64,000 nt of DNA from Siphonodentalium dalli (Eukaryota; Mollusca; Scaphopoda; Gadilida; Siphonodentaliidae), in NCBI GenBank assembly GCA_032622095.1, contig CP136064.1, positions 177,212,247-177,276,246 on the forward strand, written 5' to 3'. The notes under the pieces were generated by a model that made no database searches, was not told where the DNA came from, and saw nothing but the letters and a program-made list of their open reading frames with translations. Positions 1 through 64,000 of this stretch are shown one piece after another; the stretch's first letter is position 1; every line of letters begins with the position of its first letter. The position numbers and the translations under genes were made by a program.

Positions 1-400
1 TCGGACAAAACTTTCCAGCAAGGAATGTATATTATTATCCCCATGTGTTCGCCAATGATTCTTCTATACGATAAATGTATAAAATCGCGTCAAAAAGCCA
101 ATATTTTCCAACAGAGACAAACGAAAGGTGGTGAAATGTCAAAAAATTGCAATTTTTCACATTTCGGCGGCCATCTTGGCCGCCATATTGGAGTTTTGTG
201 TCGGATTTTTGGCTAATTTGTAAGGGTTGTATATTACCATAACGTATCGAACGGCCAACATGACCGCATGTGACATCATCTTTACTATAACGGCGATCAA
301 AGAGACCTTATTAATTTTTACTGTTTTTGGCTATTTCGGCACACATTTTGGCTGACATCTTGAATGGTTGCAATTGCGGCTGTGTTAATTTTCTTTCCAC
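1..400 (+). repeat. Fragment of the 31.7-36.7 kb palindromic element
   Basis: The sequence from about base 25 to 320 matches, with scattered substitutions, the outer arm of the large palindrome at 36.25-36.56 kb (and, inverted, 31.85-32.10 kb). Shared landmarks include the block GACAAACGAAAGGTG, the GGCGGCCATCTTGGCCGCC core and TTTGTAAGGGTTGTATATTA. The match fades after about 320. The window edge cuts the left side, so it is unknown whether a full element lies upstream. Confidence 0.8.
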
Positions 401-996
401 ATATCCGAATCTGGTATACAGTAAAGTTCAAAATTATACTAGAACGGATTCCAACAGATGATTATAAAATTTCTTAAGCTAACCATCCAATTTGACATTT
501 AAAACAAATGGCGTTTCAAAATATATTTGAACTTTGACCTCTCGTACTCGAGGTCACTGGCTGAAATTCTAATTCTGTGTTTATTCACCGGATAGAATTA
601 CTTATTGCCGACAGAATGGTATATATAACGTGTTAGCTGACATTACATATGTTGCATACATTCGTAATTACTAACCCTCCCCCAACACTTAAGTAACATT
701 TTTCGCTCTCACCAGGCATCATTCTATGTTAAATATCTCCCAAACGCCGCGTTTCCCACTCGCAAGAAATTGGTTTCCGTAAACTACATATAATTTGCCA
801 CAAAATGAGCAGAGTGGGTCTTTTGGTCAGAGTGACGACAATAAAACCTTATGGGCTCTCGGACTAATATACACTAGTAGCCAGTGTTATTGTGTATTTT
901 AACCGCTATATGAGGAAATTGTTCATGTTGATTAATATAGAGTTGCACAATTATTATTCTTGTCCTTTTATTAATTCTATGCACTTTTATTTTCAG
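401..996. other. No recognised feature; ends in a splice acceptor
   Basis: AT-rich sequence with no coding signal that I can support. The last bases (about 980-996) form a pyrimidine-rich tract ending in CAG, consistent with the 3' end of an intron before the zinc-finger remnant. Confidence 0.4.
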
Positions 997-1355
997 AGAC
1001 AAGAAGTTGAACAGTGAGATTTCCATGTCGTTAAAGGATTTTGTTCCGATATCAGGGAATGCTGACATAGACGTCGAAAGCTTCCTATTGGACGGCGGAG
1101 CCGATGTCACAATACCGATGGTTGAAGATGAAAGCGACTCGAATATTCAACCTGCAGCAACAATGGTGACATCAACGCCGGAAAACTAGTATCCTGGAAA
1201 GCACGTGTGTCGAGTGTGTAAACGCATATTCAGCCGCAGTTGGCTGCTTGAAAGACACGCGAGAACGCACTCGATAAAAAACCCTGAATTGTTCTCTGTG
1301 TCTAATGGAATTTACGTTGCCATACGAACTTAATTAACATTTAAAGGCAAAGCAT
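997..1355 (+). pseudogene. Broken C2H2 zinc-finger exon
   Basis: After a plausible intron acceptor (TTTTATTTTCAG, ending at 996) the frame is open for about 60 codons of acidic, serine/threonine-rich sequence, then meets an in-frame TAG at 1187-1189. The same frame continues directly into a canonical C2H2 finger (CRVCKRIFSRSWLLERHART: C-x2-C-x12-H-x3-H, about 1205-1270). A second finger follows only after a frameshift (CSLCLMEFTLPYEL, then H-x4-H at about 1340-1355), and an in-frame TAA lies inside it. C2H2 fingers bind DNA and typically act in nuclear transcription factors. One stop before finger 1, one frameshift and one stop inside finger 2 indicate a dead copy. The alternative, an exon that ends at the TAG, would leave the intact finger unexplained. 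Confidence 0.75.
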
Positions 1356-1647
1356 ATGTATTTACGATATTCATATGACAGGTTGTGAGAGGATATTTTC
1401 CCGATTCAACCAATAACAAAAACTGTTCAATATCATTAAGGAAGTTCCCTTTTCTCAGAGCGTTTGCTGCTTCGATCGGTATACACAAACTATGTGGTTG
1501 TTTTGGTCCTGCACTCTCCGATGAAAAGAGCCTTCGTTTCGATGGATATCGGCGATATTTCACAACTGTTTTTTTTTTCGGAGCTTGCAACAGACTATTG
1601 TCTGTAGATTTAGTAGATTTGGCAGTATCTTGACCATTGTTTTCCAA
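1330..1647 (-). CDS. Possible coding exon, product unknown
   Basis: This is a 105-codon minus-strand open frame. Its composition looks protein-like: a basic stretch (about residues 24-40, rich in K/R/Y) followed by a leucine-rich segment (about residues 58-85). The frame stays open for roughly ten more codons upstream. On the same strand, TTTGTTTTTCAG near 1723-1734 could be an intron acceptor. It overlaps the zinc-finger remnant tail to tail by about 26 bases. I do not recognise the family and cannot exclude a chance frame or a mobile-element fragment. Confidence 0.3.
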   Translation of the reverse strand: MENNGQDTAKSTKSTDNSLLQAPKKKTVVKYRRYPSKRRLFSSESAGPKQPHSLCIPIEAANALRKGNFLNDIEQFLLLVESGKYPLTTCHMNIVNTYALPLNVN

Positions 1648-1856
1648 ACATACTTTTCGTCGAGGGTCAATTCTATCTTTTTTCGTTTAATTGGCCGCCA
1701 CACGTGTCCTCGCTTTCTCTTTCTGAAAAACAAATCACACGAGGTAAGATATCGTGTAATTCAATACATGTCAATTCATAACAATGTCACAGCTAATATA
1801 AATGTATGCTATTTTGTGGTAGATATATCTCACACGTAAACGGCCTCAGTTAATAG
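1648..1856. other. Gap with a minus-strand acceptor-like site
   Basis: Read on the minus strand, this stretch holds the pyrimidine tract and CAG noted for the neighbouring exon. Nothing else is recognisable. Confidence 0.3.
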
Positions 1857-2239
1857 GTGCCGACATTCACCCAACAACCATGTCAGCAACCAATCGATGA
1901 AACAATCCAAGAGCTGACGAGTGAGCGCGCATCAGTATTTGTATATTCTCGACACATCAGCCTTAATTGTTTGATGGTCATGAACACACCGTTGGGTATG
2001 TTGCAAGATCGTGGCCACTTATCCAGTATTACAAACCATTGGTTATGTCACAATCGTACGGTTGTTTAAGGAACTATTTTCATTACTACGCAAATGTGAA
2101 CGGACAAGAGTTTCCCGGTTGCGATAAGATAGTATGCATGCATTCGAAACGATGGAGTTATAGATTGAAGCATGCTCTAAGCGTTACTCCAAATATCGTT
2201 CACGATCTCGATGACCCACACGTTACAACATATATGTAA
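1857..2239 (+). other. Overlapping open frames, possibly decayed coding
   Basis: Two plus-strand frames overlap (1857-2069 and 1967-2239). The second has a varied, aromatic-rich composition (for example RSWPLIQYYKPL near the start) and ends at TAA 2237-2239. The phrase TATGTCACAATCG inside it recurs at about 2613 and 3478 in plainly non-coding DNA, so part of this is repeat. No domain recognised. Confidence 0.2.
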
Positions 2240-3807
2240 CGATCGTATGGTCGCATTTTCGCTATATCGGCACGATGTCAAATCTGTATGTTACACACTG
2301 ATTATAATATTTGTTGAGAGTTTGGCTGCAATATTGAATGCTATGCGAATCTATATTAGGGCCATGTAGACCGAATAATTTGCTACAACACTACATTCTT
2401 TATATCGCATAAGATGATACTCACATTTCTTTCAAGAATTCTGAGTAAGACAACGAATGGTGTACATTTTCTGCCAAAATATGTCAGCGCAATGTAAATA
2501 TAACAAGTTTGTAATAAATAAATAACTGATTCCGGGTTGATTGAAATCAAAACAAGAATATCATATCACTTAGAAGTGAACAGCGATTAAAACAGAACAG
2601 CGATCACTGGCTATGTCACAATCGAAAGAATTTATGTCATGAAACCCATTCTGTCACGTTTTGCTGAAAAAAAATTAATGTGAATGACATCATATGTCAC
2701 CAAACTGACAAGTAATACCCAACTATTCACTATGTCACATTCGTATTGTTGTACATTGTGCAATTGACGTAATCGATAGCATAAGCTCAGTTTAAATTGG
2801 TTCACACGCATTCAAACCCGATTTAATTTTGCATAATATGCTAACAGGCCCATTAGGTGATGTGGTGTAAACTCCAATCATATCTTATATTTTTTAATTT
2901 ATACTTTTGGAGCGAACGCATTTAAACAAATGAGAATATAATGAAAGTACAAATATACCGCCACAGTCTCCCCCATAAACACTATGTCGACTAGCGTCGC
3001 ATTAGATGATACTCACATTTTTCTCGAATGCAGGGTAAGACTATATATGAATAGTGAATATATGAGACAGTATGTCCATTATGTTGCGCTGATTAAAATA
3101 GAACGTTCTCGCACATGTTACATCCATATGGCCGCACTTGTCGTCATGTCGATATAACAAGCTTGTTTGTGAAAAGTGATTGACTTTGGGTTGACTGAAA
3201 TCTTAACGGACAGTTAAACTAGCACGCTTATACACAGTGGGTTATACAAAGTTCTTAATGTATGAATTATCTCGCCCTAAGATAAGAAAAACTACGACGA
3301 TATGTGGTCTAACGAAATATGAATACCGTAATATATATTAATTGTATCGGAAGATTATTTTTCTGTGAAATCGGTAGCAGATGTAAGTATAGCGTAGATC
3401 AAATATTATTACCAAGATTACTAGATTGTCATAGCACTTACATGTACTGGTTAAATCCAGAACAGCGAGCACTGGCTATGTCACAATCGAACGGATTGAT
3501 CATGACATCGCTTGATTCACGCTAGGTTTTGGTGGTGAAAGATTATGTGTTTATGACAAATGTTACCTGGCTGTACAAATGAAACCAGTATAAATCCACG
3601 ATGGATTAAAATGGTAAAACATATATAGAATGACTTAATACAAAACGTGAACCGTTTGAGGGACGGCCACATTATACAGCATTTGCACGGTGCAAGCTTA
3701 TATGTGTGCCGGTTTCACTATATAACGGTATGGGTTGAAACATACCAATTACAGGTTGTTTATAATAGTTGGTAATTCTTTTTAACATTGAAATGCTTAT
3801 TGATTGA
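2240..3807. repeat. Old, diverged direct duplication
   Basis: Blocks recur in the same order. GATGATACTCACATTT occurs at about 2413 and 3005. A GGGTTGA-TGAAATC block occurs at about 2535 and 3192. AACAGCGA-CACTGGCTATGTCACAATCGAA occurs at about 2598 and 3462. The spacing between copies varies (590-860 bp), so the duplication is old and indel-rich. No coding content is supportable. Confidence 0.5.
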
Positions 3808-4002
3808 TCCTAAAAGGTTTAGATCATGCCACGAATCTCTATTCTGACTAACACCCGTATAAATCATATTCCACCAGTACCAAAACATGGAAACTTTTTG
3901 AAGTTTTGACAGGGAGCATTACAAACTCGAAAAAATAACGCGGGGAATATATTTCTTAGTTATTACCTGTTCCTTAATTATGTACTTCACTGTACGTGAA
4001 GG
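3808..4002 (+). mobile_element. Half copy of the 49.8 kb hairpin MITE
   Basis: The sequence matches the left arm and centre of the palindromic element at 49804-50165. Shared landmarks are GATCATGCCACGAATCTCTA, ATATTCCACCAGTAC, a run near AATAACGCGG and the centre with TACTTCACTGTACGTGAAG. The second arm is missing, so this is a truncated, non-autonomous copy. Confidence 0.7.
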
Positions 4003-4785
4003 TTCCAACTCGAGACAGCTAGCTCATTATCAAGTATATCATGCTACAACATTCAATAACATATGGGACTCGTTTATCAGCTCATTTGAATAATATAATT
4101 TGTCGAATGTTTCAGTTCAGCACGAGCCGAGACGAATTTGAGTACATTTCATTTAGGAAACGAAATAGTCTCCTCGGACATCGATTCGGATACGTGTACA
4201 CGTGATATTTACTTTAGTTATAATCAGAGAGGAATTCGGCAACATAGATGGTTGGTTGTTGGTCACAAAGAAGCATTGTCGTATATTTTTCGATATACCC
4301 ACTTCTGAAATCGACTCATTTTATGGAAATTGGCTGAATCATGAACACAAATTTCAACACAAGGTGATTGCAGGAAGATTTGGCTATAGGAATCCGAAAA
4401 AATCGACTGGAAAATACTCGATCGTGTTGCTAAATTCCGATACATTGTGAAAAAAATAAGTTCCAAAGTTAGGACCCCGGGCTGTTTCTGCAGCCTATTT
4501 CTACCCCAATGCTTTAATGAAATATACAAAGTTGTATCGAATTCAACCCGGCATATATGGAGGTATTGAGCGAATGTAACTGCTTCTATACCAACCGTTC
4601 CATTATGTCAAAATTAATTAAACACTGTATTTTTCTCTATTTCGTAACCAGAAATTGCAACATAAAAATAGAGATGCGCGGTTGTATCGTCGTAGAAGCG
4701 CGGTTGGCAACACAGATGCGCTTTTTCGAATGGTCGGTGTGGGTAAGTCCTGTGTTAGTAGGGGACTGAACTCTTCATGGAGCTT
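4003..4785. other. Unassigned; weak open frames only
   Basis: A plus-strand frame at 4202-4450 (82 codons) and a stretch ending in a donor-like GGTAAGT at about 4742 are present, but neither shows a recognisable motif. No repeat partner was noticed elsewhere in the window. Confidence 0.3.
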
Positions 4786-5196
4786 GGAAATTCTCTTCGA
4801 TGTTCAGTTACCGGAAACGCCATCAAAAGGTATCACTCGTTGTGCTATTTTGTGACATTCGCTTGTTCTCTTCTTTCTCAGTGCATAGATGTCGGCTGAC
4901 AATAGTATCCTGTGAACTCCATATGTAATGAGATCAACGAAGGAAGATGTCTGATGTCTAATGGCGTTGAGAACTTGAGAATGAAGCCCTTCAAATCGTG
5001 TTCACTCGCTCGCCGCCAACACAATTATAAACTAATTGCCATAAAACGAAACAATTGACCGACATGTCACCGCTTTTATCGACGATAGTCAAGTATTTTC
5101 CTTATTATCGCGTCCAAATTAATACTCTGGTTTGATTGGTGTATCTCATTAAGTTTTAAAAATAAACTTCCGAATAGTACATTCTTCATGTGTAAG

Positions 5197-5736
5197 CAGG
5201 GGGGATTTTTCCGGGCACGTATGCCGGGGTGGGTGGGTGGTCGATGGGACCAACAAACAATTTTTTCAGCAACTAAATTTGTTTTTCCTGCAAGTCTTTT
5301 GACTGTTTTTGCAATGAGTTTGGCTTAAAACACCTTAGAATAAGATAAATAATGTAATTCCAACTGCTAACTGACTACAGGCAGTTATCGTGTTGTGTTT
5401 TGTTAGAAATTTTGAAATCCAAGATGGCCGCTGGCAGCCATGTTTTTTTGGCCGAATGACCTCAAAATGACTCGTTCCTAATTACATGTCAATGTTAACA
5501 TCCATGACAAATAGTATGCACAGAAATTCATATACAGCTGTTAACAGTGAATCCCCCCCCCCGCAAATCTCTGTTTTGGTGTCAAAAGGGGGGTGGGTGT
5601 CCAGAAATGGTCGGAAAAAACTGCCGAAAACGGAAAAAAATTTGGACGCGGGGGTGGGTGGGTCCCAACAAGGGTCAAAAGTAAAAAATCAGCATACGTG
5701 CCTAAAAAATTTGTCCGACCCCCCCCCCGGTGTAAG
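5197..5736. mobile_element. Insertion with poly-G/poly-C ends and GTGTAAG repeats
   Basis: GTGTAAG occurs at 5190-5196 and 5730-5736, flanking sequence that copy 2 of the segmental duplication does not have. The insert begins with a G-run and ends with a C-run. It contains one unit of the array family found at 43.2-45.1 kb (CCAAGATGGCCGC at about 5419, GGCCGAATGACC at about 5450, ATGACTCGTTCC at about 5467) plus GGGTGGGTGG phrases, and is best read as a transposed repeat with a candidate 7 bp target duplication. A similar G-rich start recurs at 63885. Confidence 0.6.
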
Positions 5737-5854
5737 TATGATTAAAAATATACGTAAGCCAGTGAAACATCGCAATAGTTCGAAAACTTGAGGCATGTCT
5801 CACTGGTTTTATGTTGGAACCCTCCCCCGAGAAAAGAGCCACAGACAAAGCCGC

Positions 5855-6575
5855 TTACACATGGGCGCGGTCGACGCGCCGCGGCCGACGCGGCCGGACG
5901 ATCGAGTTTGTGCAGTCATGAAGCACGGGACCTTACACATTGGCGCGGCGCGGCCAATCGACGCGCGGCGCGGCCAATCGACGCGCGGCGACATTTTTAA
6001 TGAGCGGCGCGATTATTTTCAATGGAACCGTGAGCCATTTTGCAGAGCGATCGCGCGACGAATCACTGTCAGATCAAAGCATTCCACACATATTCATCGG
6101 GTACTACCTCAAATTTAAGAGAAATCCCCAAAAATATCGCAAGTCTTTGCTGTGGGCTGATTGGCTTCCGTACCCCGCCCGTATTCTTTCTTTATATCAT
6201 CTTCGATGAAGAAAAGTATCCGTGCGAATTGGTCCCTTGACGTTCTAAATTATTGTATAAATTTGCCCTCATCTGAATAGAGTTCACGGTATAAATGATT
6301 AAATACACCATGTAAATATCTCTTCTTATTAATTGGGTGTACCCAAAACCTTTTATTTCTCTTCTTTTTCCGTTGTCGATACAAATATACCAGCGCTATT
6401 ATAACAAGTGTGTCATCAGACACTGCCTCCATTCTAGAAATCATGTTATGAAACACAATACTTCGGGCGTTTATAATTATTCTGCCGCTGCCATGTGAAA
6501 GCGACACACTCACGCGGCGAAGACGAAGAGTTTATTCGTTAGTAACCGCGTCGGCCGCGCCACGCCCATGTGTAA
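5855..6575. mobile_element. GC-rich terminal-inverted-repeat element, 721 bp
   Basis: The ends are inverted: TTACACATGGGCGCGG at 5855 and CCACGCCCATGTGTAA ending at 6575. The left end is internally duplicated (a second TTACACATTGGCGCGG at about 5932), followed by a short tandem GCGCGGCCAATCGAC motif (5942-5990). The neighbouring segmental copy at about 9925 lacks it, supporting insertion. I could not define a target-site duplication. No transposase frame is visible, so it looks non-autonomous. Its GC-rich ends resemble those at 20148-21164. Confidence 0.7.
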
Positions 6576-6880
6576 CCAGCTCAACTCACAGGATCGAGTC
6601 TATTTTTGATTGAGATTCCATTTCTGAATGTCCAAAAAAACAAAAACAAAAACCCCCCACCAGTAAACAGATTTGTATAAGTGTTTATGAGAATCAGTTT
6701 GTTCCGCCATCTGAAATGAAATATATCATTATATATGAAAGAAACTTATTTTTTACTGACGGTCAAATTGAATCAAATCCCCAACATTTGGGAAACCCGA
6801 TGGACGGTGGCTTCTCGTGCAGGAATTGAATCATGGCTGCTTAATTCAATTGTGGTAAAAGCCGGGAGTCCTAATGAATG

Positions 6881-7138
6881 TGTGGTATCTTTGTGCTTAA
6901 ATTAATTGCTATATTTCCCACGCGTGATAATGGTAATTTTACCGCACTCTGGTACATCCAGATTTCTCAAATTCAGGTCACATCTCGGTCGTCAATGTCG
7001 CCCAACATGGTGCAGTGACTCGATTACTTCAATTCACAAATAATTAAAGGTTAGTTACTCTGGGGTCATCCCCTTCACCATTCGTGTTTAGCTTTAACCC
7101 TTTGACGACGGGAGCTGCGCTGATGCAGCATCAAAGAT
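6881..7138. other. No recognised feature
   Basis: Short stretch after the segmental duplication with no coding or repeat signal beyond AT-rich sequence. Confidence 0.3.
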
Positions 7139-7302
7139 CCTGTGCCAGTGCATTCTCTTATATATGCGAGTCTCCCATATGGAGCCTAGCATATATAAGA
7201 AATTGCACAGGCTTACAAGGTCAAGGTAAATACTGTTAGGTCTATGTATCCCCTATAGCTATATTGGAGACTCGCATATATAGGATAATGCATTGGCACA
7301 GG
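7139..7302. mobile_element. Small hairpin MITE, ~164 bp
   Basis: About 37 bp at each end are inverted copies (CCTGTGCCAGTGCATTCTCT at 7139, and on the other strand CCTGTGCCAATGCATTAT ending at 7302), with TATATATGCGAGTCTCC continuing each arm. A nested smaller hairpin lies near 7169-7200. The arm core recurs in the inner arms of the 452 bp element at 52473-52924, so both belong to one sequence family. Confidence 0.75.
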
Positions 7303-8105
7303 GTTTTAGCAAAATTTCAGGAACCTCCAGTAATGGAATGATTAATATTGAATTAAATAGAATATATTACCAGATATGACGTAATTAAATCTTTTTCCCT
7401 ATTCTATAGGTGGCGATATAACTGTTTGTCGTGGTCGTAGCTAATTGTGATATGTCGAATGGTGTTAGATAGCAATCACTTCAGTTCCTTATTACTGAGA
7501 ATTGTTTTCACAAAACTGCATTCTTAGTAAACTAGATGTATTTTCTGAAATATTAAAGTGAAAACATTAAAATTGAGTTAATTCCTGATTAAGAAACAGG
7601 TGACCTGTTTTTTTGTTTGGAACAAAAAGTAATTATAAAAGCTAAATTATTTTGAGCTATATTTGAATCATTAAACAGATATTGCTCATTTGAACATCAG
7701 AATTGTGTAAAGTCAGGTCCGCATTTTCCTCAATTCTATTACTTGGATAAGCCTTTGTGAGACATAAACTCCTCATAAGATTATATAACGTATTCTTTTT
7801 TTCTTTTTTTCATTATTTTCATGACCGGAACCTGACCAGAGTGTAACAAGAATAAGCATAATTTCGGAGTTCAAACCACCACGGGACTTCAATAAAATCA
7901 CAACAAAAATTGCTGAACCATGCATGATATAGAGGATCTACAACGAGTCACCAGTTTATAGCGGAATTTACAAAACGAGTCCAGTAAATTAGGTCTGGAC
8001 CCAGGTCTCTCCAGATGTCCCGTTATGAACCTACCGAAAAGTGCTGAAGATTGGTATAGATAATAACATCAGAATGAGGATCTTCGGTTGGGAGTAAAAT
8101 GATCC
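7303..8105. other. No recognised feature
   Basis: AT-rich stretch with homopolymer T runs near 7795-7812. No convincing coding frame, hairpin or partner repeat was seen. Confidence 0.3.
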
Positions 8106-8243
8106 ATCATGTGACATGGGATGTGGGTATGGAAAAAATCTCACCCTCGGATCCAGATATTTGGACCGGACACTCGGCAAGGCTCGTGTCCGGCCCAAAT
8201 ATCTGGCCCCTCGGGTAATATTTTTCCATCCCACATCATGATG
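8106..8243. mobile_element. Perfect-core hairpin MITE, ~138 bp
   Basis: The sequence folds on itself. CATCATGTGACATGGGATG at 8107 pairs with the complement ending at 8243, and the core arms CCAGATATTTGG-CCGGACAC and GTGTCCGGCCCAAATATCTGG surround a loop of about ten bases near 8179. Short open frames across it are by-products of the hairpin. No target duplication was resolved. Confidence 0.75.
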
Positions 8244-9400
8244 GATAATATTAATCCATGTTCTTGGAGTGACACCTGCTGTGATAGTGTATACTACATA
8301 TCAAATAAGTTGATTTGTAGAAAGTCTACAAATGCGCCGTGGTGTGTGTTTACTTTATAGTGTGTGAAGACCGCATACGTTTATTATATTGTGTTCACAT
8401 TGCATAAGTACCTCTCAGTCGGATAGTTGCCCGAAACGTCGTGTCCTTATGCATACTTTATGAGTTTCCATTTGTTTATATTTTGTATGTCTCATATATA
8501 CAGACATATTTTGTTCATTATGTATTTTCATATACCTCATGCATGTGGACGTATCGATTTACGTATGACATAGTACTAATATGTGTACTTCTATTACAGG
8601 TTGAAACAATGAAACATTTTGAACAACCTTTTGAATTTAGTCCCATGAACGAAAAGTTCTGTTCGCCTATTTTTACCAGAGTTACAGATCTTTTTTCGAA
8701 ATTCGTGTTTTCTTGGTGTTCGGATGATAATTTCAATTAAATATGATTGAATGGAATGAAATGTAGTATATATGGTTGAATCCAAAAAGTATTACTCAAG
8801 TTCGATCTTCCGCCCATTTTAACTGTTGCGGACAATTGTTCGAGTGAAAATATGGGTGTTCTTATAGTTGGTTGATCACCATCAAAATTGGCTCAAATTA
8901 CAAAATGTGCTTCAATCTCATCAGATCAACGAGCATTTTTACATATATATTTTACTTGTATCTATTTTCGGCTCATAACTCAAAGTAATGAACTATCTCT
9001 GAGCGCATTTTGAAATAAGTCGACATGCCTATACGCGACCGTGGTGGTGATCTTGTTTAAAGTTTCAAAGGCTATCAATTGTTCGACAGACCATCTTATG
9101 ATCTTAAGTCTTCATTGTTGTCGAACATACTCGTGGACCCATCATAGTGCCTTTCATGTATATGTGACATCGTTTCTCTAGCCTTATCCAACGATTACCC
9201 GAGGATCGCGCAAGTGGGTAGTGAGATTGAAGCCCCCGGTCTTGATCTGTTCTCGTGTGTTCGATTCATCGAAACACGTTCGCAACTTGTTCGCACGTCA
9301 CGCTTTCTTGGTCAAATATATTCACGAATATAGAAGAACACTGATTTTAATACACCCCGAGAGTACAATGCAAGACGGACTGCGATGGTCATCTGGCTCA
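8244..9400. repeat. Contains a unit shared with 19.43-19.79 kb
   Basis: From about 8678 (ACCAGAGTTACA) through 8830, the order of motifs (ACCAGAGTTACA, TTCGGATGATA, GGAATGAAAT, GCCCATTTTA) matches 19452-19760. Both read as one dispersed, diverged family. A splice-acceptor-like CTATTACAG lies at about 8599, but no recognisable protein follows it. The remainder (8830-9400) has nothing that I can name. Confidence 0.45.
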
Positions 9401-10875
9401 GGAAATTCTCTTCGATGTTCAGTTACCGGATATACCATCAAAATGAGATCACTCGGTGTCTTCTTTTGTGGAATGTGAGACATTCGCGTGTTCTCTCCCA
9501 TCAGCTGAGATTGGCTGACAATGGTTTCCTGTAAAAGGTATAGTTCGTGTAATCTGTAATGAGATCCACGAAGGAAGATGTCTGATGGCATTGAATCCCG
9601 CTTACATAATTGCATTATAAAGATAGTTTTCGAAGACAACATTTTACCATAAAACCAATCTAATGTCCGCCATGCGACGGCATTTGTGGACGATAAGTAA
9701 ATTATTATCGCGTCGAAATTAACCCTTGTATATTTGAATTGAAACTCCCATTCAGTTTTAAAATTAAACTTCGTAATTGTCTATTCTTCTTGTGTAGGTA
9801 TTATTATTATTACACATTAAAATCATAAGTCAGCCAGTGAAAAACTACTCAAGAGTTCGAAAACATGAGACCTGACTCAATGGTTTCATTGTGGAACCTT
9901 CGCCCGAGCAAAAAGAGCCACGGACTACTCACAGGATCCAGTAAATGTTTGATTGAGATTCCATTTCTGAATATCCACACACAAAAAATACAAGTCCCCC
10001 ACAAGTACGCACATTTGAACATTTTTATGCGAAATAATTTGTTCCGCCATCTGACTCCTTATATATGAAAACAGTTTTTGTTTTACTTCCGGTCAAATTG
10101 AATCAAATCCTCAACATTGGGAAACCCGATGGAAGGTGGCTTCTCGTGAATCGAATGATCTGGTATCCCTTTAACAAATTTACTTTATATGGTGATACTT
10201 CGCTCATCGATTAATCATTTAGATCAGAAACATACCGTATATACATCAGTTGGAGTGACCCCTACCAAACTACTTTTTCACCCGGGGTAAATATTTCATT
10301 GTGAAAACTGAATTATAATTTTTTTTTACGTGTGTGCGATTATATATTGATGAATTTACTCTAATAATGTGGTCTCTCTCTCTCCTTGTTCTCTTTAAAA
10401 CGACATATATGTAGTATAAAACGATGGAGTAGGACAAATAAGTTATCTGAAGTTTTCCCATTATTCCAGAAATTTTATTGATATTATGATTATACCAGCA
10501 AAATATGTTGCCCATATTCAAAAATAAAGTGGATGAATATGCTTGTTATTGAAAATTATCAATAATAACTCTGTCGTGATGGAATGAAAATTGGTCATCT
10601 CCAAATTTTATTGTTAATTACTTGTAAGTCGAAGTTATATACTAATACTTAAAGGAGAGAGAATCCACTTGTGTTTTATAACCTCGTAACAATTGTTATC
10701 CCTATGAATATGTATATACACGTGAATATGTATATATTATCTATTTCAATGTATTATGTATTATATCTCAAACACTGTGTTTACAGTTTAATGGGAAATA
10801 AACATATTGTGAATCATGGCTGTTTAATTGAATTGTGGTAGAATAAAAAGCCGACAGTCCTAATGAGGTTTTAGT
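9401..10875 (+). repeat. Segmental duplication, copy 2
   Basis: Colinear with 4786-6880 but without the two insertions of copy 1. It has its own extra segment at about 10160-10812, between GGCTTCTCGTGAAT and GAATCATGGCTG, where copy 1 has only a few bases. That segment shows no coding signal or clear inverted ends. Comparing the copies gives approximate empty sites for the copy 1 insertions. Confidence 0.8.
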
Positions 10876-13215
10876 ACAATATGCCAACACATCCTTGGTG
10901 GTAGAGTTTGGTCCACTGATTAAAAAAACATTGTTGGCAAATATCTATACCCGGGTTGGATGTCAAAGGTCAAGGTCATATGCATAGGCGCCTTTCTGCC
11001 ATAGCCTGAATGTTTGCACATATAGAATGATAATTTTGTTTAGTAAGATATATTGGTGAATAATGTTTTATATCAAGGATGTGCATGGCAATCTGATTGC
11101 TGGGGTTTCTGTGTTCTTGAGTGGCTTCCTTAGCAACCGTTGCTATGAAATTGTTTTCCATAGCAACAAGCCTCAAAAGAAGGATTTTTGTCTATTTTAT
11201 GGTGAACCTATCTCAAACTACATTGTATGTGAAGTATATGCAATAGCATACACTACATTTTCGTAGCAAGTAGCTGGATCATGTGCTGGTCGTTGCATCT
11301 GTCAAATTCGACAGCGGTTTCCTTCACCGTTGAACAACAAATACATGCATAACAACATCTAAAACTGTTCGCTGCATGCTATAATCATGTTACAAATAAA
11401 AAGTGCCGAAACGTCCAATGTGCTTGGGCCCAAACAACGAAGTGCCGAAACCCCAGGTGCCAATTTCGTCACTGATATTCATCCCCAGCTGATCGGTTGA
11501 AATCAGGTGTCAGCGTTCTGTTGTGGAAAAAATTCATTTGAATCATCGCCGCGAGACGATTTCCTCCGCAAAATATCCCCGAAAATGTATGTTTTAACAA
11601 ACTTTTCAGCCACATTTCCCCACAACCATAAAACTAATCGAAAGACATCTCCTTCCACAAATGCATGTATTCAGTATTGTCATAGTGTGTCTCTGTATTC
11701 CAAATTTATTATTTCTATACGGGTAGGCCTACCCGCTTCAAAATTACTGTCCGGTTAGTCATGTACTCCCCTGATCCACCAGGCCCGGCGGACAGTTTTT
11801 GTTGTTCACCCCATAGTCGAACTGGATTGGTTGGTTGCCTTTCGTCAACATTGACACGTTTTTGGCCTACTGATTCTTTGTGTCAACGTTTATACTGCAT
11901 GCATGCACATTTGTTTTCACAACATTCCTTCAGACTCATTAAGGTAATCAATTAAAGGAAGTCATTGGAACTATTTTCTGAAATGCTACAATTACCTCCC
12001 CAGGGATGAGGTGGAGATATATTTTCAATAGTTTGATATATTTCTACCAGTATTTAGTGTGAAATTGAATACTTTAAAACAAGATTTATATTCAAATAAT
12101 TTGGTACTTTCAGCACGGGGTGGGCGAGTGGGGTCAGAAACAAATTGCGGACACGTAGGTTTTACCATCGTGGCCACTTCGGGACCCACCATCCCAGTGT
12201 TCTACTATTTTTAAGTGTATATTTTACTACATGTTTTCGGCTAGTCCTACACACCCCTTTATTTTTTATTTCGAAAATGTATTACTCATGTTTTTAGTCA
12301 CTTTCGCTGATACATACATCGAGCCATCCAATGTACTGTAGTGTTTTTGGGTATCAATTAATTATCGTGGATGACAAACAAAACACCGAAAACCCCGTGA
12401 TCGGAAGATATACAAAAGAGGTCACATTTGACCCCGGCAACAACCGCGGGAGAGACAATCACGAAGTCAAACGAACACGGCTCGGCCAATTCCGGAACTG
12501 CACGGCGAAGCTCTTCCGATGACGAACTTCCATCACTCGACCCACAATCTTCAAACCAACAACATGTCTTACAATTATCGTCTATTCTATTGCCTGTTAA
12601 TTAACATGTAAATGTTCCTGTTATAATTATAAAGGTTAGTTAAACTTGTATGTTCGTATTTAATCAATAATGTAGTAAATAGAAATAACCCCTTTTAAAA
12701 ATACGACAGTACTGATGTTTATTTCCATTTCCTTTTCTTGTCGATATATATAAACGAGTAGGATCTGTCTGTCTGCATTTGTTCACGATTGTTCTCCCAG
12801 ACCCTGCACCAATTTCAACCTAATTTGGCGTGGTGATTCGGGGTACCCCGGTTAATGTTATCACCGCGTTAGTTTTTTTTTTCCAAAATTTTGAAGAAAA
12901 TGAAAATTGAAACCAAAAATTGAGCAAGGAGTTCAATGTACAGAAACTAAATTACAAATTAAATTTAAATAAAAAGAAATTTAAATTATTTGTTTTTTTT
13001 AATAAAAATATTTAAATAAAAAATCAAAATATGCGATTATGGACATCATGGCATGTTGCTGTCTACAATATTGAGAATTAATTGGTGTAATACATGCATG
13101 GTGGAAGAAATAATGGTGCATTCTATGATTCCATGCATATTTGGAAGGTCCAATATTGGATTTTGAAGCCAAACAAAACTACATGTACTATGCTATGTAA
13201 ATTGTTTTTAATCTT
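10876..13215. other. Unassigned intergenic DNA
   Basis: No supported gene. Phrases such as GGTCAAGGTCATATG (about 10968) and AACGAGTAGGATCTGTCTGTCTG (about 12752) have a repetitive look, but I found no second copy in the window. 12870-13030 is very A/T-rich with homopolymer runs. An open frame at 11063-11266 has no recognisable motif. Confidence 0.3.
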
Positions 13216-13546
13216 TCATATTACATTATGAGACAAATATGGTAACTTCTTTTGGCGTAAAAGGCTTGAGTCCAATATTTGTTTAGCTGAGTAAAAAAAA
13301 CTTGTTTCGCGGTTGATGGACCACCGGCATACGTGTCTGTAAACATATTGACCCCGACAGCCTTCAGTGTCAGATTTGTTAACTGAAAAGGTAATCATTT
13401 GGAAATTTCCAACCATAGGGCGGTGTCAGGTTGGAACATTCCAACAGTTTTAAAGATTGAGATAGCCGTTGGAAAATTCCACCCGGGGTGGGTACAAATG
13501 AAATTTCTCGTACTTTTGTAGCTGGTCATTGACCCTATATTGAATA
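13216..13546. other. Gap with a weak minus-strand frame
   Basis: A 66-codon minus-strand frame (13216-13416) could belong to the decayed gene disrupted by the palindrome. It shows no domain. A local inverted repeat (TTGGAAATTTCCAAC near 13400, TTGGAACATTCCAAC near 13431, TTGGAAAATTCCACC near 13469) is visible. Confidence 0.25.
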
Positions 13547-13786
13547 CTATGCCACCAAACTCTTTATAGATACGAAACTCTGATTAAATTCATGGAAAGC
13601 AAATCCAAACAAATGGTCTATTGTCTTGAACCAGGGAGTGGATGCATGCGGGTCTTCTGTTGGATACTGACACAATTCAACAGTTTGTGTTTCAGCATCT
13701 CCGACGATTAAAGAACCTGTGGATTTCACTGTCTTGATGAGGAATGATGTTATAATCCATTTTGGTGATATCTTCTTGGTTTGTTG
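13547..13786 (-). pseudogene. 3' part of a decayed gene interrupted by the palindrome
   Basis: Minus-strand reading gives coding-like sequence in more than one frame, for example GSLIVGDAETQTVELCQYP within a frame that stops at 13547. Continuing upstream across the palindrome to its other side (16343-16460) again gives protein-like minus-strand sequence (MPVFRCDHFEAQAGGFDG). Joining the flanks at the shared 11 bp TTGGTTTGTTG leaves one frame running across the junction, though that frame has stops of its own on each side. I infer that the palindrome landed in an already degenerate or later decayed gene. The family is not recognised. Confidence 0.4.
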
Positions 13787-13938
13787 ATAAGCCCCCTGTT
13801 TGGGGCCATTTCAGGAACGATAACTCTATCCGAAGTACATTACCTATATTCTCTGCAGTACTCCAGTTGGTGTTAGTCTAGACAGTTTGACCTGTATTCT
13901 CCGCCCACGCGTCGGTTTATTTGTATACCGGTTGGGCA

Positions 13939-14150
13939 TGTCCAAAAAATTTCAAAAACTTAAAAAATTTCAAAAATTAAAAAAATTTCAAAAACTTAAA
14001 AAATTTCAAAAATTTCAAAAACTTCAAAAATTCAAAAAAATTCAAAAAAATTCAAAAAATTCAAAAACTTAAAAAATTTCAAAAACTTAAAAAATTTCAC
14101 AAATTTCACAAATTTCACAAATTTCAAAAAAATTCAAAAATTAAACAAAA
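13939..14150 (+). repeat. Minisatellite of TTTCAAAAACTTAAAAAA-like units (left arm)
   Basis: Tandem units of about 8-18 bases built from TTCAAAAA/TTAAAAAA. The mirror array lies at 16016-16185 in the right arm. Unequal lengths show the array has changed since the arms became identical. Open frames across it, with lysine/phenylalanine repeats, are by-products. Confidence 0.85.
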
Positions 14151-14300
14151 TTCAGGATTTAGTCAAAAATATGGCTTGTTGCCATTCATCGGAAAGCTAT
14201 GGGGGTACGGTGGTGAGCGCCACCGAAAAAAGCAAGTGAGTGAGGGAAAAAAGAGAAAAATAACATGACAAGTGGTACATACTACAATTTATGATATTAA

Positions 14301-14496
14301 CTATTCACTGTCACTTTCGTCCGAATTGTCATCACTTTCGTCAGATGTGTCATTTTTTTCGTCCATGAACTTTTCTAGCAATGGTCTGTACTGAAATTTT
14401 CACTGCATCACGATCTTCAAAACCATTCTTCATATATTTGTACACTTTATCCACCGATCTTTCAATAGCCTTCGAAAATTTAGGTAAATTACTCAT
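14301..14496 (-). pseudogene. Left-arm copy of small acidic-tailed ORF (frameshifted)
   Basis: Mirror copy of the intact ORF at 15656-15859. It has lost 8 bases in the middle (about 14386-14394), so the frame breaks: it is 196 bases long against 204 in the right arm. All other positions agree closely. The damage happened after the two arms were last made identical. Confidence 0.7.
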
Positions 14497-14587
14497 TTTA
14501 GTTCAGTGAATATGTCGTTTGGAGTTTCCTTATTAACTTTTCCAATGTTTGTCTTCTTCGCTCTTCCTCCTTTTATCTCTTTAACTT

Positions 14588-14803
14588 TTATCTTCTTAGC
14601 TCCGGGTTTGGAGTTTCCTTTTTAACTTTTCCAATGTTTGTCTTCTTCGCTCTTCCTCCTTTTATCTCTTTAACTTTTATCTTCTTAGCTCCGGGTTTCC
14701 TTATAAGTTTTTCAGGTTTCGCTTCAGTCTTGGGTAGGTCCTTCGAGTCATCGTAGGGTACATATTTATTAAGATCAAAGTCATAATAGTACGGAGTCCC
14801 CAT
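14588..14803 (-). CDS. Left-arm copy of lysine-rich ORF B
   Basis: Same 71-codon frame as 15349-15564, starting MGTPYYYDFDLNKYVP and continuing as a strongly basic K/G-rich tail. Like the right copy, it runs out of its original frame at the second copy of an 89 bp tandem duplication and stops at once. One residue differs (R for S at about residue 36). No known family is recognised. Confidence 0.5.
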   Translation of the reverse strand: MGTPYYYDFDLNKYVPYDDSKDLPKTEAKPEKLIRKPGAKKIKVKEIKGGRAKKTNIGKVKKETPNPELRR

Positions 14804-14940
14804 TCCATCTAAAGTTCAAAGTGTACTCTGAAGTAGTAATTTTTATAGGCGCCAAATTACCATCCAAGACGTATACCCTTATAAACTGCGGGTCAGTCCT
14901 AGTAACGCGCACGTCAACGCCGCCGCCGGCGGCAGAGTAT

Positions 14941-14971
<31 letters not shown>

Positions 14972-15050
14972 CTGCGGCTGTTGTTGTTGTAGTTGTTGTT
15001 GTTGTTGATACAAATGTCAATGCAATTATGAGTGATTTCAATATGCACAC
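14781..15050 (-). CDS. Left-arm copy of ORF A (no ATG)
   Basis: Mirror of ORF A in the right arm, reading outward from the palindrome centre. It has a hydrophobic start (CILKSLIIALTF), then a long Thr/Ala low-complexity tract longer than in the right arm, then the conserved block DPQFIRVYVLDGNLAPIKIT. No ATG precedes the hydrophobic part, so the 5' end may have been lost at the centre. It overlaps ORF B by 23 bases. Confidence 0.45.
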
Positions 15051-15069
15051 TATTGTATAGGTAAAAAAT

Positions 15070-15110
15070 TGGCGCGCGGCCCCCTCACCCCCTCACTGCC
15101 GCGGCGCCAA
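15070..15110. other. Centre of the palindrome
   Basis: Both arms end in the same AT-rich block (AGGTAAAAAATTGGCGC and its complement GCGCCAATTTTTTACCT), joined by a C-rich non-palindromic spacer of about 25 bases. This looks like two copies of one terminus joined head to head, with the spacer preventing a perfect cruciform tip. Confidence 0.7.
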
Positions 15111-15371
15111 TTTTTTACCTATACAATAGTGTGCATATTGAAATCACTCATAATTGCATTGACATTTGTATCAACAACAACAACAACAGCCGCCGCCGCC
15201 CGCCGCCGCCGCCCGCCGCCCGCCGCCGGCGGCGTTGGCGTGCGCGTTACTAAGACTGACCCGCAGTTTATAAGGGTATACGTCTTGGATGGAAATTTGG
15301 CGCCTATAAAAATTACTACTTCAGAGTACACTTTGAACTTTAGCCGGAATGGGGACTCCGTACTATTATGA
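15109..15371 (+). CDS. ORF A: hydrophobic start, Thr/Ala-Arg/Pro tract, conserved tail
   Basis: An open frame runs from the palindrome centre to TGA at 15369-15371. The first 20 residues are hydrophobic (CILKSLIIALTF) and could be a signal or anchor segment. A low-complexity tract follows, encoded by CAA/CAG and GCC repeats. The last 40 residues (DPQFIRVYVLDGNLAPIKIT onward) match the left arm. There is no ATG upstream in frame, so this is either 5'-truncated at the centre or not translated as drawn. It overlaps ORF B by 23 bases. Family unknown. Confidence 0.45.
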
Positions 15372-15564
15372 CTTTGATCTTAATAAATATGTACCCTACG
15401 ATGACTCGAAGGACCTACCCAAGACTGAAGCGAAACCTGAAAAACTTATAAGTAAACCCGGAGCTAAGAAGATAAAAGTTAAAGAGATAAAAGGAGGAAG
15501 AGCGAAGAAGACAAACATTGGAAAAGTTAAAAAGGAAACTCCAAACCCGGAGCTAAGAAGATAA
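15349..15564 (+). CDS. ORF B: small lysine-rich protein, frame broken by duplication
   Basis: ATG at 15349, 71 codons, acidic-aromatic head followed by a very basic tail (KKIKVKEIKGGRAKK). An 89 bp block (15457-15545) is repeated immediately (15546-15634). Because 89 is not a multiple of three, the frame ends a few codons into the second copy. Read without the extra copy, B would end at a TGA that overlaps the ATG of ORF C in an ATGA arrangement. That compact packing is unusual for nuclear genes and more typical of viruses or virus-like mobile elements. A nucleic-acid-binding role is only a guess from charge. Confidence 0.5.
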   Translation: MGTPYYYDFDLNKYVPYDDSKDLPKTEAKPEKLISKPGAKKIKVKEIKGGRAKKTNIGKVKKETPNPELRR

Positions 15565-15634
15565 AAGTTAAAGAGATAAAAGGAGGAAGAGCGAAGAAGA
15601 CAAACATTGGAAAAGTTAAAAAGGAAACTCCAAA
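15457..15634 (+). repeat. 89 bp tandem duplication within ORF B
   Basis: CCCGGAGCTAAGAAGATAAA starts at 15457 and again at 15546, and the two 89-base units are essentially identical. The same duplication is present in the left arm (about 14520-14695), so it predates the palindrome or was copied between arms. Confidence 0.9.
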
Positions 15635-15655
15635 CGACATATTCACTGAACTAAA

Positions 15656-15859
15656 ATGAGTAATTTACCTAAATTTTCGAAGGCTATTGAAAGGTCGGTG
15701 GATAAAGTGTACAAATATATGAAGAATGGTTTTGAAGATCGTGATGCAGTGAAAATGTCAATATTAAAGTACGGACCATTGCTAGAAAAGTTCATGGACG
15801 AAAAAAATGACACAGCTGACGAAAGTGATGACAATTCGGACGAAAGTGACAGTGAATAG
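15656..15859 (+). CDS. ORF C: 67-residue acidic-tailed protein, intact
   Basis: ATG at 15656, stop TAG at 15857-15859. A mixed-charge first half (SKAIERSVDKVYKYM, likely helical) is followed by a very acidic end rich in D, E and S. It lies directly after ORF B; its ATG overlaps the TGA that B would use without the 89 bp duplication. The right-arm copy is intact while the left is frameshifted. The family is not recognised. Small size, tight spacing and charge recall virus-like elements, but there is no homology evidence. Confidence 0.5.
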   Translation: MSNLPKFSKAIERSVDKVYKYMKNGFEDRDAVKMSILKYGPLLEKFMDEKNDTADESDDNSDESDSE

Positions 15860-16015
15860 TTAATATCATAAATTGTAGTATGTACCACTTGTGATGTTAT
15901 TTTTCTCTTTTTTCCCTCACTCACTTGCTTTTTTCGGTGGCGCTCACCACCGTACCCCCATAGCTTTCCGATGAATGGCAACAAGCCATATTTTTGACTA
16001 AATCCGGAATTTTGT

Positions 16016-16185
16016 TTAATTTTTGAAGTTTTTTGAAATTTGTGAAATTTGTGAAATTTTTGAAGTTTTTGAAGTTTTTGAAATTTTTGAAGTTTTTGAA
16101 GTTTTTGAAATTTTTTGAAATTTTTGAAATTTTTGAAGTTTTTGAAATTTTTGATTTTTTTTGAAATTTTTGAAGTTTTTGGACA
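16016..16185 (-). repeat. Mirror minisatellite (right arm)
   Basis: Inverted counterpart of 13939-14150, built from TTTTTGAAATTTTTGAAG units. It is shorter than the left array. Confidence 0.85.
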
Positions 16186-16342
16186 TGCTCAACCGGTATA
16201 CAAATAAACCGACGCGTGGGCGGAGAATATAGGTCAAACTGTCTAGACTAACACCAACTGGATTACTGCAGAGAATATAGGTAATGTACTTCGGATAGAG
16301 TTATCGTTCCTGAAATGGCCCCAAACAGGGGGCTTATCATCA

Positions 16343-16460
16343 TTGGTTTGTTGTTTAATTGCAAACGTTCATTTGGATGATGTAAAATTCCATTGTCGAT
16401 TGCATTGCCCCATCGAAGCCGCCAGCCTGTGCCTCAAAATGGTCACATCTGAAGACAGGC
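16343..16460 (-). pseudogene. 5' part of the gene interrupted by the palindrome
   Basis: Minus-strand reading gives a coherent stretch with MPVFRCDHFEAQAGGFDG and a following segment up to a stop close to the palindrome. On that strand an acceptor-like CTGTCTTCAG lies at about 16450-16459. With the segment at 13547-13786 this is the presumed insertion target. Product unknown. Confidence 0.35.
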
Positions 16461-16547
16461 ATGTTGTGATACTATATATATCACATGGAGTTACACAATA
16501 ATATCGGTGTATATATTATGGAGCCCGATGTGACATCAGATTTTTTT

Positions 16548-16645
16548 TATAAAGACGTGGCCATGAGAAGAAAGTCGCGGCCACGAGAATATAAAGTCGT
16601 GGCCACGTGAATATGAAGTCGTGGTCACGAGAAGAAAGTCGTTGT
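16548..16645 (+). repeat. Tandem CGTGGCCACG minisatellite
   Basis: Four imperfect units of roughly 20-28 bases, each with AAGTCGTGGCCACGAGAA or a variant. The CGTGGCCACG core is itself a palindrome. No gene is associated. Confidence 0.8.
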
Positions 16646-19020
16646 ATAATATATAAGGTAGGACACTGCATTCAATATCTGGACATGACCATTTCCATTT
16701 ATGTTATGAATAATAAAATATAAAAGTTAAAATTCGCCCCCCGTCCCAATTTTTTATATTGGCCTTCGGAGAGTGGTGATACGAGAAAACAATCTTAAAT
16801 ACAACATAAAGGGTCTGTTTCCAGACTTCGTTATTGCATCTCAGTTTCACGCGCGTATATACGACACCGATTGGAGGTCATATTGTCCCAGGAGACCTAT
16901 ACAGAATCCTGGACTCGCTAACCATCTACGCCACGCAAAAATGAAATGAAGAGCATGCATATAATCTGCGAAATAATTATCTTTTTCGAAAAGAAATTGA
17001 TTAGGGCAGCTTTCGGTCGAATCATGACTAAGCGGACAGATTTTTGGCGACTAATTATTTAAATTGTCGGGACTAATCGGACAGTAATTTCGAAGTGGGT
17101 GCCTGCATCGAAAGATGAAATTTGGAACACTGAGACACTCCATAGCGATATTCAATATGTGCATTTTTAGGAGGAGAACAGGTCTTTCGATTGGTATAGG
17201 TTGTGACGAGAAATGTCTCATATAATTGTGAAAATTTGAATTTTCTGGGATATTTTGCGTAAGAAATCGTCTCACGGCGATGATTCAAAGGCATTTTTTC
17301 CGCGATAAAACGCTGACAAATGATATAGGGCCTAGGGGTGGGTCCCCCGCGGCCGGACCATTTTTAAAAAAATCCACTTTTTGTCATTTTTTTCACCGAT
17401 ACAAGAAATTTGAGTTTTGCTATGTCTTCAGTGGCCACTTAAGAACATAATAGGTATAAGTTGTTGGTTTTATTTGCTTTGAAACTCATTATTTCTGTTT
17501 TCATTTTAGTGGGCGTGGCTGGGCGTGGCTCCTAAAAATGGAAAAAATTTGCAAAAATAAATTCTAATTATTTTTTTCTCCATTCTTTTTGTTTTTTTGT
17601 GTAGTCCAAGGGTAACTAAGGCCATTTTCAGCATGATATGTTTTTACTTTTGACCGACCCCCCTCCCTGTACCTTAACCTGTTTAGAGGATGTGTCTAAC
17701 TATGTTTATATGCAGCAAAACGGTGTCAGAAAGTGTCTGCAAACTTTGTAAACAAAAACTACTCGCTTCGGACTCTATGATTTCCGGTTTTCGTTTCTGT
17801 CCGTTGATCCACTGCGTATACGTAGAACTGGGATTCCTACCAATCGTGACGAAAATCAAGGCAAAGCCCCTAATATACTGGAGCAAAATAATAACTATGG
17901 AAAGTACCAGACTCCCCTATATATCCTTTACACCTTTATGGCAGAATCAATTACGAAGGAATCGGTAAATATCCCATGACTAAAATTTGTACGTACGGAA
18001 CTAAATACCTAGGTATGTCTTATACATGGCAGACTCAATCAGTGAGTAGTGTCAAAATATTTTCTTGTGCTGTAAAATACCAACCCCCTGGCGAAATAAT
18101 AAATCATAGTATATACTATTGTCTGCACGCATGTACCACGGTTTGGAGTTTGGGATGATTCCCGGGAAGATTTGAAAGGGACGTCGGCCCTCTCCTACAA
18201 CCCACTTTTGAATGTTGTAGTTCCACTGAAGAGCGTTCGTAGGGTTTGTGAGTTTGTAAATAGAGATATATACCCATACACAGTATATGTGTTTGCCTAC
18301 TGTGCATGGGGTGGATGCCACCAGAGCAAGAAGCAAAGCCCCACCCCCATTCCGAACCAGGACCGGCGGAGAAGACTTACTTTGTTTCTCTGTGTGAGTT
18401 TTGTGCGTTGATATATATATAATTTTGAGTTGTGAATAGTTGTAATTTATTGTCCTATTTAGTGCTTGCGTGGACCCCAGTTGCCTTAGTCTGTTGTATT
18501 CCGGGCTTGTACTACGGGCTCAAATCTAGGAAAAGGGCGCAATGCCAACCGGTTGAATTAAGGTCGGTTGGGGCTCATCAACTGCCCGCCTTTCACTCCT
18601 GTGCGAGTGTCAGAACCCGTTGACGTGGTTGTATAATGCTGTCGTGGACGGAGGAAGCACCTGAGGACAGACTGTGTTGGTTGGTGTGTCTCTGAAGGTT
18701 TGGAGTGCCAAGTAGTGTTTTCGATTAGTATGTCCCACCCTTACTCCCATAGGCGCTGCCAATGTACCCCAACCAAGATTGCTTATATATGAGTACGCAG
18801 ATATCCCGTTTATTCATATATTATTTATAAATCTTTCTTCTCAATATGTATTGTCATACGATGAGAGTATCTAATAAATTGAATTGAATTCCATAAACAA
18901 ATAAACTTAATATGGTTCACGCTAAACCGTATTCACCACAAATAAGCTCACGATTGAGAAAACACTGGACCGCAGTGTTTTGATACGGACTATAATCCTC
19001 GCCGACCGAGTCATTAATCC
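16646..19020. other. Unassigned intergenic DNA
   Basis: No supported gene. 17330-17360 is a short GC-rich run (CCCCCGCGGCCGG). GGGCGTGGCT is directly repeated at 17512-17530. 18840-18890 ends in an AT-rich tract (TAAATTGAATTGAATTCC) that resembles the tail of a retroposed element; TTCAATTCAATTCATTTATT at about 30977 is similar in inverse sense. Short frames (18172-18411, 18432-18623) show no motif. Confidence 0.3.
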
Positions 19021-19140
19021 AGGCAATTCTTCAAGGATTGTCCACTTATAAATGGACAATAGGTACCTAAAATGGTCATTAATAAATGGACAATCCAACC
19101 ACGCGTGGCACGCGAGCTTGGGATTGTCCACTAAATGAAG
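19021..19140. repeat. Short GGATTGTCC direct/inverted repeats
   Basis: GGATTGTCCACTTATAAATGGACAAT forms a small hairpin at about 19034. The same 9-mer recurs inverted (GGACAATCC, about 19088) and direct (GGATTGTCCACTAA, about 19122). This may be the remnant of a small hairpin element. Confidence 0.5.
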
Positions 19141-19430
19141 ACATGTTTTGTTAATCCTGCATGAAGGGCAATAACTCTATAAATAATGTTAATTTGCTAA
19201 ATAACAGTGATTTGTATGAGAAGTGTTTTTGACGAAATAACGGAGATATTTGAAGAAGAAATAACGGAAATGTTCAAAGAAGTGTTTTTAAAGAGCGTGT
19301 TTTTAAACCCACCCACCCAAGGGAAGAATTTGACTTATATTTCACAAAAGTTGATCTGTTGTGGTGTTGCAAATTTCTCATACAAATCTCCGTCATTTAT
19401 TAAAGGTACATTCTTTATAGAGTTATTACC
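19141..19430. other. Open frame without recognisable motif
   Basis: A plus-strand frame (19207-19509) starts here. Its 3' third lies in the dispersed repeat that follows, so I do not call it a gene. Confidence 0.25.
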
Positions 19431-19930
19431 CTGCCTGTCGGATGAACAGGACCAGAGTTACATACTTTTTTTCGACTTTGAAATGTTTGTGTTCTTCGTT
19501 TTCGGATGATAGCTTCAGTTAATCATTAATGCCTGATTTATCAGGAATTTCAGTCTTTGTAAATTTGTTTTCCGTTCCTGACTTTTAGCACTATTCCTGA
19601 TTTTTAACAAAACTCTTTCCTAATTTCCTGTTCTTGTTTTGAAAAAAATAACAAATTTCATTGCATTAACTGTTAATGGTGACTGAACGGAATGAAATTT
19701 GGTATGCATATTTGAAACAACAAAGTACACTTATAATTCGATGCCCATTTTATCAGTTACGGAGCATTTACATAATCGGCAAATTCTAAGTCAGCAATGA
19801 CCATAACTCCTGCAAAAATGGACGGACCGACTTGACATGTAATTGGAGCTGATAACCTAACATACCAAATGTTCATGGTTCAGATCTGATCAAACAAACA
19901 AGTTATTATCCGGAAACCTCGGAATTGCGA
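19431..19930 (+). repeat. Dispersed repeat shared with 8.7 kb and the 38.6 kb array
   Basis: 19452-19760 matches 8678-8830 (see there). 19790-19915 (GACCATAACTCC, GCTGATAACCTAACATACC, CAGATCTGATCA, TTATTATCCGGAAAC) matches the about 120 bp unit arrayed at 38.44-39.07 kb. The two units are adjacent here, so the array unit also occurs singly in the genome. Confidence 0.65.
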
Positions 19931-20147
19931 ACGACACACGTGGTTCCCACTTCGTGTCGTCTGAGATGACGAAGTCTCCCACCTCTATCAGCAATGTGTT
20001 TGTTGTGTCTGTTAAGAGATAGTTATAAAGAGCCTTTGTGTCACCAGTCTCCGGTGTGGCTATAGTGGTGGTGACATTCCTTCTTTACGCACGTACAACG
20101 CGTAATTATGCGTTACAGCTAGGGAGCTCGGAGAATAAAGATCAATA
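19931..20147. other. No recognised feature
   Basis: Short spacer before the next inverted-repeat element. A CACACGTGGTTCCCACTTCGTGTCG hairpin-like stretch lies at about 19935. Confidence 0.25.
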
Positions 20148-21164
20148 CACACCGTGTGCGATTTTTACGGCCGTTTTCTGTTGTCCATAGCGGTTGAAAG
20201 CGCGCGATTTTTATATTCACATGCACCGAAAGCGACTGAATCGCTTCGTTGCGCGCGATAGTCATGGTAGATAACCGTTTGAGTGCATCATATTTGGTCA
20301 CCGAAATTGTCTCGGAGATTCATACATTTGTCGTTACATTGTTGGGACTGTTGGGAAAATAAACCAAAATAATTGCGCATTAATTAGTTTCAACCATTAT
20401 CACAGGTACTCTTTTGGGTCAAAATTATAACTGGTATGGAATTCTCAAAACTAAAAATAGTTTTGAATTGCAAGACATATCACAAATTCAATGTATATGG
20501 AAATAATAAACGGATTTTGCTCTACATGTATGGGTTATTCAAACTCATTTTATTGTCAAATATAATATGTCAAGTGGGATATTGCAAGGACTTCCTGAAT
20601 TTTCACAAATCAATTGCGTTCAATTGAATTTCATTCTATAATTCCAGTTTGTGTTTTTTTTATCGGGGGGGGGGGGGGTGACAGTTCATTTTATTAAAAA
20701 AATGTGAGTAAAGTGGCTTCACAAGCTTGGTCTGCCTATTCGGAATGGAATTGGGACCAAAAACTAACCAGACGATCCTGTTATTCCGCCAGGCATTTTC
20801 TCCTCTCTGTTTTATTCTTGTTCTCTTTCGACTTCGTGTCATACAGACACGCACAACGTTGCACTTCGGTTATCTGCCTGCATGTCGCTAAAGTCCTCCA
20901 TCATCTTTATTATCGCGGCGACAAATGAATGTGTCGTCTTCAAATAGGACTAATACGCACGGATAACCATCCTAATTGACACCGACCCAATTATCACGAT
21001 GGTTTGCCACAAAGCGAGAACACGACGAAGCATAAAATCACTGCTGTGACCGCGTCGTAGCTAGCGATACGGTCGTTTTCTGTGTGAATATAACAATCGC
21101 GCGCCTTGAACAGTTACGGACGACATAAAACGGCCGTAAAAATCGCGCGGTCGCGCCCGGTGTG
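20148..21164. mobile_element. GC-ended terminal-inverted-repeat element, ~1.0 kb
   Basis: Left end CACACCGTGTGCGATTTTTACGGCCGTTTT; right end, inverted, with AAAACGGCCGTAAAAATCGCGCGG and closing CGGTGTG at 21164. An inner CGCGCGAT-type block is also mirrored (about 20200 and 21098). The interior has a G-run at 20667-20679 and short frames only, with no transposase, so it is non-autonomous. No target-site duplication was resolved. Confidence 0.7.
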
Positions 21165-22159
21165 ACCTTTGGATACGAAGTCAAATTGGTCACATTGTGT
21201 ACCCCTTGTGCCAATATATTGCCTTTCTCTGTACACCCTTTATAGTCGTTCAATATGTTTGTATACGTGGGGTCTCTATACTGCATGGTTGGGCGTTCTC
21301 CAAATGTGGTCTTACCATCCCTTTGTACATTTTTCCAAGTGTATCCTCATCTAAATATGTTGATGCCTGTTGATGTCCCCCATAACTGATTGCCCATTAT
21401 CAAAACAAAATTATGCAACCTGGACTGGAGTTGCATCAGGAATCTCAAACTACCCTATGATTTTGAAACTTATAATGGGGAAACAATATTTGATTCCGGC
21501 TAACTCAAATTTCAAGAGTGCACGAAAGAGTGCAGGGCTTCTTTTTTTTTTACATATTTGATCTAAATATTTAGAAAATTAAGTAGTCTTATACACGCCT
21601 CACCATACATCACATTTAAATGTTTCTGGCGAACAAAAACGTCCCACTGTGCAATCGTTTATAAACCACTTATTCTCCGAAGACCAAACTCTGCTTCTCG
21701 GAAGTTATTTCTGAAAGTTTATCACCTGTGTCCAAACAAAGATGGATCCCAAGAGTTCAGAAATATATTACTCGATTACTTTTTTAGATTTTGGTGTATT
21801 TTTGAAACACAAGCAGGGTCCTTGCGTGGACTAATTCAAACTGGCAGCTTCAGACACTAGTCACACTACAAACATACTGACGCTATCAACGATTCACTCG
21901 ATAGTTGGGCAAAAAGGGTCGACATCTTATTAAATGGTGTATCATACATGTAGGTGTGCGCAAGCCTAATTCTAAGAGAACAATCGGGTATCGCTGCTTT
22001 CAACAACTGGGAGCTATATTTACTTTAATAGCTCAAAATCTAGAGGCTGTTCAACTAATGATTCCCCGAATAATCCAACGATCATTCCACCAATCGCTTC
22101 TTTGATTCGCCGATAGTCTGCATATATCGCAACTCTATTACTCTAAATGGCGAAATTCC
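21165..22159. other. No recognised feature
   Basis: Unassigned AT-rich DNA. It contains short frames (21169-21354, 21370-21561, 21905-22105) without recognisable motifs. Confidence 0.3.
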
Positions 22160-24820
22160 GGCCGTGTGAGTAAATCGGCGCCACGATTAGATCTATTGCC
22201 TTTGGTCTACAGTTTGGTCGATCAACATCCCAACATGTTGTGAGGCCGGGGGTTGGGCGTGTTGGGAATTAGTCTTTTCATGTTTTGCCCAACTGTACAT
22301 ATATTAGACTCCTTTGACAACAATTATTATGCTCTATGTGCCTGCATATGCATGGCTTGTATTAGACTCCTTTGAAAACAATTATGTTCTATGTGTGTGC
22401 GTATGCATGGCTTACTATAGCCCTGGGTGGTTTACTCTAGTCAGCGGTGTACCAACCATTGCTAAAACATCCTTCAACCGAGGGCTAATTTTAGAACTAT
22501 GGTGAAGTGGCAGCTTACCAACGTTTACCATGTTTTGCGGTAGAAATGTTACTATGCTGAAGATCTTCTATATACTAACTGAACTATAGTTTTACTATGT
22601 GGCGTGTATATTATATATAGTGTTGTGGCACTATCTTGCAGACCGCATGAAGCAACTCTTGCCATTTTTGACGATTAATTGATTTGATTGATTGATTTTT
22701 TATTTGTACAATAACAAATGAGATAACAACACACGTATGAACGTTGGTTGTCTTCCTGCTGCCACTGAATGCTATATAAACATAAGGATGGCGATATATT
22801 CAAGGTTCCATTCCTCTAGATAGTAATTACGGCACCAATATATATAATAAAGTCTATTTCTGGGAAGGCCACTAGCTTTGTGGCGCTAAATAGTTTACTA
22901 TAAGCAGAGTCGACACAATTCCATAGGTTATAACATTATCCAAAAAAATTTGTTCTGTCAATTTAATTGTCCCTCAAGTATTCCACTAAATAACATTAGA
23001 GCATAATCCCATTGTTGCAATCGTTCCCTGATTTTTGGTAAAGCACACCAATTCCCAAGGCTGGCGAAGTAATAGATCACTGATTATCCCATTGCTAGGC
23101 ACACGCAACTCATAACAGACAAATCGCGCGGACGCTTCAAAGTGGGACCAGTCCGTGTTGTTTCGGACATATTTATTCACATTCATCGGCGATCAGTTCA
23201 TGTTAATCACGTTGTTGGCGTATTATCCCATTGTTAGGCACACGCAACTCATAGCAGACAAATAGAGCGGACGCTTCAAAGTGGGACCAGTCCGTGTTGT
23301 TTCGAACATATCTATTCACATTCATCGGCGATCAGTTCATGCTAATCACGTTGATGGGCGTGGCTAATCGGCTATTGTGTCCAATCGCGGCCAGCGCACG
23401 GATTGTGCGTCGTGGTCAAAACACGCTCAACGGCACATTTCCAGTTGATTGAATTATGTGGGATCAATTGTGCTCTTAGTCGGTCAGAGCACGCGAATAG
23501 TTCTTTACCAGAATAAATCTCGTCTTCGATTGATTCTAGTAAAGAACAATTCTTGTGCTCTAACCATTACTTAATTCTAATTCTAGACTTGACTGATTAT
23601 TTTTCCAAACGCAAACGTGTGTTATGCATTATGGTGCTTATCGAGCAATTAATATACGAACAGCGGTCATAAAAGTAATTGTCTGATGTTATGTGACCAA
23701 ACGTTTACATGATATGCAGCAGGTAGATGTGAAAGGAGGATAAGATATAAATAAAAGTTTAATATTGTTATATCATCTGCAATAAATGCACGAAAACCCC
23801 ATTCAAATACGATATGATGGAATGTTCGAAAAGTTCATGCTAAAACAAAGGTTCACACTGCTTATGTGCATGTTGTTTCGGTGCACTCAAAGAAAGAATG
23901 GAAAAGTGCATGCTGGAAAAAAGTTGATGATTAAACATGCTAGCAATAGATGCATGATAAATAATAGTACATGCGTGTTAATGATGTTACCATAACAATA
24001 ATATAACTACTGCCAGTACTATCCCCATGTGGGCCCGGTGAAGAATAAGTCTACCACCCACTGCGATGGGTAAGAATTCCCCAACGTTGCCCCTGTGTGG
24101 TGTATGAGTCGTGGCTGCACTAAGGCGACTGTGTGGCGTGAGACATCGACCTGTGGGTACGACATATAGCTCCCTGTTCACTTCGATCATATATTTCTTC
24201 CAAGACGGGTGGTTGAAATGACCCGGCTCAGTCAATCGGCTGTAGCCTCTTATGTGTTTCAGATCAAATTTTTGAATTTGTTGTATTGTTGTTTTCTCTT
24301 GTTTGCAGTGTTGTTTCTTCTTGATTCGTGTATTTTGTTTCTGTCGTCGTATGTTTCTTTGCATTTCGTCTTGATCCCTGTGGGCAGACCCTGTTTGTCG
24401 TGATGTGTGGTGTAGGAGTCGTGGTAGTACTAAGGCAACTGTATCACGTGAGACATCGACCTGTGGGTACGACTTATAGTTCCCTGTTCACTTCGATCCT
24501 ATGTCTCTTCCATGACGGGTGGTTGAAATGACCCGGCTCAGTCAATCGGCTATAGCCTCTTCTGTGTTTCATATCAAATTGTTGAATATGTTGTATTGTT
24601 TTTTTCTGTCTCTAGTTTGCAGTGCTGTTTCTTCTTGAATCTTGTATTTTATTTCTGTTGTCGTATGTTTCTTTTCCTCTCGTCTTGATTGTTGAATCGA
24701 GTATGTTGTTCACACATGATTCACTGTAAATGTAGTCCAAGTCTTCTTGTACTAAAACCAGCTAAGATATTGGGATGGCGATTTGCTGTTTTTAGTCCAA
24801 GCCCGCTTGCATACCAATCC
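22160..24820 (+). repeat. 2,661 bp tandem duplication, unit 1
   Basis: The unit starts GGCCGTGTGAGTAAATCGGC and ends at CATACCAATCC. It is followed directly by unit 2, with only a handful of substitutions between them (for example near 22373, 22670, 23264, 23549, 24303). It holds internal smaller repeats: a 68 bp tandem near 22305-22420, a 137 bp tandem near 23085-23360, and two diverged copies of a 300 bp block (24100-24400, 24405-24700). The open frames in it, including a 125-codon minus-strand frame at 23987-24364, have no recognised domain. Confidence 0.95.
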
Positions 24821-27481
24821 GGCCGTGTGAGTAAATCGGCGCCACGATTAGATCTATTGCCTTTGGTCTACAGTTTGGTCGATCAACATCCCAACATGTT
24901 GTGAGGCCGGGGGTTGGGCGTGTTGGGAATTAGTCTTTTCATGTTTTGCCCAACTGTACATATATTAGACTCCTTTGACAACAATTATTATGCTCTATGT
25001 GCCTGCATATGCATGGCTTGTATTAGACTCCTTTGACAACAATTATGTTCTATGTGTGTGCGTATGCATGGCTTACTATAGCCCTGGGTGGTTTACTCTA
25101 GTCAGCGGTGTACCAACCATTGCTAAAACATCCTTCAACCGAGGGCTAATTTTAGAACTATGGTGAAGTGGCAGCTTACCAACGTTTACCATGTTTTGCG
25201 GTAGAAATGTTACTATGCTGAAGATCTTCTATATACTAACTGAACTATAGTTTTACTATGTGGCGTGTATATTATATATAGTGTTGTGGCACTATCTTGC
25301 AGACCGCATGAAGCAACTCTTGCCATTATTGACGATTAATTGATTTGATTGATTGATTTTTTATTTGTACAATAACAAATGAGATAACAACACACGTATG
25401 AACGTTGGTTGTCTTCCTGCTGCCACTGAATGCTATATAAACATAAGGATGGCGATATATTCAAGGTTCCATTCCTCTAGATAGTAATTACGGCACCAAT
25501 ATATATAATAAAGTCTATTTCTGGGAAGGCCACTAGCTTTGTGGCGCTAAATAGTTTACTATAAGCAGAGTCGACACAATTCCATAGGTTATAACATTAT
25601 CCAAAAAAATTTGTTCTGTCAATTTAATTGTCCCTCAAGTATTCCACTAAATAACATTAGAGCATAATCCCATTGTTGCAATCGTTCCCTGATTTTTGGT
25701 AAAGCACACCAATTCCCAAGGCTGGCGAAGTAATAGATCACTGATTATCCCATTGCTAGGCACACGCAACTCATAACAGACAAATCGCGCGGACGCTTCA
25801 AAGTGGGACCAGTCCGTGTTGTTTCGGACATATTTATTCACATTCATCGGCGATCAGTTCATGTTAATCACGTTGTTGGCGTATTATCCCATTGTTAGGC
25901 ACACGCAACTCATAGCAGACAAATCGAGCGGACGCTTCAAAGTGGGACCAGTCCGTGTTGTTTCGAACATATCTATTCACATTCATCGGCGATCAGTTCA
26001 TGCTAATCACGTTGATGGGCGTGGCTAATCGGCTATTGTGTCCAATCGCGGCCAGCGCACGGATTGTGCGTCGTGGTCAAAACACGCTCAACGGCACATT
26101 TCCAGTTGATTGAATTATGTGGGATCAATTGTGCTCTTAGTCGGTCAGAGCACGCGAATAGTTCTTTACCAGAATAAATCTCGTCTTCGATTGATTCTAG
26201 TAAAGAACAATTATTGTGCTCTAACCATTACTTAATTCTAATTCTAGACTTGACTGATTATTTTTCCAAACGCAAACGTGTGTTATGCATTATGGTGCTT
26301 ATCGAGCAATTAATATACGAACAGCGGTCATAAAAGTAATTGTCTGATGTTATGTGACCAAACGTTTACATGATATGCAGCAGGTAGATGTGAAAGGAGG
26401 ATAAGATATAAATAAAAGTTTAATATTGTTATATCATCTGCAATAAATGCACGAAAACCCCATTCAAATACGATATGATGGAATGTTCGAAAAGTTCATG
26501 CTAAAACAAAGGTTCACACTGCTTATGTGCATGTTGTTTCGGTGCACTCAAAGAAAGAATGGAAAAGTGCATGCTGGAAAAAAGTTGATGATTAAACATG
26601 CTAGCAATAGATGCATGATAAATAATAGTACATGCGTGTTAATGATGTTACCATAACAATAATATAACTACTGCCAGTACTATCCCCATGTGGGCCCGGT
26701 GAAGAATAAGTCTACCACCCACTGCGATGGGTAAGAATTCCCCAACGTTGCCCCTGTGTGGTGTATGAGTCGTGGCTGCACTAAGGCGACTGTGTGGCGT
26801 GAGACATCGACCTGTGGGTACGACATATAGCTCCCTGTTCACTTCGATCATATATTTCTTCCAAGACGGGTGGTTGAAATGACCCGGCTCAGTCAATCGG
26901 CTGTAGCCTCTTATGTGTTTCAGATCAAATTTTTGAATTTGTTGTATTGTTGTTTTCTCTTGTCTGCAGTGTTGTTTCTTCTTGATTCGTGTATTTTGTT
27001 TCTGTCGTCGTATGTTTCTTTGCATTTCGTCTTGATCCCTGTGGGCAGACCCTGTTTGTCGTGATGTGTGGTGTAGGAGTCGTGGTAGTACTAAGGCAAC
27101 TGTATCACGTGAGACATCGACCTGTGGGTACGACTTATAGTTCCCTGTTCACTTCGATCCTATGTCTCTTCCATGACGGGTGGTTGAAATGACCCGGCTC
27201 AGTCAATCGGCTATAGCCTCTTCTGTGTTTCATATCAAATTGTTGAATATGTTGTATTGTTTTTTTCTGTCTCTAGTTTGCAGTGCTGTTTCTTCTTGAA
27301 TCTTGTATTTTATTTCTGTTGTCGTATGTTTCTTTTCCTCTCGTCTTGATTGTTGAATCGAGTATGTTGTTCACACATGATTCACTGTAAATGTAGTCCA
27401 AGTCTTCTTGTACTAAAACCAGCTAAGATATTGGGATGGCGATTTGCTGTTTTTAGTCCAAGCCCGCTTGCATACCAATCC
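24821..27481 (+). repeat. 2,661 bp tandem duplication, unit 2
   Basis: Same content as unit 1 at an exact offset of 2,661 bases. The TCC trinucleotide stands at both outer boundaries and at the junction, which suggests a microhomology or slippage-type origin. The very low divergence means either a very recent event or an assembly artefact from two haplotypes placed in series. Confidence 0.95.
27387..27470 (+). repeat. Inverted-repeat partner of 28664-28750
   Basis: TAGTCCAAGTCTTCTTGTAC through AGATATTGGGATGG recurs in reverse complement at 28664-28750. The two copies flank about 1.2 kb without a recognised gene. The same block also occurs at the end of tandem unit 1. Confidence 0.65.
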
Positions 27482-29870
27482 TATCACACGAGTTACGCCC
27501 ACGATCTGTGGCGGGAATCTGTGGTGTATTTTACTCGATTTACCTAATGAATCAATACATGATGCTATATACATCGGAAAGAGAGACATCTTATGGTCAT
27601 AATGGTGTATAATAATCTAACTTTCATGTTAAATTACGCATAGAATATTCCGGTTGATTGTCACCAACATCGCTGTTTTTTTCTGTTTGTTTACTTAACT
27701 GAAAGCCGAACTCAGGTTCCGAAGAACTTCGGCATTGTCCGGTGTTTGTTCTGAGTATTCTAGTTTCCGTTTCTATATATAGCGCGGGGTTTTCCGAACA
27801 AAATAGCGAAACCCGATCGCCGCAAAGTCCAGTTTCCAATGTGCTTTGAGAACAATTCCCGCACTAAAAACTTAATTACATAATGGAGGATCAGAAAGGT
27901 AGTTTTGTTGACAATTTTCGCAAGCAACTTGTCAAAATTGGAGCAAATTAGAACTCTTGTGTCTGACTTGCCATGCGTGTGATTTTCATCCATGTGCATT
28001 TTGACTTTTGTGTTGATAAAATAATCGGAGAACCGAATCACACAGTTTCGAAATATAGTTCTTCCGTTTTAGTGGGACTTTTCAAACTTAAGGTTAAAAA
28101 TTTATACAAATTTTGTTTGATTTTTTGTGTGCTTAACAGGAGCAGTATATTGCTCTGTTCGCTTAGTATATATCTTAAAGTCCACCAAATGTGGGAAATG
28201 TAGCACCATATTATTTATTCTAATGGTCGTTGTGTTTACACTGTTTTAAACTTTGAGAGGGTTGTAATTCCCCGTAATTTATTTAATGTATTACATTTAT
28301 ATCTTCAATGTTTAATTAATCTATTTATTTTTTATTTATTGACACACATAATTACGATTACAATGGAGAATTCATCGTAATTTGCGTGGTCAGTCGAAAA
28401 TCTACGGAATATTTTCAACGGAAAATGCCGAACACAGTTCGCGAGGTCAACTGAGTTCGCATACTTTTAAAAACATTGCGGTAAATGTCTCTTTTCGCAT
28501 TAAATTACCGCTTTCAATTCACAACTGATGTGGGTTTCAGATCAAATAGCATGTCTTCTGCGGAAAATATCCGTTTATTGTCGCAATTGTGATATTTTAT
28601 TTCATATAATTGTGGTTTTATTTGAGCGGGTCACAAACGCTTAAGTCGTGTCATAAGAATGCATGGGCCTGGAACTCGGACTAAAGACCGGCACCTCCAT
28701 CCCAATATCTTAGCCGGTTTTAGTACGAGAAGACTTGGACTATGTAAATGTAACAGGAAGCTGCTATATCCAGTGTCTAAAATAGTCGCTACGTCAGCTA
28801 TGTACAAATGTTCGGCCCGACCATATTTCGAATGGTAGGGATATGATAATATTTTATTTCACAATACATTATACATTATAATATAAGTCAATTTGTATAC
28901 GTATTGTGTAGGGTGTTGTGGCCTATGATGACCGTCTACCCGGCACCCCTGACTGACAGAATACAATCAATAATGGCTACATAAATAATTTAAATATTTC
29001 ACTATAATTTTCAGATTAGATTAATATTTAAATTGAATTTAGATATAGATATGGATTCCAGCGAATAAACAGATATGGTTTAGTTGTGTGGATAGAAATG
29101 GATATGAATGAATATGCAACGGTCAATTTTCTCAATAACAAGTTTTGGAGTATGTTGTGGCTGTATTTACTAAGGGGAATTAATAAAACTTTGCTCACAC
29201 ACTATATGAAGTCTGTTTAACAGTCGTTTAGAACAATAATCTTCTGTTCTTTAAAAATCGCCAGTTGTGAACAAACCCCAGCGCGCTAACTTATGAATAA
29301 TTCAATTAATGTATTATGTGTTTATAACTGTCACAGTTGAATTCCCTTAGTATATACAGTCAGGCATTGGACGTAATCCGCTGCTGCTGGGCTATCATCG
29401 TTTATTTCCTTTTCATATGGCAACTCAAACTATAAAAATATTGAACGCAGAAATGATGACTTGCGATACTGAGCTATATCGCCAGTATTAGGTTCTTATA
29501 GTTTTGATTTCAATGTCAAGGAAACCTCCCGTATTTGTCACTAATAAAACGCTTCGAAGGATTGATGGTTAAATTAAATATGTCAAGAAAAAAGCAGGTC
29601 TGGTCCACTAAGCTACTCTCTCCTAATTTAATACTAAAAGAAAATATGACGCTCTTTATGCAGTTAACGTATTTTGTACGAACTCCTGTGTTGGTTACTC
29701 TTCACAAGACATTGGATATAGACAGGGTTGTGCTGAGAACCCGTGACATGTCTGAGTTTGAGATATTTGCTAGGTTGGTTCCACATGGAGTCACAGATGT
29801 ACATAGAATGTCAAAACAATTGATGATAAGAATGTACTATTAAACAGCTATGTTTGGCTTTCAATCGGTC
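27482..29870. other. Unassigned DNA, two weak open frames
   Basis: Frames at 27973-28203 (+), 27760-28041 (-) and 29535-29843 (+, 102 codons) have no recognised motif. The last has a rather protein-like composition in its second half but no splice or domain support. 28220-28380 and 28860-29050 are strongly AT-rich. Confidence 0.25.
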
Positions 29871-29874
29871 TTAA

Positions 29875-30395
29875 AGGCACGGGCGGCGTTCGTTGCAGAA
29901 ATATTCATATTTGTTCAAATCGCCATCAACAGAAGGAATATTAAAAAATATATAGTTTTGTTCATATACTAAACATAATCAGCGCGTAAATAGTATATTG
30001 TCGTCAAGACGTACGATGGTGTACGTAAACAAGAGCCTGCTCGTGTTACAGAAGTTGTGCTTCTGTTTACATAACACAGCGCAATTCTATTGGTTAATCA
30101 CACAAAAATGATATAAACGCTCTTTATTATTTCCATATCAGAAAAACAGTAACAAAAAACGCTCTTTATGTTTACCATATCCGGATCTAAACAAACGCCA
30201 TGAAACGTAACGTTTTTTGCTTTTGTTTACATAACAAAGGGGAAAAAAGCTGACAATAACATACTGTTTATTCCATATTTCTTATTGGTATAAGAACAAA
30301 GTCTGTCTATATTTTACTATTCTTTCTGTTTATGGCGGTTTTTGACGGAGGTGAATATTTTAACAACATACCCACCGCCAACGCCGCCCGAATCT
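29875..30395. mobile_element. piggyBac-like MITE, 521 bp, full copy
   Basis: Flanked on both sides by TTAA (29871-29874 and 30396-30399), the target site of the piggyBac superfamily. The ends are inverted: AGGCACGGGCGGCGTT on the left and, inverted, AGATTCGGGCGGCGTT on the right. The interior repeats CGCTCTTTAT-GTTTACCATA motifs. It has no transposase frame. Partial copies lie at 42864-43110, 48985-49060 and 63460-63884, and the last also starts at TTAA. Confidence 0.8.
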
Positions 30396-30439
30396 TTAAG
30401 GTTTGCTATATGAACTAACACTAATTTTACATGTGTACA

Positions 30440-30960
30440 ATCCCTTTTGTGGTATTTTAAGTATCAAAATATGACCATGGCAAAGAAAATTACCAGAGCA
30501 AAGACATGATATGTGCAAGCTGTTCTTCTCATCCCAAGAACAAGGAATTGCTCACAACAAAACATGTTCAAACTGTCGAGGTGCACAATCAGCAATGATT
30601 AGGTCGTCTCCCGTTTGGGATTATGAATTGAAAGTACAGAAAATTTAAGCTAACAATGTTCATATCAAGGTGATATAGGAACATTGCTGGACTTCGACCG
30701 TGAGCTGGAAATCGAAGAATGGAATGCTTTGCTGCTAGCACTCATCTGTAGTGTCAACATAAGGTAGTCGGTATAGCAACTCAATTGGAAGAGACCGATA
30801 TTGATTCAGAACCTGCACTACAGGACATGGACACATCTACTAAAGTTAAGTCAGTTGCCACAAAGCAATCAACTTAGGTTGAGCATGTTGCTCAAAACAA
30901 TCGCCAAGTTCTCTCAAACATTTTTACTCTGAGAAACATGTTGATATCTGAGTACTTGTG
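30440..30960 (+). other. Possible decayed coding segment
   Basis: Plus-strand readings give short protein-like runs in changing frames (for example LLDFDRELEIEEWNALLLA at about 30683, and AHNKTCSNCRGAQSA at about 30553) between stops. No family recognised; it could be a mobile-element gene remnant. Confidence 0.25.
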
Positions 30961-31667
30961 GGTTGAATCTTCCAATTTCAATTCAATTCATTTATTTCTC
31001 ACTCCCTTAATAAAGGTATGGAGATAATTATATGTGTACAATATTTACATATATACATGTGTCAACATGGCTCATCTAGAACATAACAGTGTTATACGAA
31101 AAACATAGGATAAGATGTAATATCGCTATAACATACAAATTTATGATATCATTGAACCAACGGGTAATATACCTTCCTAATCTAATTTAAAAAATCCTTT
31201 ATAATGTGTTGTATCGATATACATAGCCGGCGATATAAATGTTTGTCTTTTGTATTCAGTAATTCGCTCAATACTCGGGAAAAATACTCGGGATTCACCG
31301 CTCGACGTTCCTGACCAGTTATGCGCTTAGTTCTCAAAATTAGTGTTTAAATGTTGCAATATTCATGAAGTGGAGAGGCTATTCTTTCGAATGGTGTATA
31401 ATATGGATTGTTTCATAGCGTAAAATGTGAGAAATATGAGATTCTATATCTGTTCCACATTCCTGTTACTCGAAATAGTCATTCTGTTACTCGGAAGTGG
31501 TCCATGTTCCTCTTTCCGTTCCTGTTACTCGAAGTAGTCAATCCCCATGATTATAACATTTGGTCTTTCAGTGAATTCCTTTTGGGTGAAAGACGACATT
31601 CCGTGTCATCCATCGGATCGTCAACGTGATTCATTGATAAAGTCTCGAGCCAGACTCATAACACATA
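30961..31667. other. AT-rich stretch with retroposon-like tail
   Basis: TTCAATTCAATTCATTTATT at about 30977 resembles the 3' tail of a retroposed element, but the body is not identifiable. 31468-31540 contains three spaced copies of GTTACTCG(A/G)A. Confidence 0.3.
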
Positions 31668-31929
31668 TAGTCCAGGATATATTGGTCGACCTCTGCACCC
31701 CCCCCCAGGACTCAACTTCACCCCACTAATTTTCTTCCTTAAGGTATCCTCTAATTTTTTTCACTTGTTAACAAGAAAAAAAAGTGGCCGCAGAGACTCC
31801 AGACAAGATGGCGTCCATTTTTAAAAAATGCACCATGTCTCTTTGATGGCCGTTATAGTAAAGATGATATCACATGCGGTCTTGTTTTCCGCTCGATTCG
31901 TTATGCTAATATACAACCCTTACAAATTA

Positions 31930-33000
31930 ACCAAAAATCCGACACCAGAATCCAATATGGCGGCCAAGATGGCCGCCGAAATGTGAAAATATGCTATTTT
32001 TCTGACATGTTACCACCTTTCGTTTGTCTCTGTGGGAAAATGTTGGCATTTTTGCGCCATGGTATACATTTATCATATAGAGGAGTCATTTGCGACCACA
32101 TGGGGACCATAATATACATTCATTACGGGATATTTTTATCCGATATCACGTTTTCCCAAATGCCGGTATAATAGGTCAAAGCCGAATCTACGTTAATAAC
32201 GCGATGTAATGTTTCGAATCAATGAATGTTATTGCTATTATAACAACACCCATGCATATATATGTGCAGGAGATACTCGAGCTAGGATTCATCTTATGCC
32301 TGAGTTGAGGAATATTTACCCAAATCCAAGATGGCGGCCAAAATGGCCACCAGAAATAAAACATCGCCGATTTTAACATCAGTGAGCATTATTGTCATGA
32401 AAACTCCACACCTGCTTACTATTGTGAGTTGGGAACACTTAGGCGAAGAACTTTCCTTGTATCATATCCAAATAAAAGTACCCCAAATCCAAAATGGCGC
32501 CCACAATGGCGGACATATTTTGAAAAATCACCGAAATTCCCTCATATTCACATCATTGGGCATTATTGTCGAGACAACTCACCCATGCTCACAGTTGAGT
32601 TGAAAATACTGAAGTGAAGTAATTACCTTACATCTCATGCAAGAAATTGATTTCCAAATCGTAGATGGCGTCCAAAATGGCGACCGAAATTTGAAAACAA
32701 GTCTACATTCCTTTACTTTCTTACGATGGGCGTTATTGTTTCGCGATTTCTATCCACCATTACATGTTGATATGGAATAGTGACATGAAGTATTCATTAG
32801 GGTTTGGCAATTGATACTCACAGCCAAGATCGCTGCTAAATTGGCGGCTATAAATTGAAAAGAAATCGATATTTTCACATATTAATTTCAACTTTTTGTC
32901 ATAGTATCGGTATGTATGGACGAAACTGTACATACACCATCTACTAGTTCAACTTGAATGTATCAAAACACATAACATAGCTCGTATCCTTCTGGAAAGA
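31930..33000 (+). repeat. Subterminal array with AAGATGGCSGCC cores (left arm)
   Basis: Diverged units of about 150-180 bases, each with a core such as GCCAAGATGGCCGCC (31964), CCAAGATGGCGGCC (32326), CCAAAATGGCGCCC (32490) and GTAGATGGCGTCC (32661), followed by a GGGCATTATTGTC-type phrase. The mirror array lies at about 35480-36470. Confidence 0.75.
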
Positions 33001-33051
33001 TGAAAACCACAATTAATATCGCGATGTGGCATTTCGAAATCCATTCTCCAC

Positions 33052-34150
33052 TTAGCGCCGATAATGGCCGTAAGCGTAGGTGCGCCGAATAGTTATATCA
33101 GAACAATTACCTGATAACAGATTCTGATTTGCCACGTCACGTCCATAATTATCTGGACCAGCTTCCATTTCTTTGTCTGATAAATTTAGGTAGCTCACAC
33201 CGACAAAGTATTCACCACTTCCTGGGAGTAGGGTCCCTCTAATCATAACGTTTCAAACAATACATTTTCCGGTGTCTAGCTTACGATTTTAAATATTTGC
33301 TAAATATGATATTTGTGCGTCATCTTGAACCATGAAGGCATATGACCGATGAGTATACAAGCTTACAGAAGGTCATCGCTCTGTATGTGTCTCATACCCC
33401 ATGGGGATAACGACATGTACACCTGGCGAACCAGCTAGCTAGTCACTTCTCAATAGAAGGTTCGTCAACTCACAAACGCAGCGAACGTATTGGCATGTGT
33501 GGACAACTTCGACAGTGTTTCGAAGGTTGTTAGCTGTCTCATTCCCTTGAACAGATGTCTATCTGCTAAGGAGAAGACCATAGTGTACAGACGACCCACA
33601 CTTCTTGACCATGATCCGAAGCAAACTGTGTGACGCCCCGCATTTGTCTCATCGAATATCTCCCAGCAGAGAGGAACAATGGTCGTGGTGCTAGTTTATG
33701 GACATGCACCATGATAGCGGGAATGAAATGGGCCACGGTATACACCACCCCTACACCTGGTGCATGTTTAAGATATAGAATGTCATGCATGTCGGTTTTA
33801 TTTGGTGTGGTAAGATTGTATTTCCACATCCGTTTCGAAGCCTTTCTGATTCAACTACGTACATTTTTGTCTGGATAATACTATGCTAGCCTCCCTAAAA
33901 ACAGTCGGATGGACTGAATGATAATGTCTTTATAGCATGAATGTATGCGTTTATTGTTATCCTCTCTCAGGGTTAGTGTCAGTATGTTGGCGGTATTATT
34001 CAAGAAAATGTCAGGAACTGTGGTGCATTTATTTCACTATGTATTTAAAGAACAATTTACAGTCTCGATGGCAATGGCAATGGCTGTGGACGTTGGGGAA
34101 CGCGACCTTTATGGTCATATAGCTGTATATATATAACTTTAGAATATAGC
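33052..34150 (-). pseudogene. Diverged coding-like copy in the left inner arm
   Basis: Minus-strand frames include 33566-33829 (87 codons, with TDMHDILYLKHAPGVGVVY) and 33052-33246 (64 codons, with SGEYFVGVSYLNLSDKEMEA, running to a donor-like CAGGTAATTG). They align, codon order preserved but with indels, to the plus-strand copy at 34165-35290. An LKH...G block and an (A)LWSS block sit in both copies in the same order. The reading direction is from the centre outward. It appears broken into several frames, and the family is not recognised. Confidence 0.45.
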
Positions 34151-34164
34151 AGTTAATGTCTCAT

Positions 34165-35290
34165 GCAGGAAAATGTTCGCAATGGTGATGTTACCAAGAA
34201 ATCACTTGGTGTACCAACGTTTGTTGAACTGAATGCAAGGGCTCATCAACGTAACATTCCTCTGGATGTTCTTCGCGTTGAACATTTCACCCTTTTGTTG
34301 ATGGCATTTGTACTTTCTTGAACCATACCACCCAGCGTGAGTATGACATATCAACCAACTATCAAAGGTATCGCCTTTAAGACTACACTCCAGTCTTGGT
34401 GGGGCTTATACAGCAGTAGCCAATGGCACAAGCCTGGTCCAGCTATTTAAGAACGGCTTCCAAACGGATGGGAACATACAATCTTAGCATAGAAGGGAAG
34501 CAAAGCCACACATGAGATCCTGTCTGAATCTAAAACATAACAAAATAAGGGGCGGTGCAGTCATGGTCCAATTTCATTTCCACTATCATGACACATACCC
34601 ACAAACTAGCATCGTGTGTATTGTTATCATCTGCAGCATGACGTGCTTGGATCTGTTCGGTGAGACGATTGCTGGACGCCAACAAGCTTGTTCTTATAAT
34701 CATGTTCAAGGAGATTGGGTATATTATGCATTATGGTCTTCTACGCCTTAGCAGAAATGCATCCGTCAAATGTCGGGCTTTCAACATTCGAAGCCATATT
34801 CAGAAGTTGTCCGGATACGTCAGTGCATTAGATGAGTATGCGAATTGATGAACCATATATTGGGAAGTGGCTGTTTGGGAAGATCACCAGGTGTACACGT
34901 TGTTATCCCCATTGGGTCACCAGAGCTGACAATACGCAGATATATAGGTCCTTCTGAAAGCTAGTATACGCATCGACCGAATACCTTTCTAGTGTATCGC
35001 ACAATATTACGCCTATACCCCATATGTAGCATCTGAATTATACCATAAGCTATACCACGAATGAAGCTCGCTAAGAATTCCAAGCTTTCGAAACAAACAC
35101 GTGAGCTGTACACCGGCATATGTATTGTTTGAAACATTGCGATTAGTGGCACCCTTCTACAAAGAAGTGTAGTAAACTGTTGTTGTGAGTGAGATAGATT
35201 AATCTGACGAAGAGACGGAAACGGGTCTAGATAATGCTGAATGTGGCAATTCAGAATAAGCTCAGGTACTGTTGTTTTGATTCTTGGAAG
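34165..35290 (+). pseudogene. Diverged coding-like copy in the right inner arm
   Basis: Begins near the centre with a protein-like run (GVPTFVELNARAHQRNIPL, about 34210) and continues in shifting frames, through YYALWSSTP (34722) and SPGVHVVIPIGSPELTIRR (about 34885), to the exon-like block opposite 33052-33246. It has several frameshifts and stops. It is a paralogue or older copy of the left-arm sequence, not a recent mirror. Confidence 0.45.
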
Positions 35291-36725
35291 TCATAATATG
35301 ACTATTCGGCGCACCTATATACGGTTACGGCCAGTATGAGCCCTTAGTGGAGAATGGATTTTGAAATGCCACATCCCGATTGTGGGTTTTCATCATTCCA
35401 AAAGGCTACGACTTATATTGGAACTAATATATGGCTTATATTATGTACCGTTTCGTCTATACAAATCGATATTATGACAAAAAGTTGAAATTAGTATGTG
35501 ATAATATCGGCGTCTTTTCAATTTCTGGCCGCCAGTTTGCCCGCCATATTGACTGTGATTATCACTTGCCAAACCCTAATGAATAATTCATACATATCAA
35601 CATGTAATGGTGGGTAGAAATCGCGAAACAATAACGCCCATCATAAGAAAGTAAAGGAATGTAAGCGTATTTTCAAATTTCGGTCGCCATTTTGGCCGCC
35701 ATCTTCGATTTGGAAAACCATTTCTTGCTTGAGATGTAAGGTAATTACTTCAACTCAGTATTTCCAACTCAACTGTACGCATGGGTGGGGTTGTCTCGAC
35801 AAACATGCCCAATGATGTGAATATGAGGGAATTTCGGTGATTTTTCAAAATATGTCCGCCATTGTGGGCGCCATTTTGGATTTGGGGTACGTTTATTTGG
35901 ATATGGTACAAGGAAAGTTCCTCGCCTAAGTGTTCCCAACTCACAATAGTAAGCAGGTGTGGAGTTTTCATGACAATAATGCTCACTGATGTTAAAATCG
36001 GCGATTTTCGGCAATTTTTTATTTCTGGTGGCCATTTTGGCCGCCATCTTGGAAATGGGTAAATATTCCTCAACTCATGTATAAGAGGAATCATAGCTCG
36101 AGTATCTCCTGCAAATATATATGCATGGGTGTTGTTATAATAGCAATAACATTCATTGATTCGAAACATTACATCGCGTTATTAACGTAGATTCGGCTTT
36201 GACCTATTATACCGGCATTTGGGAAAACGTGATATCGGACTAAAATATCCCGTAATGAATGTATATTATCGTCCCCATGTGGTCGAAAATGACTCCTCTA
36301 TATGATAAATGTATAACATGACGTAAAGATGCCAACATTTTCCCACAGAGACAAACGAAAGGTGATAACATGTCAGAAAAATAGCATATTTTCACATTTC
36401 GGCGGCCATCTTGGCCGCCATATTGGATTCTGGTGTCGGATTTTTGGTTAATTTGTAAGGGTTGTATATTAGCATAACGAATCGAGCGGAAAACAAGACC
36501 GCATGTGATATCATCTTTACTATAACGAGGATCAAAGAGACATGGTGCATTTAAAATAAATGGCCGCCATGATGGACGCCATATTGTCTGGAGTCTCTGC
36601 GGCCACTTTTTTTTCTTGTTAACAAGTGAAAAATATTAGAGGAGACCTTAAGGAAGAAAATTAGTGGGGTGAAGTTGAGTCCTGGGGGGGGGGGGTGCAG
36701 AGGTCGACCAATATCTCCTGGACTA

Positions 36726-37728
36726 ATACGTATCTCGCCAATGCCGAATCAGATATTAGACATTGCTCTACCTATTTCGACGTTAAGCTTTGGTTAATGG
36801 TAAACTGAAATGTATTATTTGCTATTGATTGTGTATTCTGACTGTATTTTTGTGCTAAGTTTATGTGTTCTATATTATATGCACATGCACTAGTCAGTTC
36901 TTTAATTTATATTCCAGAAGCTAACATTTCCTCTTGTACGCTTTTAAGTGTACACATCTTATTGCCTTATCACATTCAACGTCTGCTTGTATATACAGTT
37001 GCTTCGCTGTGGTAGTTTTTGACAACCTGTTTCAGTTCGTATAGTCGTGGCATGGCCTAGCTAGTTGCCGACGCGGCGTTTAACCCCAATCAATGAAACT
37101 GCTAGTACTAGCGGTCATGTTATAACATTAAGAGGTTTACTGTGAATCTTGAAATGGAAATGAATGTTCTTTACAAATGATTAAAACAACATTGAACACT
37201 TCAATCAGATCCCTCCTGGTGACCAACATCATTACTAGAGTCCATCTAGATTCGATAACCAAGGACATATATATGGTCGAACGGACAAAAATCAGCATTT
37301 ACAAATGAGCTAGAAGGAACACATTTAGAAGAGAAAATGCTATCAGCATAATGGGGATTTCTCTGAAAGCCCGTCTGGTGCCCAACATCAAATTGTATTG
37401 AGATTCGGTGATCTGTGGCTGAGATATCTGCTCAGAAGGAATGCCATGCTAACGGAGGACCGGGTTCATGTCATTCACCTCGTTCGTGGGGGTATAATTA
37501 GATTAATGATTCATAAATAAGATGTTTGGTGGTCAGTTCGACTTACACAAGAGGAAGTTGTAACAAACTTTGAAATTTTGTCACACTAGCAAAAAACGTC
37601 CAAGTGTCGTCTCTGATAACTGTTGTGCGTGCTTTCGCTTCTCAAAAGCTGCATATGTTCAAGAGCGATTTAAATTTTCTATTCGTTTTTATATGCAAAA
37701 CTGTTGGATGCTCATGTGTGTTTGCGCG
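36726..37728. other. Spacer between the two large inverted-repeat elements
   Basis: No gene or repeat partner recognised. TGGTGCCCAACATCAAATTG at about 37378 loosely repeats TGGTGACCAACATCATTAC at about 37218. Confidence 0.3.
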
Positions 37729-38439
37729 ATGATTATGCCATACTAATGATGGTGATTCCAGGTATTGTTTCACAGCAAAAGTTGACTAACTTGGTTTCTA
37801 ACCGGACCGTGCATCTTTACAAGAAAATTATCTTAACACGTTCTTTACTAAATTGATTCTCCCATTCATCTGTAAAAATATACATTGGAATGGTCTATTA
37901 TTCATTTGGGTGATGGTCATGTAACAGTTGTAGACGAGATACATATGAAAAGATAATAAAAGTGCTGAAGGATTCATAATCTTTAATGTGAAATGTTCAT
38001 ATAATAAGAATATTAACATTCCCTCCTATTCGTCAATGAGAATTTAGTATAGAGTTGGTTAACTATAGTACTGTATGTAACAGAACTAATGAACTGAAAC
38101 AAATGAACCGCACAGTATTCCCGGCAAAGATAGCATATTTTTTTACATTGTTGTAATACGATATTCATACATAGCGATTGAGTGGAAAAGTTTAACACTC
38201 CTTTTCAGATTGTCACTTTCTTCTTCCAACGGTATATAGAGAGTCCTTGTTGTAGTATTTCGTGTAATTTAGCCTGAACCTACCAGCACATTTTCACACG
38301 CGGGCTACGTGTATCACTAGCTTCAATTTGAGGTCAGAATAGTATGAGTCGCTTTAATTTAGATGCCTGGTTATGTTTTGGCAATGTATATCCAAATGAA
38401 AGGTCGCCGACCACGTGTCCCCGAAAAGGCGGCTTTTTA

Positions 38440-39070
38440 GTAAGGACAATGACCAAATTCAAACTTGGACTTTGTCTTCTGAAATTTGAACCACATACCA
38501 AATATCAAGAGATTCAGTCGAACTTAAAAAACAATCAGATAACTAAAAGTAAAGTTAACATCCGGAAACAAAAATAATCAGTAAATTTTAAGTCGACAAG
38601 GACCATAACTATGGACACCCAAATTCGAACTTGTGTTTAATCCACATACCAAATTTAAAAACAACAGATTACAAAAAAATCAAGTTATTATCCGGAATCC
38701 AAAATAGTCGGCAAATTCTAAGTCGATAAGGACCATAACTCCGACAAAAATGAGTGAACTTGACCTTTATTTGAAGCTGATAACCTGACCAAATTTGGTT
38801 CAGATCCGATCACACAAATTAAAGTTATCATCCGGAAACTTCAAAACGACAAAATTCTAAGTCGATTATGACTCGAAAAGGGGCCATAACTTCGGCTAAT
38901 ATGGGAGGACCGAACCCTTATTCGAATTTGACCTGTATTTTGAGCCCATAAACTCACATACAAAATTTGGTTTCGATCCGATAACACAAAATAAAGTTAT
39001 CATTCCGGAAACTTTCCGAACGGACGGACAGATACTAAGCCGAAAAGGGGCCATAACTGAGGAAAAATAT
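38440..39070 (+). repeat. ~120 bp tandem array, left arm
   Basis: About four diverged units of the form AAGTCGATAAGGACCATAACT...CAAATTTGGTTCAGATCCGATCACACAAA..AAAGTTATCATCCGGAAACTT (one unit near 38715-38845). An isolated unit lies at 19790-19915. Confidence 0.8.
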
Positions 39071-39592
39071 AATATAAACCCCCAAAAATGTGTTTCGATG
39101 TACAATAAAGTAAATAAAGATAACAACACCTGGTTCATTATTATGCATACCATGTTTTTCGATGAACCGTGTAATAACACGCTTTTCTTATTTGAAATGA
39201 CTGTAAAACAGAACATCGAAATACTTATGTTCTGTATTGCTTCAGTAAATCATTCGTGTACTTTTGCACTTGAATTTGTGGACGACAGTCGTATACAATC
39301 AGTGGCAATGCACGGGTCTGTGTGGAGTAGATTTCAGCACTGAACAGGGGTGATAGGACAGTCAGTCATGACTATATCATCCCTAACAATATATTATACA
39401 TTAATAGACTATTAATATTATATTTATTTGTAATTGTACTTTCCATGTGTGTATATTGTAAATAAAATTCTCCTATCCTATCGTACTCCACGCAGACCCT
39501 TGACCCGCATGCACCCCTGTGCGAATCCAAATTAGTTTTAAACTATCTGATATGCCCGACTTCGTCCTGGCTATTTAGGGATCGGTCTAGAA

Positions 39593-39870
39593 ACATGCCT
39601 ATATGAGCGTATATGAGCGAGGTCAACGTCAATGTCAATGACACGATCGCACGTGAAATTGAACTCGCCCATATTGTTCCCGGGATCGAAGAAGGCCTAC
39701 ATACCAAACTTGAGTCGGATCGGCCGAGGCCCAAACACATGCCTATATGAGCGTATATGAGCGAGGTCAAGGTCAAGGACACGGTCGGACGTGAAATTTG
39801 ACACGCCCATATTGTTCCCGGGATCAAAGTAGGCCAACTAAGTAACATTTGAGTCGGATCGGTGGAGCAG
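39593..39870 (+). repeat. Two ~145 bp units found only in the left arm
   Basis: ACATGCCTATATGAGCGTAT starts at 39593 and again at about 39737, each followed by GGTCAA.GTCAA..ACACG and CGCCCATATTGTTCCCGGGAT. The right arm lacks these, so this is a later insertion or a deletion from the right arm. A minus-strand frame across it is a product of the repeat. Confidence 0.75.
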
Positions 39871-40379
39871 TTTTCGAGTCTATAACACACATACATACAC
39901 ATACAGACAAAAGTTCCAAAATATATAGTGATTTACTCTAAGGTTTTTACCTCCAATACATGGCAGTGCAAAGAGTGTATTCCATATAGACCGGTGAACT
40001 ATCTATACTGCATCTATATGCGTGAATCCATTTTAATTGGTGCATTCGTTCAGATAATTATGTCATTTTGTATTAATCAGAGACTGACATGCGTGGATGT
40101 GATTAAAGGAAAATCAATTGCCATCAAACAGCCCCCGCTTGCCAATTAATCATTTTTTATTTTCAGCTTACTGGGCAAAAGAACATGAGAAAATTCTCAA
40201 TCACAATCAGTCTTATGATGGCACAAGCATCGCCGGGGGAATATCCATCATTTTACGTTAATGACAGTGTTAACGACACTGTAGATCAATTTGGGGGAAA
40301 AGGGGGCGGTAATTTTATGTTATGAATGCGGAATGTTGAAATTTGTCTAAGTAATACTAGATGTCAACATGAAGAGATA

Positions 40380-41340
40380 CATGTATATCTAAAGTAAATC
40401 CAAGATGGCCACTGGCGGCAATGTTTTCAAATTAAATTCAAGAACAATTTAAAGCTCCCATCTAGTGGTCACCTACCTCGAAGATTAGTACGAAGTTTGA
40501 TTACGATCGGACTAGGAATGTGGCATGTACGGTTTGCCAAATTATTTAGTCATCCAAAGAGTAAAATCCAAGACGGCTGCCGGTGGCCATGTTTTTGTTT
40601 TTACGAAATTCGGAATAATTTGATGATTGCAATCTAGTGGTCACCCCGAAGATCCATATGAAGTTTAGTGACGGTCGGACGAGGGATGTGGTCTGTAGGG
40701 TGTGCCCAAAGTATTTAGTAATGCAAAGTGTAAAATCCAAGATGGCTACTGGTGCTCATGTTTTCATCGAAAAATGTTAAAGTTCGATAGCTCCAATCTA
40801 GAGGTAATCCTAAGAATGCCTGTACATTATTAAAACAATTCCCCAATAGATGCGCGCGTGTGACGATGGGTTCAAATTTGAAATTCAATGAGGCTGCCGG
40901 TGGCCATGTTTTTAACGAATATCGGGGAACCAAAAATTTATGGCTCCCATCCCGATGTCACACCAAAGATCCATACGAAGTTTGGCGATAATCGGAAGAG
41001 GGATGTGACCGGTAGAGTGTGCCGAAGGAGTTAGTCACGAAAATAGTAAAATCAAAGATGGCTTCCGGTGGCCATGTTTTTCATCAAAAATTGTTGAAAT
41101 TCTACAGCTCCAATCTAGAGGTGATCATAAACATGCCTGAATATTTTCAAAACAATTCTCTAATAACTTCTGGATGCAGAGTACAGCTATGTTTTACGAC
41201 TTTCTGGAAAAGGTTGACGGCTCCTACCTAAAGGTCACCCGAACATCCATATGACGTTTGGTGACGATCGGGTGAGAGATGTGACCTGTGTGGTGTGCTA
41301 ACGGACATTGTTGACGGACAAACGGATGGACGACAACCTA
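40380..41340 (+). repeat. ~165 bp array with CCAAGATGGC cores, block 1
   Basis: Units contain CCAAGATGG(C/A)..CTGG(C/T)GGCCATGTTTT, then CTCCCATCTAG.GGTCA, then a CATATGAAGTTTGGTGACGATCGG phrase and GGATGTGACCTGTAGGGTGTGCC. Core copies occur at about 40400, 40568, 40737, 40890 and 41050. Confidence 0.85.
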
Positions 41341-42860
41341 TGACAATAGTTCAAACAAGTTGAGCTAAAACGAGTACAAAAGATCATGAGAACGCTCTTT
41401 ATTATCTACCACTTGTGGGTGACATAAGCATGGGTAGCGTACACATCAGCCACATCGAATTCAGCGGTGATTTTGGATCACGAGTCCAAGTACTAATTCG
41501 GCAAAAAGTTTAGCTATGTCAGTTTGAGACAGTGGATCTGCAGCATGTGGCTTGTTTCCTCGGCCCATAGTTTTTTAACTGCTTTTGTTTGGTTTTTAGT
41601 TTCTGTCGCATTTGGCAAATCTGTGGTCAGTTATGAGTGACGCTTCGTAGTTTTTACTCCTTAAATATCGATCAAATGATGATATGTACATGTAAGTGCG
41701 CAGTGTTGTTGGCTCAAATTCACAGCCGTCCTTCTTCCGCACCGACAACAGAAATTCAAAAATCAGTTCGAAAGTTCATTCGGTGGAATTTCCTCTATCA
41801 TTCTTGTTTCACCACTTTCCAAAGCACATATAGGCTCAATGACTTTAAGTCATACTCAGTCTTTCTTTTGATGTTCACATTCTGCTGCTCTTGGTTGAAA
41901 TTATCAACATCATCTCCAGACATTTGACAAACCTCAGATTGTCCAATACAATCTTCTCTGGGTTTCAACACTGTTGTCAGAATAAGCTGAAGCCAGTGAT
42001 GTTGCACTTGAAGGTGCAGTGATGACAGGGTTAATTCCGTCGAATTCATCAAACAAAATGCTAGTCTCAGGGTCCAACTGAGTTGCACTTCCAGCATCAC
42101 CAGCACAAGAAACTGTTTAAAACTGTTGACGAAAATAAATCTCATTAAACAACTGCTCAAGTGACATTCATTCATCCAATTGTAAATTTCCTCAAAGATA
42201 ATGTCCATATTTTTCGCAAAACGTTAACAATACAGAAGTACTAAGAATATAAGATGAAAGATAACTCTACTGATGCGCGTGGGCGAGCGTGTGAGAAAGA
42301 AAATACTTCTATATCCCCTTCCTTTTTTTGGGTGATATCGATGTTTATCGAAACGCGTTTTTTTTATAGATAATTCACTGTTGAGCGTATAATAAATAGA
42401 GGTTATCCACACTCGTGGAAATTCAATGTTTTGTCATCACTCATGAGATATAACCCATATCCACTGAAAAAGTGCGGATATCCTCTATAGATCGGACCCA
42501 TGGACCCATTAGTAGGAGGTTATATGACCAGATATCGACTTTCTAAGGATGAAAAGTTTTTAAATGTTTTTAAAAAATTTCAGCCTAGCATAAATTCCAA
42601 TGTTCGTCTCTTGTATAGAGCGCCCATGCTTATGTCACCCAAAAGTGGTAGATAATAAAGAGGGTTCTCACTTATGATATTTTGTACTCGTTTTAGCCCA
42701 ACTTGTTTGAGCTATTGACATAGATTGTCGTCAGTCCGTCAACAAATGTCCGTTAGCACACCATACAGGTCACATCTCTCATCCGATAGTCCCCAAACTT
42801 CATATGGATGTTTGGGGTGACATCTAGATAGGAGCCGTCAATATTTTCCCCGAAAGCCGT
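41190..42860. mobile_element. Nested inverted-repeat unit carrying a recombinase remnant
   Basis: 41190-41450 and 42605-42860 are inverted copies. Their shared phrases are ACTTGTTTGAGCTA-type sequence, AACGAGTACAAAA, CTCTTTATTATCTACCACTT and GGTGACATAAGCATGGG, plus part of one array unit. Between them lies the minus-strand Crypton/ZMYM2-like remnant. The right side is cut by the TTAA MITE fragment at 42864. Confidence 0.7.
41460..42208 (-). pseudogene. Crypton-derived (ZMYM2-like/QRICH1, DUF3504) remnant
   Basis: Minus-strand reading gives, in family order but different frames: an N-terminal acidic/serine part (42200-41950); KRKTEYDLKSLSLYV (about 41845); MIEEIPPNELS (about 41775); LLSVRKKDGCEFEPTTLRTY (about 41745-41690); then GRGNKPHAADPLSQTDIAKL (about 41565-41500). 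These match the remembered signature of the tyrosine-recombinase-derived domain of ZMYM2/3/4, QRICH1 and KCTD1, which descend from Crypton transposons. At least three frameshifts or stops separate the pieces, so it is dead. The catalytic Arg/His/Tyr part is not visible. Confidence 0.75.
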
Positions 42861-42863
42861 TAA

Positions 42864-43110
42864 AGATACGGGCGGCGTTGGCGGTGGGTATGCTGTTAAA
42901 ATATCCACATCCGTCAAAAACCGCCATAAACAGAAATAATAGTAAAATATAGACAGACCTTGTTCTTATACCAATCAGAAATATGGCATAAACAGTATGT
43001 TATTGTCAATTGTTTTCCATTTGTTATGTAAACAAAAGCAAAAACCGTTACGTTTCATGGCTTGTGTTTAAACATAAAGAGCGTTATTTGTTACTGCTGT
43101 TTTCCTGATA
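42864..43110 (-). mobile_element. Truncated copy of the TTAA MITE
   Basis: Starts at TTAA (42860-42863) with AGATACGGGCGGCGTTGGCGG and matches the right half of 29875-30395 in reverse orientation, ending near TTTTCCTGATATGGAAAT, where the left half is missing. Confidence 0.8.
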
Positions 43111-43179
43111 TGGAAATGAAAGTGTCAATGACACTGTATCTCAACTTAGGTAGGGGAATAATTTAATGGTTGACAAGTT

Positions 43180-45130
43180 TCATAATGATCGGATCAGGGA
43201 TGTGGTCTGTTGGGTGTGCCAAAGGATTTAGTGATGCAAAGAAGTGGCCATGTTTTTTTGCCGAATGACCCCGAAATGACTCGTTCCCACCTACATGTCA
43301 ATGTCAAAATCCATGACAAATTTCATGAAGATCACACAAACAGATCGGTCTATAACCCATGCTAATGGATTTTGTAGAAATATTTATTCATACAAAGAGT
43401 AAAATCCAAAATGGCCATTGGTGGCCATATATTTTTGCCGAATGACCCCAAAATGACTCGTTCCCATCAAGAGGTCACACCGATGATCCATATGAAGTTT
43501 GGTGATGATCAGATCAGGGATGTGGTATGTGGGGTGTGTCAAAGTAATTAGTGATGCAAAGAGTAAAATCCAATATGGCTGCCGGCGGTCATGTTTTTTG
43601 GCCAAATGACCCCAAAATGACTCGTTCCCATCTAGACCCCGATGATCCCTATGAAGTTTGGTGATTATCGGATCAGGGATGTGTCAAAGGATTTAGTGAT
43701 ACAAAGAGTAAAATCCAAGATGGACACCAGCGGCCATGTTTTTTGGCGGATTCATCCTAAAATGACTCGTTCCCATCGACATGTAAATGTCAACATTCAT
43801 GACAAATTTTATGATGATCAGACAAACAGTACGGCCTGTAGCCCGCGCCAATAGATTCAAATTTGAAATCCAAGATGGCTACCTACGGCCATGTTTTTGG
43901 CCGAATTACCCCAAAATAATTCGTGCCCAACTAGGGGCCACCCCAATTATCCATATGAAGTTTGGTGATGATCGGATCAGGATTGTGGTCTGCATGGTGT
44001 GTGAAAGTATTTAGTGATGCAAAGAGTAAAATCCATGTTTTTTTGGCTAAATGATTATAAAATGACTCGTTCCCATCTGCGTGTAAATGTCAACATTCAT
44101 GACAAATTTTACGATGATCAGACAAACAGTACGGCCTGAAGCCCGCGCCAATGGATTCAAAAAGATCCGACCAAAGATACGACCTGCAGCCGCGCGAAAG
44201 TATTTAGTGATGCAAAGAGTAAAATCTAAGATGGCTGACGGCGGCCATGTTTGTTTACCAAATGACCCCAAAATGACTCGTTCCCATCTAGAGATCACCC
44301 CGATGATCCATATGAAGTTTGGTGATGATCGGATCAGAGATGTGGTCTGTAGGATGTGTCAAAGGATTTAGCGATGCAAAGAGTAAAATCCAACATGGCC
44401 ATCAGCGGCCATTTGTTTTGACCGAATGATCCTAAAATGGCTCGTTCACATCTACATGTAAATGTCAACATTCATGACAAATTTTATGATGATCAGACAA
44501 ACAGTACGGCCTGTAGCCCGCGCCAATGGATTCAAAAAGATCCGACCAAAGATACGACCTGCAGCCGCGCGAAAGTATTTAGTGATGCAAAGAGTAAAAT
44601 CTAAGATGGCTGACGGCGGCCATGTTTGTTTACCAAATGACCCCAAAATGACTCGTTCCCATCTAGAGATCACCCCGATGATCCATATGAAGTTTGGTGA
44701 TGATCGGATCAGAGATGTGGTCTGTAGGATGTGTCAAAGGATTTAGTGATGCAAAGAGTAAAATCCAAGATGGCTATCAGCGGCCATGCTTTTTGGCCGA
44801 ATGATCCTAAAATGGCTCGTTCCCATCTACATGTAAATGTCAACATTCATGACAAATTTTATGATGATCACACAAACAGTACGGCCTGTAGCCCGCGCCA
44901 ATGGATTTAATTTTGAAATCCAAGATGGCCACCAGCGGCCATGTTTTTTGGTCGAATGACCCCAAAATGACTCGTTCCCATCTACATGTCAATGTCAACA
45001 TTCATGACAAATTTCATAAACATCAGACCAAAGATACGACCTGTAGCCCGCGCCAAAGGAAATTGTTGACGGACACACACACGCACACACGGACGACGGA
45101 CGCCAACCCATGGCAATAGCTCAAACTTAC
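43180..45130 (+). repeat. ~165 bp array with CCAAGATGGC cores, block 2
   Basis: Roughly ten units in the same orientation as block 1. Frequent phrases are GGCCGAATGACCCCAAAATG, ACTCGTTCCCATCTA, ATGTAAATGTCAACATTCATGAC and AGTTTGGTGATGATCGGATC. It ends in a CACACACACGCACACACGG run at about 45065. The many 70-95 codon frames are products of the repeat. Confidence 0.9.
44050..44800 (+). repeat. 375 bp higher-order repeat inside block 2
   Basis: 44087-44371 and 44462-44746 are near-identical at an offset of 375 bases, including the otherwise absent block GATCCGACCAAAGATACGAC and AGCCGCGCGAAAG. This shows a recent local amplification of a multi-unit segment. Confidence 0.9.
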
Positions 45131-45909
45131 AAAGTAAGTTGAGCTAAGGTGACACTCCACATTTTCAACAGGAATGGGCCCAAAAATAGGGGGCCCATAG
45201 ATTCATTGAAATTTATCTGGATTATGATCCCAAACCATATAGACAATATATATATGCCTGAAATTAGTACAGAATAGGCATTCAGAATTTGATACATAAT
45301 TTCCATAATATATAGGCTATCAAGAGTTATGGCCCTCGATCTTTTGATTGAAAATGTGATTTTTATTCAAAAAATGACCAAAATATTGCATTTTCATACC
45401 CAAGGGGCACGAATACCAGATTTTTTCAAGCATGGTCACCTATGTTGGTTTAAAGGCCTCTGGCTTCCAACATCAATGTGAAAAAATTTCAAACTTTCGC
45501 CGTTAAAAATACCAGAAAATCAATTTTTAATGCAGATGACAAATTTTGGGTGCTAAAAAATCGACCCAGTATCTAGAGCCACTGTTTCGAAGAAAACGCT
45601 ACTGCTGTCTATGGGTGGGGTCAAGGTCACTTGCACTTATTTTTTTCATCAGTCTAGAACATCTTCTAAAATTACACAAATTCATATCCCACCTTGTCTT
45701 AAAGATGGATTATCTCTTTAAATAACAAATTTTAAATAGTTGCGTGGGTATAAAATAATAGATATGAACTGAAGACCTATGTCCGGAAAAGCTTCTATCT
45801 ATTAATATTGATTTTATTTCGAATATTAAATCGGGCCCGTTTATGTTACTATTTTTAGAACCGACCATTCGGATGAGCCCGTATTGCGATATAGAGCAAA
45901 TGTCAAATG
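45131..45909. other. Non-array segment before the right arm
   Basis: No gene. 45700-45880 (TATTAATATTGATTT, GTTACTATTTTTAGAACCGACC) is a diverged direct match of 49090-49260, so this is an old dispersed repeat. Confidence 0.4.
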
Positions 45910-46787
45910 AATGTCAAATGAATTGGATTTCAATCGAAAACATGCCCGCCAGTGGCCATCTTGGGGTTACTTTATATATACATGTATCTCTTCGTGTATT
46001 ACTTAGATATATTTCAACATTTCGCATTCCTAATAGCTTCATTGACTGTAACACTTGAAATTACCCCCCCCCCCCCCAAGTTGAGATACACTTTAGTCAA
46101 CGTATAATGATGGATTTCCCCCCGCGATGATGTGCCATTGTGGTTGAGCATATTTTCATGTTCTTTTGCCCAGTAAGCTGAAAATAAACTTTATGAAATT
46201 ATTAATATGATTAGTTGTGTGTCAAATCTGTAACCGATTTGGAATGTACAGGAACCAAATGATCTGCAATGTTTTCCGGTCGAGATATGAAACCGCGGGG
46301 GTTGTTTGATGGCAATTGATTTTCCATTAATCACATCTACTAATGTCTGTCACCGATTAATACAACATGCCATAATTATCTGAACGAATGCGCCAATTAA
46401 AATAGATTCACGCATATAGTATTCAGTGTAGATAGGTCACCAGTCTATTTGGAATACACTGTCAGCACTGCCATGTATTGGAGGTATTAACCTTATGTGC
46501 AAGAATAAATAATTTTAAACTAATTTGGATTCGCGCGGGGGTGCATGTGGGTCACGGTCGTCCACTTATTCAAGTGCAGAAAGTACACGAATATTGAATC
46601 TATATACAGTAGACACGTATTTCGATGAGTTGGTTTACAGTCATTTCAAATAAGAAAAGGGTACACTACTTCACACGGTTCACATAAAAACATGGTGTGC
46701 GTAATAATGAAACAGGTGTAGTTATCTTTATTTACTTTATTTAAACAAATTTTGGGGGACTGTATATTAAAATATCCGGTGTCCGTC

Positions 46788-47640
46788 CGTCCGTACGGAA
46801 AGTTTCCGGATGAGAACTTTATTTTTGGGCTATCGTTGTTAGAATATGGGTTTGGTCCGCCCATTTTCCCTGAGTTATGTCCCCTTTTCGATTTTGTATC
46901 CGTCCGTTCGGAAAGTTTCCGGATGATAACTATATTTTTGGGTTATCGGATCGAAACCAAATTTTGTAAGTGGGTTTATGAGCTCAAAATATAGGTCAAG
47001 TTCGAACATACATGCAGGTACGGTCCTCCCATTTTTGTCGGAGTTATGGCCCCTTTTCGAGTCAACTTCGACTGACACTGTCGATTTAAGGTTTCCGGAT
47101 GATAACTTACGTATCTGAACCAAATTTGGTATGTCAGGTTATCAGCTTCAAAAACAGGTCAAGTTCGTCCATTTTGGTCGGAATTATGGTCCTTGTCGAC
47201 TTAAAAAATTTTGGTTTCCGGATGATAACTTTACTTTTAGTTATCTGGTTGAATCTCTTGATATTTGGCACGTGGTTCAAATTTCAGAAGACAAAGGCCA
47301 AGTTTGAAATTGGTGACGGTCCGATCAATTTTGGGTTAAAAAAAACTATCCTTACTAAAAAGCCACCTTTGTGGGGGATACGTGATCGCGGACATTTAAT
47401 TTTATTATATCAAATGCTGGTGTGAATTATCACACACTATCTGTGTCTGATTTTTGACACTTTTTTATTTGCGCATTTTTTGGATGATAACTTTACTTTT
47501 AGCTATTTGATTGTTTTTAAATTCTACTGAATCTCTTGATATTTGGTATGTGGTTCAAATTTCAGAAGACAATGGCCAAGTTTGAATTTGGTCATTGTCC
47601 GATGAATAACTTTTTCGAGGTATACACGTGGTCGGCGACC
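46788..47640 (-). repeat. ~120 bp tandem array, right arm
   Basis: Inverted counterpart of 38440-39070 with more units (about six), seen as repeated GTTTCCGGATGATAACTTTA...TATCGGATC phrases. The different unit number shows that the arms evolve by unequal exchange. Confidence 0.8.
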
Positions 47641-48340
47641 TTTTATTAGCATATGCCGTGGCAAACAACATAACCAGGCATCTAAATTAAAGCGACCCAT
47701 ACTATTCTACTATTAATGCAAATTGAAGCTAGTGATACACGTAGCCAGCGTGTGAAAATGTGCTGATAGGTATAAGCTAAATTACATTAATTACAAGAGT
47801 ACGGACTATATATATGTATACCGTTGGAAGAAGAAAGTGACAAACTGAACAGCATTGTTCCAACTTTTTATAATACCGTATTACGATACGTGTAACAAAA
47901 ATGACTATCTTTGCCGGGAATACTCTGTGCGGTTCATTTGTTTCAGTACATTTGTTCTCTTACATACAGTACTATGGTTAACCAATTCTATACTAAATAC
48001 TCATTGACGAGTAGTAGGAAATGCTACGATACTTATTATATGAATATTTCCCACCAAAGCATATGAATCATACAGCACTTAAATCATCTTTTCGTCTGCA
48101 ACTATTACCTGAACATCCCCCAAATTAATATTAGCCATTCCGATGTATATTTTCACAGTTGAGTGGGAGAGTCAATTTAGTAAAGAACGTGTTAAGATAA
48201 TTTTCTCGTAAATATGCACGGTCCGGTTAGAAACCAAGTTAGTCAACTTTTCCTGAGTCAAATTTCAGCAGTTTACCAGTTAAAGAAAATGAAAACAAAT
48301 ACTTGGAATCACCATCATTAGCATGGCATAATCATCTTTA

Positions 48341-49803
48341 GTATAGAAAGAGTTATCTCATTTTTACACAATTATTTCACTTTAAAGGTACTCAATCCGA
48401 TTCGACGGTCCCCATATCATCAGATTCCAACAACAACAACATTTTTTGAAATGCCGCTTCAGTTATCAGAATCGATTAATTGCCCAAAAATAATGCTAAT
48501 CACAGTCAACTATAGTATAAAATTGCCCAAAACCTGTTATTGATCAACGTTTTGTTCAACGAAATTTTGCCAGTTGTCAAATATCTGACACAAAAAAGCC
48601 ACTGGATTTTAGAGTTATCGATCTTCATCCGCTATCTGGTCAGGTAAGTTCTTCTCGTCGACAGTTTACTGGGCCAGTTAAAATTAAAATAATAGATTTC
48701 AAACATCGATATATGATCACTCCTAGCTTTGATGGGTGGGTTCCTCGACTCGAATCATATATTTTTTACCCCCCGAAGCCAAGGAAATAGTAATTTGCGA
48801 GCGCTAATTCAGATTGAGTACCTTTAACTGAACCTAGATATTGCAAGTCTCGATCAAACTTCAATCAATCTCAATCAGAGCACTTCAGGTTGTTGGTGTT
48901 GAACTAAAATAACTAGAGGGTAAACAGAATATTACTTATTAGATGTGGATAGTCTTGTGTCAGGTATGTGTATGTACAAAACATTAAAGGCACGGGAGGA
49001 CTTCGCGGTGGTATTGCTGTTAACATAGTCACATAAACCGCCAAAACCACCCGAAGTGCATCAACTTGAACCTAGAAAATTTCCCTAATGTTTACGGATA
49101 GATTATCTCTTCGTAAATAGGTTGTATATGAGGCGAATTTGACACCTGTCTGAGAACGCTTTTGTCAATTAATATTGATTTGATATCGATATGTTCTTAC
49201 ATGATGCGATAAACAGTTGGGATGTTTCGTTACTATCTTTAGAACAGACTAGGGTCATGTGAACATTCGATATTCGACTCGATGTGAAATCACATAAAAG
49301 GTTCGATTCGATTTGACATGATTGCGACAATTCTTTAACTTTTTGAACAATCTTACGCAGGGAGTCTCGTGTGACTTTCTCTAATATGAACACGAAAAAT
49401 TGTAGAACATTATCTTCATCTCTTTTAACATGCGGTAGATAACCAGATATTTATCCATCTGGACTCATAGACCCTCGACGGTTTGCTGAATAAGGGGAAA
49501 GTTGTAATACGTGCACAAATATATATAGTAGTACTGTAGGAGGGATAACTCTTTTGTTTAGTTGTCATTTCCCATGTAAGACATGTGTATTTTCAGATAA
49601 ACAATAGAGTTATCGCGCCTACTCTGTATTTGTCAGTTGGTTTGTCCGTCGCCATGTTCTGTTCAGATATTGATCGTGTTTACCCTATTTTTCCATACTC
49701 ATTTGACAATGCGATAAATGCGCCGCATGTGCATCATGATTAAGATGTGTGACTTTGTGGCACTTTGGCTACTATATGTACTCTACACTAAATGGTATAC
49801 TCA
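48341..49803. other. Spacer with one MITE fragment
   Basis: 48985-49060 matches the end of the TTAA MITE (ATTAAAGGCACGGGAGG, then TGCTGTTAACATA and AAACCGCC). 49090-49260 matches 45700-45880. Otherwise unassigned. The 74-codon minus-strand frame at 49169-49393 shows no motif. Confidence 0.45.
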
Positions 49804-50165
49804 ACAGTAGGATCTAGACCATGCCATGAATCTCTACTATGGCTAACATCATATTCCACCAGTACAAAACCTGAAAACTTATTGCAGTTTTGAAGGGAAC
49901 TTTATAAAGTCGAAAGAATAACGCGGAATATATGTAACAGAAAAACATGCAATTTCGAGTGGACCTTCACCTACAGTGAAGTCCATTATTAAGGAACAGG
50001 TATAAATAACTAAGAAATATATTCCCCGCGTTATATTTTCGACTTTATAAGGTTCCCTGTCGAAACTTCAAAAAGTTCCCAGGTTTTGTACTGGTGGAAA
50101 ATGATCTCTACGGGCTTTAGCCATAGTGGATATTCGTGGCATGATCTACAGTGTGATCCACTAGG
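49804..50165. mobile_element. Palindromic MITE, ~360 bp
   Basis: Inverted arms run from CATGCCATGAATCTCTACTA at 49820 to the complement near 50140, meeting at CTTCACCTACAGTGAAG (49967). They share ATATTCCACCAGTAC-type sequence, GACTTTATAA and AATAACGCGG. A half copy lies at 3808-4002. No coding capacity. Confidence 0.8.
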
Positions 50166-50306
50166 ACCAGTAAGACTGACAATAGCCTTAAAGTGATGTG
50201 AAGCACTCCGGTATGGTGATCAAATAGAAATGGAGAATAATCTTGTTGAAAGTAGTAATTTATACAAATAGTATATCCAAATTGACAACACACGCCGCCA
50301 TTCTTA

Positions 50307-50470
50307 TATAAGGATTAACTGGCATGTGGACTGCTTTTATGGAGATGTAACCGCGAGGTAAGTGGTCATAACCGTGGTCATAACCGTTCGGGTTTTACAC
50401 ACAAGTTATGATCACTCACCTCGCGGTTACATCTCCATAAAAACAGTCCACATGACAGTTAATCCTTATA
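50307..50470. mobile_element. Hairpin MITE, ~164 bp
   Basis: TATAAGGATTAACTGGCATG-TGGACTG-TTTTATGGAGATGTAACCGCGAGGT is mirrored on the right with few differences, giving arms of about 57 bp around a loop that contains GTGGTCATAACC twice. Confidence 0.8.
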
Positions 50471-51130
50471 TTTATATACATTTAGCGAAAAAGCCACTTT
50501 TGTAAATGTATTTAAATCGAAAGTGTATCGTGACAAAACCAGCCCAAAATATACCATAGCACCCTTGGCAAAAGTTAACAGGAACAATTTCTCTTTATAT
50601 TGAAACCCGATGATTTATTAAGTCAATCCTGCGCGAGTCCAAATGCGCCCAAAACATTACGCGTTCGTCTTTCCAAAACCAATGACGCGTTGATGTAATT
50701 ATGAAGCTGCAATTATGACCTCTTGCGCGTTCACCGAGAAATAATTGCAACTAGCCACGTGGGTGCCGACTAATCGGAATGCTGGCTTTAGTGATAATCA
50801 CACTTAGTATGTAAATATATATTAATTAAATTCAGTGACTCTCGATGTCGATATCGTTTTCGTTAGTTTATCGTCGATAGATGCGTCCCGAATCGAGTAG
50901 TAAATATTTACAATTGGGCGTAGTTCTGACGATGTTTTCTATGGAGTGGTACGGTCGATTTGCTTCAAATTTTCGGCAATGTTAGTAGAATGTTACATTC
51001 CTCCAGTTGTCATAGCGCCTGAATACTGACTTATCAGTTCACGCACCGAACAAGTACATGATATGTCTTTAATTATTATTGACATTCTGCATATCGACTA
51101 TACAAATCATACAATTGATGTTCTTTTTAG
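50471..51130. other. Upstream sequence of the acidic exon
   Basis: No gene or promoter element that I can support. It ends in the acceptor-like GATGTTCTTTTTAG (51130). Confidence 0.3.
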
Positions 51131-51139
51131 TGAACCAGA

Positions 51140-51304
51140 ATGTCTGATATGGAGCCCGACGATAGTTATTTGGAACCTGTTATTCAGAAGTTTCACCAGC
51201 CTGATATGGGAATTGAACCTGCAGCCAATGAGAATGTCCTTGACGATGAAGAGGGTGTGGTTGATGTTGTAACTGAGTATGATAGTGATTCCGAGGACGA
51301 ATAG
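51140..51304 (+). CDS. Terminal exon of a small acidic protein
   Basis: After an acceptor-like TTCTTTTTAG (ending 51130), ATG at 51140 opens a 54-residue frame ending at TAG 51302-51304. It begins MSDMEPDDSYLEPVIQKF and ends in an acidic run (TEYDSDSEDE). Codon composition and the acidic C-terminus look genuine, and a canonical AATAAA follows 83 bases later. It may be a complete short protein with a 5' UTR intron, or the last exon of a longer one (the frame has no upstream stop until close to the acceptor). Acidic tails of this type occur on many nuclear and chaperone-like proteins, and no family can be assigned. Confidence 0.45.
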   Translation: MSDMEPDDSYLEPVIQKFHQPDMGIEPAANENVLDDEEGVVDVVTEYDSDSEDE

Positions 51305-51386
51305 GAAACAGAATATGTAGATTGAGTAAAGTTTTCATATTTGGCGTGGATTCCGGTTTGTTCAAATAAGTCTGTCCGGTCTCGAA

Positions 51387-51392
51387 AATAAA
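51387..51392 (+). terminator. Poly(A) signal AATAAA
   Basis: Canonical AATAAA located 83 bases downstream of the stop codon of the acidic exon, in AT-rich context. Confidence 0.45.
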
Positions 51393-51821
51393 GCATATTA
51401 TATTGATTTCCTTACCACAACCAAAGAGCAAGTAAAGACGCATTCAAGAACAAATATAGTTCCATTTTAAATTTGTCTTTTCGTGTTGGCAAAATTGTTC
51501 AACCACCCTTATCACCCATGTTATCTCACAGTCAACACTAAATAACCCAACACAAATCGGATATCATAATTAACATAATAATAAAGTTCCGTCATTGACA
51601 TCGACGTCACTGTGTGTGCCTATAATACACATGTGTCTTACTAAAAATATTAGGCCGGGTTTAGGGGCTAATTATGTGACATATATTTATTATATTATAA
51701 GAACATTTGAAGATTCATTGTGATAGTTGCAATTATTCTAATAAATGTATTGACATCAGTCAGAATGGGAGACAGTGCATGAGTATGAAGAAACTAGCTA
51801 GAGAACTTCTATTTCTTCCAG
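51393..51821. other. Spacer or intron before the multidomain pseudogene
   Basis: AT-rich; ends in the acceptor-like TTCTATTTCTTCCAG (51821). Nothing else is recognisable. Confidence 0.3.
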
Positions 51822-54800
51822 GTGTTGTGAGGCTCGTGATCTAGCAGTGTTGGCGTTACATCAGATGCTTTCTTCAAATGCAGTCTCCAATGACCATATA
51901 TTCTATCGGATAATTGCCAATTCACTTAAATACATGTCTTTTGGGAATGCACTGGAAATAATCAAATGGGACCTTGAAGTTGTGTCGTTTTGTAATACCA
52001 TAGAGTTCTATGGAGGTGAGAAGCTAATCAATATTCTCAGAGGACCGGGGTCATTCAAAATGGGAAGGAAACAGTCCAAGAATTATGTTGGGATGACGAC
52101 AATATCCCACTATCATCAGAATGGAAAAGCAGAATGAAACCTGTGGTTAGTGGTATAATTAAACAACTGCTCAGTTCATTAAACAATTTCGCCCATCTGA
52201 ACCCAACTATGGAACCACTAACAAAGAAATAATCGGTAGTAGCCTATCATATTTCTCTAGCTATGGACGGAATGGCGATTTCACCTGGATTGGTGTTTGA
52301 TGCACGTCAGTGACGATTCGTTGGTATGAACAAATTAATTGATTTGGACTTCGTCGAACAAAATGCAACCTATAGATCATAATGCATTAAAGGACAGTTT
52401 CATTGTGGAAGTAGAATCTGTCATGCTTACAACGCTGGATGGGCATCTAAGTTTGCATGTGGTGTTAACATATGTGACCCGCCATATCAAATCCAGTCGT
52501 AAGTCGGGATTTTGTTTACCCTGTGCCAATGCATTCTCTTATATATGCGAGTCGACCATAGGTCGCCTCGCATATATAAGAGAATCCATTGGCCTAATCA
52601 TTTTTTTTAAATAAATGTTTCTTACAATTTTTAGGACATAAAATAAAAAAAACATCCATTACCCTGCAGGGAGCCCCACACATATATAGAAGCATGTAGA
52701 AGACTGTCGTCTGCTCATGTTTGTCTGGGGCTCTGTATGGGTGAAATTATAAAATTGTTAAAGAATACAAGAAATAATTATTAAAATTGTAAACAATTGT
52801 TAGGCCAATGCATTCTCTTATATGTGCGAGGCGACCTATGGTCGACTCGCATATATAAGAGAATGCATTGGCACGGGGTAAAAAAAATCCCGACTTACGA
52901 CTGGATTTGATATGGCGGGTCACATATTAGAATATTCTACAAAGTCGTGTTATGGTGAAAATATGGCAGACTGGATAACAAATATAAGTCAATCATCGAA
53001 ACGTGTACCTTGTGCTTGAGCTTAAGTGCTTCTGCAGAGAATGTCGTAACAGAAACACCATCTGCAAATGAAATCGCTGACTGCTGGGCAGCTGAAATAA
53101 TTATCAGCTTGTGATGAGTGCCAAAACCAAGGGAAGCAGTGCATCTGACTATATGTTTTAGTAACTGCTACCGACTGTGGGGAAAACAATAAAAAAAAAC
53201 TCACGAAATCCTCAATCAAATTGACAAAAACATTCTTCCAATTCCTGAGGCAGTTCATATAACAAAACTACTGAATGGTTCATTCGGTAACTGGTGGCTC
53301 GTTTGCCGCGACACCCGAATGTATGTATGCTCGGCACATGCCGAACACAACATGTTGGACTGAAGAAACTAATCAGCCTTGATGATGTTCGAGACAAAGA
53401 CAGGATGGATGTCATCTCATCCATGAGCATAAGTCAACACAGTGTCAGATCCATTGTACAGAAACACACAGTGATCAGCCAAGTAATCATTCCTGAGATA
53501 TTCAGGTTGTGGGAGAGTAACCGGCCCGGTGTTATAGTTCAACCGAGAGCTCTAGCATCCATTGATTTGGGCAATTTCCTCCTTCTTGATGTAAATGGGA
53601 ACGTATTTCACATGAAATTGCATTATCCATCAGATCTCACACTGATTGCTTCATCTTTGAAACCGATGGGATTGACAGTGGTTTTAGATAAATTAATACT
53701 GATTGCTGAGCCACAGGTAAGCAAGCTATCTGCAATAGACTTCTCTGGAGAAAACATCATCCATCTTAGCACTATAACTGTAGCCTACAACAATTGAAGA
53801 GGCATTTGAAAAAAAAGTTTGGAAAACTGACAGCAAACATGCAGAAGGCAAAGAAGGATGAGCTACAAGCTGCGCTCACCAATGCTTTGGACGATTCAGG
53901 AGTTAAACCACACAATCTATAAATTGTTGGAAAACATTCATATCGAATGTACTCTGCCACCATAACAAATAATAATCTTGTGCCTGGGATAATATTCAGT
54001 GACAACTCGAAGCTTGGAACGGATATGATTTTGATATCTGATTCAAGGACACATGGTATTCACAAATGCCGGATTATATGTGATGGATGCCAAGTAAGTC
54101 TTGATACCTAGAACTCTTTGAATGTAACACACCCATGTGCTGTGCCATGCCACCATATTCGCTATTATGTCTGTTGTTGACGGATGTCTTCTCGTTGCTA
54201 ATAGAGAAAACCATACAAAATCATTCAAAATCGCGAATAATGACTATCATAACTTGCTTGCAGTAAACTGTTCAGATAATATTGTTGTATTTAGTGACAG
54301 TATGAATGGTTCCATATATATATATAACAAGGAAACTAAAGAGTTGTTACACCCTTTGTTGGACTGGAAAGCAAGAAGAATGTGATGGGTTCAACACTTC
54401 TTTTATCCAGTTTTCAGCTTTTTTGTTCAACTGCGAGCAGTCACTCGTCGTTGCTGATGCTGTTGTTGGTCACGTGAATATGGTGGATTTGTCAACAGAT
54501 GGACTGGTAGAATACTTAGAATCAATCAATTTGCTCAATCACACCTTCAGGGTCCACGTTCCTGGCGTGATCAAACCAAATCTCAACTTTGAAAAAGCTA
54601 TTGCCAATTTGGAAAAGGTTGTTGCAATACTAATATTTCGGCTTGTACCAAAGCTGTAACGCAAGGCCCTGATGGCACTCCAGCATCGAAGATGACCAAA
54701 AGCGTGCACATGATTTTATCAGTTATTAAGCGCCTGCACGCTTTCGCCAAATGGCACATCACAAAACTATGAAGTTGATATGTCTGCAGTGTTGATATTA

Positions 54801-55185
54801 GTATGTGAACCACTTTTCTGCAATGCTGCGATGCAAAACTGCGATACCTGATGTATTGGAAGTCAGTCATCATTTCAGCACACTTGTGATCGAATGTATG
54901 AAAAGATTAACTGAAAGAGATTATCGCTCCTTCACACACATGATAACATTTTATACCTTACCACGTGGTCATGCTCACATTATTGATGTAAATAACTTGA
55001 AAACGCCAGTATCAAGCAGACAAGAAACTACTGATGAGACAGTGGCGCGTTGATCAAGGACAGGTCAGGCAGAATACAGTGAGAAATGCATACACAAAAG
55101 ACAAACCTGGAACATTGCGGATCAGTTATTACACCAAATACAAAGAGCCAGCCGCAAATCTAGTTGTATATCTCAGGAATTAACA
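51822..55185 (+). pseudogene. Decayed multidomain gene: transposase-like, Cys-rich, SAP-like, propeller-like parts
   Basis: Protein-like segments follow each other in order but in changing frames: 51822-52135 (DHIFYRIIANSLKYMSFGN); 52055-52230 (IPLSSEWKSRMKPVVSGI); 52230-52350 (YHISLAMDGMAISPGLVFDA, reminiscent of a DDE-type transposase core); a Cys-rich stretch at 52990-53180; 53190-53330 (KLLNGSFGNWWLVCRDTR); 53368-53797 (ALASIDLGNFLLLDVNGNVF, the first blade-like repeat); a SAP-like KAKKDELQAALTNALDD (53846); 54137-54630 (YNKETKELL and LVVADAVVGHVNMVDLSTDG, further blade-like repeats); TQGPDGTPASKM (54665); and an end with KDKPGTLRISYY (55100), stop at about 55185. The order matches, from memory, large uncharacterised proteins common in corals and molluscs. 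Donor-like sites (53706, 54090) suggest it once had introns. Many frameshifts and stops. Confidence 0.7.
52473..52924. mobile_element. 452 bp MITE nested in the pseudogene
   Basis: Long inverted ends (TGTGACCCGCCATATCAAAT at 52473 and its complement ending 52924) are followed inward by AATCCAGTCGTAAGTCGGGA and the GCCAATGCATTCTCTTATAT family core. TA flanks both ends (52471-52472, 52925-52926). It splits the pseudogene frame immediately after VVLTY. The inner arm core is shared with 7139-7302. Confidence 0.85.
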
Positions 55186-55991
55186 GGCCCAAGAAAGGTT
55201 TTATAGTCCCTTCTAATTGGACATATAATTCTACTTTCTTCTTGGAAAATAATTTAAATATTTTCAATAATTTAAAGTATTAAATCTCAATAATGGCTAA
55301 TTTTACTCATATACCATTAATGTTAAGATAGTTATTTCTTAAAATAATCATTTAACGCTATCGTCTTCAATTTCCTGAGTATATTTGAAAATGTTTTTGC
55401 TGGCCCATCTTCAAAGGAATACACAAAGATATTCTTCTCCTGAGTGATGTACCGATCTGGGTTGCTTCAAATCATATATATTGATTGTCCGTGACTAATC
55501 CAGTCGAACAGTTTTTTTGTTGTTGCAATTATCATATTCCAATTTTCATTGTAATTTGGAAATCATTGAGGTGTTACATTTATACCACACCGTTTACCAA
55601 CCAAATGGTTCTCCTATTTCTCAACCTATATCATAATATAAACGATTAAAAGGGCTAAAACTATTCCATAGCACACGCAACTTTTTTTTATCTTTCTGCG
55701 AACATGCAGGAGTTGCATTGTCTGCATTATTGCCTGCAAATATATCTAGAATCTGTCTGTCAGTAGCTCATCATGATATTGCTGTTTGTAACAGTTAACA
55801 AGTCGAATTACATATAAACTGATATATACATACATGTACGAGTAAAAACAAAATAATTCCAGACAAATTTCACCATAATTAATCCGAAATGTCCAATGTT
55901 GAATATGAGTCATCAGAATAACGTATTCCAGTTCCGATTCCTATATCTGTATTCTATATATAAATTACGATAAAAAATGAGCAAGGTGTAT
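55186..55991. other. No recognised feature
   Basis: AT-rich sequence after the pseudogene. No coding, no inverted partner seen. Confidence 0.3.
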
Positions 55992-56762
55992 ACCTTACTC
56001 GTATTTAAATTCGCGCAGTACTATTTTTCGCTCAGTTTTAAATTCGCGCACTTTGAATTCGCGCATCATGCTGCGCTAATTCAAAACTGACAAAAATATT
56101 TTTAGAAAAGGTCATGTGTTTGATGACAGTGTCAGTTCTGAATCGCTCCTAAATATACTTGTATGTAGTAAAGACCATCACGACGGAAATGTACATCGAG
56201 AACATGACTGCATTATAATTTTGTTGTGAAGATGGGTGTATGATCCAAGTAATTATTCTGACATTTAAGCAGTTATGCGGATCATTGAATTGAGCTCACA
56301 AGTAAAAACAAAATCGAGTAGGCTGCTGACTTCCGAAAAAATGGTTGCTTGTGCAGTTGTATTTTAAATAGTTGAGTTCACATAAATAACTCAAGACTGT
56401 TTTGTGACCACGGCGCCACTCCGTGCAGGGTCAGCAGGGATGTGGGTATATGGAGACGTGCTTTCATGCACCTTCATTCTGAAATATGTGTATTTTTACA
56501 AGCATTGAAACGTAGAAGACTATGCAATTATTTGTCGCTTTATATGCTTTAAATGGTATTGAAATCGTTGTCGGAATATGAATGTAATCACTCCAATCTT
56601 CCGTAAAGCATGTATATGTATCTCACGAACATATAACCCTCTTATTTTCCTCACGCGGTTTGTATAAAATCAGGAGTCGTACTATTTTTCGCTCAGTTTT
56701 AAATTCGCGCACCGAAGGGTGCGCGAAAAATAGTACTGCGCGAATTTAAATACGAGTAAGGT
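55992..56762. mobile_element. 771 bp inverted-repeat element with AATTCGCGC motifs
   Basis: The ends ACCTTACTCGTATTTAAATT (55992) and the complement ending 56762 are followed inward by CGCGCAGTACTATTTTTCGC on both sides. CAGTTTTAAATTCGCGCA recurs three times. The right end contains an extra hairpin (GCGCACCGAAGGGTGCGC). No transposase frame, and the target duplication is unclear. Confidence 0.75.
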
Positions 56763-57586
56763 TGGTGAATTCACATCTGTGAAATTGAGAAACTTCAGAT
56801 AATATATTATTAGATCAGTCATGATTTAGACTTTCCCAGTGAAATTCCATGAATTTTCGACAAAAGACCATGCATATCATTCATGCCAGATCTGGCAATG
56901 GAAGACATCGGATGAAATACAGAATGCAGGAGCATTATGAACACTCTTCTATTCATACCTAAACATCTTACACAAATCATAGACATAAATTATAAGTGTA
57001 CCGCAATAAATACATTGGCTCAAAATCGTCTGAGTAGTGCATTTTTATTTTAGCTGGACATTGTGACCGACACACTCACCCCTCTAAGGTATCTTAAGGT
57101 CGTCTGAAATCTCCCCCACATTCACATAATTCCATCTTCATTGGTCATTCAGTTGGTTCAAAGTTGTATCCATTTCAATGGAATTTTATATGATTTCTAG
57201 GCATGTTAGATCATGATAGTTCGGAGAATCATGCATATTTAATTTACTATTAAAATTATAAAAATTACAATTTAAATTATGTTAATAAATACACGGTTTG
57301 ACCTAAATTTATAACACGCCAATCAGCGTTCGATCGACCAATGTCAGTTATCCTTTGAGGTCCGGTGACTGACCTTTATTTCATATATGGCAAGAAACGT
57401 GAGCAAAAAGTTAAGGGGGTATGTTTTTGTCCCATGTAGAAAGCCTTGATACAGAGCGGGACAAGCGTTACAGAAGCTGACAAAATATTTTTTTATTTCT
57501 CATTACGCCACCTGTGGTGTTTCTAGCTTCTGTGAGTTTGATATTGTGTGGTGTACAGGGCGAATGTATTCTTGGAGATTTTGTGT
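56763..57586. other. No recognised feature
   Basis: Unassigned. The region near 57230-57310 is extremely AT-rich. Confidence 0.3.
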
Positions 57587-58030
57587 ACCTTACTCAATCG
57601 TACCGATAGAATCACGTAGATGCCGAAATTGTAACGTTAACGCCACCGGTGTGTAATATGTTTATGAAAATATGATAAATCGTATCGATAGTGTCAGGAC
57701 AGGCTGAAATTGTAAGCTTAAAGTCACCGGTGTAATAATATGTTGTTGAAAATATAAATAATTTGATAGACTGAAAATAATATATAACCCATTGGGAGCC
57801 CCTGATGTATTCTTGTTTGTACCTTACTCAATCGTACCGATATAATCACGTAGATGCTTAAATTGTAAAGTTAACGCCACCGGTGTATAATACGTTTTTG
57901 AAAATGTGTTAAATCGTATCGATAGAGTCAGGACAGGCTGAAATTGTAAACTTAAAGTCACTTGTTGTTGAAAATATAAATAATCTGATAGACTGAAAAT
58001 AATGTGTAACCCATTGCGAACCCCTGGTTT
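57587..58030 (+). repeat. ~233 bp tandem repeat, two units
   Basis: CTTACTCAATCGTACCGATA begins at about 57589 and again at about 57822. Each unit has two sub-copies of a GTTAACGCCACCGGTGT / CTTAAAGTCACCGGTGT phrase and ends in AACCCATTG-GA-CCCCTG. In unit 2 the second sub-copy is partly deleted. Confidence 0.8.
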
Positions 58031-59560
58031 AGTGAAGTGCATTGTGGGAAGTTTAATTGTGATTCTCCTACATCTTTATTTTCTGGAATTATCACCAAGA
58101 TTTCTCCACTCTATTCTGTTAAAATGTACCCTGATCGGTCATATTCTTTTGATAATTCTATCTAAATACATCTTAGCTACTATTCGGATCTGCTGTCCCG
58201 GTCGAAGAAGGTTTAGTTTGACCAAAACGGCTATTGACAAAAGTTTGTTTACAAAAATTGAGCATACTCAATGACCCGTAGGCCGTACACGCTGTAAATT
58301 TGTTATCGAAAACAAATTCAATTTCTTCCATCTAAAACATAATTACGCGCTGAACTCTGTCATTTTAAGAATATAGTAGTATTATACACATACACACCAA
58401 GTTTCAGCTCAAAATTTTGAAAAATGACAGTTTTATAGACATAAATCGATTTTAATGGCAAATCCGATGTTAAATTTTATCATCGAAAAAAATAAATCAT
58501 TTCTTCGATCTAGGAAATAATTACGTGCTGTACCCATGTCATATTTGACCGGTTCTACCTGATAATTGTGTGACAGTACAGTCGCGTTACTTTATACGTC
58601 AACATTGGTCATTATCACTCAACAAATTTATTTTGGTCTATCATATCAACCCCTATTTCCCCCGCGTAGCCTGACTAAGTGTCTTTATCGCTCCACTAAT
58701 TTGTATCGTTTCATCGGTATGAATTCCATATCCAATTATCCACATATAACCAACCCAACCTCTAATCCCGGTCCAATTTATTTATTTCTTTCATCGGTAT
58801 ATACCGGTAGTCATGTTACGTAATATTTTATCTCGTGATACTTGTACTTATATGTCTATGGTATTACTATAGTATGCCGTATATGTATATCAATTGCTAT
58901 TCCTTTCTATATACTCCTGGTGCCAACTATAGAGATAATTTCAGACCCCCCCCCCAATTTTATATAATTGCTGCTTTAGTACAGTCGATCACGATGCATT
59001 ACATGGCAACATCGATCCACTAATTTATGTCACTTCATCAACTTCATCGGTACAAACCCCTTTTTTCTCCGAGTCCATATAACCAACCCAACATCTTATA
59101 GAACTCCATAAATTACTATTCTGGCACTATATAGAGATGACTAAGATTCTGACACCCCCCTATTTTATAGCCTTGTTGCAACAGTAGAGTTGATATGCAT
59201 AATATGTCAACATTGGTCGTTATTGCTCTACAAATTTATATCGGTTCAACCCTTAGTTCCCTGTATCGCCCACCCCTCCCTCAATTTATTTTTTTCATTT
59301 GTATTATAGTCTCGTCACATACACATTTTATCTTTTGTAACTTTTGCTTCAACGCGTCGAGATCCGCTGCAGACAATACAAAACTGACAACATTTTGAAA
59401 TGTAAGCAGGCTTCAAACTCATCTTATCCAAGAAAAACTCTGGTTACATAAAAAATTTGTGTATAAGGTGTACGCGCATTTGTTGCGTTAAAAACCAAAG
59501 GTCCCAAGTCAAGGTCCAAATCCCCAACACACTGATGTGAGGTTTAACTCCATCTACATA
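58031..59560. repeat. Diverged repeats with TACAGT..CAACATTGGTC phrases
   Basis: Similar phrases occur near 58578, 58977 and 59186 (ACAGT.GAG/CGAT..GCATAA..GTCAACATTGGTCGTTATTGCTC followed by CAAATTTAT and CCCCC-rich DNA), spaced 200-400 bases apart. They are old tandem copies of one unit. A frame at 58002-58274 begins inside the preceding tandem repeat and has no recognised domain. Confidence 0.45.
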
Positions 59561-60000
59561 CAGTAATGTCCAAAGTAATTCATCACTTAACCACAGCAAA
59601 ATTGTGTGTATTTTTTCATGATTCTAAATCCTGAAAAATTACCCATAATTATGCTGTGGTTAAAGGGTCAATTACTTTGGGCATTACTGTAACCAATATA
59701 AGAATTTGAGGTTTAATGATAACTCAATCATCATACAGTAATGTTCAAAGCAATTGACCACTTAACCACAGCAGAATAATGGGTAATTTGAGGATTGTAA
59801 ATGCTGAAAAAATACATAATTCTGCTGTGGTTAAGTGGTCAATTACTTTGGGCATTAATGTAACCAATATAAGGATTTGAGGTTTAATGATAACTCAATC
59901 CTCATACAGTAATGTCCAAAGTAATTGACCACTTGACCACAGCAAAATTACCAATAATTCTGATGTGGTTAAGTGGTCAATTACTTTGGGTATTACTGTA
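59561..60000 (+). repeat. Tandem array of three mariner-like hairpins
   Basis: Three hairpins (59561-59689, 59736-59860, 59907-59998) each start CAGTAATGTCCAAAGTAATT and end with the complement (TTACTTTGGGCATTACTG), with TA at each edge as in Tc1/mariner-type MITEs. The 44-base spacers (ACCAATATAAGGATTTGAGG onward) are also repeated, so the array arose by tandem duplication of hairpin plus flank (period 171-175), not by three insertions. Confidence 0.85.
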
Positions 60001-60058
60001 ACCAATACAAGGATGTGAGGTTTAATGAGAACTCCATCCATATAACTAATAATTATGT

Positions 60059-60397
60059 GTGAAAATTAAAACAAAACAAAATAAATTCCATGATGGCGTC
60101 CAATATGGACTGCCTAATTCTGCTCCAAAACATGTATATTCAATATATGGATGTTTATTGGGGGCAACCGATTATTTCAATGATATTTTCATTAACTGGA
60201 ATCAAACCCCGACTTACGGGAGCGTGCGACTGTATCTTAAGCATATGTGCCTATTTAATGAGCCAACAATTGGAATCCCAACACAGAAGATTGGCGTGGG
60301 TCCCTTGCGCGATCTGTCCATCGAAAACTATTTAGACATCTCAAGACACGTAAGACCCAATAAGTTAATATACAGAATAGATACATCTATTGCCTGA
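60059..60397 (+). other. 112-codon open frame, unrecognised
   Basis: The frame has varied composition (for example PTQKIGVGPLRDLSIENYLD) and ends in TGA at 60395-60397. A CATGATGGCGTCCAATATGG phrase at 60088 is like the array cores. No splice or domain support, so I leave it as a possible coding remnant. Confidence 0.25.
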
Positions 60398-60429
60398 GTG
60401 ACTAATATTTATATTTGTTACAATGAGGT

Positions 60430-60640
60430 CAAATAGTTGCGAAGCCAGCACCACAATTCTTTCCCTCCATAGTAAATCTTAAAACAACTTCTAAAGAATT
60501 AATAATTCACCTTATATTTGGTATGAAGCGTCCTTGGTTAACTGGAGTTCAGATTTGTTAACATCACGTCACCAAGGTAATTACTTGCGAAGCCACAGCC
60601 ACAACTATTTCCCTCCATAGTAATTCTCAAAACAACTTCA
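60430..60640 (+). repeat. Two-unit diverged tandem repeat (~149 bp)
   Basis: TGCGAAGCCA.C.CCACAA.T.TTTCCCTCCATAGTAA occurs at about 60437 and 60586, each followed by a CAAAACAACTTC phrase. Confidence 0.7.
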
Positions 60641-61736
60641 TAAGAACAATTGACCAGGTCAGTCGAGCAATTATTGGAAGAGCCACGGTCAATAATTTTT
60701 TTTTTAAACCAAATGTTACATTTAAATTATTGCTTTATTTAACCAAAACAAAAATGAGAAAATTAACTTTTACTACTTGCTAAATTTTATCTTTTAATTA
60801 TTTCATTTAAATTTTAGTATTTACAGTATATTATGTCCAAGTCTTTATAATCTGTTGAGTGACCCCACAGTCGTTTACTTTGTTAGTAATAATTTGAAGG
60901 ATTACTTGTTTAAACGCAATTGTTATCAAAATATTTTATGTATTTTTTATAATTTCTATTTATATGTAATACCATAATCTTGGTGGCGTTACCATTTCTG
61001 ACTATGGTTTTCTTGTCGTTATCTGCGTCCCAGTAGTAACCCTTGATACAGATATCTTTAAGTCTGTAAAACGGTTCGTCGTGGTTACAATAGGTCCATG
61101 CATTGTATTCGCCCCACGCACCTTCATTGTATTCGCCCCACCCACCATTATTGATCAATTATAGTATGCACTCACGATTATTCAATCAAAATATTCGTCC
61201 ACCTTTGAGCGTTACTAATATGATTTAATATGGGCTGTGATTTCAAGTGACCGTATTCAAAAAGCAAATGCACGGACGGACGTACTGTATCGACATGGAA
61301 TGCAGGGAGGCGACACGTGCCAAATATTTAAACGTTGAATGGTATGAAATAATATGCTATGCAGAGAATATAATTGGGCGGGAACATAAGTGCCCGTGCC
61401 TCACTATGTGATCAATCAATCAAATGCTTTAATAATTAATCATTGATCAAATTTCATGATATTGTGAGTGTGACATGATGGTCATGAAGTGTTTGAAACA
61501 GGAGTTATTCTATCTTAACACCTAGAGTAATGTGAAATCAAAACATTGTATACACATAATTTCTAATGTTATGTTTGTTAATTTGAATAAATATAAACTA
61601 GATGTTAGTTTTCTATTTGCGTGGCCCTGTTATTCCACGCATGCAACTTCAACTTATCCTCAGTAAATTTACCACTCCTGTCATTTGGAGCATGGTATAT
61701 GCCTTTCACCCCACCCAACACAATCCTATCCCAATA
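60641..61736. other. No recognised feature
   Basis: Unassigned AT-rich DNA. A minus-strand frame at 60910-61158 contains two near-identical GGWGEYN-type phrases coming from a short tandem TGTATTCGCCCCAC.CACC repeat at 61104-61145. Confidence 0.3.
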
Positions 61737-61986
61737 TACGCCCTGTCACTAATTCGCTGCCATATTGGATCCACCAGGTCCGGTTCCGTGGTTTCAGAGA
61801 TTCGTCCAGTCCAGGTTCCGTGGTTTTAGTACTACATGTCAAATAGCATTTCCATATATGGACATTTGTATATACATGACATCCATATATGGAAATGCTA
61901 CTCCAGAACTTTGACCTGTAGCAATAAAAACCACGGAACCGGACCTGGTGGAACAATTTGTCCGCGAGTTAGTTAGACAGGGCGTA
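61737..61986. mobile_element. 250 bp MITE with TA target duplication
   Basis: Ends TACGCCCTGTC (61737) and GACAGGGCGTA (ending 61986) are flanked by TA. Arms continue with CACCAGGTCCGGTTCCGTGG on the left and its complement on the right. The centre is a nested hairpin of AGCATTTCCATATATGGA and its complement. Confidence 0.85.
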
Positions 61987-63159
61987 TATATGTGTGTTAT
62001 TAGATTATACCTTTAGTAAGAAGTTAAATTTGTCCGTCAAGATGCTAAATCAAATCATTATTAGCCAACGTGGAGACTAATTCCAATACCTGTCTTCCTG
62101 CTATTAATATCCGAAATCTGGAATAATTTGGAAATTAGAATGGAGTGTAATAATGTATTATGGGAAATACTATAGTGTAATAAATATTTAATTCCAAGTG
62201 TGTTTGGCGGAGTTACTCTTCCACATGCTTTATAGATAGCACCGAGACACCACGTGTGACATCCAAATGGTCATTTGTCTCTTTTGGTACTATCATGATT
62301 TAGTCGAGAAGAGTCAAGCAGTCGGCACACATGACAAAGCATTTCATTGCCAAATTTTACTTGTTCACCATGTTGCTAATTAGCTTGAAAAGAAAATCAT
62401 ATATACGGTACCATTTGTTCTTCAGCATCAGGTATACGCACGTTAACTAAGTGTTTTATTGACTGGATACGCGTAGTCATGACATTCGGCGGTTTCTATT
62501 TCACGAATATCAACTTTCAGAGTATATAGCTGTTTCCAGTCTGAATTTTTTGTGGACAATTGTATTTGCCTATGAAAATCAGTCATTGTCTTTTAACTTT
62601 CTGAGTTTTATAGATTTTTTGTTAAATTATCATGCCAGGCTAATTAAGTTTCCTGTGGACCATTCTGTTTTGGTATTTGAAACAATGCCATCACATCTAT
62701 GACATCTATACATGCGTTGCAAACGGGTTTATTTCAAAATCAGATATGAACTTATGTGAATATTATAGGTCGATTATGAACCTATTTTTGCGACGATATA
62801 TGTTGTACCACAAGTTGTACGTAGTGTTTTCTACTTAAATGCACGTACGTGTTGATCATTTGTGTAAGGTCATCTTCTTCCGCTCATCGATCAAACAACC
62901 ATGCAGTTTCTTTCGGTCCCTGCTTAATACTAAGACCATGCACATTGTGAAAATGATCAATTTTATCGCAGTTTCGTCCTTGTGCTAAACGAAATTTATG
63001 CATAGTTTCGAATTGAAGCGGACAGCAACTATTTACGCCAACATTTTAATCTCGTGCTTACTGAGACTCGTGGGCATCTATATATACCTAATATAAATTC
63101 ACACTGTGTGCATGGTATAGAACGTTATGTACAACGACCCCATCAGCGCCACTTTGTGG
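61987..63159. other. No recognised feature
   Basis: Unassigned AT-rich DNA without repeat partner or coding signal. Confidence 0.3.
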
Positions 63160-63340
63160 TTAAATTTGCGCTCCACAAAATACACCTAATAATATCCGCT
63201 TCCGAAACAAAAAATACAGCCATTTGCACAGTATGGAACAGAAAAGAGCGTTCCGTGTTGATCTATTCCCAATATGGCAACAATAAAGAGCGTTTATTCC
63301 ACTTATGTGCGAAAGATTGTAAACGGTACGAAAATGGCTA
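63160..63340 (-). repeat. Diverged inverted partner of the adjacent MITE
   Basis: CAATATGGCAACAATAAAGAGCGTTTAT at about 63270 corresponds, in reverse complement, to the interior of the MITE copy at 63460-63884 (ATAAACGCTCTTTATTATTTCCATA). It looks like an older, ruined copy of the same family. The 106-codon frame across it is probably incidental. Confidence 0.5.
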
Positions 63341-63459
63341 TAACCATATCGAAAGTATTTTTCAGAGCATATGATGCCGGTATATCAATAGTTCTTGTAT
63401 TTGTAGCGTACACCATTATCAAATACTAAAACATAAACACTCTGTGAATGTCCTATTAA

Positions 63460-63884
63460 AGGCACGGGCGGTGTTCGTTGCAGAAATATTCATATTTGTT
63501 CAAATCACCATCAACAGAAGGAATATTAAAAAATATATAGTTTTGTTCATATGCCAAACATAATCAGCGCGTAAATATTATATTGTCGTCAAGGCGTACG
63601 ATGGTGTACGTAAAGAAGAGATAGCCTGCTCGTGTTATCTACAGAAGTTGTGCTTCTGGTTACATAACTCAGCGCAATTATATTGGTTAATCACACAAAA
63701 ATGATATAAACGCTCTTTATTATTTCCATATAAGGAAAACAGTAACAAATAATACTCTTTATGTTTACCATATCCGGATCTAAACAAAAGCCAGGAAACA
63801 ACGTTTTTTTTGCTTTTGTTTACATAACAAAGGGAAAATACTGACAATAACATACTGTTTATGCCATATATTTCTGATTGGTAC
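63460..63884 (+). mobile_element. TTAA MITE, 3'-truncated copy
   Basis: Preceded by TTAA (63456-63459) and starting AGGCACGGGCGGTGTTCGTT, it is very close to 29875-30395 along its length, including GTCGTCAAG.CGTACGATGGTGTACGTAAA. It breaks off at TTCTGATTGGTACAG, replaced by the G-rich sequence at 63885. Confidence 0.85.
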
Positions 63885-64000
63885 AGGGGGGGGTCGCACA
63901 CAAAAATTCCATATATGAGGCGGGGGTGGGTGGGTCATTTCACCCGGAAAAAATGCGTAAATGACCAAAAATGCAAATTTTTTCCTCCACTTAAAATCAC
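63885..64000. repeat. G-rich repeat start, cut by the window end
   Basis: A G-run followed by GGCGGGGGTGGGTGGGTC resembles the G-rich phrases of the insertion at 5197-5736 (GGGGTGGGTGGGTGG). It replaces the 3' end of the MITE, so it probably inserted into it. Confidence 0.5.

Follow-up and report, generated by a model that had tools for sequence, protein, structure and literature searches.

A palindromic multi-copy DNA family with matched tips, a shared central hairpin and Bcl-2 genes in the mollusc Siphonodentalium dalli

The Siphonodentalium dalli genome (2.23 Gb in nine contigs) contains a multi-copy mobile DNA family without mobility genes in the copies examined. A decayed member, which lacks the Bcl-2 gene of longer copies, lies in the window, the 64,000-nucleotide stretch of DNA analysed here. 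The family is characterised by equal TGATGATA tips, a 6-bp target-site duplication and a mirror structure that is complete in some copies. Its copies share a central hairpin, its genes (Bcl-2 family, zinc-finger/polyQ, basic B and acidic C) read outward, its two arms change together, and it has spread recently. It may spread as hairpin-ended linear DNA, aided by another element. Among the titles and abstract openings listed by a literature search, none described such an element, although this does not prove it unpublished.

The window inverted repeat spanning 13782–16342 is the whole palindromic element (2561 bp). A near-perfect palindrome of 2.55 kb had been predicted; the palindrome is real, but its arms are only 91.7% identical when gaps are counted. 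With the 9-bp array and triplet repeats set aside, they differ at 17 of 989 columns (~98% identical). A foldback sequencing artefact is unlikely, given the differences between the arms and the presence of separate copies in other flanking sequence. The 11-mer described on both sides of the element is also present, at 13776–13786 and 16343–16353, and a shared word of that length turned up in 4 of 20,000 random flank pairs. It is not an 11-bp duplication: the insertion boundaries read TTGGTT followed by TGTTGATA on the left, and TATCATCA followed by TTGGTT on the right, matching the pattern of sister copies. The 6-bp target-site duplication occupies 13776–13781 and 16343–16348, and the tips are TGTTGATA (13782–13789, plus strand), one base off the family TGATGATA, and TGATGATA (16335–16342, minus strand). 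The 11-mer is this 6-bp duplication plus five chance bases adjoining the mutated left tip. A Mutator foldback element, suggested by the 11-bp repeat, was undercut by the 6-bp duplications of the sister copies.

At least 122 family pieces were matched across all nine contigs (40 of 3900 candidates scored). Tips and duplications were counted in 13 elements with both ends bounded, which measure up to 5.9 kb and are palindromic to varying degree. Of their 26 tips, 25 read TGATGATA, and an exact 6-bp target duplication, the Polinton/Maverick length, flanks 10 of the 13 elements; L020 matches at five of six bases, and L017 and L018 have no duplication and unequal tips. Mirrors are often incomplete: inverted matches make up a fraction of 0.48–0.84 in seven element copies, and of 0.57 for the outer pairing of L010. 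Insertion with a duplication, the multiple copies and the Bcl-2 gene of the longer ones agree with part of the original prediction.

The two arms of an element have changed together. The 5773-bp palindrome L070 is 98.8% identical to itself; 7 of 2872 columns separate its two arms, and 18 of 2720 those of L072, whereas the two elements differ from each other by 117–132 positions over ~2740 columns. Between these full-length palindromes, 113 sites are mirrored within each element and different between elements, 19 are private to one arm, and no arm difference is shared. Across the arm region of 39 copies, differences amounted to 0.0097 within loci (19 pairs) versus 0.0302 between loci (722 pairs), and the nearest sequences of an arm include its own-locus mate in only 14 of 26 cases. 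In 10 of 13 elements the two tips are at most 2 edits apart; tips of different elements are 12.2 edits apart on average, with a minimum of 0. Both window arms carry a private 89-bp duplication in two units (14517–14694 and 15454–15631), which is tandem in none of 39 units from 23 other loci.

The window arms meet at a central GC-rich hairpin (15061–15118; unpaired loop 15081–15097). The same hairpin stands at the arm junction in 11 of 31 sequences searched (the window and ten other loci), and in L070 the arms reach it without a middle domain. This shared joint fits well with the earlier proposal that one terminus of a linear element served as an end-to-end joint, as does the mirroring of arms inside elements that differ from one another.

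It is proposed, with an even chance of being right, that the family is a linear element dependent on a helper: a single arm would be copied around a hairpin, and a Polinton-type integrase would insert the product. The extrachromosomal form would be a one-arm linear DNA, with the hairpin closing its inner end and the TGATGATA tip left open. Once copied around the hairpin, this DNA would become a head-to-head palindrome whose two tips are identical, and an rve-type integrase would insert it with a 6-bp duplication. Protein priming by jumping back, a mode known from other protein-primed systems, would be compatible with the tandem TGA triplet at the tip. A helper would supply polymerase and integrase; its most likely source is an element of the Polinton/Maverick kind with polymerase B and integrase, and this kind is present in the genome. 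Such a Polinton, L060/L061/L063, carries polymerase B, an IVa2-like ATPase and an rve integrase (the last on L061), and has a 6-bp duplication, GAGCTG, read by eye. There is also a second polymerase-B group (about 952 aa). In the pieces compared, two Polinton groups resemble the family over stretches of 48 bp and 22–24 bp, beyond which neither group matches it; no helper element with a TGATGATA tip was found. Also counting against this reading are the AGTAGTATT tip of the single Polinton whose ends were read, the incomplete mirrors, the missing duplications and unequal tips of L017 and L018, and the arms that lack their own-locus mate among their nearest sequences.

Genes were sought in longer copies (up to 5.9 kb), which also carry a Bcl-2-family gene and a zinc-finger/polyQ frame. 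Pfam scans covered ORFs chosen from L010–L013, L070 and L071. The Bcl-2 domain was recognised at E 1.6e-15 (57.9 bits against a cut-off of 31.4), and the protein matched a Bcl-xL chain at 5.5e-10; the window copy lacks this gene. Bcl-2 neighbours within 3 kb are arranged head-to-head in 23 cases, tail-to-tail in none and on the same strand in one (from 89 typed rows). Differences among Bcl-2 copies comprise 14 synonymous and 48 non-synonymous changes, with 81% non-synonymous expected, and judged from these counts they look neutral. The zinc-finger/polyQ frame reached only 13.9 bits with DDE_Tnp_1_6, below the cut-off of 25.1 (E 0.066). In the ORFs scanned, no polymerase, capsid, integrase, ATPase or convincing transposase was found; specifically, Pfam found neither polymerase B nor rve integrase in them, and selected ORFs of sampled copies gave no match to a Mutator-type transposase. 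At L073, a degenerate Bcl-2 relative (43%) adjoins a 242-aa ORF that we took to be reminiscent of polymerase-B N-termini; it matched nothing in Pfam or viral contigs and was rejected as a polymerase B.

Bcl-2 genes are also carried by some DNA viruses, and in the proposed mechanism this gene would keep the host cell alive while the element replicates. A more specific version, of somewhat less than even probability, is that of a new kind of satellite in an animal genome: its whole genome would be one hairpin-closed, gene-bearing arm, which spreads as an integrated palindrome, borrows a Polinton-type polymerase and integrase and brings its own Bcl-2 against cell death. If so, the palindrome would be the satellite of a Polinton-type virus, inserting in number and bearing an apoptosis regulator. 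This would link virus satellites with foldback transposons and with linear DNA that ends in a hairpin, and a young system would be at hand in which one-arm copying is directly testable.

The main rival, possible but rather unlikely, is a DNA transposon of the foldback type: its inverted repeats would be very long, and a transposase making 6-bp duplications would move it in double-stranded form. Its arms would be kept alike by gene conversion, and Bcl-2 and the zinc finger would be captured genes. Conversion could place one duplication in both arms and mirror the 113 sites; however, that many mirrored sites with no shared arm difference require very efficient conversion. In several copies, part of the middle is not mirrored, as this reading would expect, but the L070 arms run straight to the hairpin. 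The window copy has internal tandem arrays of a 9-bp unit (13944–14152 and 16018–16181), and the excerpted reports of the Foldback/Mutator elements Tm1 (PMC3169594) and Tetris (PMC4079207) describe long inverted repeats with internal tandem arrays in both. These excerpts give duplications of 8–10 bp, against 6 bp here; they put the average identity of the two repeats of a Tm1 element at 93% (PMC3169594) and describe complete Tetris copies as lacking conserved ORFs (PMC4079207). Even for a foldback element, a Bcl-2 gene in both arms of a family with near-identical copies would be unusual to our knowledge; no such case was among the papers listed by the literature search.

An integrated small virus or segment (parvovirus-like or adintovirus-like), with its replication genes on another segment or lost, is improbable. 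Its attractions are the Bcl-2 homologue of longer copies, the hairpin centre, compact outward genes and TATA-like sites. In the window, TATAAAA follows GGCGCC at 14841–14847 (minus) and 15305–15311 (plus), and 23 other loci together hold 32 instances of the motif GCGCCTATA.AAA.

In the window copy, two subterminal 15-mers lie near each tip: ACCTRTATTCTCYGC at 13842 and 13890 (13842–13904, plus), and those at 16220 and 16268 (16220–16282, minus). Of the three outward ORFs predicted in both arms, the right arm has all: A (15129–15371, plus), B (15349–15564, plus; 71 aa) and C (15656–15859, plus; open, 67 aa, acidic tail). The left arm has A (14781–15050, minus) and B (14588–14803, minus; 71 aa), but an 8-bp deletion breaks the frame of C (14301–14496, minus). 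The predicted 23-base overlap is confirmed, as right-arm A ends at 15371 and B starts at 15349. Intact genes are another matter: the 89-bp tandem duplication truncates B in both arms, left C is frameshifted, and A, which combines the tail of the zinc-finger/polyQ frame (as seen in L013) with a low-complexity part, has no in-frame ATG.

Coding evidence from the window alone is mixed. ORF length provides none, because the other 61.3 kb of the window contain 60 ATG ORFs of at least 67 aa. When strands were shuffled, only 45 of 2000 contained two ORFs of at least 66 aa, and the codon-position signals of B and C were reached by 9 and 5 of 112 background ORFs, respectively. None of the 112 reached the first-position purine share of B and C (0.75), on a strand that is purine-rich. 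ORF C is predicted to fold into two helices (pLDDT 72, pTM 0.32), and among viral models it had no match that reached E 0.001. The window ORFs matched nothing convincing in Pfam, PHROGs, NCBIfam or PDB, and ORF C had no confirmed relative in genome contigs. In viral contigs, B, C and Bcl-2 had no convincing relative, and the exact tip, centre and TATA patterns had no match; one viral-contig hit, L001, lies inside a 2234-aa frame and was taken for chance. Plasmid sequences gave no match and phages short matches only, the best at E 0.06 among 20 of 60 records listed. The suggested virus nature found no proof; capsid, polymerase, integrase and other replication genes did not appear in the ORFs scanned.

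An inverted-repeat locus that the host keeps to produce hairpin RNA (small RNAs) is very improbable: a transcript crossing the centre could fold back over its full length, but target duplications occur at different sites and many contigs hold near-identical copies, which shows transposition rather than one fixed locus.

Compared with known systems, the family shares the 6-bp target duplication and terminal inverted repeats with Polintons/Mavericks (and adintoviruses). It differs from them in lacking polymerase, integrase, ATPase and capsid in the ORFs scanned and in its variably palindromic bounded copies of at most 5.9 kb. Its TGATGATA tip may also set it apart: the single Polinton read at both ends has AGTAGTATT. 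With Tm1 and Tetris, as excerpted, it shares long inverted repeats and internal tandem arrays; its arms, unlike theirs, bear genes and join at a hairpin common to the family, and its duplication is 6 bp. Snap-back copying in adenovirus defectives and yeast killer linear plasmids produces head-to-head palindromes from one genome end. Such palindromes resemble the family in form but derive from a replicating genome, whereas the family is integrated genome-wide with a gene set of its own. Parvovirus genomes have a palindromic GC-rich terminus and pass through head-to-head dimers during replication. The family has a corresponding GC-rich palindromic centre and head-to-head arrangement, without an NS1 or capsid gene in the ORFs scanned.

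The palindromic element at positions 13782–16342 of the window (2561 bp) aligns in BLAST over its whole length to its own reverse complement, and inverted matches cover a fraction of 1.00 of it. The original prediction of a near-perfect palindrome stands for the extent of this alignment and was too generous for its identity, which is 91.7% with gaps. Once the 9-bp array and triplet repeats are set aside, 17 of 989 columns, summed over six segments, differ between the arms. On folding, the centre gives a hairpin whose loop has 17 bases, and none of 200 shuffled sequences was equally stable. Two subterminal 15-mers per arm have no other mismatch-free occurrence within the window, and the four window occurrences of TTACCTATA (0.56 expected) all lie near inner or outer arm ends. 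The element is flanked by a 6-bp target-site duplication, TTGGTT; the 11-bp direct repeat once proposed here is apparent only, because the adjoining five bases in the right flank match the mutated left tip by chance. To the right of the element, at 16548–16642, a 22-bp GTCGTGGCCACGAG-like unit is repeated in a short tandem array. The window also holds a 2.66-kb tandem duplication (22157–27481; 99.8% identity) and a second long inverted repeat (31668–33285 and 35100–36725; 86% identity), at whose ends no common word of seven or more bases was found.

Both arms were thought to carry the same three ORFs, which is borne out for ORF C in the right arm (open, 67 aa) and not in the left, where an 8-bp deletion shifts the frame. 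ORF B starts downstream of the TATA-like site GGCGCCTATAAAA and is truncated in both arms by an 89-bp tandem duplication, and ORF A has no ATG. Window ORF lengths are those expected by chance in this sequence, and their codon signal is a suggestive but weak hint of coding. Profile searches with the window-copy ORFs returned no convincing match. Of 41 ORF C copies, drawn from the window and 23 other loci (24 sources), 36 are free of frame-shifting gaps, and two of these 36 contain an internal stop.

The element belongs to a mobile family. In the 2.23-Gb genome, the arm has at least 122 matching pieces (40 of 3900 candidates scored), present on all nine contigs. Copies were sampled at 20 genomic places first and at further loci later, and 13 elements are bounded, with both tips inside one retrieved stretch; three of the copies, L010, L012 and L013, permit a second tip pairing, and one pairing each was used. 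The tip is TGATGATA at 25 of the 26 ends, the lone deviation being the left tip of the window copy, TGTTGATA. Ten of the 13 bounded elements have an exact 6-bp target duplication, copy L020 matches at five of six bases, and copies L017 and L018 have no flanking duplication.

Inverted matches cover a fraction of 0.92–0.96 of L011, L012 and L013, and 0.48–0.84 of L010 (inner pairing; 0.57 for the outer), L015, L017, L018, L019, L020 and L022. In L013 the order from the centre outward starts with a Bcl-2-family ORF, 199 aa long on one side and shorter on the other. Next comes a frame that opens with a C2H2-like zinc finger (below the Pfam cut-off), passes through polyQ and closes with the tail known as ORF A; B, C, the 9-bp array and the tip follow. 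The Bcl-2 ORF of L011 matches Pfam at 1.6e-15 and a Bcl-xL chain at 5.5e-10. In L010, two copies of a lustrin-type cysteine-rich ORF (3611–3868 and 6686–6943) each adjoin an element end, which is at most a hint of a molluscan host. A related subtype of the family, L070, is a 5773-bp palindrome with 98.8% self-identity and the duplication GCGATA. The window arm matches it piecewise only (longest match 245 bp, 95%), and no ORF B was found there. L070 and the window family have the tip, the centre hairpin and Bcl-2 in common; the window copy itself lacks both Bcl-2 and the zinc finger. A Pfam scan of seven of the 15 listed L070 ORFs gave Bcl-2 as the sole match at E 0.01 or better.

A genome search with Bcl-2 gave at least 152 matches (150 of 221 candidates scored). 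Among 89 near full-length match rows, neighbours within 3 kb are head-to-head in 23 cases, tail-to-tail in none and same-strand in one. Differences between Bcl-2 copies comprise 14 synonymous and 48 non-synonymous changes, where a non-synonymous share of 81% is expected, and by this count the variation looks neutral. A 770-bp piece of L070 is 99–100% identical in most of the 69 matches listed (40 of 193 candidates scored), and spread has therefore been recent.

The two arms of an element change together. With element bounds as for the 13-element tip set, L070 arms differ at seven of 2872 columns (six and nine in other alignments) and those of L072, another family copy, at 18 of 2720, whereas arms from the two different elements show 117–132 differences in about 2740 columns. 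In gap-free columns, the two elements differ at 113 sites where each has the same base in both its arms; another 19 sites are private to a single arm, and no site shows an arm difference common to both elements. Mean differences among 39 arm copies are 0.0097 for the 19 pairs within a locus and 0.0302 for the 722 pairs between loci. The tips of one element lie within two edits in 10 of 13 elements, compared with a mean of 12.2 (minimum 0) between elements, the L020 right end and L018 left end being placed a few bases off. The 89-bp duplication is tandem in both window arms and in none of 39 units from 23 other loci. Counting against joint change, the nearest sequences include the same-locus mate for only 14 of 26 arms. 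These patterns call either for copying of both arms from a single one at every cycle or for very efficient gene conversion.

Of 31 sequences searched for a GC-rich hairpin set between runs of A and T, 11 gave a match (the window copy, L007, L008, L009, L015, L016, L017, L018, L070, L071 and L072), L071 giving one extra unrelated match and some of the remaining 20 sequences possibly stopping short of the centre. The L070 centre folds at -35.2 kcal/mol versus a shuffle mean of -12.9. The hairpin loop is asymmetric, as copying round a hairpin end would leave it.

It is proposed that the family is a helper-dependent satellite that passes through a hairpin form and in which Bcl-2 has a role. A linear molecule made of a single arm, its inner end a hairpin, would be filled in to give a palindrome with two equal tips, which the integrase of a helper would then insert. 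What the copies themselves show are the tips, duplications, palindromes, central hairpin, genes, mirrored changes and recent spread; the hairpin form, the helper and the part played by Bcl-2 are deduced. Target duplications of 6 bp are typical of Polinton integrases. At least 149 polymerase-B matches were found in the genome (69 of 1596 candidates scored), mostly inside open frames with lengths near 952 or 1312 aa. Outside the window, two Polinton-type polymerase B groups with long open frames and many copies (L030–L065) suggest recent Polinton activity. One Polinton of the same genome, read in pieces (L060, L061 and L063), encodes polymerase B, an IVa2-like ATPase and an rve integrase; its ends share a 732-bp inverted match (99.6%), and it has tips AGTAGTATT and, read by eye, the duplication GAGCTG. 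Upstream of a Polinton, 48 bp (L060:842–889) are common to family arms at up to 94%, with a 22-bp inverted partner at L060:1904–1925. A helper with the tip TGATGATA was not found in the genome regions examined. At L073:1322–3070, a degenerate Bcl-2 relative (43%) adjoins a 242-aa ORF without Pfam match, a pair that may represent an older relative, either of the element or of its helper.

Among known systems, the foldback elements Tm1 and Tetris resemble the family in their arms and arrays, but their duplications are described as 8–10 bp rather than 6 bp; 8–9 bp are reported for the Mutator element Muta1. Polintons have duplications of the same length as the family, but differ in genes and tip. 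The family is thus filed neither with Polintons nor with Mutator foldbacks, although its way of working may be that of a Polinton satellite.
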